DNA from: Syntrophobacter sp. SbD2
GTDB lineage: Bacteria > Desulfobacterota > Binatia > UBA9968
Direction: 5' to 3'
Assembly: GCA_945889495.1 (NCBI GenBank)
Contig: CAMDBU010000021.1
Location: 1 to 51,169, forward strand
Length of the DNA stretch: 51,169 nucleotides
A program made the translations under genes and the position numbers. Below, piece by piece: positions 1-51,169 of the stretch. Positions within the stretch are counted from its first letter, which is position 1; each line of letters opens with the position of its first letter. The notes below the pieces were generated by a model that saw only the letters and a list, made by a program, of their open reading frames with translations, was not told the DNA's origin and ran no database searches.

Positions 1-62
1 TCCAGTTTGAAATGGCCGCGGTGCACCCCGCATAAGGGTCAAAGAGTGAGGTTTTTTCACAG

Positions 63-329
63 CTACGGCAGGCGATGATGAAATCTATCACTGGCAGAAC
101 TACAGCCGCCGACACAGTGCGATTTACAATGGGGTTTTTCAGCAGAATCGGTAATCATGCCTGACAGCGGCGGTCGCCCGTCGGGCTGGAATCTCACCCG
201 GTCGCCGATGCCGAAGTCGAGCATCTGCGAATGGGCGCGCATCTGATTCAAGAAGCGCAGACGCGCGACGATGCGGTGGTTGAGATCGATCAGTTCGTTC
301 TCGGTGAGTTTGTCGATATCGATATTTAC
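63..329 (-). pseudogene. truncated small conserved protein, start codon lost
   Basis: The minus strand reads a clean frame VNIDIDKLTENELIDLNHR..., then RFLNQMRAHSQM and GDRVRFQPDGRPPLSGMIT. This resembles a small conserved bacterial protein I know only as a hypothetical. Two things look broken. A good Shine-Dalgarno (GGAGG, complement of 335-339) sits 5 nt before codon GTA at 329-327, where GTG would be expected. After GMIT (about position 150) the usual C-terminal continuation is replaced by an unrelated tail rich in Cys, His and Ser, ending at 63. An internal ATG at 251 could still start a 62-residue peptide. I read it as a decayed gene whose 3' half was lost by rearrangement. A sequencing error at the start codon cannot be excluded. 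Function unknown. Confidence 0.5.
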
Positions 330-410
330 GACTGCCTCCGAGCCGAATCTAGCTCGCGGCTTCAGCTGAAGTCAATTGCGCTCGGCTAACTTCGCGTGTA
401 GCCTTCGCTC

Positions 411-776
411 ATGGCGAAGTTGATTTCATCTCCCACCGTCATTCCCGCCGCCGGGCAACCGCCGAAGATCATCGAAGAGTTCGTCGGCCGGGTCAATTCC
501 AACACTTCAGCGCTAAGCATCGCCAAGATGACCAGCCCGGCGGGCTGGCGCGAGGCTGGGCAGACGCCGGAGTTCGATGAATACACGGTGGTCTTGCAAG
601 GCGAGTTGCAGGTCGAGACCCGTGGCGCGGTTCACAAAGTCGCTGCCGGCCAGGCGATCGTCGTTAGCGCCGGTGAGTGGGTGCGTTACAGCACGCCAAC
701 TCCGCAAGGCGCGCAGTATATTGCGGTCTGCTTGCCGGCCTTCACACCGGCGACGGTGCATCGCGACGCTGAGTAG
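411..776 (+). CDS. cupin domain-containing protein
   Basis: A 121-residue single-domain protein of the small beta-barrel cupin type. The core EYTVVLQGELQVETR matches the first half of a cupin barrel, and VAAGQAIVVSAGEWVRYSTP matches the second half with its conserved Pro/Gly turns. The usual His/Glu metal ligands of cupin motif 1 are not evident (E-Y-T-V-V follows F-D), so metal binding is uncertain. Family members include sugar isomerases, storage proteins and ethanolamine-utilisation-like sensors, so no substrate can be named. The start ATG has no clear ribosome binding site. It faces the DUF456 gene convergently across a 9-base gap. The cupin fold is fairly secure, the role is not. Confidence 0.75.
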   Translation: MAKLISSPTVIPAAGQPPKIIEEFVGRVNSNTSALSIAKMTSPAGWREAGQTPEFDEYTVVLQGELQVETRGAVHKVAAGQAIVVSAGEWVRYSTPTPQGAQYIAVCLPAFTPATVHRDAE

Positions 777-785
777 TCTTTCCGC

Positions 786-1271
786 TTAAAAAAATCGTAC
801 CACGGCGAAAATCCCGATCATCGCGAAAGCCAAGGCGATCTTCAACGCGGCGCCGAGGACCAGGCCGATGGTGGCGCCGATGCCGGCGCGGGCGGCTTGT
901 TGCAGGTCGCGGCGCGCTGACAGCTCGCCGATCACGGCGCCGATGAACGGACCGAAGATGACGCCGGGCAGGCCGAAAAACAGGCCGGCAATGGCGCCGA
1001 TCAGGGCGCCGATCACGGCGCGCTTGGAGGCGCCAAATTTTTTCGCGCCGAACATGGTCGCCCAGAAATCGACGGCGTAGGTAAGGATGGCGAGCAGCGT
1101 GAGAAAGAGTATCGTCCAGAGTCCGACATGGGCGAAGCCTTCGGCCCAAGCGGCGAGGACGAGGCCGGCGAGGATCAGCGGTGCGCCAGGAATGCCGGGT
1201 AAGATTAGCCCGGCTAGACCGACGATGGTCAGGAGCGCGGCGCCGGTCCAGTAAATAAAATTCGTATCCAT
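786..1271 (-). CDS. DUF456 family membrane protein
   Basis: A 161-residue hydrophobic protein with four to five predicted membrane segments. Glycine-rich motifs (GLAGLILPGIPGAPLILAG near the N-terminus, GLFFGLPGVIFGPFIGAVIGE in the middle) are hallmarks of the DUF456 family. The central GAKKFGASKRAVIGALIGA is the conserved cytoplasmic loop leading into the glycine-zipper hairpin. No enzymatic motif is visible and the function of the family is unknown; it is an inner-membrane protein of normal length. It is transcribed on the minus strand after the alpha/beta hydrolase, with a 41-base gap, so the two may be co-transcribed. Confidence 0.85.
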   Translation of the reverse strand: MDTNFIYWTGAALLTIVGLAGLILPGIPGAPLILAGLVLAAWAEGFAHVGLWTILFLTLLAILTYAVDFWATMFGAKKFGASKRAVIGALIGAIAGLFFGLPGVIFGPFIGAVIGELSARRDLQQAARAGIGATIGLVLGAALKIALAFAMIGIFAVVRFF

Positions 1272-1312
1272 CTTTTCTCGCTTACTTCTCCATCATCGCG
1301 GGCGTGAGTCGC

Positions 1313-2074
1313 TTAGCGCGGCAGTTTCGCCAGTCGCACGCGCCGCCGTTGGCGTGGCGCTAGCGCGCCGCTCTGGCCTTCGAACTGGGCCAGCCGCTGG
1401 GCGATGATCTGGTAAACTTCCGGTGAGAAGCCGAAACCCAGATGGCTCGATTGGACTTCGACATGTTCGATGTCGGTAGATAGATGGTCGATGCAGGCTT
1501 GCCACGACACCACCGCGTCGCTGCGCGAATAGATCGCGACCACCGGAACTTCCAAGCTGGCGATGCGATTGCGCTCCTCGACCTCGGCGGCGAGGGCGTC
1601 GATATCGATACCGCGCTTACGATAGGATTCCGCCACCACCGTATATTTGGGGCCGCCGACCACCGGTGTGCCCAGGGTAATCACCAATCGCACCAGGTCG
1701 GGACGTTCGCGTGCTAGCTCGCGCGCCAGATAACCGCCGAAGCTCCAGCCCACGATGGTCACCTTTTGTTTGCTCCGTCGCGATAAATTTCCTAAACGGC
1801 GCAATAGCCGCGGTAGCGAATCGCCGACCGAGCCGCGATTCCTGCCTAGACCCCAACCGCGCGCGCGATAGCGGAGTAACCGCAGATAACCTTTCAGGAT
1901 GGTCGTCGAGCCGTCGCCCGCCCCATAGCCGGGCAGGATCAAGATCGGTTCGCCGTTGCCGCGCGGCTGGCGCGCCAGTGACGGAAACCCTAGCAATAGC
2001 CGCGGCAGCTCGAGCAGTCCGCGGGCTTCGCGCATCACATGGGATGACGATGGCGCCTGGAGAATTTCAGTCAT
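1313..2074 (-). CDS. alpha/beta hydrolase (PGAP1/lipase-like)
   Basis: A 253-residue alpha/beta-hydrolase fold protein. The oxyanion-hole strand LILPGYGAGDGST lies at residues 45-57. The nucleophile elbow VGWSFGG gives Ser111, SRSDAVV gives Asp186 and SSHLGF gives His211, a full catalytic triad in the expected order. The GYGAGDGST and GTPVVGGPKY stretches resemble triacylglycerol lipases and PGAP1-like esterases, so an ester of a lipid or other hydrophobic acyl compound is the likely substrate. No signal peptide is seen, so it should be cytoplasmic. It lies upstream of DUF456 on the same strand and downstream of the epimerase with an 86-base gap. Confidence 0.85.
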   Translation of the reverse strand: MTEILQAPSSSHVMREARGLLELPRLLLGFPSLARQPRGNGEPILILPGYGAGDGSTTILKGYLRLLRYRARGWGLGRNRGSVGDSLPRLLRRLGNLSRRSKQKVTIVGWSFGGYLARELARERPDLVRLVITLGTPVVGGPKYTVVAESYRKRGIDIDALAAEVEERNRIASLEVPVVAIYSRSDAVVSWQACIDHLSTDIEHVEVQSSHLGFGFSPEVYQIIAQRLAQFEGQSGALAPRQRRRVRLAKLPR

Positions 2075-2160
2075 GGTTTCTAGTTGCTCAGCGTCGGAGC
2101 CCGATGCTAACTAAAAAAGCGCTGCCGGACAATGGCGATGGTTTACCCCCGCCGTGGCGC

Positions 2161-3111
2161 TCATTGGAGCGCGGACAGACCTTCTGCGAGCGTTGGGTAG
2201 ATCAGCGCCGGCGCGAGGTCGCGTTTCATCCGGCTGGTGTCGGCGACCACCGATGTCATGCCCATGTGAATCATGTCGCGGGTTAGCGGCGCGCCGCTGT
2301 GCAAGAGCGTTGCGATGGTTTCGCAGGCGGCGGCCCCGGCGGTAAAGCAAAATTCCGGCAATCGCCAAGGTGTTGGATAACTCCAATGGCGCGCCAGCCG
2401 GTCCAGGAACTCTTGCAAATACAGCGGCTGATCGTCGCACAGATTGTAAATGCCGTGGATATCCGGAATATCGACGGCGCGCTGAACACAGTGCAGAAAA
2501 TCGGCCAGCGACAGCAAATGCACCCAAGTCGGCCGGCGCCAAATCGCCATCACGTGCCAGCGCATCAGCGAGCGTGTGGCCTCGATGAGCTTCACGCCCG
2601 GACCATAAATCACCCCGGCGCGCAGCGCCACCGGCGTCATGTTTCCTTGGACGCAGGCGCCGAGCAAATACTTCTCCGCCGCCAAGCGCGTGCGCGCATG
2701 GATCGACTTCGGTTCGACATCGAGCCGCCCCATGGCCGGCCGCTCCGGCGTGGTGTTTTCCTCGACATGGGGAAAGCTGACCAAGATGAATTTCTTGACG
2801 CCGCCGACGCGCGAGGCGTCGATCATGTTCTGCGCGTAGATGGTGTTAGTTCGGTGCAAAAATTTTTCCGGATGAGGCTGGAACAGCACGCCGGCGACGT
2901 AAACGATGCAATCGATGTTAGCACAGGCTGGAGTCAACGTACTGGGATCGTAGAGATCGGCGCGAACGATCTCGGCATTGGCACCTGGCGGCAATGTAAA
3001 CGGCAGGGGCCGCGTATGCGTAAGCAGACGCAATCGATGCGGCGACAAAAGCAAATGCTTGACGAGAAACGAGCCGAGATTGCCGGCGGCGCCGACGATG
3101 AGGATGTTCAC
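2161..3111 (-). CDS. NAD(P)-dependent epimerase/dehydratase-like protein
   Basis: An extended or atypical SDR. I start it at GTG 3111 because VNILIVGAAGNLGSFL is the first Rossmann strand with a GxxGxxG loop. Longer readings add 71 residues that do not look like protein and overlap the CPBP gene. The GTG overlaps the upstream stop as GTGA, typical of translational coupling. The cofactor fold continues with DLYDPSTL and VYVAG. The catalytic Tyr-x-x-x-Lys of classical SDRs is not obvious (ARTRLAAEKYLLG lies in that region), so it may be an atypical SDR such as an NmrA-like or sugar-nucleotide binding protein rather than an active epimerase. C-terminal motif YNLCDDQPLYLQEFLD fits sugar-nucleotide family members. 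Confidence 0.8.
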   Translation of the reverse strand: MNILIVGAAGNLGSFLVKHLLLSPHRLRLLTHTRPLPFTLPPGANAEIVRADLYDPSTLTPACANIDCIVYVAGVLFQPHPEKFLHRTNTIYAQNMIDASRVGGVKKFILVSFPHVEENTTPERPAMGRLDVEPKSIHARTRLAAEKYLLGACVQGNMTPVALRAGVIYGPGVKLIEATRSLMRWHVMAIWRRPTWVHLLSLADFLHCVQRAVDIPDIHGIYNLCDDQPLYLQEFLDRLARHWSYPTPWRLPEFCFTAGAAACETIATLLHSGAPLTRDMIHMGMTSVVADTSRMKRDLAPALIYPTLAEGLSALQ

Positions 3112-3704
3112 GAGGGTTTGTCTCGCATGATGCGGCGAAAATAAATCACGCCGCCAATGTCGAATAGCCCGTGGGCTATGACCGGGACGAGGAGATTGCC
3201 AGTGAGTTTGTAGGATAGCCCGAAAAGTAGCCCGTGGACGTAAGACCAGTGGCTGACCACACGGATGTCTTTCTTGCCGTAGTGGGCAAAGCCGAAAAGT
3301 AAGCTGCCCGCGATCAATCCCCACTTCTGCTGAATGAAGCCGCGGAAAAATATTTCCTCACCCAATGCCGCCGTCATGCCCGCGGCGATCGCTTTCACTA
3401 GTGAAGCGCTGGCATATTCCTTTGCGAGTGACTCGGTAAGTTGTCTGGCAAAGGCTTGGCCTTTGACCAGCGCGTAGCCCCGTTGAACAGTGAACGTCCA
3501 GATGGTGATGATTAGAAAACTGAACAATCCCTGCAAAAATGCGCTCGCCGTAATGGTGAATGTTGCCGGAAGATTGAAGTACGAGATTCCGCCATAGCCC
3601 AGCCCACCGAGCGTCAAGGTAACGGCGAGATCGAGCCAGAGGTATTTTTTGACGTAGAAAAGCACGGGATGGTTAGTGCTAAGGTTTTGCAACGACTTCG
3701 GCAA
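3108..3704 (-). CDS. CPBP family intramembrane glutamic endopeptidase
   Basis: A 198-residue protein with about five membrane segments. All three CPBP (ABI/Rce1-type) motifs are present: EEIFFRG at residues 116-122 (motif 1, catalytic Glu pair and Arg), FGFAHYG around 138-143 (motif 2, His141) and IAHGLFD at 177-182 (motif 3, His178). The family cleaves within membranes, as in CAAX processing or bacteriocin maturation and immunity. The substrate here is unknown. It overlaps the membrane protein upstream by 26 bases and the epimerase start downstream by 4, so three genes form a tight unit. Base composition is visibly more AT-rich than the flanking nth gene. Confidence 0.88.
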   Translation of the reverse strand: MPKSLQNLSTNHPVLFYVKKYLWLDLAVTLTLGGLGYGGISYFNLPATFTITASAFLQGLFSFLIITIWTFTVQRGYALVKGQAFARQLTESLAKEYASASLVKAIAAGMTAALGEEIFFRGFIQQKWGLIAGSLLFGFAHYGKKDIRVVSHWSYVHGLLFGLSYKLTGNLLVPVIAHGLFDIGGVIYFRRIMRDKPS

Positions 3705-4143
3705 TCAAAATCTGTTGTAGTAAGCGCTTGGCTTGGTCGGCCTCGAAATTGTGAGGCAAAATAAACATCGCGTAGCATACAAGAAAGATTGCCGCGCTGA
3801 TCATCCAGTCAGACGGGGCACCTAGCGAGGTGCCCGCAAGCATCACCACCGCAATTACAATGTTGGTTCTATGAGGGCGAATGTGAACGTCGATGTAGGT
3901 TCCGGTTGTGGTTGCTTTGAAACGTCCAATCAAGACGGGAGGCAGTGAATTCAGCCAACTGCGCGTCTGATTGATTACAAAACCTTCTTCAGTAACTATC
4001 CCTTCGAACTTCTGGTTCGTCCCGAACCATAACCCGCTGCTAAATGTGATGGCTGACGTTTGATTTTGTAACCGAGCGACGGTGTCGACGACGCTGTTTG
4101 TTGATTGAAGTGAAAAGCTCTCGTAGGGTAGCAACGTCCACAT
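3679..4143 (-). CDS. conserved hypothetical membrane protein
   Basis: A 154-residue protein starting MWTLLPYESFSLQS. The longer open frame upstream only shadows nth, so the ATG at 4143, 8 bases after the nth stop, is preferred. The N-terminal half is soluble and beta-rich (LWFGTNQKFEGIVTEEGF, then VLIGRFKATTTGTYIDVHIR). Two hydrophobic segments follow (TNIVIAVVMLAGTSLG and ISAAIFLVCYAMFIL), and then a charged amphipathic tail. This layout, a strand-rich head whose domain reads as an F...G.I....F.I hairpin followed by a membrane hairpin, recurs in uncharacterised bacterial proteins. Function unknown. It ends inside the start of the CPBP protease gene, and the pair shares a lower-GC composition. 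Confidence 0.7.
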   Translation of the reverse strand: MWTLLPYESFSLQSTNSVVDTVARLQNQTSAITFSSGLWFGTNQKFEGIVTEEGFVINQTRSWLNSLPPVLIGRFKATTTGTYIDVHIRPHRTNIVIAVVMLAGTSLGAPSDWMISAAIFLVCYAMFILPHNFEADQAKRLLQQILIAEVVAKP

Positions 4144-4150
4144 CGGCGGC

Positions 4151-4819
4151 TCAGGCTTTCGTCTTCCCCGGAAACGGACAGAACTCTTCGATGGTGCACT
4201 CGCCGCACTTTGGCTTCTTGGCGAAGCAGACGCGGCGGCCGTGGTACTGCATGAGGTGGCAGAAGCGGACGCGCTGTTTGGCCGGGGCGATCTCCACCAA
4301 TTCGGCTTCGATCTTGTCGGGGTCGGTTTTGCTGGTGAAAGCCAACCGCTGCGACAGCCGCATGACATGGGTGTCGACGCCGATGGTGTCTTGGCCGTAG
4401 CCGTTGCCGAGGACGATGTTGGCGGTCTTGCGGCCGACACCGGGCAGGCTGACGAGGTCTGCCAAGTTGTCGGGAACCTGACCGCCGAAGCGTTCGACCA
4501 GTTGCGTGCAGCAGTTGTGGATCGATTTGGCTTTGTTGCGGTAGAAATTGATCTTGCTGATCTGCGCTTCCAGTTCAGCCAGCGGCCGGTTGGCGTAGTC
4601 GGCGGCGCTGCGGTTGGCCGCGAACAGCGCCGGGGTGACTTTGGTGACCAGATCGTCGCGCGCTTGGGCGGCGAGGATGAGTGCGATCAGCAGCTCCAGT
4701 GGATTGCTGAAGTCGAGATCGAGCCGGGCCTCTGGATAAGCTTTTTCCAGCCGCGGCAGGATCTTTTTCAGGCGGTTGGCCGCATCGGGGTTGGCGTTTT
4801 TCGGGGCTTTGTCGGTCAT
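4151..4819 (-). CDS. nth: endonuclease III (DNA glycosylase/AP lyase), copy 1
   Basis: A 222-residue HhH-GPD glycosylase that removes oxidised pyrimidines and nicks at the abasic site in base excision repair. The helix-hairpin-helix is LPGVGRKTAN with catalytic Lys131; the essential Asp is in IGVDTHV (Asp149). The C-terminal 4Fe-4S loop is intact, with spacing C-x6-C-x2-C-x5-C at residues 198, 205, 208 and 214. I start at ATG 4819 (MTDKAPKNAN); an upstream ATG at 4897 would add 26 poorly conserved residues and overlap the divergent coiled-coil gene. A second endonuclease III lies at 47.4 kb. The short acidic first helix and AAQARDD in place of the usual SAQATD differ from that copy. Confidence 0.92.
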   Translation of the reverse strand: MTDKAPKNANPDAANRLKKILPRLEKAYPEARLDLDFSNPLELLIALILAAQARDDLVTKVTPALFAANRSAADYANRPLAELEAQISKINFYRNKAKSIHNCCTQLVERFGGQVPDNLADLVSLPGVGRKTANIVLGNGYGQDTIGVDTHVMRLSQRLAFTSKTDPDKIEAELVEIAPAKQRVRFCHLMQYHGRRVCFAKKPKCGECTIEEFCPFPGKTKA

Positions 4820-4878
4820 TTTAGTTTCACCGAGAAATATGTTACCAAACTGTGACTCATAAAGGGAGGAATAACTAG

Positions 4879-5202
4879 ATGGAAGCCAGTGCCACAACGA
4901 CCGCCAAACAATCGATCCGCCAATTAGCCGAGCAAAAGGCAGAACTCGCCGCCGCCAAGCCCGACCGGAAGAAAACCCGCGTGCTCCAGCGCAAGATCCG
5001 TCTGCTCAAGCGCACCACCCGCGTTCTCGCCGTGGAGAAGAAGGCGATCGCGGCCAAGGCCGCCGCCGAAGCCGCGGCCAAAGAGACCGCGGAAAAAGCC
5101 GCTGCTGCTAAAGCCGCCGCTGATGCGAAAGCAGCCGCCGCCAAAGCTGCCGCCGATGCCGCCGCCGCTGAAGCAGCCGCTGCCACCGAAGCCAGCGCCT
5201 AG
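4879..5202 (+). CDS. alanine/lysine-rich coiled-coil protein
   Basis: A 107-residue low-complexity protein preceded by a good ribosome binding site (GGAGG at 4865-4869, 9 nt before ATG). Residues 8-55 are a basic, leucine-containing helix (IRQLAEQKAELAAAKPDRK, LQRKIRLLKRTTRVL). Residues 56-107 are almost only Ala, Lys, Glu and Asp in a repeating KAAADAKAA pattern. It is predicted to be one long helix, with histone H1-like or TolA-like composition. It stops 11 bases before the radical SAM gene, so co-expression is likely. I do not recognise a family. Nucleoid association or a linker/scaffold role are guesses from composition only. Confidence 0.65.
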   Translation: MEASATTTAKQSIRQLAEQKAELAAAKPDRKKTRVLQRKIRLLKRTTRVLAVEKKAIAAKAAAEAAAKETAEKAAAAKAAADAKAAAAKAAADAAAAEAAAATEASA

Positions 5203-5213
5203 TTTGCCCAGTC

Positions 5214-6269
5214 ATGACTACGCCGCCTCCTCTGCGCGGCCGCGGCTCGGCGACCAATCCGAAAAACCGTTTCGAGTCCATCGAACGGGTGCCCGAGCCG
5301 CCAGAGGATAGCGACGAAGTTCCCGCTCCCCACACGCAGTTTTTCCCCGACAGTTCCAAATCGCTGATCGCTTACAACGACAGCCCCGATGTCGGCTTCG
5401 ATGCTAGTATCAATCCCTACCGCGGCTGCGAGCATGGGTGCGTTTATTGTTATGCCCGGCCAAGCCACGAGTATCTCGGCTTTTCAGCCGGCCTGGACTT
5501 CGAGACCAAGATCATGGTCAAAGAGGACGCGCCGGAGCTTTTGCGCAAGGAGCTGTCGAGTGCCAAGTGGAAGCCGCAGTTGGTGGCGTTGAGCGGCAAC
5601 ACCGACTGCTATCAGCCGGTGGAGAAGCAAAAGCAAATCACCCGGCGCTGTTTGGAAGTACTGCTCGAGTTTCGCAATCCGGTAGTGATCGTAACCAAGA
5701 ATCATCTGGTCACCCGCGATATCGATATTCTCGCCGAGCTCGCCAAGTTCGATTGCATCGGCGTGACGATTTCTTTGTCGACCTTGGATGCCAGGTTGGC
5801 CGCGGCGATGGAACCGCGGGCGTCGCGGCCGGCGCGCCGCTTGGCGGCGATCCGCGAACTGGCCGACGCCGGTGTGCCGGTGGGCTACCTGCAAGCGCCG
5901 ATGATTCCTGGGCTAACTGATTCTGAAGCGCCGGCGATCGCGGTCGCCGCGGCCCAAGCCGGGGCGACTTTTTCCGGCTATGTCGCGCTACGTTTGCCGT
6001 TCGCGGTGAAAGATTTGTTTGAGCAATGGCTGACGCAGCACTATCCCGACAAGAAAGAAAAAATCCTCCACCGCGTGCGCGACATCCGCGGCGGCAAGTT
6101 AAACGATCCCAACTTCAAATCGCGCATGCGCGGCGAGGGTAAGTTCGCCGAGCAAATGGCCGCGCTGTTTGAGCTCGGGCGCAAAAAGTCGGGCATCACC
6201 GGACGCTGGCCCAAGCTGACGACGGAACATTTCCGCCGCGTCGGGAAAGATCAGTTGAGGTTGTTTTGA
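5214..6269 (+). CDS. PA0069-family radical SAM protein
   Basis: A 351-residue radical SAM enzyme of the PA0069/Rv2578c type, related to spore photoproduct lyase (SplB). The 4Fe-4S/SAM cluster motif C-x3-C-x2-C is at GCEHGCVYCYARPSHEY (Cys72, 76 and 79). The following GLDFETKIMVK and LSGNTDCYQPVEK are signature stretches of this family, as are RNPVVIVTKN and ISLSTLDARLAAAMEPRAS. The reaction is not established. The start ATG gives a proline-rich leader (GRGSATNPKNRFE) that is also typical. It lies 11 bases downstream of the coiled-coil gene. Length is normal. Confidence 0.92.
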   Translation: MTTPPPLRGRGSATNPKNRFESIERVPEPPEDSDEVPAPHTQFFPDSSKSLIAYNDSPDVGFDASINPYRGCEHGCVYCYARPSHEYLGFSAGLDFETKIMVKEDAPELLRKELSSAKWKPQLVALSGNTDCYQPVEKQKQITRRCLEVLLEFRNPVVIVTKNHLVTRDIDILAELAKFDCIGVTISLSTLDARLAAAMEPRASRPARRLAAIRELADAGVPVGYLQAPMIPGLTDSEAPAIAVAAAQAGATFSGYVALRLPFAVKDLFEQWLTQHYPDKKEKILHRVRDIRGGKLNDPNFKSRMRGEGKFAEQMAALFELGRKKSGITGRWPKLTTEHFRRVGKDQLRLF

Positions 6270-6286
6270 GAGAGAAGAGAAGAAAT

Positions 6287-6457
6287 TTCACCACAGAGGA
6301 CACAGAGATCACAGAGTGGAAGAGTCGGAGGATTGGCCGCAAAGAACGCAAAGGCCACAAAGCTCGGAAGGCGGAATGTTCACCACGAAGGACACGAAGC
6401 GCACGAAGTTCGGAATTATGGTCCGAAACCTTCGTGTCCTTCGCGTCTTCGTGGTGA
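6287..6457. repeat. composite tandem-word palindromic repeat (CACAGAG/CGCAAAG/CACGAAG)
   Basis: The gap between two convergent genes is filled by short repeated words. CACAGAG-type words occupy about 6287-6316, CGCAAAG/CACAAAG words 6338-6365, and CACGAAG words 6379-6410. A reverse-complement block at 6428-6457 (CTTCGTG words ending CTTCGTGGTGA) can pair with 6379-6410 as a long hairpin. Three of the word types recur elsewhere in the window. It may act as a bidirectional terminator for the two convergent genes. No protein is credible here. Confidence 0.85.
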
Positions 6458-6479
6458 GATCCGAATTGCGGCTTCGCAC

Positions 6480-7436
6480 TCAGCTCCAAAAGCCGTACTG
6501 TTTGCTCACGGCTAGATAGTCCTTGAATCCCTGGGCGAGTTTATATTTCGGCGTGTAGCCCAAGACCCGTTTGGCTTGGGCAAGCGAGATATTTATCCGT
6601 TCGTTGCCGGCGCGTCCGTCGTCGGCGCCTTTGATTAATTTAATCTCGCGCTTGGGGTAGAGCTTGGCGAGGGCTTGGCGAAAATCTTGCGGCGTGTAGG
6701 TTTCGCCGGTGCCGATGTTGAACGTCTTGCCGGCCGCGCCTTTGGCTTCGCAGGCCAGCGCGATACCGCGGCCGACGTCCTTGGCGTAAACAAAGTCGTT
6801 ACTGCCGATGCGCTTCTCGTGCAGTTCGATAGGTCCTGTGCCGAGACAGATGCGCGTGAGCTCGGCCATGTTCTTGCCGCCGCCGGAGCCGCCGCGATAG
6901 TGACCCGGGCCGTAGACGCTGGCGGGGCGGATGACCACCGTCTCCAGGCCGTAGTGATTTTTGTAGGCGCCGAGCAGCAGTTCGTTGGCGATCTTGGTCG
7001 CTTGGTAAAATTGCGTCGCGCCGCGCGGGAAATCTTCGGTGACCGGACCGGTTTTGATGTTGTCCCAATCGTAGACGCCGAAGGTGCTGACATGGACGAC
7101 GCGCTTGACGCCGGAGAGTTGCGCGGCTTCGAAGGTATTCACCGAGCCCAGGATGTTGGTGCGGATGCCGCGGTAGGGTGGGTTGGCGACCTGGCCACCG
7201 ATGAAGCCGGCGCTATGGACGACGATGGCCGGTTTCACCGATTTCATGGCGCGCAGCAGCGCCGGCAGGTCGAGCAGATCGCCGCGCATGACACTGACGC
7301 GTTTTTTGCCGGCGATGGCGTCGATGTAGATTTGGTTCGGGTTGATGTCGAACAGCGTGACGTTGTGGCCGCGCTGGACCAGTTCGTTGGCGGCGTGGCA
7401 GCCGATCAGGCCGGCGCCGGTGATGAGGATTTTCAT
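6480..7436 (-). CDS. NAD-dependent epimerase/dehydratase (UDP-sugar epimerase type)
   Basis: A 318-residue extended SDR. The N-terminal MKILITGAGLIGCHAA gives the GxxGxxG dinucleotide loop. DINPN at the end of strand 2 supports NAD(H) preference. RGDLLDL and VVHSAGFIGG are the next Rossmann landmarks. The catalytic pair is in FYQATKIANE (Tyr-x-x-x-Lys), with the active-site Ser in HVSTFGVYDW. VIRPASVYGPG and the C-terminal NIGTGETYTPQDF fit UDP-glucose 4-epimerase and dTDP-sugar dehydratase relatives. The exact sugar substrate cannot be read from sequence. It is complete, with no obvious operon partner, and converges on the radical SAM gene. Confidence 0.88.
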   Translation of the reverse strand: MKILITGAGLIGCHAANELVQRGHNVTLFDINPNQIYIDAIAGKKRVSVMRGDLLDLPALLRAMKSVKPAIVVHSAGFIGGQVANPPYRGIRTNILGSVNTFEAAQLSGVKRVVHVSTFGVYDWDNIKTGPVTEDFPRGATQFYQATKIANELLLGAYKNHYGLETVVIRPASVYGPGHYRGGSGGGKNMAELTRICLGTGPIELHEKRIGSNDFVYAKDVGRGIALACEAKGAAGKTFNIGTGETYTPQDFRQALAKLYPKREIKLIKGADDGRAGNERINISLAQAKRVLGYTPKYKLAQGFKDYLAVSKQYGFWS

Positions 7437-7492
7437 GTTTCCTGGATTCCTTTCTGGGTCGATGTTCGTGGGCAGTCTGCTGAGTGCGAGCT

Positions 7493-7551
7493 TTTCACCC
7501 TCACCCTTGCCCTCCCGTCGAGGGAGAGGGTTCGGATTCGGAGGGGGAGGC
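7493..7551. repeat. CCCTC/GAGGG palindromic intergenic element
   Basis: A hairpin between the VOC and epimerase genes, made of CCCTCACCCTTGCCCTCCC followed after GTCG by AGGGAGAGGG and a further GGAGGGGGAGG. This CCCTCTCCC/GGGAGAGGG element type is common in GC-rich genomes. It lies between two minus-strand genes, so it could attenuate read-through. Confidence 0.7.
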
Positions 7552-7577
7552 GATTCACGATTAGTTAGTCGATTACG

Positions 7578-7928
7578 TTAGTCGCAATAGTATTCTAGCT
7601 GGTAACCATTGGGGTCGGTGATGTAGATGGCGGTTTTGCCGCGCCGGCCGGCGATTTTGATTTTTAGCGTCTTGAACTTGGTCTCGAGCTTCTTCAGTTC
7701 CGCGGCGGTGACCTTGAAGCCTAAATGTTCTAAACCTTGTGCGGCTTTCGACCGCCTTGCGGTTTTGACGAAGTTCAACAGATCGCCGCTCCCGGGCGTG
7801 GTCAGAAAGATCATGCTCGGCGGGTGACGGAAGGCCACTTTCAGTCCCAACACATCGACGTAGAAGTCTTCGGTGATTTTCAAGTCGCGTACTTTCAGAG
7901 CGATGTGGCTCAAGCCTCTTTTTGCCAT
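7578..7928 (-). CDS. VOC family (glyoxalase/dioxygenase fold) protein
   Basis: A 116-residue vicinal-oxygen-chelate fold protein with both beta-alpha-beta-beta-beta modules. The N-terminal LSHIALKVRDLKITEDFY supplies metal ligand His8. The middle HLGFKV supplies a second His, and the C-terminal DPNGYQLEYY supplies the conserved Glu, so a metal centre is likely intact. Glyoxalase I, fosfomycin resistance enzymes and extradiol dioxygenases share this fold, and the substrate cannot be told. A GGAGA sequence precedes the ATG. Its upstream side is a 12-bp-type tandem repeat shared with the divergent MFS gene. Confidence 0.85.
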   Translation of the reverse strand: MAKRGLSHIALKVRDLKITEDFYVDVLGLKVAFRHPPSMIFLTTPGSGDLLNFVKTARRSKAAQGLEHLGFKVTAAELKKLETKFKTLKIKIAGRRGKTAIYITDPNGYQLEYYCD

Positions 7929-7937
7929 GGGGGTCTC

Positions 7938-7990
7938 CGTGTTCGTGCTCGTGTTCGTGCTCGTGCTCGTGATTCGTGATTCGTGCTCGT
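7938..7990. repeat. GTGTTCGTGCTC tandem repeat
   Basis: Imperfect direct repeats of the 6-bp words GTGTTC, GTGCTC and GTGATTC run for about 53 bases in the divergent space between the VOC gene and the MFS gene. Copy number could vary by slippage. It sits where promoters of both genes should lie. Confidence 0.8.
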
Positions 7991-8084
7991 CACTGGAGTT
8001 TATATCGCATTGCTTCTCGCTCGTACAACCGCAGCGCTTTTACATGGGATCGGAAGCTTGATAGTTTGGCGCGTCGGCTTCGTG

Positions 8085-9398
8085 GTGAGCTCTACCTTGA
8101 ATTCTTCCCCAACATTATCGTCGTCGCACCGTAAAGTTTTCTACGGCTGGTACATCGTCGGCGTCGGCTTTCTGTCCCATGTCGCCTGTGCGTTTCACAT
8201 GTCGAGCACGCTGAGCGTGTTCCTGAAGCCGCTAACGGAAGATCTCGGCGTGTCGCGCGGCCTGTTCTCGCTACTGCGCTCGGGGGAGATTCTCATCGGC
8301 GCGGCGATGGCGCCACTGGTGGGGCCGATGGTGGATCGCTTCGGCGGCCGTTGGTTGATGGCCGGCGGCGCGCTGTCGGCGGGTTTGGGATTTCTCCTGA
8401 TGAGCCAGGTGGGCGCGTTTGGGCAGTTTCTTTTCTTGCGCTGGCTCTTCGTCGCCATCGGCGGCGTGTTCATGTGTCACATGATCGTCAGCGTTACCGT
8501 GTCGCGCTGGTTCGTGCGCAAACGCGGCCGTGCCATCGCCATCGCCAGCATGGGCCAGGGATTCGCCAAGGTCTGCATTCCCATCGTCACCGCGTCGCTG
8601 TTCGCCTGGGTCGGCTGGCGGCTGACCTGGTCGATCTTTGGCTTGGTCACGTTGATTCTGGTGGTGATCCCGGCGTTGATCTTCATGCGCCGCAGCCCAG
8701 AAGAGATGGGCTTGCAGCCGGATGGTTTGGATGATGCGCCGACTTCGCTTGGCAGCGCCAAATCGAGAGCGGCCGACAAAGCCAAACTGGCGGCCGAAGA
8801 AGTGGTTTGGACTTGGCGCGAGGTGATTCGCACCCAAGTTTTTTGGATCATCTGTTTCATCTACGGCATGGCCAACGTCGGCATCGCCGGTTTGAACTTG
8901 CATGTGTTCGCCTACGTCACCGACATCGGCTTCTCGCCGCTGGTGGCGGCGACGGTGCTGAGCATCATCGCGTCGACTCAACTGGGCTCGACCATGATCT
9001 GGGGCGTGATCAGCGAGCGCATGGACATTCGCCACTCGAGCTTGATCATGTTTCTCGTCCAGGCGGTGGGTTTGTCGCTGGTGCTGGCCGCCGTCCAGGT
9101 AGTGCCGGTGTACTTAGGCTTCTTTCTTTACGGTATCGGCTTGGGCGGCGGCTGGGTGCTGCAAGAGCTGATCTGGGCGAACAACTTCGGCCGGGTGTCG
9201 CTCGGCATGGTGCGCGGCCTGGGGATTCTCGTTACTCACGCCTTCGGCGCCGCCGGCGCGCCGTTCTTCGGCTTCATTCACGATATCACCGGCAGCTACC
9301 GGCCGTCGTTTATCGCCTTTGTCGTGGCGTTGGTGGTCTCGGCGTTGTTGAGCCTGGCGGTGCGCGCGCCGCGAAAAAACTTTACCGCCGTCAGTTGA
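8085..9398 (+). CDS. MFS transporter (OxlT/monocarboxylate-like)
   Basis: A major facilitator with about 12 membrane helices. The first is FYGWYIVGVGFLSHV, typical of the oxalate/formate antiporter and monocarboxylate branch. The loop 2-3 motif is MVDRFGGRWLM, matching the MFS G-x-x-x-D-R-x-G-x-R/K signature, and a shorter DIRH-like counterpart lies in the second half. The start is uncertain. The frame is open from ATG 7983, but that would place the N-terminus in a tandem repeat and add a spurious hydrophobic stretch. GTG 8085 (or 8082) gives a short polar leader before helix 1. The likely substrate is a small organic anion, but this is not proven. Confidence 0.85.
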   Translation: MSSTLNSSPTLSSSHRKVFYGWYIVGVGFLSHVACAFHMSSTLSVFLKPLTEDLGVSRGLFSLLRSGEILIGAAMAPLVGPMVDRFGGRWLMAGGALSAGLGFLLMSQVGAFGQFLFLRWLFVAIGGVFMCHMIVSVTVSRWFVRKRGRAIAIASMGQGFAKVCIPIVTASLFAWVGWRLTWSIFGLVTLILVVIPALIFMRRSPEEMGLQPDGLDDAPTSLGSAKSRAADKAKLAAEEVVWTWREVIRTQVFWIICFIYGMANVGIAGLNLHVFAYVTDIGFSPLVAATVLSIIASTQLGSTMIWGVISERMDIRHSSLIMFLVQAVGLSLVLAAVQVVPVYLGFFLYGIGLGGGWVLQELIWANNFGRVSLGMVRGLGILVTHAFGAAGAPFFGFIHDITGSYRPSFIAFVVALVVSALLSLAVRAPRKNFTAVS

Positions 9399-9451
9399 CC
9401 GCACCGGCTGACCTTGCATAATAAGAACGCCGACCGCAAAACAATTCTCTT

Positions 9452-10585
9452 ATGGTAACAATCGTCAATGCCGCTAAGCTGCGCAGCGACGGCCCGCGCA
9501 GCGGCGTGCTCAAGCTCGCCATCGACGGCCGCCTCGACGCCGATAGCACCGGGCCGGTGTGGCGTGAGTCGACGCGCTTAGTGACTGCGGCGCGGGCAAA
9601 TAACGTTGACCTCGACGTGGCATCGATGGACTACTGCGACGGTTCCGGCATCGCCCTGCTGATTCAACTGCGCCGGTTGCAACAGAAGCATGGCGGCAAG
9701 CTGGAGATCCACGGCCTGCGGCCGGAGTTCCAAGAATTACTCGACGACTGGTCCCAGGGCAGCGGCGAGACCGCGCCGAAAGCCAAGGTTCGCACCCAGC
9801 TAGTCGAAGAGGTCGGCCGTCGGGCGGTGGAGGTCTGGCGCGACATTCACGAACTGATTACCTTCGTCGGCCAGCTTGGCCTCGCCCTGGTCAAAGCGGC
9901 GCGCCATCCACGCACGATCCGCTGGCGCGACACGGTGCTGATCGCCGAGGAGGTCGGCGTCAATGCGCTGCCGATCGTCGCCATGCTGAGTTTCCTGGTC
10001 GGCGTGATCATGGCGTTTCAGGCGGCGGTGGCGCTGCGCCAATTCGGCGCCGAGATTTTCGTCGCCAACATGATCGGCCTGTCGGTGCTGCGCGAGATGG
10101 GACCGCTGATGACCGCGATCATCCTCGCCGGCCGCTCCGGTTCAGCCTTCGCCGCCGAGATCGGCACTATGAAAGTGCGCGAGGAGATAGACGCGCTCAA
10201 GACCATGGGTTTGGAGCCGGTGCGCTTTCTGGTCGTGCCGCGAGTGCTCGCGGCGTTGGTGATGACGCCGGTATTGACCGTGTTCGCGGATCTGTTGGGC
10301 GTCATGGGTGGTTCGGTGGTGATGATGTCGCTGGGCTTTCCGCTGATCACGTTTTTCCATCAGCTCCAGTTAGCCGTGAGTTACGGCTCGCTGGTCGGCG
10401 GGTTGGTCAAAGCTTTCGCTTTCGGCATTTTGATCGCCGCCATCGGCTGCTTGCGCGGATTGCAAACCGAGAACGGCGCCAGCGCCGTCGGCTTATCGAC
10501 CACCCACGCGGTGGTGAGCGGTATTATTCTGATCGTGTTTGCCGACGGCATATTTACCATCATCTACTACCTTCTTTGGGTTTGA
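9452..10585 (+). CDS. mlaE: STAS-MlaE fusion, ABC transporter permease for phospholipids
   Basis: A 377-residue inner-membrane permease of the Mla (maintenance of lipid asymmetry) system with an N-terminal STAS domain. Residues 10-110 carry the STAS fold, with IDGRLDADSTGPVWR and the conserved ASMDYCDGSGIALLIQL loop, equivalent to MlaB. Residues 125-377 are MlaE: GVNALPIVAMLSFLVG, EMGPLMTAIILAGRSGSAF and the coupling helix EIGTMKVREEIDALKTMG are signature segments. MlaB is a separate protein in E. coli, so here regulatory subunit and permease are joined. It is the first gene of a four-gene operon with mlaF, mlaD and an auxiliary lipoprotein. No MlaC is nearby. Confidence 0.93.
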   Translation: MVTIVNAAKLRSDGPRSGVLKLAIDGRLDADSTGPVWRESTRLVTAARANNVDLDVASMDYCDGSGIALLIQLRRLQQKHGGKLEIHGLRPEFQELLDDWSQGSGETAPKAKVRTQLVEEVGRRAVEVWRDIHELITFVGQLGLALVKAARHPRTIRWRDTVLIAEEVGVNALPIVAMLSFLVGVIMAFQAAVALRQFGAEIFVANMIGLSVLREMGPLMTAIILAGRSGSAFAAEIGTMKVREEIDALKTMGLEPVRFLVVPRVLAALVMTPVLTVFADLLGVMGGSVVMMSLGFPLITFFHQLQLAVSYGSLVGGLVKAFAFGILIAAIGCLRGLQTENGASAVGLSTTHAVVSGIILIVFADGIFTIIYYLLWV

Positions 10586-10592
10586 TGCGATC

Positions 10593-11363
10593 ATGAGCAG
10601 CGGCGAAACCATCATTCGCGTCGACGGCTTCACCGCCGCCTACAACGGCCAGGTAATCCTCAATCGCTTGAGCTTCGAGGTCCACCGCGGCGAGGTCTTC
10701 GTCATCCTCGGCGGCTCGGGCTGCGGCAAGAGCACGCTGCTCAAACATATGATCGGCCTATACGCGCCGGCGGCGGGGACGATCCTCATTGACGGCCACA
10801 ATATTTCCACGGCGGAGGGGGACGAGCGCCAGCAGGTGTTGCGTAAATTCGGCGTCATGTATCAGAGCGGCGCGCTGTTCGGCTCGATGACCGTGCTCGA
10901 CAATGTCTGCCTGCCGTTGCAGGAGTTCACCAATTTACCGCTCGACGCGATCCGCGTGATCGCGTCGATGAAATTGCAACGCGTTGGACTCGGCGGCTTC
11001 GACCATCACATGCCGTCGGAGTTGAGCGGCGGCATGCAGAAGCGCGCCGCCATCGCCCGCGCCATGGCGCTCGACCCGCAGGTGTTGTTTCTCGACGAAC
11101 CGTCGGCCGGCCTCGACCCGATCACTTCGGCGGAGTTGGACGAGTTAATTCTGTCGCTGGCGCGCAGTCTAAAAATCACTTTCGTCATCGTCAGCCATGA
11201 GCTGGCGAGTATCTTCGCGATTGCGGATCGGGTGATTATGTTGGATAAAAGCGTCAAGGGCATCGTCGCCACGGGCAAGCCCAAAGAGCTGCGCGAGCAT
11301 AGCGACAACGCCTGGGTGCGACAGTTTTTTTCCCGGCAAGCCTCGACCGACAACCCAGCGTAG
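10593..11363 (+). CDS. mlaF: ABC transporter ATP-binding protein MlaF
   Basis: The 257-residue ATPase that powers the Mla permease. Walker A is GGSGCGKST at 40-48, the ABC signature ELSGGMQKR lies at 143-151, and Walker B FLDEPSAGLDP at 166-176. Q-loop MYQSGALFGSM carries the SGALF segment typical of MlaF-type ATPases, and the switch His is in IVSHEL. I start at ATG 10593 (MSSGETIIRVDGF), seven bases after the mlaE stop. An upstream in-frame ATG at 10539 lies inside mlaE. Lipids are moved between outer and inner membrane in this system; direction is debated in the field. Confidence 0.95.
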   Translation: MSSGETIIRVDGFTAAYNGQVILNRLSFEVHRGEVFVILGGSGCGKSTLLKHMIGLYAPAAGTILIDGHNISTAEGDERQQVLRKFGVMYQSGALFGSMTVLDNVCLPLQEFTNLPLDAIRVIASMKLQRVGLGGFDHHMPSELSGGMQKRAAIARAMALDPQVLFLDEPSAGLDPITSAELDELILSLARSLKITFVIVSHELASIFAIADRVIMLDKSVKGIVATGKPKELREHSDNAWVRQFFSRQASTDNPA

Positions 11364-11383
11364 CGCAGTTCAAATCGCCAAGC

Positions 11384-12442
11384 ATGGAAAAAGCCGCCTA
11401 CTTCAAGATCGGACTGTTTATTATTCTCGGCACGATCATCGGCGCCCTCGGCGTGGTGGCTTTGGGCGTGGGCACGATCTTCGAGAAAAAAGTCATGGTC
11501 GAAACCTACATCGACGAGTCGGTGCAGGGACTCGATGTCGGTTCGGCGGTCAAATTTCGCGGCGTGCAGGTGGGCAAGGTCGAGACCATCAGTCTGACCA
11601 GCGCCGAGTACCAAACCAAGCGCCGCTATGTGCTGGTGCGCATCGGTTTGACGACGAAAATTTTTCAAGCGCCGCTGTCCACTGACGGCATGCCGAGTTT
11701 CATGGCCGAGGTCGAAAAAGGTTTGCGCGTCCGTCTCGCCTCTCAAGGCGTCACCGGCGCCGCCTACATTGAGGCGGATTACCAAGACCCGGCGCGTAAT
11801 CCACCCTTACCGATCGATTGGCAGCCGGTCTATCCCTATGTGCCGTCGACTTTGAGCCGCATCACCCAGTTGAGCGAGTCGGTGGAAAAAATTCTCCGCG
11901 GCATGGAAAACGTCGATGTCGGCCGGTTGGTCGATGGCCTGGAAAAGTCCCTGCTCACCATCACCAAGGTCGCCGAAGGCGCCAACTTCGACAAGCTCGG
12001 CGCCCAGGCCAATGCTTTTCTAACCGAAGTGCGTGACACCAACCGGCAGTTGAAGGAAATAATCGGCGGCAGCGATCTGAAAGCGGCCTTCAAAGACGGC
12101 GCGGCGGCGGCCAAGACCGCGCGGGAAATCATCGACAGCGCGGAGAAGCCGCTAAAGCAACTCCTCGCCGACCTGCCGCAGGCTACCGACAGCCTCAATA
12201 AACTGATCAAGCGGGTCGACACCATGTCGGCGGATTTACCCGAGACCAGCGCGCAGCTGCGCCAGTCCTTGCGCAGGCTGAATCGCCTGCTCGCCAGCCA
12301 GCAGCAGGAGATTCACACGACCATCGATAACATTCGGGCGATCTCGGACAACGTCAAAGAGCTGAGCGAAGAATCCAAACGTTATCCGTCGCAGGCGCTG
12401 TTCGGCGCGCCGCCGCCGCCCGCGGGAGCCGTGAGCCGATGA
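11384..12442 (+). CDS. mlaD: MlaD/MCE family periplasmic lipid-binding protein
   Basis: A 352-residue MCE protein. One N-terminal membrane anchor (about residues 8-30) is followed by the MCE domain (about 38-115) with YIDESVQGLDVGSAVKFRGV and VGKVETI, the family core. LRVRLASQGVTGAAYIEADY is the conserved hydrophobic pore-loop region. Residues 150-340 form long amphipathic helices, longer than E. coli MlaD (183 residues) and closer to Mce or organelle TGD2-like proteins. Such helices may form a lipid tunnel across the periplasm. The stop overlaps the start of the lipoprotein gene by 4 bases (ATGATGA). Confidence 0.92.
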   Translation: MEKAAYFKIGLFIILGTIIGALGVVALGVGTIFEKKVMVETYIDESVQGLDVGSAVKFRGVQVGKVETISLTSAEYQTKRRYVLVRIGLTTKIFQAPLSTDGMPSFMAEVEKGLRVRLASQGVTGAAYIEADYQDPARNPPLPIDWQPVYPYVPSTLSRITQLSESVEKILRGMENVDVGRLVDGLEKSLLTITKVAEGANFDKLGAQANAFLTEVRDTNRQLKEIIGGSDLKAAFKDGAAAAKTAREIIDSAEKPLKQLLADLPQATDSLNKLIKRVDTMSADLPETSAQLRQSLRRLNRLLASQQQEIHTTIDNIRAISDNVKELSEESKRYPSQALFGAPPPPAGAVSR

Positions 12443-13059
12443 TGAAAGATTTCACGAAACTTGGGTTGGGCGTTATCGCATTGCTAATATCGGCCGTCGG
12501 CTGCGTCAGCGTGGAGAAAAGCTATCCCGACAAACGTTACTACGTTATCGAGGCCGCGCGCGGCTCAGCTTCCGGCGACCCGAAAGACAGCGGAGTTTTG
12601 CTGGTGTCGAGCCTGCGGGTGTCGCCGCGCTACGAGAGCCGCAGCTTCGTCCACCGGCGCAGCGAGTCCAGCTACGAGTCGGATTTCTACAATCAATTTC
12701 TCGTCGCCCCTGGCGCCCAACTCACCGAAGAAGTGCGCCGCGCCCTGGGCCAAGCCCAAGTGGCGCAGTACGTCGTCGGCGCGTCGAGCCAGAGCGAACC
12801 GACCCACGTGCTCGAAGGCACCGTCGACGCACTCTACGGCGACTTCAGAGATTTAAGCGCGCCCAAAGCCGTCCTAGAAATGGAATTCTTCCTGTCCAAA
12901 GAATCCACCACCCGCGCCGAGATCGTCACGCGCAAACGCTACGCGAAATCCATAGCAGTCAACGGCCGCACGCCGGAAGCGCTGGTCAAAGGGTGGAATG
13001 ACGGGTTGACGGAGATCCTCGCCGCGCTGGTCACCGATCTCAAGGCGACGAAGTTCTAA
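12439..13059 (+). CDS. ABC-type transport auxiliary lipoprotein (PqiC/DUF330-like)
   Basis: A 206-residue lipoprotein. The signal peptide ends in a lipobox ISAVGC with acylated Cys22, predicting an outer- or inner-membrane lipid anchor. The body reads as the ABC_trans_aux fold: KRYYVIEA, VLLVSSLRVSPRYESRSFVHRR and YNQFLVAPGAQLTEEVRRAL. Such proteins sit beside MCE transporters (PqiC with PqiAB) and are thought to link the MCE tunnel to the outer membrane. It begins at ATG 12439, 4 bases inside mlaD; a second ATG follows at 12442. It is the last gene of the mla unit and could be the functional substitute for MlaA/MlaC. Confidence 0.88.
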   Translation: MMKDFTKLGLGVIALLISAVGCVSVEKSYPDKRYYVIEAARGSASGDPKDSGVLLVSSLRVSPRYESRSFVHRRSESSYESDFYNQFLVAPGAQLTEEVRRALGQAQVAQYVVGASSQSEPTHVLEGTVDALYGDFRDLSAPKAVLEMEFFLSKESTTRAEIVTRKRYAKSIAVNGRTPEALVKGWNDGLTEILAALVTDLKATKF

Positions 13060-13110
13060 CCGAAGCGAAGAAGTTCAAGCCGTTCAATCCCCCGGCCGTG
13101 GTCGTTTCGG

Positions 13111-13187
13111 TCGAGATCCCTCACTTCGTTCGGGATGACACTCGATCTCCACCTGTCATTTCGAGCAAGGCGAGAAGTCTTTCTTGA
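13111..13187. repeat. palindromic repeat of the GTCATTTCGAGC family, copy 1
   Basis: The left arm GAGATCCCTCACTTCGTTCGG reads into GGATGACA, and the right arm is TGTCATTTCGAGCAAGGCGAG followed by AAGTCTTTCTT. The right arm is nearly the reverse complement of the left arm of the element at 23964-24049, so this is a dispersed family. It lies directly after the mla operon. Confidence 0.8.
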
Positions 13188-13385
13188 TCCCCGCACAGGG
13201 TGAAACAAACTGAACCGCTACCAATCTCTCGGACCGAGTCCGGGGTCCGTTCAAGACGATTTAGGATAGCATTGGTGAGTTGAATTATTCCAGCCTATCT
13301 AGACAACTCTAAGTAGTATCGTCAAGTCTTTCCAGTCAGTGCGGTTTTCGTAAGTTGTTAATAATACGTTTAATTATCTTAAATT

Positions 13386-13443
13386 TATATACGATACTAT
13401 TATTGTACGTCAATATTGACATGCGTTATTATTGTCGTATATA
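13386..13443. promoter_or_regulatory. 58-bp operator dyad over the ATPase operon promoter
   Basis: Three symmetric elements share one centre (13414.5). A perfect 12-bp palindrome GTCAATATTGAC is at 13409-13420. Outer arms TATATACGA (13386-13394) and TCGTATATA (13435-13443) are perfect inverted copies at equal distance. About half of the intervening positions also pair. A direct repeat TATTATTGT occurs at 13398-13406 and 13427-13435, 29 bp apart. The dyad covers the promoter elements, as expected for a repressor site bound by a symmetric multimer. Which regulator binds is unknown. Confidence 0.65.
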
Positions 13444-13445
13444 TT
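13416..13445 (+). promoter_or_regulatory. sigma70-type promoter of the ATPase operon
   Basis: A consensus -35 TTGACA (13416-13421) is followed after 18 bp by TATATT (13440-13445), or after 16 bp by TATATA (13438-13443). Transcription would begin about 13450-13452, leaving a leader of only some 12 nt that just contains the Shine-Dalgarno GAGGTG (13453-13458). The -35 lies in the core palindrome and the -10 in the right arm of the dyad. Confidence 0.6.
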
Positions 13446-13463
13446 ACTTAGCGAGGTGATCCA

Positions 13464-14642
13464 ATGAAGACAAACCCTGGTGGGCAGTTAGAGATTGGCG
13501 AGATCATCGGGCGTGACAAACTGGTTAGGCGTCTTTGGAAAGTCCTAGAGAAACGGAGCCTCGTACTCACCGCGGAACGCCGCATGGGAAAGACGCATGT
13601 GTTGAAAAAGATGATGGCGACCGTACCGGGCGGAATGCTGGTGATACCTGACCAGCTGCCACGGGATTTGGAAAGCATTCATACCGCCGCCGAGTTTGTT
13701 GAACGGACATTTCGGGATGCCGAGACATATTTGAGTCGATCTAACCGGTACGCAAAGAAAACCCGCGATCTTTTATCCAAACTGGGTGGCGCGGAAATAT
13801 CCGGGGTGTTCAAATTCCCCGATCAGCAACCTCTCCCCTGGAAAGAGATTCTTAGCGGAACGATCGAAGACTTGATGGAGAACCAGAAAAAACCAGTCGT
13901 GTTTTTCTGGGATGAAATGCCGCTCATGCTTTTTAACATTGCGCAGAATCAAGACAAGCAAACTGCAATGCAGGTGCTCGATATATTGCGGTACTTACGC
14001 CAAACCCACCAAAATCTCCGCATGGTTTATACCGGATCAATTGGTCTTCACTTGGTCCTGTCTGATTTAAAACTCGCAGGCCATGCTAACGACCCGACCA
14101 ACGACATGGCGACAGTAGAATTACCGCCTCTCGAACATCGTGATGCGTATGAACTGGCGACGATGCTTCTAAATGGCGAGAACATCACAGCAGATAACTT
14201 AGAAGAAACCGCCAATGAAATAGCTTCATCGGTGGACAGGGTTCCGTTCTACATCCATCACGTGGTCGATCAAATCGAAACTCGCGGCGATTTCGCTACC
14301 CCTGAACTGGTTGAGGAGATTGTTTTAGGTCTCCTTACCGATCCGCACGACACCTGGCACATGCGGTACTATCGCGAGAGGATCGACACGTACTATCCGC
14401 CGCAAGATCGACCCATTGCGTTGTCTATACTGGATAACCTCTCGAAGTCCGACGGTGTTGTTCCGTTCCATGACCTTTTCGATTTAGTGAAGTCGCAGAT
14501 AAGCACAGAAGACCGGGAGACTTGTTTACGGGTCGTTACTTTATTACTCCGCGATCACTATTTGACTCAAGCCAAAAATGGCCACTACGCTTTCCGTCTA
14601 AATCTCATCAAGAGGTCTTGGCGAGTCCAGAGAGGGCTTTAA
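13464..14642 (+). CDS. P-loop ATPase with C-terminal winged helix (first gene of two-ATPase operon)
   Basis: A 392-residue AAA/STAND-like ATPase. The P-loop is atypical but recognisable: TAERRMGKTH (residues 36-45, Lys43-Thr44). Walker B is VVFFWDEM (145-152), and YTGSIG (189-194) is a sensor-1-like segment, as in archaeal-type ATPase_2/Orc-like proteins. Residues 315-375 look like a winged helix. Residues 80-140 are a helical, charged insertion between the P-loop and Walker B. The gene is preceded by a strong promoter inside a dyad and by GAGGTG. Its stop is one base before the next ATPase gene, so the two products are made together. Codon use is less GC-rich than neighbours, suggesting transfer. 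Function unknown; defence, signalling or replication-initiator-like roles are all possible. Confidence 0.8.
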   Translation: MKTNPGGQLEIGEIIGRDKLVRRLWKVLEKRSLVLTAERRMGKTHVLKKMMATVPGGMLVIPDQLPRDLESIHTAAEFVERTFRDAETYLSRSNRYAKKTRDLLSKLGGAEISGVFKFPDQQPLPWKEILSGTIEDLMENQKKPVVFFWDEMPLMLFNIAQNQDKQTAMQVLDILRYLRQTHQNLRMVYTGSIGLHLVLSDLKLAGHANDPTNDMATVELPPLEHRDAYELATMLLNGENITADNLEETANEIASSVDRVPFYIHHVVDQIETRGDFATPELVEEIVLGLLTDPHDTWHMRYYRERIDTYYPPQDRPIALSILDNLSKSDGVVPFHDLFDLVKSQISTEDRETCLRVVTLLLRDHYLTQAKNGHYAFRLNLIKRSWRVQRGL

Positions 14643-14643
14643 G

Positions 14644-17430
14644 ATGGCTACGTCGCTACTTGCCAGATTCACCCCGAGCTTGATGCAGCCGGAAATGTTG
14701 GAGGCGATGTTTGTCCAGCGCGAGGACTTGGCGCATCGAATCGTTGATCAAGTCCGAGATAATGTTCTTTCCTCGGCAAAAAATCATAACCTGCTCATTG
14801 GCCCGCGAGGAATCGGTAAAAGTCACCTCGTGTCACTGATTCATCACCGCATCGCTGGGATGGAAGATCTACGCGACCGCGCCTTAATGGCTTGGTTGAG
14901 GGAAGAAGAGTGGGGCGTGACGTCTTTTCTAGATCTTCTTCTTCGTATCTTGCGAGCCTTGAACGAACGGTACCCAGACCTTATACCAGACGACCGACTT
15001 TCGGCGATTCAGCAAGCGTCGCGCAGGTCCGCCGAGCAGGAAAGCGAAAAATTATTACAGGAACTACTCACACGCAAAGTTCTCGTCTTGATCGTGGAAA
15101 ACCTCGATGACATGTTTAACGGTCTCGGGACGGAAGGACAGAAGAAACTTCGCGCCTACCTACAAGACAATCAAAATTGCGCCATCCTCGCGACGGCCCA
15201 AAGTCTTTTCAAGGGTGTATCGCTGCACAGTTCACCCTTCTACGGATTTTTTCGAATTCAACATCTAGCCCCTTTAGAATTCGACGACGCAGTAAAATTG
15301 ATCGCCAACATCGCCACTTGGCTACAGGACAGCGAACTTGCCGCGTTCATCAAGACGCCGGTCGGACGGGCTCGTCTTCGCGCGGTTCACCACTTGGCCG
15401 GCGGGAACCACAGAGTCTACGTCATCTTTGCCGAATTCCTGACCAGAGATTCACTGGATGAATTAGTCAGTCCCTTCTTACGGATGCTCGATGATCTCAC
15501 TCCGTACTATCAAGCGCGCATGGCCTGGCTCTCGCCGTATCAAAGGAAAATCGTGGAGTATCTTTGTGAAGAAAGGGGCGCCTTGCCGGTTAAAGAAATC
15601 GCTCAAGGATGCTTTATTTCGCCGCAATCGGCGTCTAGCCAGTTAAAAATTTTGCGTGACATGGGCTACGTCGAGTCGACAACAAATAAACGTGAATCGT
15701 TCTATGAACTTCGCGAACCCCTGATGCGTTTATGTATCGAACTTAAGAAAAACCGCGGCGGACCGATCCGTCTGCTCGTGGATTTCCTGCGCTCATGGCA
15801 TTCGCGAGCGGAATTACAGACGCGATTGGCCAATTTGCAACAAGATAAGTTGATCGAGCGTGAATATCTTAGTTATGTGATCAGTGAATATGAAGAAGGG
15901 AAAAGAGATTTACGGGTAGATGCATGCTTGGAAGCTTATCGTAAGTACGCTGACAATGGTGACTATCAGCGAGCGCTCGAAGTTGCCGACGAATTAGTGG
16001 CCATCAGGGGTGATTCCGAGGATCTGGTTCGACAAGGGGCTTACTTACTCAATTTAGGTCGATGCGAAGAGGCGTTGGTTGCGGTGGACAAAATCATTGA
16101 GCTGGACTCCAAGAATATAATGGGGTGGCGACTTCGTGCCGGGACCCTGGGGGTTTTGGCTCGATACAAAGAGGCATTGGTAGCGGCGGACAAAATCATT
16201 GAGCTGTTCCCCAAGTATTTAGACGGGTGGCTAATTCGCGCCATGGCTCTGGCAAGTTTGGATCGATACGAAGAGGCATTGGTAGCCGCGGACAAAGTCA
16301 TCGAGCTGGACCCCAAGAATATAGACGGGTGGCTATTTCGCGCCAGGGCTCTCAGGATCTTGGATCGATACGAAGAGGCGTTGGTGGCGGCGGGGAAAGT
16401 CATTGAGCTAGACCCCAAGAATATGACGGGGTGGCAACTTCGCGCCACGGCACTGTTGTTTTTGGCTCGACACGAAGAGGCGTTGGTAGCGGCGGACAAA
16501 GTTATTGAGTTGGACCCCAAGAATATAGTTGGGTGGGAATTTCGTGCCAGAGCACTGTTGAAACTGGATCGACACGAAGAGACGTTGGTAGCGGCGGACA
16601 AAGTTATTGAGTTGGACCCCAAGAAGATAACAGGGTGGCGAGTTCGCACCACGGCACTGTTGTTTTTGGCTCGACACGAAGAGATGTTGGTAGCGTTGGA
16701 CAAGGCTATTGATTTGGACCCCAAGGATTTGACGGGGTGGCAACTTCGCGCCACGTTACTGTTATTTTTGGCTCGATACGAAGAGGCGTTGGTAGCGGCG
16801 GGAAAAGTCATCGAGCTGGACCCCAAGAATATAGACGGGTGGCGACGTCGTGCCGATGCCCTGGCGAAATTGCATCGATTCGAAGAAGTCGTGGCCTGTT
16901 ACGACCGAGTAATTGCGATGGGGGAGGAGTCATCCAGTCTAGTTATTGACCGGTCGGAAGCGCTGATCGCGGTTAATCGCTGGGACGAGGCGATATCTAC
17001 CTTAGAGCTGGCGCTGAGTCGGCTGGCAAGTTCGCCTGCTAATACTGATTACGACGCGGCGGGAATAGTAGAAAGTCTTTTTCAATGCACTCGCGACCTG
17101 GGCCTTCTGCGTGAGCGTGTAAGAGTTTTGATCGAACTCCACTACAAATATGAGCGTACCGCATCGTTAGGACCCGCAATAGTTGAGTCTATTGAGTTGC
17201 TAACGGCACCGACAATCGCTTCCGCGACAAGACGATCGTGGTTCGAGATCTGGCAATCACTCGTTGGTGATAAAGCAGAATTCCAAATTCCGATTCGCCT
17301 CCTTAAGGCTGCGGTCGAGTATACTGAATCAAAGGATGAACGTGTCTTGTTGGAACTTCCATCCGAGGAGCGCCGGCTGCTAATGCCGCTTTTAGGTATT
17401 GAGGATAAGCCACAACATCCAAGCGCATAA
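14644..17430 (+). CDS. P-loop ATPase - winged helix - TPR array protein
   Basis: A 928-residue multidomain protein. Walker A is GPRGIGKSH (residues 53-61). Walker B is VLVLIVENLDDM (146-157), with Asn/Asp-Asp in place of the usual DE. A MarR/ArsR-like winged helix spans about 290-365 (SPYQRKIVEYL, then SASSQLKILRDMGYVES). A TPR solenoid follows: degenerate repeats from about 430, eight near-identical 34-residue units at 471-742 (consensus LDRYEEALVAADKVIELDP then KNIDGWLFRARAL), and more degenerate ones to about 790. The C-terminal 130 residues are unassigned. This P-loop, winged helix, repeat-sensor order is that of STAND NTPases, many of which are phage sensors or regulators (LuxR/MalT, Avs). 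No effector domain is obvious. The start ATG follows the previous stop by one base. Function inferred only. Confidence 0.8.
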   Translation: MATSLLARFTPSLMQPEMLEAMFVQREDLAHRIVDQVRDNVLSSAKNHNLLIGPRGIGKSHLVSLIHHRIAGMEDLRDRALMAWLREEEWGVTSFLDLLLRILRALNERYPDLIPDDRLSAIQQASRRSAEQESEKLLQELLTRKVLVLIVENLDDMFNGLGTEGQKKLRAYLQDNQNCAILATAQSLFKGVSLHSSPFYGFFRIQHLAPLEFDDAVKLIANIATWLQDSELAAFIKTPVGRARLRAVHHLAGGNHRVYVIFAEFLTRDSLDELVSPFLRMLDDLTPYYQARMAWLSPYQRKIVEYLCEERGALPVKEIAQGCFISPQSASSQLKILRDMGYVESTTNKRESFYELREPLMRLCIELKKNRGGPIRLLVDFLRSWHSRAELQTRLANLQQDKLIEREYLSYVISEYEEGKRDLRVDACLEAYRKYADNGDYQRALEVADELVAIRGDSEDLVRQGAYLLNLGRCEEALVAVDKIIELDSKNIMGWRLRAGTLGVLARYKEALVAADKIIELFPKYLDGWLIRAMALASLDRYEEALVAADKVIELDPKNIDGWLFRARALRILDRYEEALVAAGKVIELDPKNMTGWQLRATALLFLARHEEALVAADKVIELDPKNIVGWEFRARALLKLDRHEETLVAADKVIELDPKKITGWRVRTTALLFLARHEEMLVALDKAIDLDPKDLTGWQLRATLLLFLARYEEALVAAGKVIELDPKNIDGWRRRADALAKLHRFEEVVACYDRVIAMGEESSSLVIDRSEALIAVNRWDEAISTLELALSRLASSPANTDYDAAGIVESLFQCTRDLGLLRERVRVLIELHYKYERTASLGPAIVESIELLTAPTIASATRRSWFEIWQSLVGDKAEFQIPIRLLKAAVEYTESKDERVLLELPSEERRLLMPLLGIEDKPQHPSA
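16054..16869 (+). repeat. eight tandem 102-bp TPR-coding repeats
   Basis: Within the ATPase gene, eight consecutive 102-base units each encode one 34-residue TPR. The DNA is highly similar between units (repeated GAAGAGGCGTTGGTAGCGGC and GACCCCAAGAATAT blocks) including synonymous positions. That indicates recent duplication or gene conversion rather than ancient TPRs. The unit number may vary between strains. Confidence 0.9.
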
Positions 17431-17479
17431 GCTGGAATAAGCGCCGAGGTGTAGCCCCAAACTCTATTTTGACGGGGAA

Positions 17480-19885
17480 CTATTCAACTGGCCGCACTCG
17501 GCACAGATACGACCGATGCGGCAGCGAGCCGCTGATTGGGTCGGCGTGTTCGGTGCCGATGAGCATGGCGGCATTCGACCCGGTTGTTTCGAAGGCGTCG
17601 TAGCCGGGCAGTTCCAATTCTTTGCAGCCTTGCCACCAGCCATGTTGGACGCAGATGGCGCCGGGGATGATGTTTTTGGTCACGCGGGCTTTGACTTTGA
17701 TGGCGCCTTTAGGCGTCTCCACCGTCATCCACTCTTTGTGCTTGACGCCGTAACGCAGCGCGGTTTCCGGGTGAATGTCTGCGCTCGGTTCGGGCAGCGA
17801 TTTGCGCAGGCTGGTTAGCGAGCGGTGCTGGCTGTGGACGAAGGTTGTGTTCTTGGCATTGGTTAAAATTAACGGGAAATCGGCGGCGATGTCGGGGCGG
17901 CTGACTGGGCTTAAGGCGGGCTCGATGTATTCCGGCATGGCGGGATAGCCGGCGGCGGCGAATTTGTGGCAGTAGAGCTCGACGCGCTTCGATGGCGTGG
18001 CGAAGCCGCGCGATTTTCCTTCCTTGTTTAACTTCGCATGCTTCTCGAAGCTCGGCGCCATTGGCCGTGAGATGCCGCCGGGGGCGTTCTTCAATTGATC
18101 GAGCGTGATGCCCGTCGGTTCAAGTTCATAAGCATAACCCGCTTCGACATCGCCATGGAAAAATTGCTCGCTCATGCCCATGCGCTTGGCCAGTTCAAAT
18201 AATATCCAGGTGTCGGAGCGGCGCTCGTGCAGCGGCTCGACCACGGCGGCGCGGTATTGTAGATGAGTCTTGCCCAGCTGGCGGTGTTCGAAGGCGGTGG
18301 TGATGGCCGACATCTCCAAGAAACTCGTCGCCGGCAAAACGTAATCGCAGAGCGCGGCGGTGGGTGTCATGAACAGATCCATGGCGACGGCGAATTCCAA
18401 CTTGCTGAGCGCTTGGCGGGCGCGCCGCGGGTCAGCGTTGGACATCACCGGGTTACAGCCGAAGGCGAGAAACGCTTTGATCGGGTAGGGCTCGCCATCG
18501 AGGATCGCGTTGAAGATGTCGTAGAAAGCGCAGTTGCCCGGCGACGCCGGCGGGCCGAGGGGCTTCTTGTCGCGGCCGATACGCTGGGCGGCGGCTTCCT
18601 TCGATAAAAACTCTTTACCGTCGACGCTGTTGGTGGCGACTTTGGGAAACGTCACGTTGCCGCCCTGGCGGTCGAAGTCGCCGAGCAGCGCGTAGAGTGA
18701 CGCGATGGCGCGGCTGGTTTGGGTGGCATTGGTATGCTGGCCGACGCCGTTCCACATGTACATGCTCACCGGCCGGTTGTGCGCCAGCATGAGCGCGGTT
18801 TTCCAGACTTGCTCGGCGGGTACCCAGGTGATTTTTTCGGATTTCTCCGGGGCGAACTGGGCGGCGATCTCGCCGAGCTTCTCAAAAACCGGCTGGCAGA
18901 TTATTTCGCTGCCGTCTTTGCTTTTGAGAATTCTTCTGCCGAACAGCGCCGGGCGGACGTCATCTCGGGCATACTGTCCGCTCTCGGCGTCATAGATGAC
19001 AACTTCATTCCGCGCCTCATCCCAAACCACGAAGCGGTTCGCACTTCCGTCGGCGCTCAAATCGGCTTCGGTCACCACGGCGCCAGTTGCGCAATTCATC
19101 AAGAACATGCCGTTGGTCCAGTGGCGCACGAAGTCGACGTCGTACCAGCTCTCTTCGATGAGGCAGTGAATCAGCGCCAGCGCCAGGGCGCCGTCGCTGC
19201 CGGGACGCACTTGCAGGAGCATGTCGGCGCCGGCGCCGATGCCGACGCGACGCGGATCGACGACGATGGTTTTCATGCCGCGCTGGCGCGCTTGAATAAT
19301 ATCCTCGGCGAGAATCAATGACGTCGCGCTCGGGTTATGGCCCCAGAGCAAAAACGACTTGCTGTGGGCGACATCGGGAGTCTGAATCGTCGTGCCGAAG
19401 GTAAAACTGAAGCCGGTGTCCTTGTGCCAGTTGCAAACATGCGTCGTCGACACCCAGTTGGGGCTGCCGTAGAGATAGAGAAAGCGGCCGAGCCAACGCT
19501 CGACGTCGTCCACCGACGTGCCGCTCTTGGTGCCCTTGCCGAGCGCCATCGCTTTGGCGCCATGCTGGTCGCGGATGGTCAGCAGTTTCTGCGCGATGGC
19601 GTCCAGCGCTTCGTCCCAACTGACGCGCTGCCAGCCGGGATCGGCGTCACCTTTGGGCCGGGTGCGCTTGAGCGGATAGTTCAGCCGATCGGGATTGTAA
19701 ACCAGCTCCGGCGCGGCTTTGCCCTTGACGCACATGACGCCGCCGTTGGGATGGTCATGGTCCGGTTCCAATTTCGTCACCCGGCCGTTCTCCACCGTCG
19801 CGATGGTCGCGCAGTGGGCGGTGCACAGAGCGCAGTAGCCGCGGACTTGTTTAGCTGCGATTACGGTTGTTGCTGGTTTGGACAT
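17480..19885 (-). CDS. molybdopterin oxidoreductase (DMSO reductase family, Cys-ligated)
   Basis: An 801-residue Mo/W-bis-PGD enzyme. The N-terminal 4Fe-4S site is C-x2-C-x3-C...C (Cys18, 21, 25 and 52), and GVMCVKGKA is the usual turn. WDEALDAIAQKL, VDPRRVGIGAGADM and SMYMWNGVGQHTNA are cofactor-binding segments. The probable metal ligand is Cys151 in THVCNWHKDTG, as in formate dehydrogenase, nitrate reductase Nap or acetylene hydratase relatives, not Ser as in DMSO reductase. No Tat signal is seen, so it is cytoplasmic. The C-terminal domain is complete. It follows a flavoprotein gene on the same strand. The substrate is unknown; hydration, hydroxylation or reduction of an organic compound is likely, given the neighbours. 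Confidence 0.88.
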   Translation of the reverse strand: MSKPATTVIAAKQVRGYCALCTAHCATIATVENGRVTKLEPDHDHPNGGVMCVKGKAAPELVYNPDRLNYPLKRTRPKGDADPGWQRVSWDEALDAIAQKLLTIRDQHGAKAMALGKGTKSGTSVDDVERWLGRFLYLYGSPNWVSTTHVCNWHKDTGFSFTFGTTIQTPDVAHSKSFLLWGHNPSATSLILAEDIIQARQRGMKTIVVDPRRVGIGAGADMLLQVRPGSDGALALALIHCLIEESWYDVDFVRHWTNGMFLMNCATGAVVTEADLSADGSANRFVVWDEARNEVVIYDAESGQYARDDVRPALFGRRILKSKDGSEIICQPVFEKLGEIAAQFAPEKSEKITWVPAEQVWKTALMLAHNRPVSMYMWNGVGQHTNATQTSRAIASLYALLGDFDRQGGNVTFPKVATNSVDGKEFLSKEAAAQRIGRDKKPLGPPASPGNCAFYDIFNAILDGEPYPIKAFLAFGCNPVMSNADPRRARQALSKLEFAVAMDLFMTPTAALCDYVLPATSFLEMSAITTAFEHRQLGKTHLQYRAAVVEPLHERRSDTWILFELAKRMGMSEQFFHGDVEAGYAYELEPTGITLDQLKNAPGGISRPMAPSFEKHAKLNKEGKSRGFATPSKRVELYCHKFAAAGYPAMPEYIEPALSPVSRPDIAADFPLILTNAKNTTFVHSQHRSLTSLRKSLPEPSADIHPETALRYGVKHKEWMTVETPKGAIKVKARVTKNIIPGAICVQHGWWQGCKELELPGYDAFETTGSNAAMLIGTEHADPISGSLPHRSYLCRVRPVE

Positions 19886-19920
19886 TTATTCTCCACGGGG
19901 GTCGATCGGAAAAGAGTTTT

Positions 19921-19978
19921 AACCACGAAAAACACGAAAGGCACGAAAGGGGGATTTGATTTTCGTGTGTTTCGTGAC
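19921..19978. repeat. CACGAAA/TTTCGTG palindromic element
   Basis: Between the molybdoenzyme and flavoprotein genes, the words CCACGAAA, ACACGAAA and GCACGAAA are followed after a short loop by TTTCGTGTGTTTCGTG. It is a hairpin-forming member of the same word class as the 6.3-6.5 kb repeat. Confidence 0.75.
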
Positions 19979-19988
19979 TGCACTGATC

Positions 19989-21473
19989 TTATTCCCCCTC
20001 CGGTCGGTTCGCTTTGCCGACGAAGCCCTGGCCGAAGCCGGCTTCCTGCGCGGCCCAGGCGCCGGCGACGCGGCCGCTGAAGATCGACGGGCCTAACATG
20101 GTTCCTTCCAGGCCGTTTTTGCCGTTGATGTGGCCGCCGGCCATGCCCGCTACTTCGCCTGCCGCGTAGAGGCCGGGGATGGGCTCAAAATATTTGTTCA
20201 GCGCGCGGCAGCGCAGATCGGTTTTGGCACCACCGAAATTTTTCCGCGCCAAAGGAAAAATCTGGATCGCGTAGTAGGGCGGGGTGTCGAATTTCTTCGA
20301 GCCCTTGAGCGGCTTGGCGAACTTTCGATCGCTCTCGCGCTTGGCGTCGAAGTCGTTATTATAATCCTCGATCTCACCAACGAAGTTCTTTACATCCTCG
20401 ATGGCGCAGTTGGCCGCCAGTTCGGCCAGGCTGTTGCCCTTTTTAATATACGGCGAGTTGTTGAGCATCGCTTCGACCTTGGCCCGGTCGATGACATCGC
20501 CGCGCCGATATTGGGGGTCGGCGACGTCCATCTTGGCCAGCATCGGCGTGTCGGCGACCGCCCAAGCATGGGGCGGGTTTTGCCGCAGTAATGCCGGAGT
20601 CGCCGAGGCGCCGCCGGTGAGCGACTCGTTGTGAAAGCGTTTGCCTTGCTGATTGAACCACAGATAGCCGGGCACCTGGCGAAAGGCGACGCCGCGGCGC
20701 TGGCGCGGATCGAGATAGTCGGGGGTGGCGAAGACGTAAAACCAGATGTCGCCCATATGGGTGAAGTAGCCGCCCAATTCTTGGATCATCCGGTGGCCTT
20801 CGCCCTTGGCGCCGACACCAGAGCCTTCCATGACTTTGAACTGTTTGAACTCCGGGCGATGCTCCAACACCATGTCAAGGTTTGAATTGAAACCGCCGGT
20901 GGCGACGATCGTTGATTTCGCGCGAATCTCCAACGCTTGATTGTCCTTGCTCGCGGCGACGCCGCGGACCCGGCCGCCTTCGGTCAACAATTTGCCCGCC
21001 GAGACGCCGGTCATTACCGTGATGTTGGGAATATGTTCGGCGGTTTTGATCAGCGCGGTCATCAAGCCCAGGCCGTTGTTGTCGGGGCGGTGCCAGCGCG
21101 GCACGCTGTTGCCTTCTTGAAAGCGCAGGTCGACCCATCTGACGCCGCAGCTCTCGCCCCAATGATAGAGCTCGTGCAGCGAGTGTTCGAGATAATAGCG
21201 CGCCCAAACTTCATCCGCCGCGCCGCCGCCAAAGGCGATCCAGTCGCCGAAGGCGAGATCGGGCGTGTCGTTTATACCTTGGGACTTTTGCAACGGCGTG
21301 CCGACGATACAGCAGCCGCCGCCGGAGATCGCCGCGGTGCCGCCGCACTCCGCCGCGACTTCCAAAACCAGCGCTTTGCCGCCGGCGCGGGCTACTTCGA
21401 TGGCGGCTGGGATGCCGGCGCCGCCGCCGCCGATGATCGCTACATCAGTTTCAATATTATTTGAACCGGCCAT
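19989..21473 (-). CDS. FAD-dependent oxidoreductase (fumarate reductase/KstD-type flavoprotein)
   Basis: A 494-residue flavoprotein of the succinate dehydrogenase/fumarate reductase and 3-ketosteroid dehydrogenase superfamily. The FAD dinucleotide motif is VAIIGGGGAGIPAAIEVA at residues 11-28. GGTAAISGGGCCIVG is the FAD-ribityl loop. The closing motif GHINGKNGLEGTMLGPSIF holds the C-terminal FAD contacts, with AAGEVAGMAGG before it. Capping-domain sequence (WFNQQGKRFHNES) fits tricarballylate dehydrogenase or KstD-like enzymes. It lacks a signal peptide. It lies 103 bases upstream of the molybdoenzyme on the same strand and diverges from an ABC binding protein; the pair probably acts on one organic substrate. 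Confidence 0.9.
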   Translation of the reverse strand: MAGSNNIETDVAIIGGGGAGIPAAIEVARAGGKALVLEVAAECGGTAAISGGGCCIVGTPLQKSQGINDTPDLAFGDWIAFGGGAADEVWARYYLEHSLHELYHWGESCGVRWVDLRFQEGNSVPRWHRPDNNGLGLMTALIKTAEHIPNITVMTGVSAGKLLTEGGRVRGVAASKDNQALEIRAKSTIVATGGFNSNLDMVLEHRPEFKQFKVMEGSGVGAKGEGHRMIQELGGYFTHMGDIWFYVFATPDYLDPRQRRGVAFRQVPGYLWFNQQGKRFHNESLTGGASATPALLRQNPPHAWAVADTPMLAKMDVADPQYRRGDVIDRAKVEAMLNNSPYIKKGNSLAELAANCAIEDVKNFVGEIEDYNNDFDAKRESDRKFAKPLKGSKKFDTPPYYAIQIFPLARKNFGGAKTDLRCRALNKYFEPIPGLYAAGEVAGMAGGHINGKNGLEGTMLGPSIFSGRVAGAWAAQEAGFGQGFVGKANRPEGE

Positions 21474-21611
21474 GGGGAAATCCTTTACGTCGAATCGAAT
21501 GGTCGAGGAATTATCACCATTGTCGTGATCCGGTCAACGCGAACGCCCTTGCTAAGGTCGAAGGCTTTCGGTATCGGGAGTGGTATTCGTGGTATGTCCC
21601 GGAGGTGATCC

Positions 21612-22595
21612 ATGATCGGTCGGCGCGCGGCTTTCGTTCTTCTTGTCGGTATCGTTGTCTTGCTGTCGGTCCACGGCGCGGCTCACGCGCAGGAAAACGT
21701 CCGCATCGCCCACCCGTCGCTGTCGGCGTCGGTGCTGTGTTTGATCATCGCCAACAAGGAAGGCTACTTCCGCGAGGAGGGATTGACCGTCGAGTTCTTG
21801 AGCATCCGCGGCGAGATCGCCATCCGCACGACGCTGGCCGGCGAGATCGATATGTTCACCAACGCCGGCAGCGGCATCGCCGCGGTGGCGCGCAACGTGC
21901 CGGTGAAAATCCTCGCGGTCTTCCAAGACAAGCCGGGCTGGGATTTGATCGCCTTGCCAAATATTAAATCCGTCGCCCAGCTGCGCGGCCAGACCGTCGC
22001 GATCATGTCGCCGGAAGGTTCGCTGGCGGTGGTGACCCGCGAGATCTTAAAAAAACATGGCCTCGATCCGGCGAAGGACGCCCAGCTGGTGGTGATGGGC
22101 GGCGACGACGTGCGCTTCCCGGCGCTCAAGGCCAAGGCGATCCAGGCGACGCTGTTCAACACCGCGGCGAGTCTGCGCGCGCAAAAAGACGGCTACGTCA
22201 AACTCGCCGCAGCGGGTGAATACGTCAACACGATTCAGGGCGGCTTGGCGACTTCCGACGACAAGATCAAACAACAGCCGGCGAAGATCGCCAAGATCAT
22301 GCGCGCCGCGCTCAAGGGTGCGGCGTTTTACTTGGCCAAGCGCGAAGCCTCGATCAAATATTCGATGGACATCCTGCGCATCAAAGACCGCGACATGGCG
22401 GCGGCGATCTACGACGAAGAGGCCAGGCTGATGGTGCGCAACGGCATCAGCGACGCCAAGATTCTCCAACCGATGGTCGATGAGATGAAGGCGGCGACCA
22501 AGACGACGCGCGAGATGAAATTCGCCGATGTCTTCGACTTCAGCTTCGCGCGCAAGGCCAATGATGAATTGAGGGCTAGTGGGTGGAAGCCGTAG
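21612..22595 (+). CDS. NMT1/ThiY-type ABC transporter substrate-binding protein
   Basis: A 327-residue periplasmic binding protein. The signal peptide (residues 1-26) is cleaved after AHA. The mature protein starts QENVRIAHPSLSASV, and IANKEGYFREEGLTVEF is the signature of the NMT1/TauA/SsuA binding-protein group. GQTVAIMSPEGSLA and ILKKHGLDP follow in the usual order. Relatives bind taurine, sulfonates, pyrimidine precursors or aromatic acids; the ligand cannot be told. No permease or ATPase is adjacent, an orphan pattern common in GC-rich soil bacteria. It diverges from the flavoprotein gene, which suggests a shared catabolic theme. Confidence 0.88.
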   Translation: MIGRRAAFVLLVGIVVLLSVHGAAHAQENVRIAHPSLSASVLCLIIANKEGYFREEGLTVEFLSIRGEIAIRTTLAGEIDMFTNAGSGIAAVARNVPVKILAVFQDKPGWDLIALPNIKSVAQLRGQTVAIMSPEGSLAVVTREILKKHGLDPAKDAQLVVMGGDDVRFPALKAKAIQATLFNTAASLRAQKDGYVKLAAAGEYVNTIQGGLATSDDKIKQQPAKIAKIMRAALKGAAFYLAKREASIKYSMDILRIKDRDMAAAIYDEEARLMVRNGISDAKILQPMVDEMKAATKTTREMKFADVFDFSFARKANDELRASGWKP

Positions 22596-22607
22596 GAGTC
22601 GGGGTCG

Positions 22608-22718
22608 GATTCGGAATATTTCTCGCAAAGGCGCCAAGGCGCAAAGTTGGGAATTCAAATTATCGGGAGTCTTCCCTTGGCGTCTTTGCGCCTTGGCGAG
22701 AGTATTCTCCGATTCCGC
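22608..22718. repeat. CGCCAAGG palindromic element, copy 1
   Basis: A near-perfect inverted repeat with ends TCGGAATATTTCTCGC and GCGAGAGTATTCTCCGA and inner words CAAAGGCGCCAAGGCGCAAAG and CTTTGCGCCTTGGCG. It shares words and terminal sequence with the element at 45631-45728. It sits between two convergent genes and could terminate both. Confidence 0.85.
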
Positions 22719-22738
22719 CAGCTTTTCTCTCCAATCGG

Positions 22739-23863
22739 CTACGCGATGCCGTACAGCTTTGCCGGATTCTTATCCAGAATCGCCACCTTCGCCGACTCGC
22801 TAATGTCGGTGCGTTTTTGCAAGATTCCGGCGGCGCAGCGGTCGCGGTCGCCGTGGGGCATGTCACTGCCGAAGATCACTTGGCTTTCGCCGACCAGATT
22901 CAAAACATTCGGCAGGATTTCGTCTTCGACTTCGGTGCTAAAATAAATGTTGCCGCGCTTGATGTAGTCCATCACCGGTAGTTTTTGGATCGGCGCGGTT
23001 TGCGGCAGGAATTTTCTCAAGGTCGAGCCTTGGTTTTTGAAGCGGTGGTGGATTCTTTCAATAATGAAAGGCACCCACTGGCAGCCGGCTTCCAAGAAAA
23101 CAATTTTCAACTGGGGAAAGCGATCGAGCACGCCGCCGCTGACCAGGGCGGTGAAGGCCATCAAGAGCGGCACGTGAAAGGCGATGACGCCGGACGGATA
23201 AATATGCGAGTAAAGATTGTTCACCGCCGGGCAGGACCAGCCGACGTGGACGCCCAGGGCGAGATTTTCTTCGCAGAGCGCGGCGTAGAAGGGATCGAGG
23301 CGGGGATGATCGAGCATATCGTCGCCGGCGGTGCCGAGCACCATCACCGAGACGGCGCCCAGCTGCTTGGCCTCGCGAACTTGTTTGACCGCGCCGGCCA
23401 CGTCGTCGAGGTTGACCACCGCCGACCATTTGATGCGCCCTTGGCCGGACAACCGTTGGCCCATCCAACGGTTGTAAGAAGAAGTCAGCGCGCTGGCGAG
23501 CCCCACGTTCTTCGTTAGCGGGTACGCCAGAAACAGCGTCGTGTAGATCACCTGGATGGCGATGTCTTCGTCGTCCATCAATTTCAAGCGCGCGGGTATG
23601 TCGTCCAACTCCATGTTGGCGATGCTTTCCTTCTTGCCCAAGCTATGGGCGGCGATCTGGCCATTCACATTAGTCGGCGTGCCGAGATTGTTGCAGCCGG
23701 GACCGACCCGGCGCGGATAGAGCTGCTCTTCGATCACCCAATAGGCCAGCCCATCGACGCCGGCGACCCGCGGCCGCAGGGCGCGAAACGCCGGGTCTAA
23801 ATATTTATCGCTAAAAGTATCTACGTTCTCTTCGACATGGCCGTCGGCATCGATAACGCGCAT
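22739..23863 (-). CDS. amidohydrolase family 2 (ACMSD-like) protein
   Basis: A 374-residue metal-dependent TIM-barrel hydrolase or decarboxylase. It opens with VIDADGHVEE, the D-x-x-H counterpart of the strand-1 metal site. HVGWSCPAVN carries a further His, and FGSDMPHGDRD the catalytic Asp region near the C-terminus. The segment FPQLKIVFLEAGCQWVPF is characteristic of the ACMSD/OH-DDVA decarboxylase branch, common next to aromatic-acid catabolic genes. A zinc-dependent hydrolysis or non-oxidative decarboxylation of an aromatic or unsaturated acid is likely. It converges on the ABC binding protein, with the CGCCAAGG palindrome between them. Confidence 0.9.
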   Translation of the reverse strand: MRVIDADGHVEENVDTFSDKYLDPAFRALRPRVAGVDGLAYWVIEEQLYPRRVGPGCNNLGTPTNVNGQIAAHSLGKKESIANMELDDIPARLKLMDDEDIAIQVIYTTLFLAYPLTKNVGLASALTSSYNRWMGQRLSGQGRIKWSAVVNLDDVAGAVKQVREAKQLGAVSVMVLGTAGDDMLDHPRLDPFYAALCEENLALGVHVGWSCPAVNNLYSHIYPSGVIAFHVPLLMAFTALVSGGVLDRFPQLKIVFLEAGCQWVPFIIERIHHRFKNQGSTLRKFLPQTAPIQKLPVMDYIKRGNIYFSTEVEDEILPNVLNLVGESQVIFGSDMPHGDRDRCAAGILQKRTDISESAKVAILDKNPAKLYGIA

Positions 23864-24258
23864 GGGAAATTCCTCCGTGATGACTTGAGCTGTATTACTT
23901 GGTCGGCCGGGTTGTCAAGGCGAGTGGGGCGATGGGCACTGGCTCAGTTCGGGTAGGCGCACGTCGTCATGCTAAGAAAGATTTCTCGCTGCGCTCGAAA
24001 TGACAGCAGAAAGGTCCAGTTGTCATCTCGAACGAAGTGAGAGATCTTGGGCTCACTGAACCACTACCGCGCGATGTGGGGTTTTCGTCACTGGATGTTC
24101 TTGCCATCCGGCGATCGGATGGCGTAGCGACGCGCCCGAGTGAACGGCCAGCGGATTGCTGCTGGCCGTGACAAGATGAGCATTGCTTGGCAGGCACAGT
24201 ATCTGGGTTAAGGATGCGGTTGATTCGCGGCTTGCGGCTCGGTTACTCAAATTCTAAT
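23864..24258. other. 395-bp gene-free region
   Basis: No convincing gene. Short frames on the minus strand lack ribosome binding sites and conserved pattern. The only structure recognised is the palindromic element at 23964-24049. Confidence 0.6.
23964..24049. repeat. palindromic repeat of the GTCATTTCGAGC family, copy 2
   Basis: AAGAAAGATTTCTCGCTGCG continues into CTCGAAATGACA, then after a 15-20 base loop TTGTCATCTCGAACGAAGTG continues into AGAGATCTT. The left arm is the reverse complement of the right arm of the element at 13111-13187. Confidence 0.8.
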
Positions 24259-24585
24259 CTAGGCGACCTTTATTCGCAGTGGTCGAACGGTGAGCTGCAT
24301 TCCCATCGCGCGCAGCACCGCTCGCAAACTCTTCAACTCCGGATTGCCTTTCGACGATAGTGTCCGGTAGAGCGTATTGGCGTTCAACTTCGCGCTCCGT
24401 GCCAGCTTTTGCACACCGCCAAAGGCCTCGGACATTCGGCGCAAGGCGAGCATCAACTCGTTTTGATCGCCGTCTTCCAGGATCGCGTTTAAATACTCCG
24501 CCGCGAACACCGGGTCGTTGCGAACACTCTCCACGGTCGCCGCTTCATGGCTGCGGCTGGTCGGTGACTTTGATTTCCGAGTCAT
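24259..24585 (-). CDS. HigA-like antidote/HTH regulator, orphan
   Basis: A 108-residue protein of the 'probable addiction module antidote' type. DPVFAAEYLNAILEDGDQNE is the family N-terminal segment. Residues 50-90 form the helix-turn-helix (GGVQKLARSAKLNANTLYRT, then LSSKGNPELKSLRAVLRAMG). The normal partner is a HigB/RelE-like mRNA interferase directly upstream. None is present; the upstream genes are a VapC-type toxin and a small protein. It may be an orphan antitoxin, or a regulator recruited by the VapC module 46 bases upstream. Confidence 0.8.
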   Translation of the reverse strand: MTRKSKSPTSRSHEAATVESVRNDPVFAAEYLNAILEDGDQNELMLALRRMSEAFGGVQKLARSAKLNANTLYRTLSSKGNPELKSLRAVLRAMGMQLTVRPLRIKVA

Positions 24586-24631
24586 GATTTGCGGGGCTTA
24601 TCCTCGACCGATTCTGAGAACCTTTTGCCAA

Positions 24632-24835
24632 TTATGCCGCGCCACGATGTTCGGCGCGTTTCCGCACCGATTTCTTACCCTGTGGGCGCCGTGGTGGGCG
24701 GCTCACTACGGTAATCTGGCTCGCCTCCTCGTTCGCCTTTAGGTCGCGATAGATCGCGTTGAGATCGTTTTTAAAACGCGCGGCGTAGCGTTCACGGACT
24801 TTGTGAAGCTCATCCAATATCGGATCCTTTGCCAT
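24632..24835 (-). CDS. small antitoxin-like protein paired with PIN toxin
   Basis: A 67-residue protein, MAKDPILDELHKVRERYAAR at the N-terminus and a basic tail with PPRRPQGKKSVRK. DELHKVRERYAARFKNDLNAIYRDLK is a helical segment recurring in small proteins encoded beside PIN toxins. It starts three bases after the VapC stop; its Shine-Dalgarno GGAGG lies in the end of the toxin gene, so translation is coupled. The toxin-first order is the reverse of classical vapBC. Role as antitoxin is inferred from neighbourhood and size. Confidence 0.7.
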   Translation of the reverse strand: MAKDPILDELHKVRERYAARFKNDLNAIYRDLKANEEASQITVVSRPPRRPQGKKSVRKRAEHRGAA

Positions 24836-24838
24836 GGT

Positions 24839-25312
24839 TTAATCCTCCGTGAGCTCTTCAGGCGTACACATGATTGGCGGTTCGTAGCCACTGTTGCGGC
24901 AAACTCCCTCAATGAGGTTACGCATGCGAGCGTTCGCAATGTGTTTGCAATTCCATGTCAGCAGATACTCCATCCCATGGACCGCTGCCGTGCCGATGTG
25001 CAAAGCGTCGACCCTCGCTTTGGCGGGTAACGATTTGACTTGCATTAGTTCCTCGGCAACGCGCACGGCATCTTGAGTAGTCGCTAACACCGACATGCCT
25101 CTTACGCTGTCGAGCCTTTGCCTAGCCATATTCGGGTTGCCAGCGGCGGCTTCTTGGAGAACTAATTGCGACACGAACAACTCGTACCGATGGCGCTGCG
25201 AGTTCCACCACGTACGGGTAACTTGCTGATGAGCGGTTACAACTACGTTGCGCGTGACTCTGCCTGTCAGGTAACTAATGATCGAGGTCTCCACGTAAAC
25301 CTGCGGTAACAC
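24839..25312 (-). CDS. vapC: PIN domain (VapC-type) toxin/ribonuclease
   Basis: A 157-residue PIN-domain protein. Acidic active-site residues can be placed: Glu8 in YVETSIISYL (where Asp is more usual), Glu54 in LVLQEAAAG, and Asp102 in ARVDALHIGTAA, with the Asn/His motif TWNCKHIAN near residues 120-126. PIN toxins are Mg-dependent RNases cutting tRNA or rRNA. This branch, starting YVETS, is found with short 60-75 residue partners like the one downstream. Substituting Glu for the first Asp is common in this subfamily, so activity is plausible. Confidence 0.85.
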   Translation of the reverse strand: MLPQVYVETSIISYLTGRVTRNVVVTAHQQVTRTWWNSQRHRYELFVSQLVLQEAAAGNPNMARQRLDSVRGMSVLATTQDAVRVAEELMQVKSLPAKARVDALHIGTAAVHGMEYLLTWNCKHIANARMRNLIEGVCRNSGYEPPIMCTPEELTED

Positions 25313-25430
25313 GGGAGTAGCGTACTGGCTCTTGAGAAAGATCGCAAGCAGCGGTGAAACTGGCGCAAGGAACGCCGCCTTTGTTGTGGATAGTGCCCCC
25401 GTCTGTTAAACCCGACGGTAATTTACCGTC

Positions 25431-26666
25431 ATGCGCTTCACACCGACACCTTGGTTAATCGCCGCGTTTGCTTTTGTCGTCCTCGGATTCTCGCGCGGGC
25501 TGCATTCGTCCTTCGGGGTTTTTAATGTCGCTTTGCTCGATACTTTCGGTTGGAGCCGGGGGGCGACGGCGGGGATATTTTCTGTCGTGTTGGCGGTGGA
25601 TGCGCTGTTGTCGCCGGGGGCGGGGTATTTGCTCGACCGCTATGGCACGCGCAAGATCGCCATCGCCGGCTGTTTGATCATGGCGCTGGGTTTGTTTTTG
25701 AGCAGTCAGGTGTCGGCGCTGTGGCAGCTCTATATTTGCTTCGGCTTGGTGATGGCGTTGGGCTTCACGCTTACCGGCATGGTGCCGCATATTTTTTTGA
25801 TCTCGGAGTGGTTTGCCGAAAAGCGCGCGTCGGCCATCGGTGTGGTCTATGCCGGCAGCGGCGTCGGTATCATGATTTTGGCGCCGCTCAGCGAGTGGCT
25901 GATCTCCGGCTATGGCTGGGAGCGCGCCTTCGAGATTTACGCGGCGCTGGTGTTAGTGTTCCTGTTGCCGATCGTTTTTATCACCTACCAGCAGGGCCCC
26001 CATGGCCATAGCGGCGCCCATGGCGCGGTGAAAAAGGCCGAGGGCAATCAATGGACCGCCAAGCTGGCGTTGCAGAGTTTGCAGTTCTGGCTGCTGTTCA
26101 TCGCGCGTATCGGCGCGGCCTCCGGCACCACCGTCATCGTCACCCATCAAGTGGCCCATGTGGTCGATGTCGGGTTTAGCAAACTGTTAGCCGCGTCGGT
26201 GTTCGGCTTCGCCGGTATCACCAGCAGCTTCGGCCGGGTGATCTTCGGTTTCATCGCCGATCGTTTGAGCAAGCAGGCCGCTTACACGCTCAACATTGCC
26301 ATGACCGTGGTCGGTGTCGGCGCCTTGATGATCCTACGCGATCCCAGCCAGGTGTGGCTGCTCTATGTCTACGTGATTTTTTTCGGCATCGGCTTTGGCT
26401 CGCGGGCGGTGATTTTTTCCTCGCTCACCGCGGATATATTTACCGGCAAAGGCTTCGGCGCGATCCTCGGCTACTCTACCGTCGCGGTGGGCGTCGGCGG
26501 CGCGCTGGGCTCCTACTTTGGCGGCGTGTTTCATGACTGGACCGGCAGCTATACCATGTCGTTCACGTTGTCGACTTTGCTGCTGGCGGTCTCGGACGTC
26601 TGCATCTGGCTCGCCGCGGTGCCGGCGGTGGCGCTCTACGACAAGCGGCTGTGGGCGCGGAATTAA
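25431..26666 (+). CDS. MFS transporter
   Basis: A 411-residue major facilitator with about 12 helices. Loop 2-3 carries GAGYLLDRYGTRKIAIAG, the classical MFS motif. The second half shows a matching FGFIADRLSKQAAYT segment. Helix 1 is FAFVVLGFSRGLHSSFGVF. The family branch (OxlT-like or monocarboxylate) transports small organic anions; the substrate here is not deducible. It is distinct from the MFS gene at 8-9.4 kb. It stands alone between the toxin-antitoxin group and DUF309. Confidence 0.88.
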   Translation: MRFTPTPWLIAAFAFVVLGFSRGLHSSFGVFNVALLDTFGWSRGATAGIFSVVLAVDALLSPGAGYLLDRYGTRKIAIAGCLIMALGLFLSSQVSALWQLYICFGLVMALGFTLTGMVPHIFLISEWFAEKRASAIGVVYAGSGVGIMILAPLSEWLISGYGWERAFEIYAALVLVFLLPIVFITYQQGPHGHSGAHGAVKKAEGNQWTAKLALQSLQFWLLFIARIGAASGTTVIVTHQVAHVVDVGFSKLLAASVFGFAGITSSFGRVIFGFIADRLSKQAAYTLNIAMTVVGVGALMILRDPSQVWLLYVYVIFFGIGFGSRAVIFSSLTADIFTGKGFGAILGYSTVAVGVGGALGSYFGGVFHDWTGSYTMSFTLSTLLLAVSDVCIWLAAVPAVALYDKRLWARN

Positions 26667-26668
26667 CC

Positions 26669-26697
26669 CGTTCCAACTGTTCCAATCGTTCCAACTC
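26669..26697. repeat. GTTCCAAYY tandem repeat
   Basis: Three direct 9-bp copies GTTCCAACT, GTTCCAATC and GTTCCAACT immediately after the MFS stop codon. It looks like one arm of a palindromic word element whose second arm is not present. Confidence 0.6.
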
Positions 26698-26744
26698 GCC
26701 TTGAGGGTGCCGGCGGAAGTTGCTAGTTTACTCACTTCTAATCT

Positions 26745-27113
26745 ATGGATGCTCGGCTGCGCGACGGCATACGTCTATTTAACGACCAGAAATTTTTCGA
26801 CTGCCACGAAGTCTTGGAAGAATTCTATCGCGACAGCGAGGTCGAGGTTAAGCCGTTTCTCGAAGGGCTGATCACGCTCGCCGCGGCGTTTCGCATGTTC
26901 GTCGACTTCAAGGAGATCAAAGGGCCGGTGCGGGCGATTTACCAGGCATTGATTCGCTTCGAGAGTTATCCGCCGGCCTATTTGCAGGTGCGCTTGAAAG
27001 AGTTGAGCGCCGAGGCCGAAGCGTGGGCCAAAGCCGCGGAAGTCGCCGGCGCCACGCCGTCGGCGTCGAACATTCCAAAAATTCAGCTCCAACGTTTCAG
27101 CTTTTTTTCCTAA
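26745..27113 (+). CDS. DUF309 domain protein
   Basis: A 122-residue protein whose N-terminal half has the DUF309 signature FNDQKFFDCHEVLEEFYRD, followed by the helical LEGLITLAAAFRMFVDF repeat of the family. It is an all-helical fold. The conserved His/Glu (HEVLE) might bind metal, but function is unknown. It is followed seven bases later by mfd, which suggests co-transcription. Confidence 0.85.
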   Translation: MDARLRDGIRLFNDQKFFDCHEVLEEFYRDSEVEVKPFLEGLITLAAAFRMFVDFKEIKGPVRAIYQALIRFESYPPAYLQVRLKELSAEAEAWAKAAEVAGATPSASNIPKIQLQRFSFFS

Positions 27114-27120
27114 CCGACCC

Positions 27121-30100
27121 ATGACTGATCTTGCGCTACGCGAAAAGCTCGCCGGGTTCCTGCGTGGAACTTGGTCTGGCGCCAAGCGGCTGCAAGGCGT
27201 GCAGGGCGGCGCGCGGGCTTATTTACTGGCGCTCGCCGCGGCGGACGCCAATCGGCCGCTGCTCGTCATCGCGCCCAACGCCAATCAGGCGGAGACGCTC
27301 TATGACGATCTCGCGTTCTTTCTCGGCGAGGAGCGCGGTCTGGCGCCGCTGCGCCGCCGGCTCCATCTGTTTCCGTCCTGGGAAGTGTTGCCGTTTGAAA
27401 ATCTCTCGCCTCATCCGGAGAACATCGCCGGCCGCTTGGAAGGACTTTATAAATTAATAGAAGAGCCGGCGCCGATCTTGATCGCCACGCCGGCGGCGTT
27501 GATGCAGCGGGTGATCCCCAAGGACGAGCTGAAAAAATCCTATCTCTACATCGTCGTCGGCCAGGACTTGCCGCGCGAATCGTTGCTCGATCATTTGATG
27601 CACTGGGGCTTTCAAAATGTTCCCTTAGTCGAGGAGCGCGGCGACTTCAGCGTGCGCGGCGGCATCGTCGATCTGTTTCCGCCCGGCTATGGCCGGCCGA
27701 TCCGTTTGGAATTCGACGGCGACCGCTTGGAATCGATCCGCGAGTTTAGTCCAGCCAACCAGCGCACCGAAGCGGTGCAGGAAGAATTCATTCTGCTGCC
27801 GATGAAAGAGTTCGCACTGCGGCGTGCCGGCATCGACGAGTCGATCAAGCGATTGGAGCAGCGTGCCCTCGAACTGGAAGTCGATCGGCGCCAGCGCCAA
27901 GCGCTGATCGAGTCCTTGCGCGAAGGCATCCCAGTGGCTGGAGTAGAATTTTTGCTGCCGTTTTTCTGCCCCGAGCTGGTGCCGGTGACCGCTTATCTGC
28001 CGGACAACACGCTGATCTGGCTCGACGGCGCCGACCGCGTCGAGGCCGAGAGCGAGCGCTTCGGCCAGCATGCCTGGGAACGCAACAAGTTGGCGGTGGA
28101 AGAGCACCGCTTGGTGGCGCCGGTAGGGAGTCTATATTTAAATGAACATGAATGGCGCGACGCCTTGCAGCCGTTCTCGACGGTCCAAGGCGAGGCCTTG
28201 ATGCTGCTCGCCGCCGCGGAAAAGGCCCAGGCGGCGACCCTCACCGTCGAATCGTTTGTCACCACCGATCTGCGCCAGGACCCGGCGCTCCTCGGCAAAG
28301 ACGTCTCCCTGGCGCCGTTGGTGGAGCGGTTAAAAATTTGGTCCGGCGAAAAAGTCATCTTCGTGGCGCCGACCAAGGGCGACGCGGTGCGTTTGCGCGA
28401 ATTATTGGGCGGCTATCAAATGGACGCGGCGCTGATCGAGGATGCGATTCCCGATGTGCTAGCGCGCCCGGATGTCGCCCGCGGCATTGTGCGCGGCAAT
28501 TTGAATCAGGGCTTTCGCCTGCCTGAAGCGCATTTGATTTTCGTCACCTTCGACGAGATATTTGCCACCCGCAAACGCCAACCGACCACCGCGACCAAAA
28601 GCTACCCGAGCCATTTTCTCTCCAGCCTGAGCGAGTTGAAGCAAGATGACTACGTCGTCCATCTCGATCATGGCATCGGTGTTTACCGCGGTCTCAAGTT
28701 TCTCAAAGTGGCCGACGTCGCCGGCGAATTTCTCCATCTCGAATACGAAGCGGGCGACCGGCTCTATTTGCCCGTCGACCGCATCAACATGGTGCAGAAA
28801 TATATCGGCGGCGACGGCGCCCAGCCGGCGCTTGACCGCCTGGGCGGCACGAGCTGGGAGAAAGTCAAAGGTCGAGCGAAAAAAATCGTCCTCGCCATGG
28901 CCGAAGAATTAGTCCAACTCTACGCCCTGCGCGAAGCGCGCGGTGGCACCGCCTTCGCGCCGCCGGACAATATGTACAAAGAGTTCGAAGCCGCCTTCGA
29001 GTTCGAAGAGACGCCGGACCAGCAGCGCGCCATCGACGACACGCTTGAGAGCATGCAGAGCCCGAAACCGATGGACCGCTTGGTGTGCGGCGATGTCGGC
29101 TACGGCAAGACCGAAGTCGCCATGCGCGCGGCTTTTCTCGCCGTCGAGGGTGGCAAGCAGGTGGCGGTGTTGGCACCGACGACGATCCTGGCGCAGCAAC
29201 ATATGCAGACCTTCCGCCACCGGTTTCGTAACCATCCGATCCGCATCGAAATGGTCAGCCGCTTTTTGACCAGCAAAGAAATCGCCCAGGTGCTCATCGA
29301 CACCGCCAAGGGGCAAGTTGACGTGGTGGTCGGTACCCACCGCTTGCTGCAAAAGGATGTCGAGTTCAAAGACCTGGGTCTGGTGATCATCGACGAGGAG
29401 CACCGCTTCGGCGTAGTCCACAAAGAGCGGCTGAAAAAAATGCGCGCCCTGGTCGACGTTCTCAGTCTCACGGCGACGCCGATCCCGCGCACGTTGCATA
29501 TGTCGCTGGTGGGTATTCGCGATTTGAGCATCATCGAAACCCCGCCGGTGGACCGGCTGGCGATTCAAACTTATGTCACGCGCTACGATGACCGGGTGAT
29601 CCGCGACGCTATACTTCGTGAGATCGAGCGCGGCGGCCAGGTGTTTTTTCTCCACAACCGGGTCGAGACTATTGATAGACTAGCGCTCAAATTGTCCGAG
29701 CTCGTGCCCGAGGCGAAGATGGCGGTGGGCCATGGGCAGATGCGGCCCAAGGAGTTGGAGAAAGTCATGCTCGACTTTCTCGAGAACAAAACCCAAGTTC
29801 TGGTCTGCTCGGCGATCATCGAGTCCGGCCTCGACTTTCCCAACGCCAATACGATCATCATCAATCGCGCCGACCGCTTCGGCCTGGCCCAGCTCTATCA
29901 GCTGCGCGGCCGGGTCGGGCGCTCGCACCGCCATGCGTTCGCTTATTTACTGATTCCCGGCGAGCATGCGATCACGCCGGACGCCGAGCGGCGGTTGCGC
30001 GCGTTGCAGGAAATTGACGGCCTCGGCGGCGGTTTCAAGCTGGCGCTCCACGATTTGGAAATCCGCGGCGCGGGTAATTTACTTGGCGACCAGCAGTCGG

Positions 30101-30645
30101 GCCAGATCACCGCGGTGGGATTCGAGCTCTACACCGAAATGATGCAGGCGGCGATTCAGGAACTCAAAGGCGAAGAGATCCTGCCGGAGATCGATCCGGA
30201 GATCCGCCTGGGCATCTCGGCCTACTTCCCCGACGACTATATGCCCGACGCCAACCAGCGGCTGTATTTCTACAAGCGCTTGGCGAGTTTGAAAAACTCG
30301 GCCGAGCTCGACGAACTGAAAGCCGAGATCGAAGACCGCTTCGGACCCTATTCGGATGTCGTCGATAATTTATTCCTGGTGATGAATCTGCGCCGGGTGT
30401 TGAAAGAATTCCTGGTCCAGCAGATCAGCTTTTCCGACGGCAAGATTTTTCTGCTGTTCCACGCTGAGTCGCCGGTTAAAGTCGACAAGCTCCTGGAACT
30501 GATCCACAAACAAAAAAATCGCTTCCGCCTGGCCCCCGACGGCCGGCTGTCGTTCACGCCGAAAAATAAAGATTGGCAGCCGTTGGCCGATGAAGTGGTG
30601 CAGTTGTTGCACCAGATTCGCGAGATTCCGGCGGCCGCGCGATGA
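27121..30645 (+). CDS. mfd: transcription-repair coupling factor Mfd
   Basis: A 1174-residue SF2 translocase that removes stalled RNA polymerase and recruits UvrA. The N-terminal UvrB-like module is at 1-340. The RNA polymerase-interacting domain (YVVHLDHGIGVYRGL) begins near residue 510. Walker A GDVGYGKTE lies near 657, and DEEHRFG near 757. RGRVGRSHRHAFAYL is motif VI near residue 930. GFKLALHDLEIRGAGNLLGD is the TRG motif region. Length is full (E. coli 1148). ATG 27121 follows DUF309 by seven bases. It is not adjacent to uvrA (34.8 kb) but in the same arm of the window. Confidence 0.97.
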   Translation: MTDLALREKLAGFLRGTWSGAKRLQGVQGGARAYLLALAAADANRPLLVIAPNANQAETLYDDLAFFLGEERGLAPLRRRLHLFPSWEVLPFENLSPHPENIAGRLEGLYKLIEEPAPILIATPAALMQRVIPKDELKKSYLYIVVGQDLPRESLLDHLMHWGFQNVPLVEERGDFSVRGGIVDLFPPGYGRPIRLEFDGDRLESIREFSPANQRTEAVQEEFILLPMKEFALRRAGIDESIKRLEQRALELEVDRRQRQALIESLREGIPVAGVEFLLPFFCPELVPVTAYLPDNTLIWLDGADRVEAESERFGQHAWERNKLAVEEHRLVAPVGSLYLNEHEWRDALQPFSTVQGEALMLLAAAEKAQAATLTVESFVTTDLRQDPALLGKDVSLAPLVERLKIWSGEKVIFVAPTKGDAVRLRELLGGYQMDAALIEDAIPDVLARPDVARGIVRGNLNQGFRLPEAHLIFVTFDEIFATRKRQPTTATKSYPSHFLSSLSELKQDDYVVHLDHGIGVYRGLKFLKVADVAGEFLHLEYEAGDRLYLPVDRINMVQKYIGGDGAQPALDRLGGTSWEKVKGRAKKIVLAMAEELVQLYALREARGGTAFAPPDNMYKEFEAAFEFEETPDQQRAIDDTLESMQSPKPMDRLVCGDVGYGKTEVAMRAAFLAVEGGKQVAVLAPTTILAQQHMQTFRHRFRNHPIRIEMVSRFLTSKEIAQVLIDTAKGQVDVVVGTHRLLQKDVEFKDLGLVIIDEEHRFGVVHKERLKKMRALVDVLSLTATPIPRTLHMSLVGIRDLSIIETPPVDRLAIQTYVTRYDDRVIRDAILREIERGGQVFFLHNRVETIDRLALKLSELVPEAKMAVGHGQMRPKELEKVMLDFLENKTQVLVCSAIIESGLDFPNANTIIINRADRFGLAQLYQLRGRVGRSHRHAFAYLLIPGEHAITPDAERRLRALQEIDGLGGGFKLALHDLEIRGAGNLLGDQQSGQITAVGFELYTEMMQAAIQELKGEEILPEIDPEIRLGISAYFPDDYMPDANQRLYFYKRLASLKNSAELDELKAEIEDRFGPYSDVVDNLFLVMNLRRVLKEFLVQQISFSDGKIFLLFHAESPVKVDKLLELIHKQKNRFRLAPDGRLSFTPKNKDWQPLADEVVQLLHQIREIPAAAR

Positions 30646-30722
30646 GTGAAATGGAGTGATGGAGTATTGGGGTAATGGAGTGATGGGTTAGGACTCCGAT
30701 CCCATTACTCCACTACTCCAAG
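30646..30722. repeat. ATGGAGTG tandem-word palindrome
   Basis: Words ATGGAGTG, ATGGAGTATTGG and ATGGAGTGATGGG are followed after a short loop by CCCATTACTCCACTACTCCA. It is a hairpin-forming element placed directly at the mfd stop codon, so it may end the transcript. Confidence 0.8.
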
Positions 30723-30838
30723 CGGACTTCCTCCCGACCACTGACATACCCGCGCCCGCGCCGAGCCTACCGCTGCGGTTTGGAATTCAAAAATGACTAT
30801 GTTAGCTGTTATTTAGCTTGCCGGTGAGGCTTTAAACT

Positions 30839-32140
30839 ATGAACCTACGGGCGATTCTAATTGGATTGGTTGGGTTGGCCTTGGCGCCGCTGGCCGCGCC
30901 GGCGGCGGTGATCGAGCAGTTGATCGCGGTCGTCAACGGTGAGCCCTACACCCTGACCAACGTTAGCAGCTTCGCCAAAGCGCGCATGTCGCGCTCTTTC
31001 CCGTCGGGAAACTTGCAGCAGATCAACGCCGCTGACCGCGAGGTTTTGGAACAGTTCATCACCGACAAGCTCATGGAAGCGGAAGTGCGCGAGGCCGGCA
31101 TCAAGGTCACCGATGACGATGTCGAGCGCTACATCGAACGGGTTAAAGCCAACAACCGGCTGTCCGATGAGGATTTCAAAGCCAGTCTGGCGCGCGAAGG
31201 CATGACGCTCGTCGCTTACAAAATCTCGGTGAAGTCCGAGATGGAAAAAGCCGAGATCCTCGACCGCCAGGTTAAACGCAAGGTCAACATCACCGACGAC
31301 GACGTCGAGCGCTATTACAAAGTCAATTCGAAAAAGTACCGCGCCAATGAGCGGGCGCGCATCCGCCATATATTATTATCCCTCTCGGAAAAAGCTCCCG
31401 CCGAGCAAGTGCAAAAGGTTTCGGCCCGGGCTAACGAACTTTACAAGCGGGTCAGCGCCGGCGAAGATTTCGCCGCGCTGGCGCGGGAGTATTCCGAGGG
31501 CGCCGGGCGCGCCGATGGCGGCGATATCGGCTGGATGAACAAGGGAACGCTACTTGCCGAGCTCGAGGAAGTGGCATTTGAAAAGCTTAGCCCCGGCAAA
31601 GTGAGCGAGCCATTTCGCACCAGCCTGGGCATCCATATTGTGAAACTGGAAGCGCGCGAAGCCGGCAGCGTCTTGCCGCTCAGCACGGTGGGGCCGAAGA
31701 TCAAAGACGAGCTGCTCGCCAAAGCGATGGAGGAACGGTTCGCCAAGTGGGTCAAGTCCGATCTGCGGCGCAAGCATCGGGTCGACGTCAAACTCGCTGG
31801 GGTAACTTTCAAACCGGAGGAGTCGAAAGAGGAATCCGTCAATTCCATGATTGCCCGCGGCAACCAGCCGGCGCGCCGCGCCGCCGCGCCCCGTTCGGCG
31901 CTGAGCTATCTCAATCCGTTGTCTTACATCGTCAAGGAGACGCCATTCGAGGACGAGGATTCGAAGAGCCCATTGTCGAACAAGAGCGTGGTCAGCCTCT
32001 TCGGCGTGCCGCTGTTCGTCACCGACAACCCGGATGACGCGCCGGATATTTTCGCGCCGCCGCCGCCAGCCAAGGAATCCAAGGGGATTTTCTCGTCGAT
32101 CGTCGATTCGATCAATCCGTTCTCGTCAAAAAAGCCCTGA
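30839..32140 (+). CDS. SurA-like periplasmic peptidyl-prolyl isomerase with unusual tail
   Basis: A 433-residue protein with a signal peptide (cleavage near AAPAA). Residues 25-160 form a SurA_N-like domain (LIAVVNGEPYTLTNV, QFITDKLMEAEVREAGI). Residues 174-273 are a parvulin (PPIC) domain: RIRHILLSLSEKA, DFAALAREYSEGAGRADGGD and SEPFRTSLGIHIVKLE. Beyond residue 310 is a tail of about 115 residues rich in Ser, Pro and Asn, with two related blocks (SALSYLNPLSYIVKE and SIVDSINPFSSKK). This tail is not part of standard SurA. The role is folding of outer-membrane proteins. It is preceded by the ribosome binding site GTGAGG. Confidence 0.88.
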   Translation: MNLRAILIGLVGLALAPLAAPAAVIEQLIAVVNGEPYTLTNVSSFAKARMSRSFPSGNLQQINAADREVLEQFITDKLMEAEVREAGIKVTDDDVERYIERVKANNRLSDEDFKASLAREGMTLVAYKISVKSEMEKAEILDRQVKRKVNITDDDVERYYKVNSKKYRANERARIRHILLSLSEKAPAEQVQKVSARANELYKRVSAGEDFAALAREYSEGAGRADGGDIGWMNKGTLLAELEEVAFEKLSPGKVSEPFRTSLGIHIVKLEAREAGSVLPLSTVGPKIKDELLAKAMEERFAKWVKSDLRRKHRVDVKLAGVTFKPEESKEESVNSMIARGNQPARRAAAPRSALSYLNPLSYIVKETPFEDEDSKSPLSNKSVVSLFGVPLFVTDNPDDAPDIFAPPPPAKESKGIFSSIVDSINPFSSKKP

Positions 32141-32142
32141 GC

Positions 32143-32202
32143 TCTTGCCTGCTCATGCCGAAGTGAGATAATTGGCCAACGATTTCTCACTTGCTGGCAA
32201 GA
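32143..32202 (+). promoter_or_regulatory. two-tier hairpin immediately upstream of pdxA
   Basis: An outer inverted pair TCTTGCC (32143-32149) with GGCAAGA (32196-32202), and an inner 8-bp pair AAGTGAGA (32161-32168) with TCTCACTT (32185-32192). The structure ends four bases before ATG 32207 and no separate Shine-Dalgarno is visible, so it likely affects translation initiation or acts as a processing or termination stem after the SurA-like gene. Confidence 0.5.
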
Positions 32203-32206
32203 CCGC

Positions 32207-33229
32207 ATGTCACCTAAACCCATCATCGCCATCACCATGGGCGATCCGTCCGGGATCGGCCCGGAAATTATTCTCAAAGCGCTCAACGATCCGGCGGTCA
32301 GAAAGGCCGCCCGGCCGTTGATCCTGGGCGACTGGGGCGTGTTGCAGCGCACCCGCATCAAAGGGCGACGGCCGAAACTGATCTGCTGGCAGCCCGGCCA
32401 GCGGCTGTTGCCGATGCTCGACGACCCCAAGGCGTTTACCGTCTGTTCGCTGTCGGCGCTGAGCGTGAGAGATTCCCGTCCCGGTGTCGCCGCCAAAGTC
32501 GCCGGCCATGGAACTTTCAGCTACATTCGCGTGGCCGCCAAGTTGGCGCTGTCCCAGGTCGCCGACGCCATCGCCACCGCGCCGCTGAGTAAAAATATTC
32601 TCCTGGACGCCGGTTATAATTATCCTGGCCATACCGAACTCTTGGGCGAGTTGGGCGGCACGCCCGAGTGCCGCATGATGTTGATCGGCGATAAACTGCG
32701 CGTGGTGCCAGTCACCGGCCATATCCCGTTGGCCAAAGTGCCGCGCAGTCTTACACGTGAGAACCTGCAAAAAACTTTTGAGCTCACTTACCTGAGCTTG
32801 AAAAAATCCTTCGCCATCGCCCGGCCGCGCATCGCGGTGGCGGCGCTCAATCCCCATGGCGGCGAAAAAGGCAACTTCGGCGCCGAGGAGATTGAGATCA
32901 TTACACCCGCCGTGAAGGCGGCGCGCAAGCGCGGCATTCCGGTCCATGGACCGTTTCCCGCCGATAGTTTGTTTCATCATGCGGCGCGCGGCGACTACGA
33001 CGCGGTGGTGTGCATGTATCACGATCAAGGTTTGATCCCGCTCAAGCTGCACCATTTCTACGGCGGCGTGGCGCTGACTTTGGGGCCGCCGTTCATTCGC
33101 ACTTCGGTGGATCACGGCACTGCCTACGATATCGCCGGCAAGGATAAGGCCGATGCCACCAGCATGATCGAAGCGATTCTTTTGGCGGCGCGTCTCGCGC
33201 GGCAAAGTTCCCGTCCGAAAAAAACATGA
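32207..33229 (+). CDS. pdxA: 4-hydroxythreonine-4-phosphate dehydrogenase
   Basis: A 340-residue enzyme of the DXP-dependent vitamin B6 pathway, oxidising 4-phosphohydroxy-L-threonine. Signature segments are GDPSGIGPEIILKAL at the start, GHTELLGELGG (metal His), MYHDQGLIPLKL and TSVDHGTAYDIAGKDKAD with further His and Asp ligands. Full length. The next gene's start overlaps its stop by four bases (ATGA), so the two are coupled. A hairpin occupies the region just before its start. Confidence 0.95.
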   Translation: MSPKPIIAITMGDPSGIGPEIILKALNDPAVRKAARPLILGDWGVLQRTRIKGRRPKLICWQPGQRLLPMLDDPKAFTVCSLSALSVRDSRPGVAAKVAGHGTFSYIRVAAKLALSQVADAIATAPLSKNILLDAGYNYPGHTELLGELGGTPECRMMLIGDKLRVVPVTGHIPLAKVPRSLTRENLQKTFELTYLSLKKSFAIARPRIAVAALNPHGGEKGNFGAEEIEIITPAVKAARKRGIPVHGPFPADSLFHHAARGDYDAVVCMYHDQGLIPLKLHHFYGGVALTLGPPFIRTSVDHGTAYDIAGKDKADATSMIEAILLAARLARQSSRPKKT

Positions 33230-34581
33230 ACCCGGCGATTTTTCGCGAATATGACATTCGCGGCCTCGCCGAGATCGATTTCGACGTCGAGTTCGCTCGG
33301 CTGCTCGGCAAGGTCCATGGCAGCGCCATCGTTGAAAACGGCGGCAGCCGGGCAGCGGTGGGGCGGGACTGCCGGGCGACCTCGGACGCCTACGCCGAGG
33401 CGGTGATCGCTGGCATGGCGGCGGCGGGCTTGCAGGTCTACGACCTGGGGGTTTGTCCATCGCCGCTGCTGTACTTCTCTTTGTTCCATCTCGATCTCGA
33501 CGGCGGCATTCAGATTACCGCCAGCCATAATCCGTCGGCCTACAACGGTTTCAAAATTTGCCTGGGCAAGGACACGCTCTACGGCGAACAAGTGCAAGCG
33601 CTGCGCCGGCGCATGGAGCACGTCGAGTTTCGCTTGCGGCCGGGTGGCACGGTCGAGCGCTATGAAATCGTCGCGCCCTACCAACGGTATCTGTTGACTG
33701 ATGTTCGGCAGCTCGCTCGACCATTGAAAGTCGTCATCGACGGCGGCAACGGCGTTGGCGGGCCGGTGGCGCTACCGATTTTCCAGCGCTTGGATTGCCG
33801 GTTGTGGGAGATCGGTTGCGTGCCGGATGGCAACTTTCCACTGCACCACCCCGATCCCACGGTGCCGGAAAACTTGGCCATGCTGATTGCCAAGGTAAAA
33901 CAAGAAAAAGCCGATCTCGGCATCGCTTTTGACGGCGACGCCGACCGCATCGGCGCGGTGGACGAGCGCGGCAATATTCTCTGGGGCGATGAATTGTTAA
34001 TCATATTCGCCCGCGACATGCTCAAGCGCAATCCCGGCGCCACGGTGATCTCGGAAGTGAAATGTTCCCAGCGGCTGTTCGACGACATCGCCCAGCATGG
34101 CGGCCGGCCAGTAATGTGGAAGGCCGGCCATTCGCTGCTCAAGGCTAAGATGAAAGAGAGCGGCGCGCTGCTCGCCGGTGAAATGACCGGCCATATGTTT
34201 TTCAAGGAGCGTTACTTCGGCTACGACGATGCGATTTACGCGGCCTTGCGGCTGATGGAAATTCTCGCCGCTTCCGGCCAGCCGCTGTCGGCGCTGCTCG
34301 CCGACCTGCCCCATAGCGTGTCGACGCCGGAGCTGCGTGTCGATTGTCCCGACGAGCGGAAGTTTATTATTGCCCAACGGGCAACCGAATATTTTCGCCG
34401 GCATTATGACGTCATCGACGTCGACGGCGTGCGCGTGCAATTCGCCGACGGCTGGGGATTGATCCGCGCCTCCAATACCCAGCCGGCGCTGGTGCTGCGC
34501 TTCGAGGCAATTTCCGACGCCAAGCTCGCGGAATACCGGTCGCTGGTGGAAAATAAACTCAAAGAATTCGAGTTGGCCTAA
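33226..34581 (+). CDS. phosphomannomutase/phosphoglucomutase
   Basis: A 451-residue alpha-D-phosphohexomutase of the AlgC type. The phosphoserine loop is TASHNPSAYNGFK with catalytic Ser. The metal-binding loop is DGDADRIGAVD. The sugar-binding loop is GEMTGHMFFKE, and the phosphate-binding loop RASNTQPALVLR is at the C-terminus. It makes mannose-1-P or glucose-1-P for polysaccharide and LPS precursors. It overlaps pdxA by 4 bases. Symbol left open between manB, algC and pgm types because dual specificity is usual for this branch. Confidence 0.95.
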   Translation: MNPAIFREYDIRGLAEIDFDVEFARLLGKVHGSAIVENGGSRAAVGRDCRATSDAYAEAVIAGMAAAGLQVYDLGVCPSPLLYFSLFHLDLDGGIQITASHNPSAYNGFKICLGKDTLYGEQVQALRRRMEHVEFRLRPGGTVERYEIVAPYQRYLLTDVRQLARPLKVVIDGGNGVGGPVALPIFQRLDCRLWEIGCVPDGNFPLHHPDPTVPENLAMLIAKVKQEKADLGIAFDGDADRIGAVDERGNILWGDELLIIFARDMLKRNPGATVISEVKCSQRLFDDIAQHGGRPVMWKAGHSLLKAKMKESGALLAGEMTGHMFFKERYFGYDDAIYAALRLMEILAASGQPLSALLADLPHSVSTPELRVDCPDERKFIIAQRATEYFRRHYDVIDVDGVRVQFADGWGLIRASNTQPALVLRFEAISDAKLAEYRSLVENKLKEFELA

Positions 34582-34817
34582 CGGTTGGCCGGTGAGAGCC
34601 AGCGCGGCGCAAGCCTTCCGTCGCGAAGACAATGGTGACTACCCCTAAGGCGACGGCGCTCATTGGTATGATCAGAAAATTCGGCAGGCCCATGCAACGG
34701 TTTTATCGATGCGCATAGGACTTTGTTATTGCATTCCTGGGTGTCTTCGCTCCTCCAGGCTTACACCGCGCCGGCCTGGCGTGCTTGGGGAGTCTGTGGT
34801 GCGGGATAGTTAGCGCC

Positions 34818-37331
34818 ATGGCGGGGCAAATCGTCATTCGGGGCGCGCGGGTCCATAATCTCAAGAACATCGATCTTGAAATTCCGCGCGATCAATTGGT
34901 GGTGATCACCGGGGTTTCCGGTTCCGGCAAGTCGTCCCTCGCTTTCGATACGCTCTACGCCGAGGGGCAACGGCGCTATCTTGAATCCCTCGGCGCCGAC
35001 ACCCGCCAGCTGCTCAAGCAGATGGCCAAGCCCGATGTCGACCGCATCGACGGCTTGGCGCCGGCCATCGCGATCCAGCAAAAAGCCGCCGCGGTCAATC
35101 CGCGCTCCACCGTCGGCACGCTCACCGACATCTACGATTTTCTCCGGCTCTTGTTCGCCCGCGTCGGCCAGCCCCATTGCGTAAATTGCGGCCGGGAAAT
35201 CACCGCCCAGACTATTGAGCAGATGGTCGATCGCGTCATGGCGCTGCCGGCGGGAGCGCGCATTCTTATTTTAGCACCGGTGCAATTTTCCGCCGGCGCT
35301 GCCGCCAAGAGTTGCGCCGAACTGGCGCGCCAGGGATTTACTCGGGTGATGTTTGACGGCCAAAGCTACGAGTTGGGCGGTGAAATTCCCGCGCCATTGC
35401 ACAATGCCACCGAGCTCGATCTGCTGATCGACCGTTTGGTTCTGCGCGACGGCATCGAGAAACGTTTGGCCGATTCCCTCGAAGTGGCGGCGCGCGCCGG
35501 GCAACAAACCATCAAGGTCGAAATTCTCAGCGACGGCGATCCGCCGCCGTCGTTACTGTTTAGCCAGAAGTTCATCTGCATCGCTTGCGCCACGGCATTG
35601 GGAGAGATCACGCCGAGTTTATTTTCCTTCAACAGTCCCGAGGGCGCCTGCGCGGCGTGTAACGGCACCGGCGTGCAGATCCGGCGCGGCAAAGTCGCAG
35701 TTGATACGGCCGATGCCAAGCCCTGTGCCAGCTGCGGCGGTAGTCGGCTGCGCAAAGAGGCTTTGGCGGTGCGTCTCGGTGCTCACAACATTGCCCAGCT
35801 GTCGGCGGCCGCCATTGCCGAGGATTTATCATTCTTCGAACGGCTTGAATTGTCGCCAGAGCGCCGGATCGTTGGCCAGCGCATCATCGCCGAGATCGAG
35901 AGCCGGCTGCGCTGTTTGAGCGACTTGGGGCTGGATTACTTGAGCCTGGATCGGCCAACCATGACGTTGTCCGGCGGCGAGCTCCAGCGCGTCCGTTTGG
36001 CGACTCAAATCGGCACGAGCCTGGCCGGGGTGCTCTACATTCTCGACGAGCCGAGCATCGGCCTGCACCAAAAAGACAATGAACGGCTGATCGGCCTATT
36101 GCGCCAATTGCGTGACGGCGGCAACTCGGTGATCGTCGTCGAGCATGATCCGGAAACCATTATCGCCGCCGACTACGTCATCGATATGGGGCCGGGCGCC
36201 GGCGTCAACGGCGGCCAGGTGGTGGCGCGCGGCACGCCCGCTGAATTACAAAAAGATCCCCGGTCGCTCACCGGAAAATATCTCGCCGGCGAGTTGGAAA
36301 TTCCGCGGCCGACGCAACGGCGTTCCGGTAGTGGCAGCTTTTTGCGGATCGCCGGCGCCCACCAGCGCAATCTAAAAAATCTCACGGTGCAATTTCCCAT
36401 CGGCGCGCTGAGCTGCGTCACCGGGGTGTCGGGGGCGGGGAAAAGCACGTTGGTGATGGAAGTGCTGCATGACGCGGTCAGTCAACGGTTGCAAAAAGGG
36501 CGCGGCATGATCAGCGCTTCGGCAAAAATCTCCGGCTGGGAAAATTTCGACCGGGTGATCGCCATCGATCAAGCGCCCATCGGCCGCAGCGCGCGCTCCA
36601 ACCCGGCGACGTATATGGGACTGCACGATCATCTGCGCGAACTGTTCGCGCAAATTCCCGAAGCGCGGCTGCGCGGTTTCAAAGCCGAGCGTTTTTCCTT
36701 CAATGCCAAGGGCGGACGGTGCGAGGCTTGCCAGGGCGACGGTGTGACCCGCGTCGAGATGCATTTTCTGCCGGAAATGTATGTCACCTGCGAGTCGTGC
36801 AAGGGACGGCGCTACAACCGCGAGACCCTCGTTATCAAGTACAAGGGGTTGAGCATCGCCGATATGCTCGACCTCACGGTCAACCAGGCGATTGAATTAC
36901 TGAGCGCGGTGCCGGCGCTGCACGAGCGGCTGCGCATGCTGCGCGAAGTGGGCTTGAGCTATTTATCTCTAGGTCAATCGGCGCTGACGCTGTCGGGTGG
37001 TGAAGCGCAGCGGCTCAAGCTGGCGCGCGAATTGGCGCGCCGCTCCACCGGCCGCTCGCTCTATCTGCTCGACGAGCCGACTACCGGTCTGCATTTCGAC
37101 GACATTAAACAGCTTCTCGAACTGCTCAACCGTCTCACCGATCTCGGCAACACCATGATCGTCGTCGAGCATAACCTCGAAGTGATCAAATGCGCCGACT
37201 TCGTCGTCGATCTTGGTCCAGGCGGCGGCCAGGCGGGCGGAGAAATCGTCGCCAGCGGGACGCCAGAGGAAATTGCTGCTTGTCCACTGTCGGCCACCGG
37301 CCATTATTTGCAAATAGTTCTGGCTTCCTGA
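34818..37331 (+). CDS. uvrA: UvrA-family excinuclease ATPase, short form lacking the insertion domain
   Basis: An 837-residue protein with both ABC modules of UvrA: Walker A GVSGSGKSS and GVSGAGKST, signatures LSGGELQR and LSGGEAQR, Walker B ILDEPSIGL and LLDEPTTGL. The C-terminal zinc module is complete (CEACQGDGV, then VTCESCKGRR). It is about 100 residues shorter than E. coli UvrA. Between CAACNGTGVQ and PCASCGGSRLR only about 20 residues remain, where the UvrA insertion domain normally sits. The UvrB-binding domain is present but divergent (APVQFSAGAAAKSCAELA lacks the usual R/K-K-G-E). Start is taken at ATG 34818 (MAGQIVIRG). It may be a UvrA2-like paralogue in export or tolerance rather than the main repair UvrA. 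Confidence 0.9.
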   Translation: MAGQIVIRGARVHNLKNIDLEIPRDQLVVITGVSGSGKSSLAFDTLYAEGQRRYLESLGADTRQLLKQMAKPDVDRIDGLAPAIAIQQKAAAVNPRSTVGTLTDIYDFLRLLFARVGQPHCVNCGREITAQTIEQMVDRVMALPAGARILILAPVQFSAGAAAKSCAELARQGFTRVMFDGQSYELGGEIPAPLHNATELDLLIDRLVLRDGIEKRLADSLEVAARAGQQTIKVEILSDGDPPPSLLFSQKFICIACATALGEITPSLFSFNSPEGACAACNGTGVQIRRGKVAVDTADAKPCASCGGSRLRKEALAVRLGAHNIAQLSAAAIAEDLSFFERLELSPERRIVGQRIIAEIESRLRCLSDLGLDYLSLDRPTMTLSGGELQRVRLATQIGTSLAGVLYILDEPSIGLHQKDNERLIGLLRQLRDGGNSVIVVEHDPETIIAADYVIDMGPGAGVNGGQVVARGTPAELQKDPRSLTGKYLAGELEIPRPTQRRSGSGSFLRIAGAHQRNLKNLTVQFPIGALSCVTGVSGAGKSTLVMEVLHDAVSQRLQKGRGMISASAKISGWENFDRVIAIDQAPIGRSARSNPATYMGLHDHLRELFAQIPEARLRGFKAERFSFNAKGGRCEACQGDGVTRVEMHFLPEMYVTCESCKGRRYNRETLVIKYKGLSIADMLDLTVNQAIELLSAVPALHERLRMLREVGLSYLSLGQSALTLSGGEAQRLKLARELARRSTGRSLYLLDEPTTGLHFDDIKQLLELLNRLTDLGNTMIVVEHNLEVIKCADFVVDLGPGGGQAGGEIVASGTPEEIAACPLSATGHYLQIVLAS

Positions 37332-37380
37332 CACCAAATAAAGCCAATAATTCGCTGGTTTAGTTACCCACAGCCGGCTA

Positions 37381-37409
37381 TTGACTCAATCCTTCGACTT
37401 GGCTACTTT
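37381..37409 (+). promoter_or_regulatory. putative promoter of the Fe-S gene cluster
   Basis: TTGACT (37381-37386) and TACTTT (37404-37409) are spaced 17 bp. Start would be near 37416, about 27 nt upstream of the desulfurase ATG at 37443. The -10 match is moderate. Confidence 0.35.
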
Positions 37410-37414
37410 GATAT

Positions 37415-37431
37415 CAGACTAATAAGGTCTG
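37415..37431. promoter_or_regulatory. candidate operator CAGAC-N7-GTCTG
   Basis: A 5-bp inverted repeat CAGAC/GTCTG spaced by seven bases overlaps the predicted transcription start of the Fe-S cluster genes. The last gene of the cluster is an Rrf2/IscR-like regulator, which makes autoregulation here plausible but unproven. Confidence 0.3.
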
Positions 37432-37442
37432 TAATCGATTCA

Positions 37443-38660
37443 ATGACGCTGCAAACACCCATATATCTCGACAATCACGCCACCACCGCAGTGGACCCGC
37501 GGGTTCTCGACGCCATGCTGCCCTACTTTAGCGAGCGTTTTGGCAATGCGGCGAGCAAAAGCCACGCGTTTGGCTGGGAGGCTGACGCGGCGGTGGATAC
37601 GGCGCGCCAGCAGGTCGCCAAGTTGATCGGCGCCGCTTCGCCGCGCGAGATCGTTTTTACCAGCGGCGCTACCGAATCGGATAATTTGGCGATCAAAGGA
37701 GTAGCCGAAGCGTACCGCGACAAGGGCAACCACATCATTACCTGCGTCACCGAGCACAAAGCGGTGCTCGATAGCTGCAAGGTGTTGGCCAAGCATGGCT
37801 GCGAGATTACTTATCTGCCGGTGGCGGCGGATGGTATGATCGACATGCAGCGTCTGCGCGGCGCGATCACCGAGAAGACTATTTTGCTCTCGATCATGGC
37901 GGCGAACAACGAGATCGGCACCATCCAACCGATCAAAGAGATCGGCCGCTTGGCCAAGGAAAAAAATATTCTGTTCCATAGCGACGCCACTCAAGGGGTC
38001 GGCAAGTTTCCCATCAACGTCGACGCCATGGGCATCGATCTGTTGTCCTTGACGGCGCATAAAATGTACGGCCCCAAGGGCAGCGGCGCGCTCTATGTGC
38101 GTGGCAACAAACCCAAGGTGAAATTGGCTTCAATGATCGACGGCGGCGGCCATGAGAATGGCATGCGCTCGGGCACCTTGAACGTGCCTGGCATCGTCGG
38201 CCTGGGCAAAGCCTGCGAGCTGTCGCAGCAGGAGATGAGCGGTGAAGCCGAGCGCTTGATCGCCCTGCGCGAGCGCTTGAAGGACGGCATTCTCAGCCAA
38301 CTCGATGACGTCCGGATCAACGGCCATGCCGAGCAGCGTTTGCCCGGCAACTTGAATCTGAGCTTTGCTTACATCGAGGGCGAATCGCTGTTGATGGGTT
38401 TAAAGGATATCGCCGTCTCCACCGGCTCGGCCTGCACGTCGGCGAGTCTGGAACCTTCTTATGTTTTGAAAGCGATCGGCTTGGCCGACGAGCTCGCCTA
38501 CAGCGCGATTCGCTTCGGCTTGGGGCGGTTCACCACTGAGGACGAGATCGATTACACGATTAAGCGGGTGGTCGAAGAGGTGAGCCGGCTGCGTGCGATG
38601 TCGCCAGTGTACAAAGCCAAGCAAGACAGGTCGCAGGCGGCCAACGGGAAGCGATCGTGA
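37443..38660 (+). CDS. iscS: cysteine desulfurase IscS-type
   Basis: A 405-residue PLP enzyme that takes sulfur from cysteine as a persulfide for Fe-S clusters and thio-modified tRNA. PLP is bound at Lys207 in SLTAHKMYG. The mobile catalytic Cys331 is in [17 protein letters not shown], the long-loop form of group I desulfurases. [10 protein letters not shown] and [11 protein letters not shown] are further markers. It starts the Fe-S locus and is followed after 40 bases by the A-type carrier. A second desulfurase lies 3 kb downstream; this one has the IscS/Nfs1-like C-terminal extension. Confidence 0.95.
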
Positions 38661-38700
38661 AAACTCTCAAGCCATTGGCGTTTTTGACAGGAGATAAATC

Positions 38701-39033
38701 ATGGCGATGGGCGTAAGTGTTACCGAGCGGGCAGCGGCGCGAATCAAAGAGTTGGCGGCGGCCAGCGAGAACCGCGAAGGCCAAGGGCTGCGCGTCAAAG
38801 TCGTCGGCGGCGGCTGTTCGGGGCTGCAATACAAAGTCGATCTGGACATGCCCAAGGGCACGGACAAGATTTTCGAAAAGGACGGCGCCAAGGTGTTGGT
38901 CGATATGAAGAGCTTGCTGTACTTGACCGGCACCGAGCTCGACTATAAGGACGAGCTCATGCAGTCGGGCTTTGTCTTCCAAAACCCCAACGTTAAAAAA
39001 GCCTGCGGCTGCGGCGCGTCGTTCACGGTCTGA
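38701..39033 (+). CDS. A-type iron-sulfur carrier (IscA/SufA/ErpA)
   Basis: A 110-residue A-type carrier with the three conserved cysteines: Cys39 in [11 protein letters not shown] and the C-terminal ACGCGASF (Cys102 and Cys104). It holds and transfers 2Fe-2S or 4Fe-4S clusters. A clear AGGAG (38689-38693) precedes the ATG at 7 nt. It lies between the IscS-type desulfurase and SufB, which fits either the IscA or SufA label. Confidence 0.92.
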
Positions 39034-39050
39034 AAGCGAGTTTGAATTTT

Positions 39051-40504
<1,454 letters not shown>

Positions 40505-40505
<1 letters not shown>

Positions 40506-40590
40506 AGAGGTTGTCAGTTGCCAGTGGTCAGTTGGCAGTCCGGTCTTCGGATTTCACTGACAACCGACAACCGACAACTGACAACTAGAA
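40505..40590. repeat. GTTGTCAGTTG palindromic element in the sufB-desulfurase gap
   Basis: Left arm GTTGTCAGTTG (40510-40520) and exact reverse complement CAACTGACAAC (40575-40585) flank further variants CAGTTGCCAGTGGTCAGTTGG and CAACCGACAACCGAC. It fills almost the whole gap and abuts the start codon of the second desulfurase, whose upstream region thus has no Shine-Dalgarno. Confidence 0.85.
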
Positions 40591-40592
40591 AA

Positions 40593-41771
40593 ATGGAAAT
40601 CTACTTCGATAACAACGCCACCACTCGGGTGCTGCCGGAAGTCGCGGCGGGGATGTTGCCGTACTTGACCGAGTTTTACGGCAATCCGTCGAGCATCCAC
40701 CGCTTTGGCAGCGACGTCGGGCAAAAGATTTTAACCGCGCATGCTCAAGTGGCGGCGCTGCTCGGCGCCGCCGACCCAGTGGAGGTAATCTTCACCAGCT
40801 GCGGCACCGAGGGCGACAACGCGGCGATCCGCGGCATGCTCGAAGCGCGGCCCGACAAACGCCACATCGTCACCACCAAAGTGGAACATTCCGCCGTGTT
40901 GGGCCTATGCCAGCATCTGGAAAAAAAAGGTTATCGCGTGACCTGGCTCGGCGTCGATCAGGATGGCGCCCTCGACTTGGCCGAGTTAGCCGCGGCGTTG
41001 ACCGATGACACCGCGCTGGTGTCGATCATGTGGGCCAATAACGAGACCGGGGTGATTTTTCCCATTGAGAAAATCGCCGACCTGACCCGCGCCAAAGATA
41101 TTCCATTACATGTCGACGCGGTGCAGGTGGCGGGCAAGTTGCCGATTAACTTGAGCGCGCTGCCGGTGGATTTGCTGACCATCTCGGCGCATAAATTTCA
41201 CGGCCCCAAGGGGGTCGGCGCGCTTTATGTGCGGCGCGGCATCACCTTTCCGCCGTTTCTAATCGGCGGCCATCAGGAGCGCAATCGCCGCGCCGGCACG
41301 GAAAATGTCGCCGGCATCGTCGGCATGGGCTTAGCGGCTGAGATCGCGCTTGGCCGTATCGCCGAGGACAGTGCCCACGAGCGCAAGCTGCGCGATCGCT
41401 TGCAGGCGCTGTTGCTCGCTTCCTGTCCCGACAGCCGGGTCAATGGCGCTAACCAAGCGCGCTTGCCCAACACGCTTAACATCAGTTTTCGTTATCTCGA
41501 AGGCGAGTCGATGCTGGTTCTTCTAGACCAGCAGGGGATTTGCGCTTCCACTGGTTCGGCATGCACGGCGGGCTCGGCCGAGCCTTCTCATGTTTTGCGC
41601 GCCATGAATGTGCCGGCAGATTGGTTGCAGGGCGCGGTGCGTTTTAGTTTGAGCCGATTTAATACCGATGCCGAAGTCGATTACGTGAACGAAAAGTTGC
41701 CGGCCATCGTCCAACGCTTACAAGGGCTTTCGGGTCTTGGGCGCTTGGGCCGCGCCGCCGGGGCGCGTTAG
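40593..41771 (+). CDS. cysteine desulfurase NifS-type, second copy
   Basis: A 392-residue PLP cysteine desulfurase. PLP Lys201 is in TISAHKFHGPKG, and catalytic Cys324 in STGSACTAGSAEPSHVL. It begins at ATG 40593 (MEIYFDNNATTRVLP); a longer reading from 40518 would translate the palindromic repeat. It is closer to NifS/group I members found beside nifU than to the IscS copy. Two desulfurases in one cluster suggest different acceptors. No typical ribosome binding site precedes it, since the repeat occupies that position. Confidence 0.93.
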   Translation: MEIYFDNNATTRVLPEVAAGMLPYLTEFYGNPSSIHRFGSDVGQKILTAHAQVAALLGAADPVEVIFTSCGTEGDNAAIRGMLEARPDKRHIVTTKVEHSAVLGLCQHLEKKGYRVTWLGVDQDGALDLAELAAALTDDTALVSIMWANNETGVIFPIEKIADLTRAKDIPLHVDAVQVAGKLPINLSALPVDLLTISAHKFHGPKGVGALYVRRGITFPPFLIGGHQERNRRAGTENVAGIVGMGLAAEIALGRIAEDSAHERKLRDRLQALLLASCPDSRVNGANQARLPNTLNISFRYLEGESMLVLLDQQGICASTGSACTAGSAEPSHVLRAMNVPADWLQGAVRFSLSRFNTDAEVDYVNEKLPAIVQRLQGLSGLGRLGRAAGAR

Positions 41772-41788
41772 TCGCGCGGGAGAAAACC

Positions 41789-42244
41789 ATGGGGCTCATG
41801 CAAATACCGCGGCGGGTCGATTACGGGTTACGGGCGGTGATTTATCTGTCCGGCCAAGATCCGGAGAAATGTTGCTCCATGGCGGAAATCGCCACTCGGC
41901 AGGGCGTGCCGCGCAAGTTTTTGGAAAAGATCATTCAAGATTTGATCCGCGCCGGTTTGATCAAATCCAAGCGCGGTTCCTGCGGTGGCTATGCGCTGGC
42001 GCGCTCGGCGGAAGAGATCTCGTTCAGCGACGTGATCGAGGCGATCGAAGGACCGATCGCGGTGAACTTATGTTTAGACGACCACCTGGGCTGCGATCAG
42101 ATGCCGCACTGCACCATGATCGGTGTGTGGAGCGAGGTGCAGCAAAAAATCAACCAGGTGCTTAGCGGGACGACCATCGCCGGCTTGCGCCGGTCGCCTT
42201 GCCGAGAATTTATTGGCTCCTCTTCGCTTTCGAGCGCGGCGTAA
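41789..42244 (+). CDS. Rrf2 family Fe-S-responsive regulator (IscR-like)
   Basis: A 151-residue winged-helix regulator. YGLRAVIYLSGQ and IATRQGVPRKFLEKIIQDL are typical Rrf2 DNA-binding segments. Three cysteines, Cys95, Cys102 and Cys108 (C-x6-C-x5-C in NLCLDDHLGCDQMPHC), match the cluster site of IscR (C-x5-C-x5-C) with one extra residue in the first spacer. It would sense Fe-S status and feed back on the genes upstream. It is the last gene of the locus, an unusual position. Confidence 0.88.
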   Translation: MGLMQIPRRVDYGLRAVIYLSGQDPEKCCSMAEIATRQGVPRKFLEKIIQDLIRAGLIKSKRGSCGGYALARSAEEISFSDVIEAIEGPIAVNLCLDDHLGCDQMPHCTMIGVWSEVQQKINQVLSGTTIAGLRRSPCREFIGSSSLSSAA

Positions 42245-42308
42245 GCGGGATGAACGGCGATTCGTTTCAACTCGGCTCCACGCCCCACCCAAACGAGAGG
42301 TGGTTTAC

Positions 42309-42767
42309 ATGGCTTACGAGAATGGACTGACTATGGAAGAGCGGGTGACTTCGCTATTTCAGCCGGACACATTGTTGCCGGATCAATTTCTCGACACCTT
42401 CCGGCGCAAGCTGCACCTGGAGCCGGAGAAAAAACTCATGCTGGCGATTCTCGAAGACGCCGTGGCGTGCTTCCAGAAATATCTCACGGCGCGCGACAGC
42501 AAGGGCAAAGCGCAGTTTCGCGACACCGACGAGTGGATTTTTCGCGGCGGCGATTCGGGAGTTTTTTCTTTTGACCTGGTGTGCGAGACCTTGGGCTTGG
42601 AGCCCAACTATCTGCGCCGCGGGCTGGCCCAGTGGAAAAAGCAGCGGCTCGCCCAGACGGCGCCGGCGCAAGTGATCGCGCTACGGCCGCCACGCGATAA
42701 GCCGCGCCGGGGCGCGGCCCATTCCGGCCGGCCCAAAGCGCGGCTGCGCCGAGCGGCGCGGCGCTGA
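42309..42767 (+). CDS. conserved hypothetical protein, possible DNA-binding fold
   Basis: A 153-residue protein. ATG 42309 is preferred: GAGAGGTGG precedes it, and the longer frame upstream has no conserved features. The segment EKKLMLAILEDAVACFQKY and the pair DEWIF then FSFDLVCETLGLEPNYLRRGL recur in deltaproteobacterial proteins I know only as hypothetical. The second is compatible with a helix-turn-helix. The Arg-rich C-terminus (RPPRDKPRRGAAHSGRPKAR) suggests nucleic acid contact. Role unknown. It follows the Rrf2 gene by 64 bases. Confidence 0.75.
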   Translation: MAYENGLTMEERVTSLFQPDTLLPDQFLDTFRRKLHLEPEKKLMLAILEDAVACFQKYLTARDSKGKAQFRDTDEWIFRGGDSGVFSFDLVCETLGLEPNYLRRGLAQWKKQRLAQTAPAQVIALRPPRDKPRRGAAHSGRPKARLRRAARR

Positions 42768-42773
42768 TCCGCT

Positions 42774-42837
42774 TTTTCAACGCAATCCAACCGCGCGCCG
42801 GTCGCGTTGCTGTTAGCTTCGGCGCGCGCTTGAAAAG
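42774..42837. repeat. inverted repeat between hypothetical gene and acyltransferase
   Basis: GCGCGCCG (42793-42800) pairs with CGGCGCGC (42820-42827), and TTTTTCAA pairs loosely with TTGAAAA further out. The two pairs are not perfectly concentric. It may be a transcription terminator-like stem. Confidence 0.4.
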
Positions 42838-42864
42838 CCCGCCAAACGACTTCATAAATCATCT

Positions 42865-43896
42865 ATGGCTAGGTTGAAGCGGCGGCGTTCGCCGGTGGGA
42901 CAATTTTTTTACGATCTGCGTTATCGCGTCGGTGAATTTGCCCTGCGCGGTTTCGTTAAGTGGCTGCCCTACGTTCCTTTCGTCATCGTCGATCGCTTCA
43001 CCGCCCTGGTCAGTTGGCTCGCTTTCCAGTTGATGTCGCCCTACCGCCGGCGCATGGAAGAAAACATCGCCCTGACCCTGAGCGAGGAAATTCCCAGTGT
43101 AGCGCAGCGCAAAGATTTGGTCTGGCGCGCCTGGAAAAACTTCGCCCGCGGCGTGCTCGATACCACGGCGGTCATGCACCATTCCAAGGCGCGCATCATC
43201 CAGGATGTGCGCCTGATCGGCGAGGAACATTTGCAAAGCGCCCTGGCCAAGGGCAAAGGGGTGCTCGCGCTGAGCGCCCATCTGGGTAGCTTTACCATGA
43301 TCGGCGCGCGCCTGGCGGCGGCCGGTTATCCCTTCAGCGTGATCGTCAAACATCCGGGCGATGAGCGGTTCGCCCGGCTCACCGACGATTACCGCGCCCA
43401 GGTTGGCATTCACACCATCCCAGCCAAGCCGCGCCGCGACGCCGTGCGCGGCTTGCTCAAAGCGCTACGCGACAATCGCATCGTGTTGGTGATCGCCGAT
43501 GAATTCAAATCCGGCGATGTGATGGTGGATTTTTTCGGCATACGATTGCCGGCGCCGCGCGGTCCGGCGACCTTGGCGCTGCGCACCGGTGCGGTGACCT
43601 TGCCGATGTTCGCCACCCGCGAGGCGGATGATTCATTATTGTTAACCGTCGGCGCGCCGATCGCGGCGGTGGAGGGCGAAGATCTCGAAGCCAGTGTGGT
43701 GGCGACCACGGCGGTTTACACGAGCGTCATCGAGGCGGCGATCCGGCGCTATCCCGATCAGTGGAATTGGCTCGGCCTGCCCAATCGCAACGGCAAGCTG
43801 TCGCGCGCGGAAATGGCTGTGGCGGTTAAAGAAGCGCGCCGCACGGCGGCGCAGAACGCCGATGCACCGAGAAAAACTGGCACCACCGGCGCCTAG
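42865..43896 (+). CDS. LpxL/HtrB-like lipid acyltransferase with altered HX4D/E motif
   Basis: A 343-residue member of the LpxL/LpxM/PatA acyltransferase family (lipid A secondary acylation or phosphoinositol acylation). An amphipathic N-terminal membrane segment, ENIALTLSEE, and the order RLIGEEHLQSAL, KGVLALSAHLGSF and RDNRIVLVIADEF fit. The catalytic HX4D/E motif reads HLGSFT, so the acidic residue is Thr144 after His139. The DNA reads CAT CTG GGT AGC TTT ACC, so this is not a translation ambiguity. Other motif residues (PAPRGPATLALRTGA) are kept. It may be inactive, or use another base. Complete length. Confidence 0.82.
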   Translation: MARLKRRRSPVGQFFYDLRYRVGEFALRGFVKWLPYVPFVIVDRFTALVSWLAFQLMSPYRRRMEENIALTLSEEIPSVAQRKDLVWRAWKNFARGVLDTTAVMHHSKARIIQDVRLIGEEHLQSALAKGKGVLALSAHLGSFTMIGARLAAAGYPFSVIVKHPGDERFARLTDDYRAQVGIHTIPAKPRRDAVRGLLKALRDNRIVLVIADEFKSGDVMVDFFGIRLPAPRGPATLALRTGAVTLPMFATREADDSLLLTVGAPIAAVEGEDLEASVVATTAVYTSVIEAAIRRYPDQWNWLGLPNRNGKLSRAEMAVAVKEARRTAAQNADAPRKTGTTGA

Positions 43897-44492
43897 AGCT
43901 TCGAATCGAATCCTGGATTCAATATTCCCTTGTGCTCGGTGGCTTCCAAATAGCGCATGAAGCGGTATTTATTCTCGATCTCGTCGAGTTTGAGCGGCGG
44001 TAGGTCCTTGGGCTGGCCGGGTTCGACTTTGACCGCGATCAAGCTCAGTTCGTTGCGCTGCCAGGCGGCGCGGAACTCAGCGCGAAATTCTTCCAGCGAG
44101 GTCACCCAGCGAGCCTGTTTATAGCCCGCGCCCTTGGCGATGACCACTGAATCGGTGCTGCGCGATGCCGTGGCGGTGCCGCCCGAGGCTTCGTAGATTT
44201 CGTTATCGAATAATAGATGAATGAGATTCCCCGGGCTCTGTTGGGCGATGGTCGGTAAGCCGCAGAGGTTCATGAGAAAGGCGCCGTCGCCGTCGATGGC
44301 GATCACTTTGCGCTCGGGCAGGGCGATCGCCAGGCCGGCGGCGATGGATGACACCAAGCCCAACGTGCGGGTTTTGAGATTGCCGTCGCCGGGGCGTACC
44401 GCCCACCATTCGCGCGAGCCCCAACCGGTGGATACCGCCAGGGCGTCCTGGGCATCCGCCGCGATCGCTTTTAGATAATCATAGCGTTGCAT
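43893..44492 (-). CDS. ThDP-dependent decarboxylase, beta subunit (ComE-like)
   Basis: A 199-residue ThDP-binding chain. The GDG...N motif is IDGDGAFLMNLCGLPTIAQQ followed by LLFDNEIYEASGG. LSSIAAGLAI-type contacts are in LGLVSSIAAGLAIALP. Half-length subunits like this are found in sulfopyruvate decarboxylase (ComE), phosphonopyruvate decarboxylase and benzaldehyde lyase-like enzymes. It overlaps its partner by one base (TAATG), so both are produced together. It overlaps the divergent acyltransferase gene end by 4 bases. Confidence 0.85.
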   Translation of the reverse strand: MQRYDYLKAIAADAQDALAVSTGWGSREWWAVRPGDGNLKTRTLGLVSSIAAGLAIALPERKVIAIDGDGAFLMNLCGLPTIAQQSPGNLIHLLFDNEIYEASGGTATASRSTDSVVIAKGAGYKQARWVTSLEEFRAEFRAAWQRNELSLIAVKVEPGQPKDLPPLKLDEIENKYRFMRYLEATEHKGILNPGFDSKL

Positions 44493-45004
44493 TATTTCAC
44501 TCCGAGGACGCTTTTGGTCAGCAGCACCGCCACCGGTTTTTTCGAATCGTCGGCGAGGATCTGCGCGCCGGCCAGGGTCTCGTCAATCTCCTCGGGCCGG
44601 CGCAGCACGTAGCTGCGAAAGCCCATGGCCTGCAACACCGGCTCGGTCACCGCGCCCAGGGTGGTAAAGCCGCGGTCGCCGATGTCGCCGGCGTAATAGA
44701 TCAACATCAAGATCGGAATCTGCAACTGCAATGACGTCGTCGTCAGCGCATTGCAGCTGTTTAAAAAACCGGCGTTCTGCATGATGATGGCGGTCTTTTT
44801 GCCAGCCAGGTAGGCGCCGGCGCAGATGCCGATGCCTTCTTCCTCGCGGCATAGCGGAACATGCTTTAGCTGCCGGTCGGCTTCGACGGCGCGGATCACT
44901 TCGAGCATTTTTTCATCCGGCAGGGTGGCGACGAAGTCGATGCCGGCCTTTTTCAAGCCGGCGACGATGGCCGCGCCGGCGGCGATGGGATCGATGGCGG
45001 TCAT
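44492..45004 (-). CDS. ThDP-dependent decarboxylase, alpha subunit (ComD-like)
   Basis: A 170-residue N-terminal ThDP domain. The catalytic Glu that activates the cofactor is in PLCREEEGIGICAGAYLAG. MQNAGFLNSCNALTTTSLQ is the conserved following segment. Two-subunit split is typical of sulfopyruvate and phosphonopyruvate decarboxylases. There is no adjacent coenzyme M or phosphonate gene, so the substrate is open. Its stop overlaps the beta start by one base. Confidence 0.85.
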   Translation of the reverse strand: MTAIDPIAAGAAIVAGLKKAGIDFVATLPDEKMLEVIRAVEADRQLKHVPLCREEEGIGICAGAYLAGKKTAIIMQNAGFLNSCNALTTTSLQLQIPILMLIYYAGDIGDRGFTTLGAVTEPVLQAMGFRSYVLRRPEEIDETLAGAQILADDSKKPVAVLLTKSVLGVK

Positions 45005-45152
45005 AGGTTTCCTAAGAGTTTAGCTGCGCCCACGGTTTGCTTTTCGGCTTGGACTATCGCTACTGTGAATTCCATGACGATGTCAAGGCGGAGGCTGGCC
45101 ATCGCGCTCTTGACAGAAGAACGACAAAGTTTGTAGTGATGAATCACCACCC

Positions 45153-45539
45153 ATGAACGAAAAAGAAGTCAAAGTCAGCAAACAGCATGTCTGGGTCGGC
45201 GGCGAAGACCGGCATGTTCACCTAGGAATTACCAATTACATTCAAGGCGCGTTGGGTTCGGTGTTGTCGGTGGAGCTGCCCGACGTCGGCGATACCATCG
45301 AAGCGGGCGAGATTTTCGCCGAGATCGAGTCGGCCTCCACCGTGCACGAGCTGGTCGCGCCGGTCACCGGCAAGGTGATGGCGGTCAATTCGTTATTGGA
45401 AGATCACCCGGCGATCATCAACGAAGATCCCTACAGTGAAGGCTGGCTCATCGAAGTACGCCTGAAAAGCGAAGATGAGTTGGACGCCTTGATGGACATG
45501 GACGAGTACTACCACTTCGTTTTCAAAGATAAATCCTGA
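45153..45539 (+). CDS. GcvH-like protein lacking the lipoyl lysine
   Basis: A 128-residue protein with the GcvH fold: HVWVGGEDRHVHLGITNYI, LPDVGDTIEAGEIFAEIES and INEDPYSEGWLIEVRL align over full length. In true GcvH the segment ESVKAVS carries the lipoylated lysine. Here it is E-S-A-S-T-V-H, with Ser62 (codon TCC, 45336-45338) at the lysine position and no lysine in the loop. So it cannot carry lipoate in the usual way. No gcvT or gcvP is nearby. It may be a structural or regulatory relative of GcvH. A TTGACA (45110-45115) lies upstream. It diverges from the ThDP pair. Confidence 0.85.
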   Translation: MNEKEVKVSKQHVWVGGEDRHVHLGITNYIQGALGSVLSVELPDVGDTIEAGEIFAEIESASTVHELVAPVTGKVMAVNSLLEDHPAIINEDPYSEGWLIEVRLKSEDELDALMDMDEYYHFVFKDKS

Positions 45540-45630
45540 GCCGCCGCCGGCGATTTGCAAAATCTTTCGCGTTTTCCGCCTGGTTCGTAGCGTTGGTTCG
45601 CGATGGCGCCAACGGCGGCCGAAGCGACAT

Positions 45631-45728
45631 TCGGAATATCTCGCGCCAAGCTCGCCAAGGCCGCAAAGGTCGGAAAGCGTTTTCTTTGCTCGGCGTCCTT
45701 TGCGTTCTTGGCGCGAGGAATATCCGAT
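45631..45728. repeat. CGCCAAGG palindromic element, copy 2
   Basis: Ends TCGGAATATCTCGCGCCAAG and CTTGGCGCGAGGAATATCCGA, with inner words GCCAAGGCCGCAAAGG and CCTTTGCG. It belongs to the same family as 22608-22718, including the terminal CGGAATAT. Confidence 0.85.
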
Positions 45729-45747
45729 TTCGGGGCAGTAACGATGA

Positions 45748-46110
45748 TCAGCGCTTGCTGCGTTGCTTGGGCGACGCTGGTTCGGGGGTATCGATGGCGG
45801 GCGGCTCGCGGCGCGCTTCGGCCTTGGAAAAGCGGTAGATCACTTCGCCGGGCCGGGCCATGTTGAGTTCCTCGCGGGCGAGTTTTTCCAGATAGTAGTT
45901 ATCATGGCGCACCCGGGCGATTTTCTGGCGCAGGGCTTCGTTATCGCGCTGCATTCGATAGTTAGTTTCGTCGATGCGGATTTTCTCACCGCGCAGGCGC
46001 CAGAGATGGAGCGCGCCCCGTTCGCCAACGATGGTGACCAGCGAGAGCAGGAGAATCAACGAGCCTAGTAGATAGAGCGGCCAGCGCGGCGATAAGTGCG
46101 GAAGCGTCAT
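45748..46110 (-). CDS. ftsB: FtsB/DivIC-type septum formation protein
   Basis: A 120-residue single-pass inner-membrane protein. Residues 12-32 form the membrane helix (LYLLGSLILLLSLVTIVG). A coiled coil follows (EKIRIDETNYRMQRDNEALRQ), and LAREELNMARPGEVIYRF is the FtsB/DivIC signature. It would join FtsL and FtsQ in the divisome. ATG 46110 is chosen; the longer frame upstream only overlaps enolase. It is divergent from eno across about 70 bases, a conserved neighbourhood in many bacteria. Confidence 0.88.
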   Translation of the reverse strand: MTLPHLSPRWPLYLLGSLILLLSLVTIVGERGALHLWRLRGEKIRIDETNYRMQRDNEALRQKIARVRHDNYYLEKLAREELNMARPGEVIYRFSKAEARREPPAIDTPEPASPKQRSKR

Positions 46111-48184
<2,074 letters not shown>

Positions 48185-48188
48185 CGGC

Positions 48189-50153
48189 TCATGGCACCGA
48201 CGGCTGGGGCCAATGTTGGAATTCGTGACCGCCGTCGTGGTCGGCGGCTTTGCGCACTGCTCCCATCGGCGGCGGCTTGGGCAAACCAACCGACGAGCGC
48301 CGCGGCAGCGGTTTCCGAGTGGTTGGTTCCGGCGGTGACGAGAATCGATTGACGATGCCGGTGATTTTGAACGAGCTCATCGACTGGCGCAAACTTTCCG
48401 CCTGGGCCGACATTTGCGCGGCGGTGCTGGAGAGCTCCTCGGCGGCGGCGGCGTTGCGCTGGGTCACTTGATCGACTTCGTTCATGGCCTGGTTGACCTG
48501 TGAGACTCCTTCGGCTTGTTCTCTCGACGCAATGGCCACTTGCTGCACCAACTCGGCGGTTTTTCGGATCGATGGGACTAATCGTTTTAACAGCTCTCCC
48601 GATCGTTCGGCGACTCTAACGCTGGACGAGGTCAGTGAATTGATCTCTTGGGCGGCGTTCTGACTACGCTCGGCCAGTTTGCGAACCTCCGCGGCGACCA
48701 CGGCAAAGCCTTTGCCATGCTCGCCAGCCCTGGCAGCTTCGATGGCGGCGTTCAAGGCCAAAAGATTGGTCTGGTAGGCGATTTCCTCGATGATTGAGAT
48801 TTTCTCCGAGATCGATTGCATGGCGTCGACGCATTCCACCACCGAGTCGCTGCTCTCTTCCATCTCATGGGCGCCTTGCAGCGCCATGCTTTCGAGCTGC
48901 TTGCTAGCGTTGGCGTTGTGCGTGATCGAGGTGTGCATTTGTTCGAGACTCGAAGTGGTCTCTTGTACCGCAGCGGCCTGCGCTTGGGCGCCATGGGACA
49001 TCTGTCCCGCCGCGGCGGCAACTTGGTGCGATGCCGAGGCGATCAGCGTACCCGAGTTGGCGACATGGCTGATCGTTTCGCCCAATATTTTAATGGTCCG
49101 ATTGACCGCCGTGGCGATTTGCCCCAATTCGCCGCGGTCGTCGGTGGCAATGGTTGCGGTAAAATCCCCTTTGGCGATGCCATCAAGGGCTTGGATCACC
49201 AGTGCCAGCGGTTTAAAGCGCCGCGACACTAGCAGCGAAATGAAAATCACCGCGACAATCAGCGCCGCTGCCGTGAGAACCAACAGCAACGCCATGGTGC
49301 GATCGACGAATTGAATCGATTTACTGACATCGCTGACTAGAACCATGTAGCCCGCGACGGCGCCGGTTGGCGTTTTGAGTGGATGATAACTGGCCGCGAA
49401 GGCGGGTCCCGTGGTTTTGACAGTTTCTATCGTCATGCCGGCGCGCGCTGGCGCCGCCATGAGCGCCCGAAGGGTGGTAATGACTTCCTTGGTGGTTTCA
49501 CCAAAGAGCGCCATTCCTCGCAACGCGGTCGCATTCGCCGGCCCCGGCGCGGCCACCAGCAGCGCGCCTTGGGCGTTGAGCGTTTGGGCGAAATCCTGCA
49601 CCAAGTTGCGATATGAGATGCCCGCTTGAACCGCGCCGATGAGCTCGCCGTTGCGGTAAATCGGTTGCACCACCATGAGCGTCGGTTCGCCGCCGATCAG
49701 TTCGATGCCGTTGGCCGATTGGTTATTTTGAATCGCGCTTTGCGCCGTTGGGCTCGCCATGGTCTGGAGCGTTTTTGGCAAAGCGATCAGCTGACTGGCC
49801 TTGGTGTCATGGTACGCCAAATAGCTCAGTCCGGCCTGACTGCTGAGCCGATTGAAAGGCCCTTGGACTCGGTCCAATAAGTCGTCGCGCTTGCCGGTGG
49901 CGAGCGCCTCTTGAATCTCCTGCGGGCGCAGGAATCCATCCATGATTTTGGTCAGTTCCTTGATCCGGCCCTGCTTCAATCCGTCAAGCACCTTGGCTTG
50001 GGTTTCGAGCATCTGGCGCTCGGCTTCGGCGAAGATTTGCCGTTGTCCCCAGATTCCCAGGCCGCCGCTGAGCAGCGCCACCGCGATCAGCGTTGCCGCG
50101 GTGGCCAGGATTACCGTTCCCCGCAGCGAGTTGGTCCAAGCGCGTAGATTCAT
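48189..50153 (-). CDS. methyl-accepting chemotaxis protein
   Basis: A 654-residue transmembrane chemoreceptor. Membrane helix 1 is at about 13-35. Residues 40-280 form a periplasmic ligand domain, with a Cache-type segment ([18 protein letters not shown]). Helix 2 lies at about 286-309 and a HAMP domain at 310-362. The signalling tip is [20 protein letters not shown] (455-474), followed by [20 protein letters not shown]. The C-terminal tail is Pro-rich and ends without the classical methylation-recruiting pentapeptide. It senses an unknown small molecule and signals through CheA/CheW, not in this window. Confidence 0.93.
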
Positions 50154-50167
50154 CTTGTCACCCCAAG

Positions 50168-50638
50168 CTATTTTCTCTCGATCGGAAAGCCCTTTTGTTC
50201 CCAGTCCGGGATTCCCGCGGTATAGACTGACAGGTCTTTATATCCCCAGGAGAGCGCCAGCTTGGCGCCGTTGAGACTGCGCACGCACTTGGGGTAGCCG
50301 TTGCAATAAAAGATGATCGGGTGATTTTTGTCAGCGGGAAATTTGGCTTTATGCGCCTCCATGTCCTTATCGACTACGTTGATGGCGCGGGGAATATGAC
50401 CTTCCTTGAATTCCTGGGTCACCCGCGAATCGACCAGCAGCAGCGGCGCCCGGCTATCGATTAGCTTCTTGAGCTGGTCGGTGGTGACGATTTTGATTTC
50501 TTTGGGGATCGGCGGCGCGTCGTCGGCAAACGCCGGCCCGACTAGCAACCATAGTGCTACGCCGAGCACTGCCAAGCTTTGGAGCTTGCGCCGCCCTTTC
50601 CGCCCGACGGCCGTTTCACCGGATAAGTTTTGTGTCAT
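50168..50638 (-). CDS. periplasmic rhodanese-domain protein
   Basis: A secreted single-domain rhodanese. A signal peptide ends near GPAFA (two residues earlier if the start at 50644 is used). The rhodanese core is [20 protein letters not shown]. The active-site loop is [13 protein letters not shown] with Cys114 as nucleophile and a second Cys120. It would transfer sulfane sulfur in the periplasm. ATG 50638 is 7 nt after GGAGG; ATG 50644 lies only 1 nt after it. It follows the chemoreceptor's start with a 15-base gap, and may be co-transcribed with it. Confidence 0.87.
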
Positions 50639-51091
50639 GTTCATCCCTCCGTTTGCTTTAAGCTGTTTTGGTTCACGGTTGGTGTGCCCAACGCCGACGC
50701 ACGCTTACTCTCTGTAGCAATCGGCCGCCTCATGCCGCGCTTTAGAAGCCGAGCGGCGATTAACCACCGCCAGATCGATATTACCGGTCCACGCAAACTG
50801 CGCATTGATCCATGGAGGGTCGGTCAAATCCGGGGCTAGGTTCATCGCCATTATTTTCGGCACGCTGCCACTGTTCATCGGTTTATTCGACTATCGTTGA
50901 GGACAGTGGAGCAAAGTCATGACCAATTCCATTCCAGCTCTGGAATCGGTACAAACTTGTCACTCGCGCCACCCTAATGAGATTTAGCCTGGTGGGTTTG
51001 CTCCCTAAATGGCACTGGTGCTCTAGCAGCCCGTGGTAGAAGTCCGATTTTCACAAAACGCTAGGCATCAGTGCGAGGCGGTGACGAGAGA
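50639..51091. other. gene-free region of about 450 bp
   Basis: A short frame at 50630-50839 has no recognisable conserved pattern or ribosome binding site. I see no RNA gene, hairpin or word repeat of the kinds found elsewhere. Confidence 0.45.
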
Positions 51092-51169
51092 TCATAAATA
51101 TTCTCCGATCGAGTCCTCGGCGCCGATGAGCAGCGACTTGGTCACGTAGTCGCACCCACAGAGCAAAAC
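51092..51169 (-). CDS. 3' end of a partial gene at the window edge
   Basis: Read on the minus strand, the last 78 bases give VLLCGCDYVTKSLLIGAEDS then IGEYL and a TGA at 51094-51092, with codon bias like a real gene. The LxxGxDY...GA pattern recalls the end of a TIM-barrel synthase (DapA-like), but such enzymes continue beyond this point, so it could instead be another family or a truncated gene. Too short to identify. Confidence 0.3.
   Translation of the reverse strand, partial: VLLCGCDYVTKSLLIGAEDSIGEYL

Follow-up and report, generated by a model that had tools for sequence, protein, structure and literature searches.

The LbpA proteins are lipoate-binding paralogues of the glycine cleavage H protein (GcvH) that serve sHdr sulfur oxidation and not glycine cleavage; they are lipoylated on a conserved lysine, have two conserved cysteines and are encoded in shdr clusters (eLife 37439, PMC6067878; PMC10332631). 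The chlamydial GcvH-like protein (TIGR03077, not_gcvH), the family NF045810 and the Streptococcus GcvH-L protein (5a35) are likewise GcvH-fold paralogues outside glycine cleavage. Among eukaryotic proteins, Simiate/ABITRAM is, in its authors' proposal, a descendant of GcvH whose function is unrelated (PMC3859600), and BADC of plant acetyl-CoA carboxylase resembles a carrier protein, does not become biotinylated and helps or regulates assembly (PMC11926652). In the canonical H protein of E. coli, residues E12, E14, S67, D68 and Y70 handle the aminomethyl-lipoate arm (PMC7733448). The current report concerns an orphan GcvH paralogue, GcvH2, encoded in a 51,169-nucleotide stretch of Syntrophobacter sp. 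SbD2 DNA that we refer to as the "window".

A GcvH homologue without the lipoyl lysine

The gene gcvH2 (Table 1) was described in a first-pass annotation as an intact homologue of gcvH in which a TCC codon for Ser replaces that of the lipoylated lysine, and our results bear out this description in each of its parts. The predicted protein matches the Pfam model GCV_H (PF01597) over residues 7-123 (E 3.5e-33, 114.5 bits against a gathering cut-off of 22.2) and scores 117.9 bits with TIGR00527 (gcvH), just above the cut-off of 115.85. Its length, its turn glycines and the motif NEDPY.GW are common to GcvH2 and GcvH. In an alignment with solved H proteins, Ser62 stands opposite the lipoyl lysine (ESASTVHELVAPV in GcvH2 and ESVKAVSDIYAPV in the canonical protein of the same genome), so that the residue required of a functional glycine cleavage H protein is absent. 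Profile and fold place GcvH2 in the GcvH homology family, yet the features that define a functional H protein are lacking.

Table 1. Positions in the window of gcvH2, its neighbors and the codons discussed in the text
Feature	Position	Strand	Remarks
comE-like	43893..44492	-	sulfopyruvate/phosphonopyruvate decarboxylase beta-like TPP subunit
comD-like	44492..45004	-	sulfopyruvate decarboxylase alpha-like TPP subunit; divergent; upstream neighbor conserved only in the family
gcvH2	45153..45539	+	GcvH paralogue, 128 aa, ATG start, intact reading frame; Ser62 at the lipoyl-lysine position
Val13 codon	45189..45191	+	replaces the cavity glutamate E14 (E. coli numbering)
TCC codon of Ser62	45336..45338	+	opposite K64, the lipoylated lysine of E. 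coli GcvH
LMDMDEYYHFV	45489..45521	+	C-terminal helix segment, codons 113-123; helix in the predicted model
ftsB/DivIC-like	45748..46434	-	ORF as listed, start probably near 46100; class-wide gcvH2 neighbor
enolase (eno)	46180..47466	+	class-wide gcvH2 neighbor

The genome encodes a second gcvH, which is canonical, has the lysine and lies directly between gcvT and gcvP on another contig (C35); its product is 43% identical to GcvH2. The presence of this gcvT-gcvH-gcvP set means that glycine cleavage needs no carrier from the window gene, which is neither linked to gcvT or gcvP nor the source of the genome's only H protein. As the first-pass annotation had stated, neither gcvT nor gcvP is nearby (none was seen in the inspected part of the window, positions 38000-51169), and GcvH2 is not a normal glycine cleavage carrier, as judged from Ser62, the replaced cavity residues described below and a locus outside the gcv operon. 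The suggestion of a promoter fared less well, in that a strict sigma-70 scan upstream of gcvH2 was negative and inspection by eye gave a weak match (TTGACA at 45110-45115, 16 nt, TGTAGT).

GcvH2 shares full-length homology and the fold (Z 23) with GcvH (PF01597, TIGR00527), but differs from it in the missing lipoyl lysine, the replacement of E14 and Y70, the orphan locus and its position in a separate clade. It is like LbpA in being a GcvH paralogue outside glycine cleavage; unlike LbpA, it has no Lys62 in the window's family, no cysteine in the window protein and no shdr genes as neighbors, and with all three of these LbpA features missing an identity with LbpA was rejected. The models TIGR03077 (73.0 bits against a cut-off of 144.05) and NF045810 (GcvH-related; 42.6 bits against 150) were rejected as well, and Streptococcus GcvH-L is distant (21% identity). 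Simiate/ABITRAM, with about 20% identity to the H protein and a distribution limited to eukaryotes, can be set beside GcvH2 by description only. The resemblance to BADC, a carrier-domain look-alike that acts without the modified lysine as a non-catalytic subunit, would be a likeness of working only, since BADC belongs to the BCCP family, is eukaryotic and has a known partner; no shared membership is claimed. In the literature searched, which was confined to papers available outside subscription, we found no description of a lysine-less GcvH. GcvH2 is a new variant within the known GcvH family.

Inheritance of the locus and states of residue 62

Intact copies of gcvH2 were found in 18 of the 25 genomes of the window's family, the window's own and all four of the same genus included, and one further copy is cut by a contig end; the family orthologues are 59-78% identical to the window protein. 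In every genome of the class examined except G121, gcvH2 precedes ftsB on the same side, in the arrangement gcvH2-(pcm)-ftsB, with pcm often between the two and eno mostly next. The existence of one conserved locus throughout the class reflects vertical inheritance of gcvH2 and not horizontal transfer. The conserved neighbors (ftsB, eno, pcm and nrdJ) have no clear functional link to it and may represent plain synteny.

Coupling of gcvH2 to individual neighbors was considered and rejected. The divergent pair of TPP genes is not a neighbor of gcvH2 in other families and stays in place in two genomes of genus g11 of the window's family where gcvH2 is a degraded relic (G014) or has been cleanly deleted (G020); nrdJ adjoins it upstream in three families only (f7, f8 and f10); and pcm persists in G020 after the deletion and is missing from the window locus and from those of some relatives. 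The decay and deletion in g11, the only genus of the family shown to be without an intact copy, indicate that gcvH2 is dispensable there. The apparent absence of the gene from G007, G018, G019 and G023 is uninformative, since the eno locus in these assemblies is interrupted at the end of a contig or was not found.

Some further observations were made on these neighborhoods. The product of pcm is a protein-L-isoaspartate methyltransferase that appears to have a signal sequence at its N terminus. The gene lies directly downstream of gcvH2 in many genomes of the class (loci L064, L066, L068, L070, L072, L081 and L082 among them) and sometimes overlaps its end; the window genome has one other homologue, on contig C2. 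The place of pcm in relatives is occupied in the window by an intergenic repeat (CGCCAAGnnCGCmAAGnnCGCAAAG, 45639-45668), of which the genome has 26 copies (none in a reversed control), several of them as inverted pairs ~47 bp apart, resembling a REP element. The gene for the decarboxylase alpha-like TPP subunit shows an unusual expansion in the family genomes G007, G014, G019 and G020, each of which has 7 to 13 matches.

Residue 62 is Ser in 10, Ala in five, Thr in two and Glu in one of the 18 sequences of the window's family, and Lys in none of them. Orthologues from the remaining families of the class have Lys (10 sequences), Arg (16), Asn (3), Gly (2), Thr (2) or Glu (1) there. The ten Lys-bearing members, some of which could still be lipoylated, are confined to two families, and Lys and Arg both occur within a single genus (G069, G068). 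The 52 GcvH2 sequences form a single clade distinct from canonical GcvH (UFBoot 100, SH-aLRT 96), in a tree that is drawn from only 119 columns and is uncertain in its inner order, and at least four changes of the Lys state are required on it. Position 62 is the fifth most variable of the 119 columns within the GcvH2 clade; the lipoyl lysine is invariant in all 34 canonical GcvH proteins of the class. Orphan relatives that have the lysine and do not adjoin gcv genes exist more widely in the phylum (e.g., ESSKTVSEI in G177), which suggests that the ancestor probably had Lys at this position. The lysine has been lost across the whole of the window's family and repeatedly within the class.

The first-pass annotation had named two circumstances that would undo its interpretation: homologues with Lys at the same locus, indicating a point mutation, or a sequencing error in the TCC codon. 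Homologues of the former kind do occur at the ftsB/eno locus in other families, and the lack of any in the window's own family points to a settled loss instead of a point mutation. A sequencing error is excluded because Ser is also found in the four nearest, independently assembled genomes of the same genus and is specified within the family by different codons (TCA, TCC, TCG and TCT); the chance of an error or of a private mutation is therefore negligible.

Outside the GcvH2 clade, one GcvH that the tree places with the canonical proteins (L146; G090 C29:137446-137799) has Thr in place of the lipoyl lysine (ESVTAETELYAP), which appears to have been lost independently in this other family. Two genomes of another class, G177 (L161) and G213, encode five to six GcvH homologues each, and no GcvP was found in G177.

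Selection, predicted fold and the former arm cavity

Selection on the gene, which the first-pass annotation had surmised, is evident as purifying selection from pN/pS values of 0.13-0.28 between diverged members of the family, at near-saturation of the synonymous sites. The residues of the C-terminal helix segment (Table 1) are identical in all 17 family sequences compared while their synonymous codons vary, and the constraint must thus act on the protein. Overlap with the start of pcm was rejected as a cause of the invariant C terminus, as loci that lack pcm show the same invariant helix. An AlphaFold2 model of the window protein, computed from an alignment that included four GcvH rows from outside the GcvH2 clade, predicts an intact H-protein fold (pLDDT 90.6) that superimposes on the bovine H protein (3klr) with a Z of 23.2 and an rmsd of 1.1 Å over 125 residues; the best Foldseek matches of the model are all H proteins. 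A signature for GcvH2 can be given as a hydrophobic residue between His12 and Trp14, E50, G52-E53, E57, T63-V64 and E66, to which the window's family adds the invariant helix.

The changes in GcvH2 extend to the cavity that receives the lipoyl arm in H proteins. At the positions of E14, S67, D68/E and Y70 the window protein has V13, H65, E66 and V68; of the four, only the acidic residue at D68 has been retained. The equivalent of E14 is Glu in all 34 canonical GcvH proteins of the class, and each of the 52 GcvH2 proteins, those retaining Lys included, has a hydrophobic residue, Thr or Tyr there; the equivalent of Y70 is aliphatic in most GcvH2 proteins and never aromatic, even in Lys-bearing members; and that of S67 varies. 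Around the lost lysine, a Glu at -3, an acid at +4 and two turn glycines are invariant or nearly so. These retained residues may be structural, or it may be that a lipoylation enzyme still recognizes GcvH2.

Possible roles of a non-carrier H protein

We consider it fairly probable that GcvH2, an orphan GcvH paralogue passed on vertically, is no longer a lipoate carrier and has been kept as a non-carrier protein of the H fold acting by protein contact. Such contacts might be made through the C-terminal helix and an acidic face around the hairpin. By analogy to the relationship of BADC to BCCP, the protein would be a pseudo-carrier, a subunit with a structural or regulatory task that fills or bridges the site of a carrier domain, with the machinery of glycine cleavage or lipoylation as one candidate partner among others. 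A more tentative proposal, to which we give somewhat less than an even chance, is that GcvH2 shed lipoate in several lineages and now works on its own as an adaptor or regulator whose partner has no relation to glycine cleavage.

The main rival to the pseudo-carrier interpretation, or else a sub-case of it, is that GcvH2 competes with canonical GcvH for GcvP, GcvT, Lpd, LipB or LipA and so damps or tunes the system. Its predicted overall fold is identical to that of H proteins, among them the ones whose structures were solved together with T protein, LplA and LIAS, the residues flanking the lost lysine have been retained, and GcvP is present in all but one of the 16 GcvH2-bearing genomes of the class that were tested; however, the arm-handling cavity residues of the H-T interaction (E14, S67 and Y70) are changed and gcvH2 was outside the gcv operon at every locus examined. 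The one exceptional genome (G047, a 99% complete MAG of 630 contigs), in which a GcvH2 with Arg was found and neither GcvP nor a canonical GcvH, adds a weak argument in the same direction, and on balance we regard such competition as rather unlikely. Less probable again is the binding of a small molecule or peptide in a former arm cavity lined with hydrophobic residues; the conserved hydrophobic replacement of E14 and the aliphatic residues at Tyr70 in most GcvH2 proteins would be in keeping with it, but no neighboring gene points to a ligand.

A relict paralogue in slow decay and with no present function might be expected to have lost its lysine and cavity, and the relic and the deletion in genus g11 could be taken as signs of such decay. 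This interpretation is already weakened by the low pN/pS values between diverged species and by the helix that is invariant in spite of synonymous codon change, and the 18 intact family genomes stand against only two assembled loci with decay or deletion; we consider it improbable, more so than ligand binding. The first-pass annotation had also raised the idea of a carrier of something else, and attachment of a phosphopantetheine-like group to a Ser is conceivable in principle. The residue evolves rapidly, with Thr in two and Glu in one of the 18 family members, and its replacement by Ala in five of them rules out a substitute attachment at position 62 as a trait of the family, leaving this idea very little probability.

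The non-carrier interpretation of GcvH2 has consequences for genome annotation as well as for the biology of these proteins. Because GcvH2 passes the TIGR00527 cut-off, annotation pipelines would call it "GcvH", and metabolic reconstructions could count it among the lipoyl carriers. The family is a clear example from nature of a swinging-arm carrier that has lost its arm and has yet been kept, and the occurrence of Lys, Arg and lysine-less orthologues at one syntenic locus makes it possible to place the loss on a tree and to test it. If the adaptor or regulator proposal is true, bacteria can recruit the H-protein fold for a function that needs no cofactor, and the GcvH2 family would offer a ready test of such lipoate-free function, parallel to BADC in plants.
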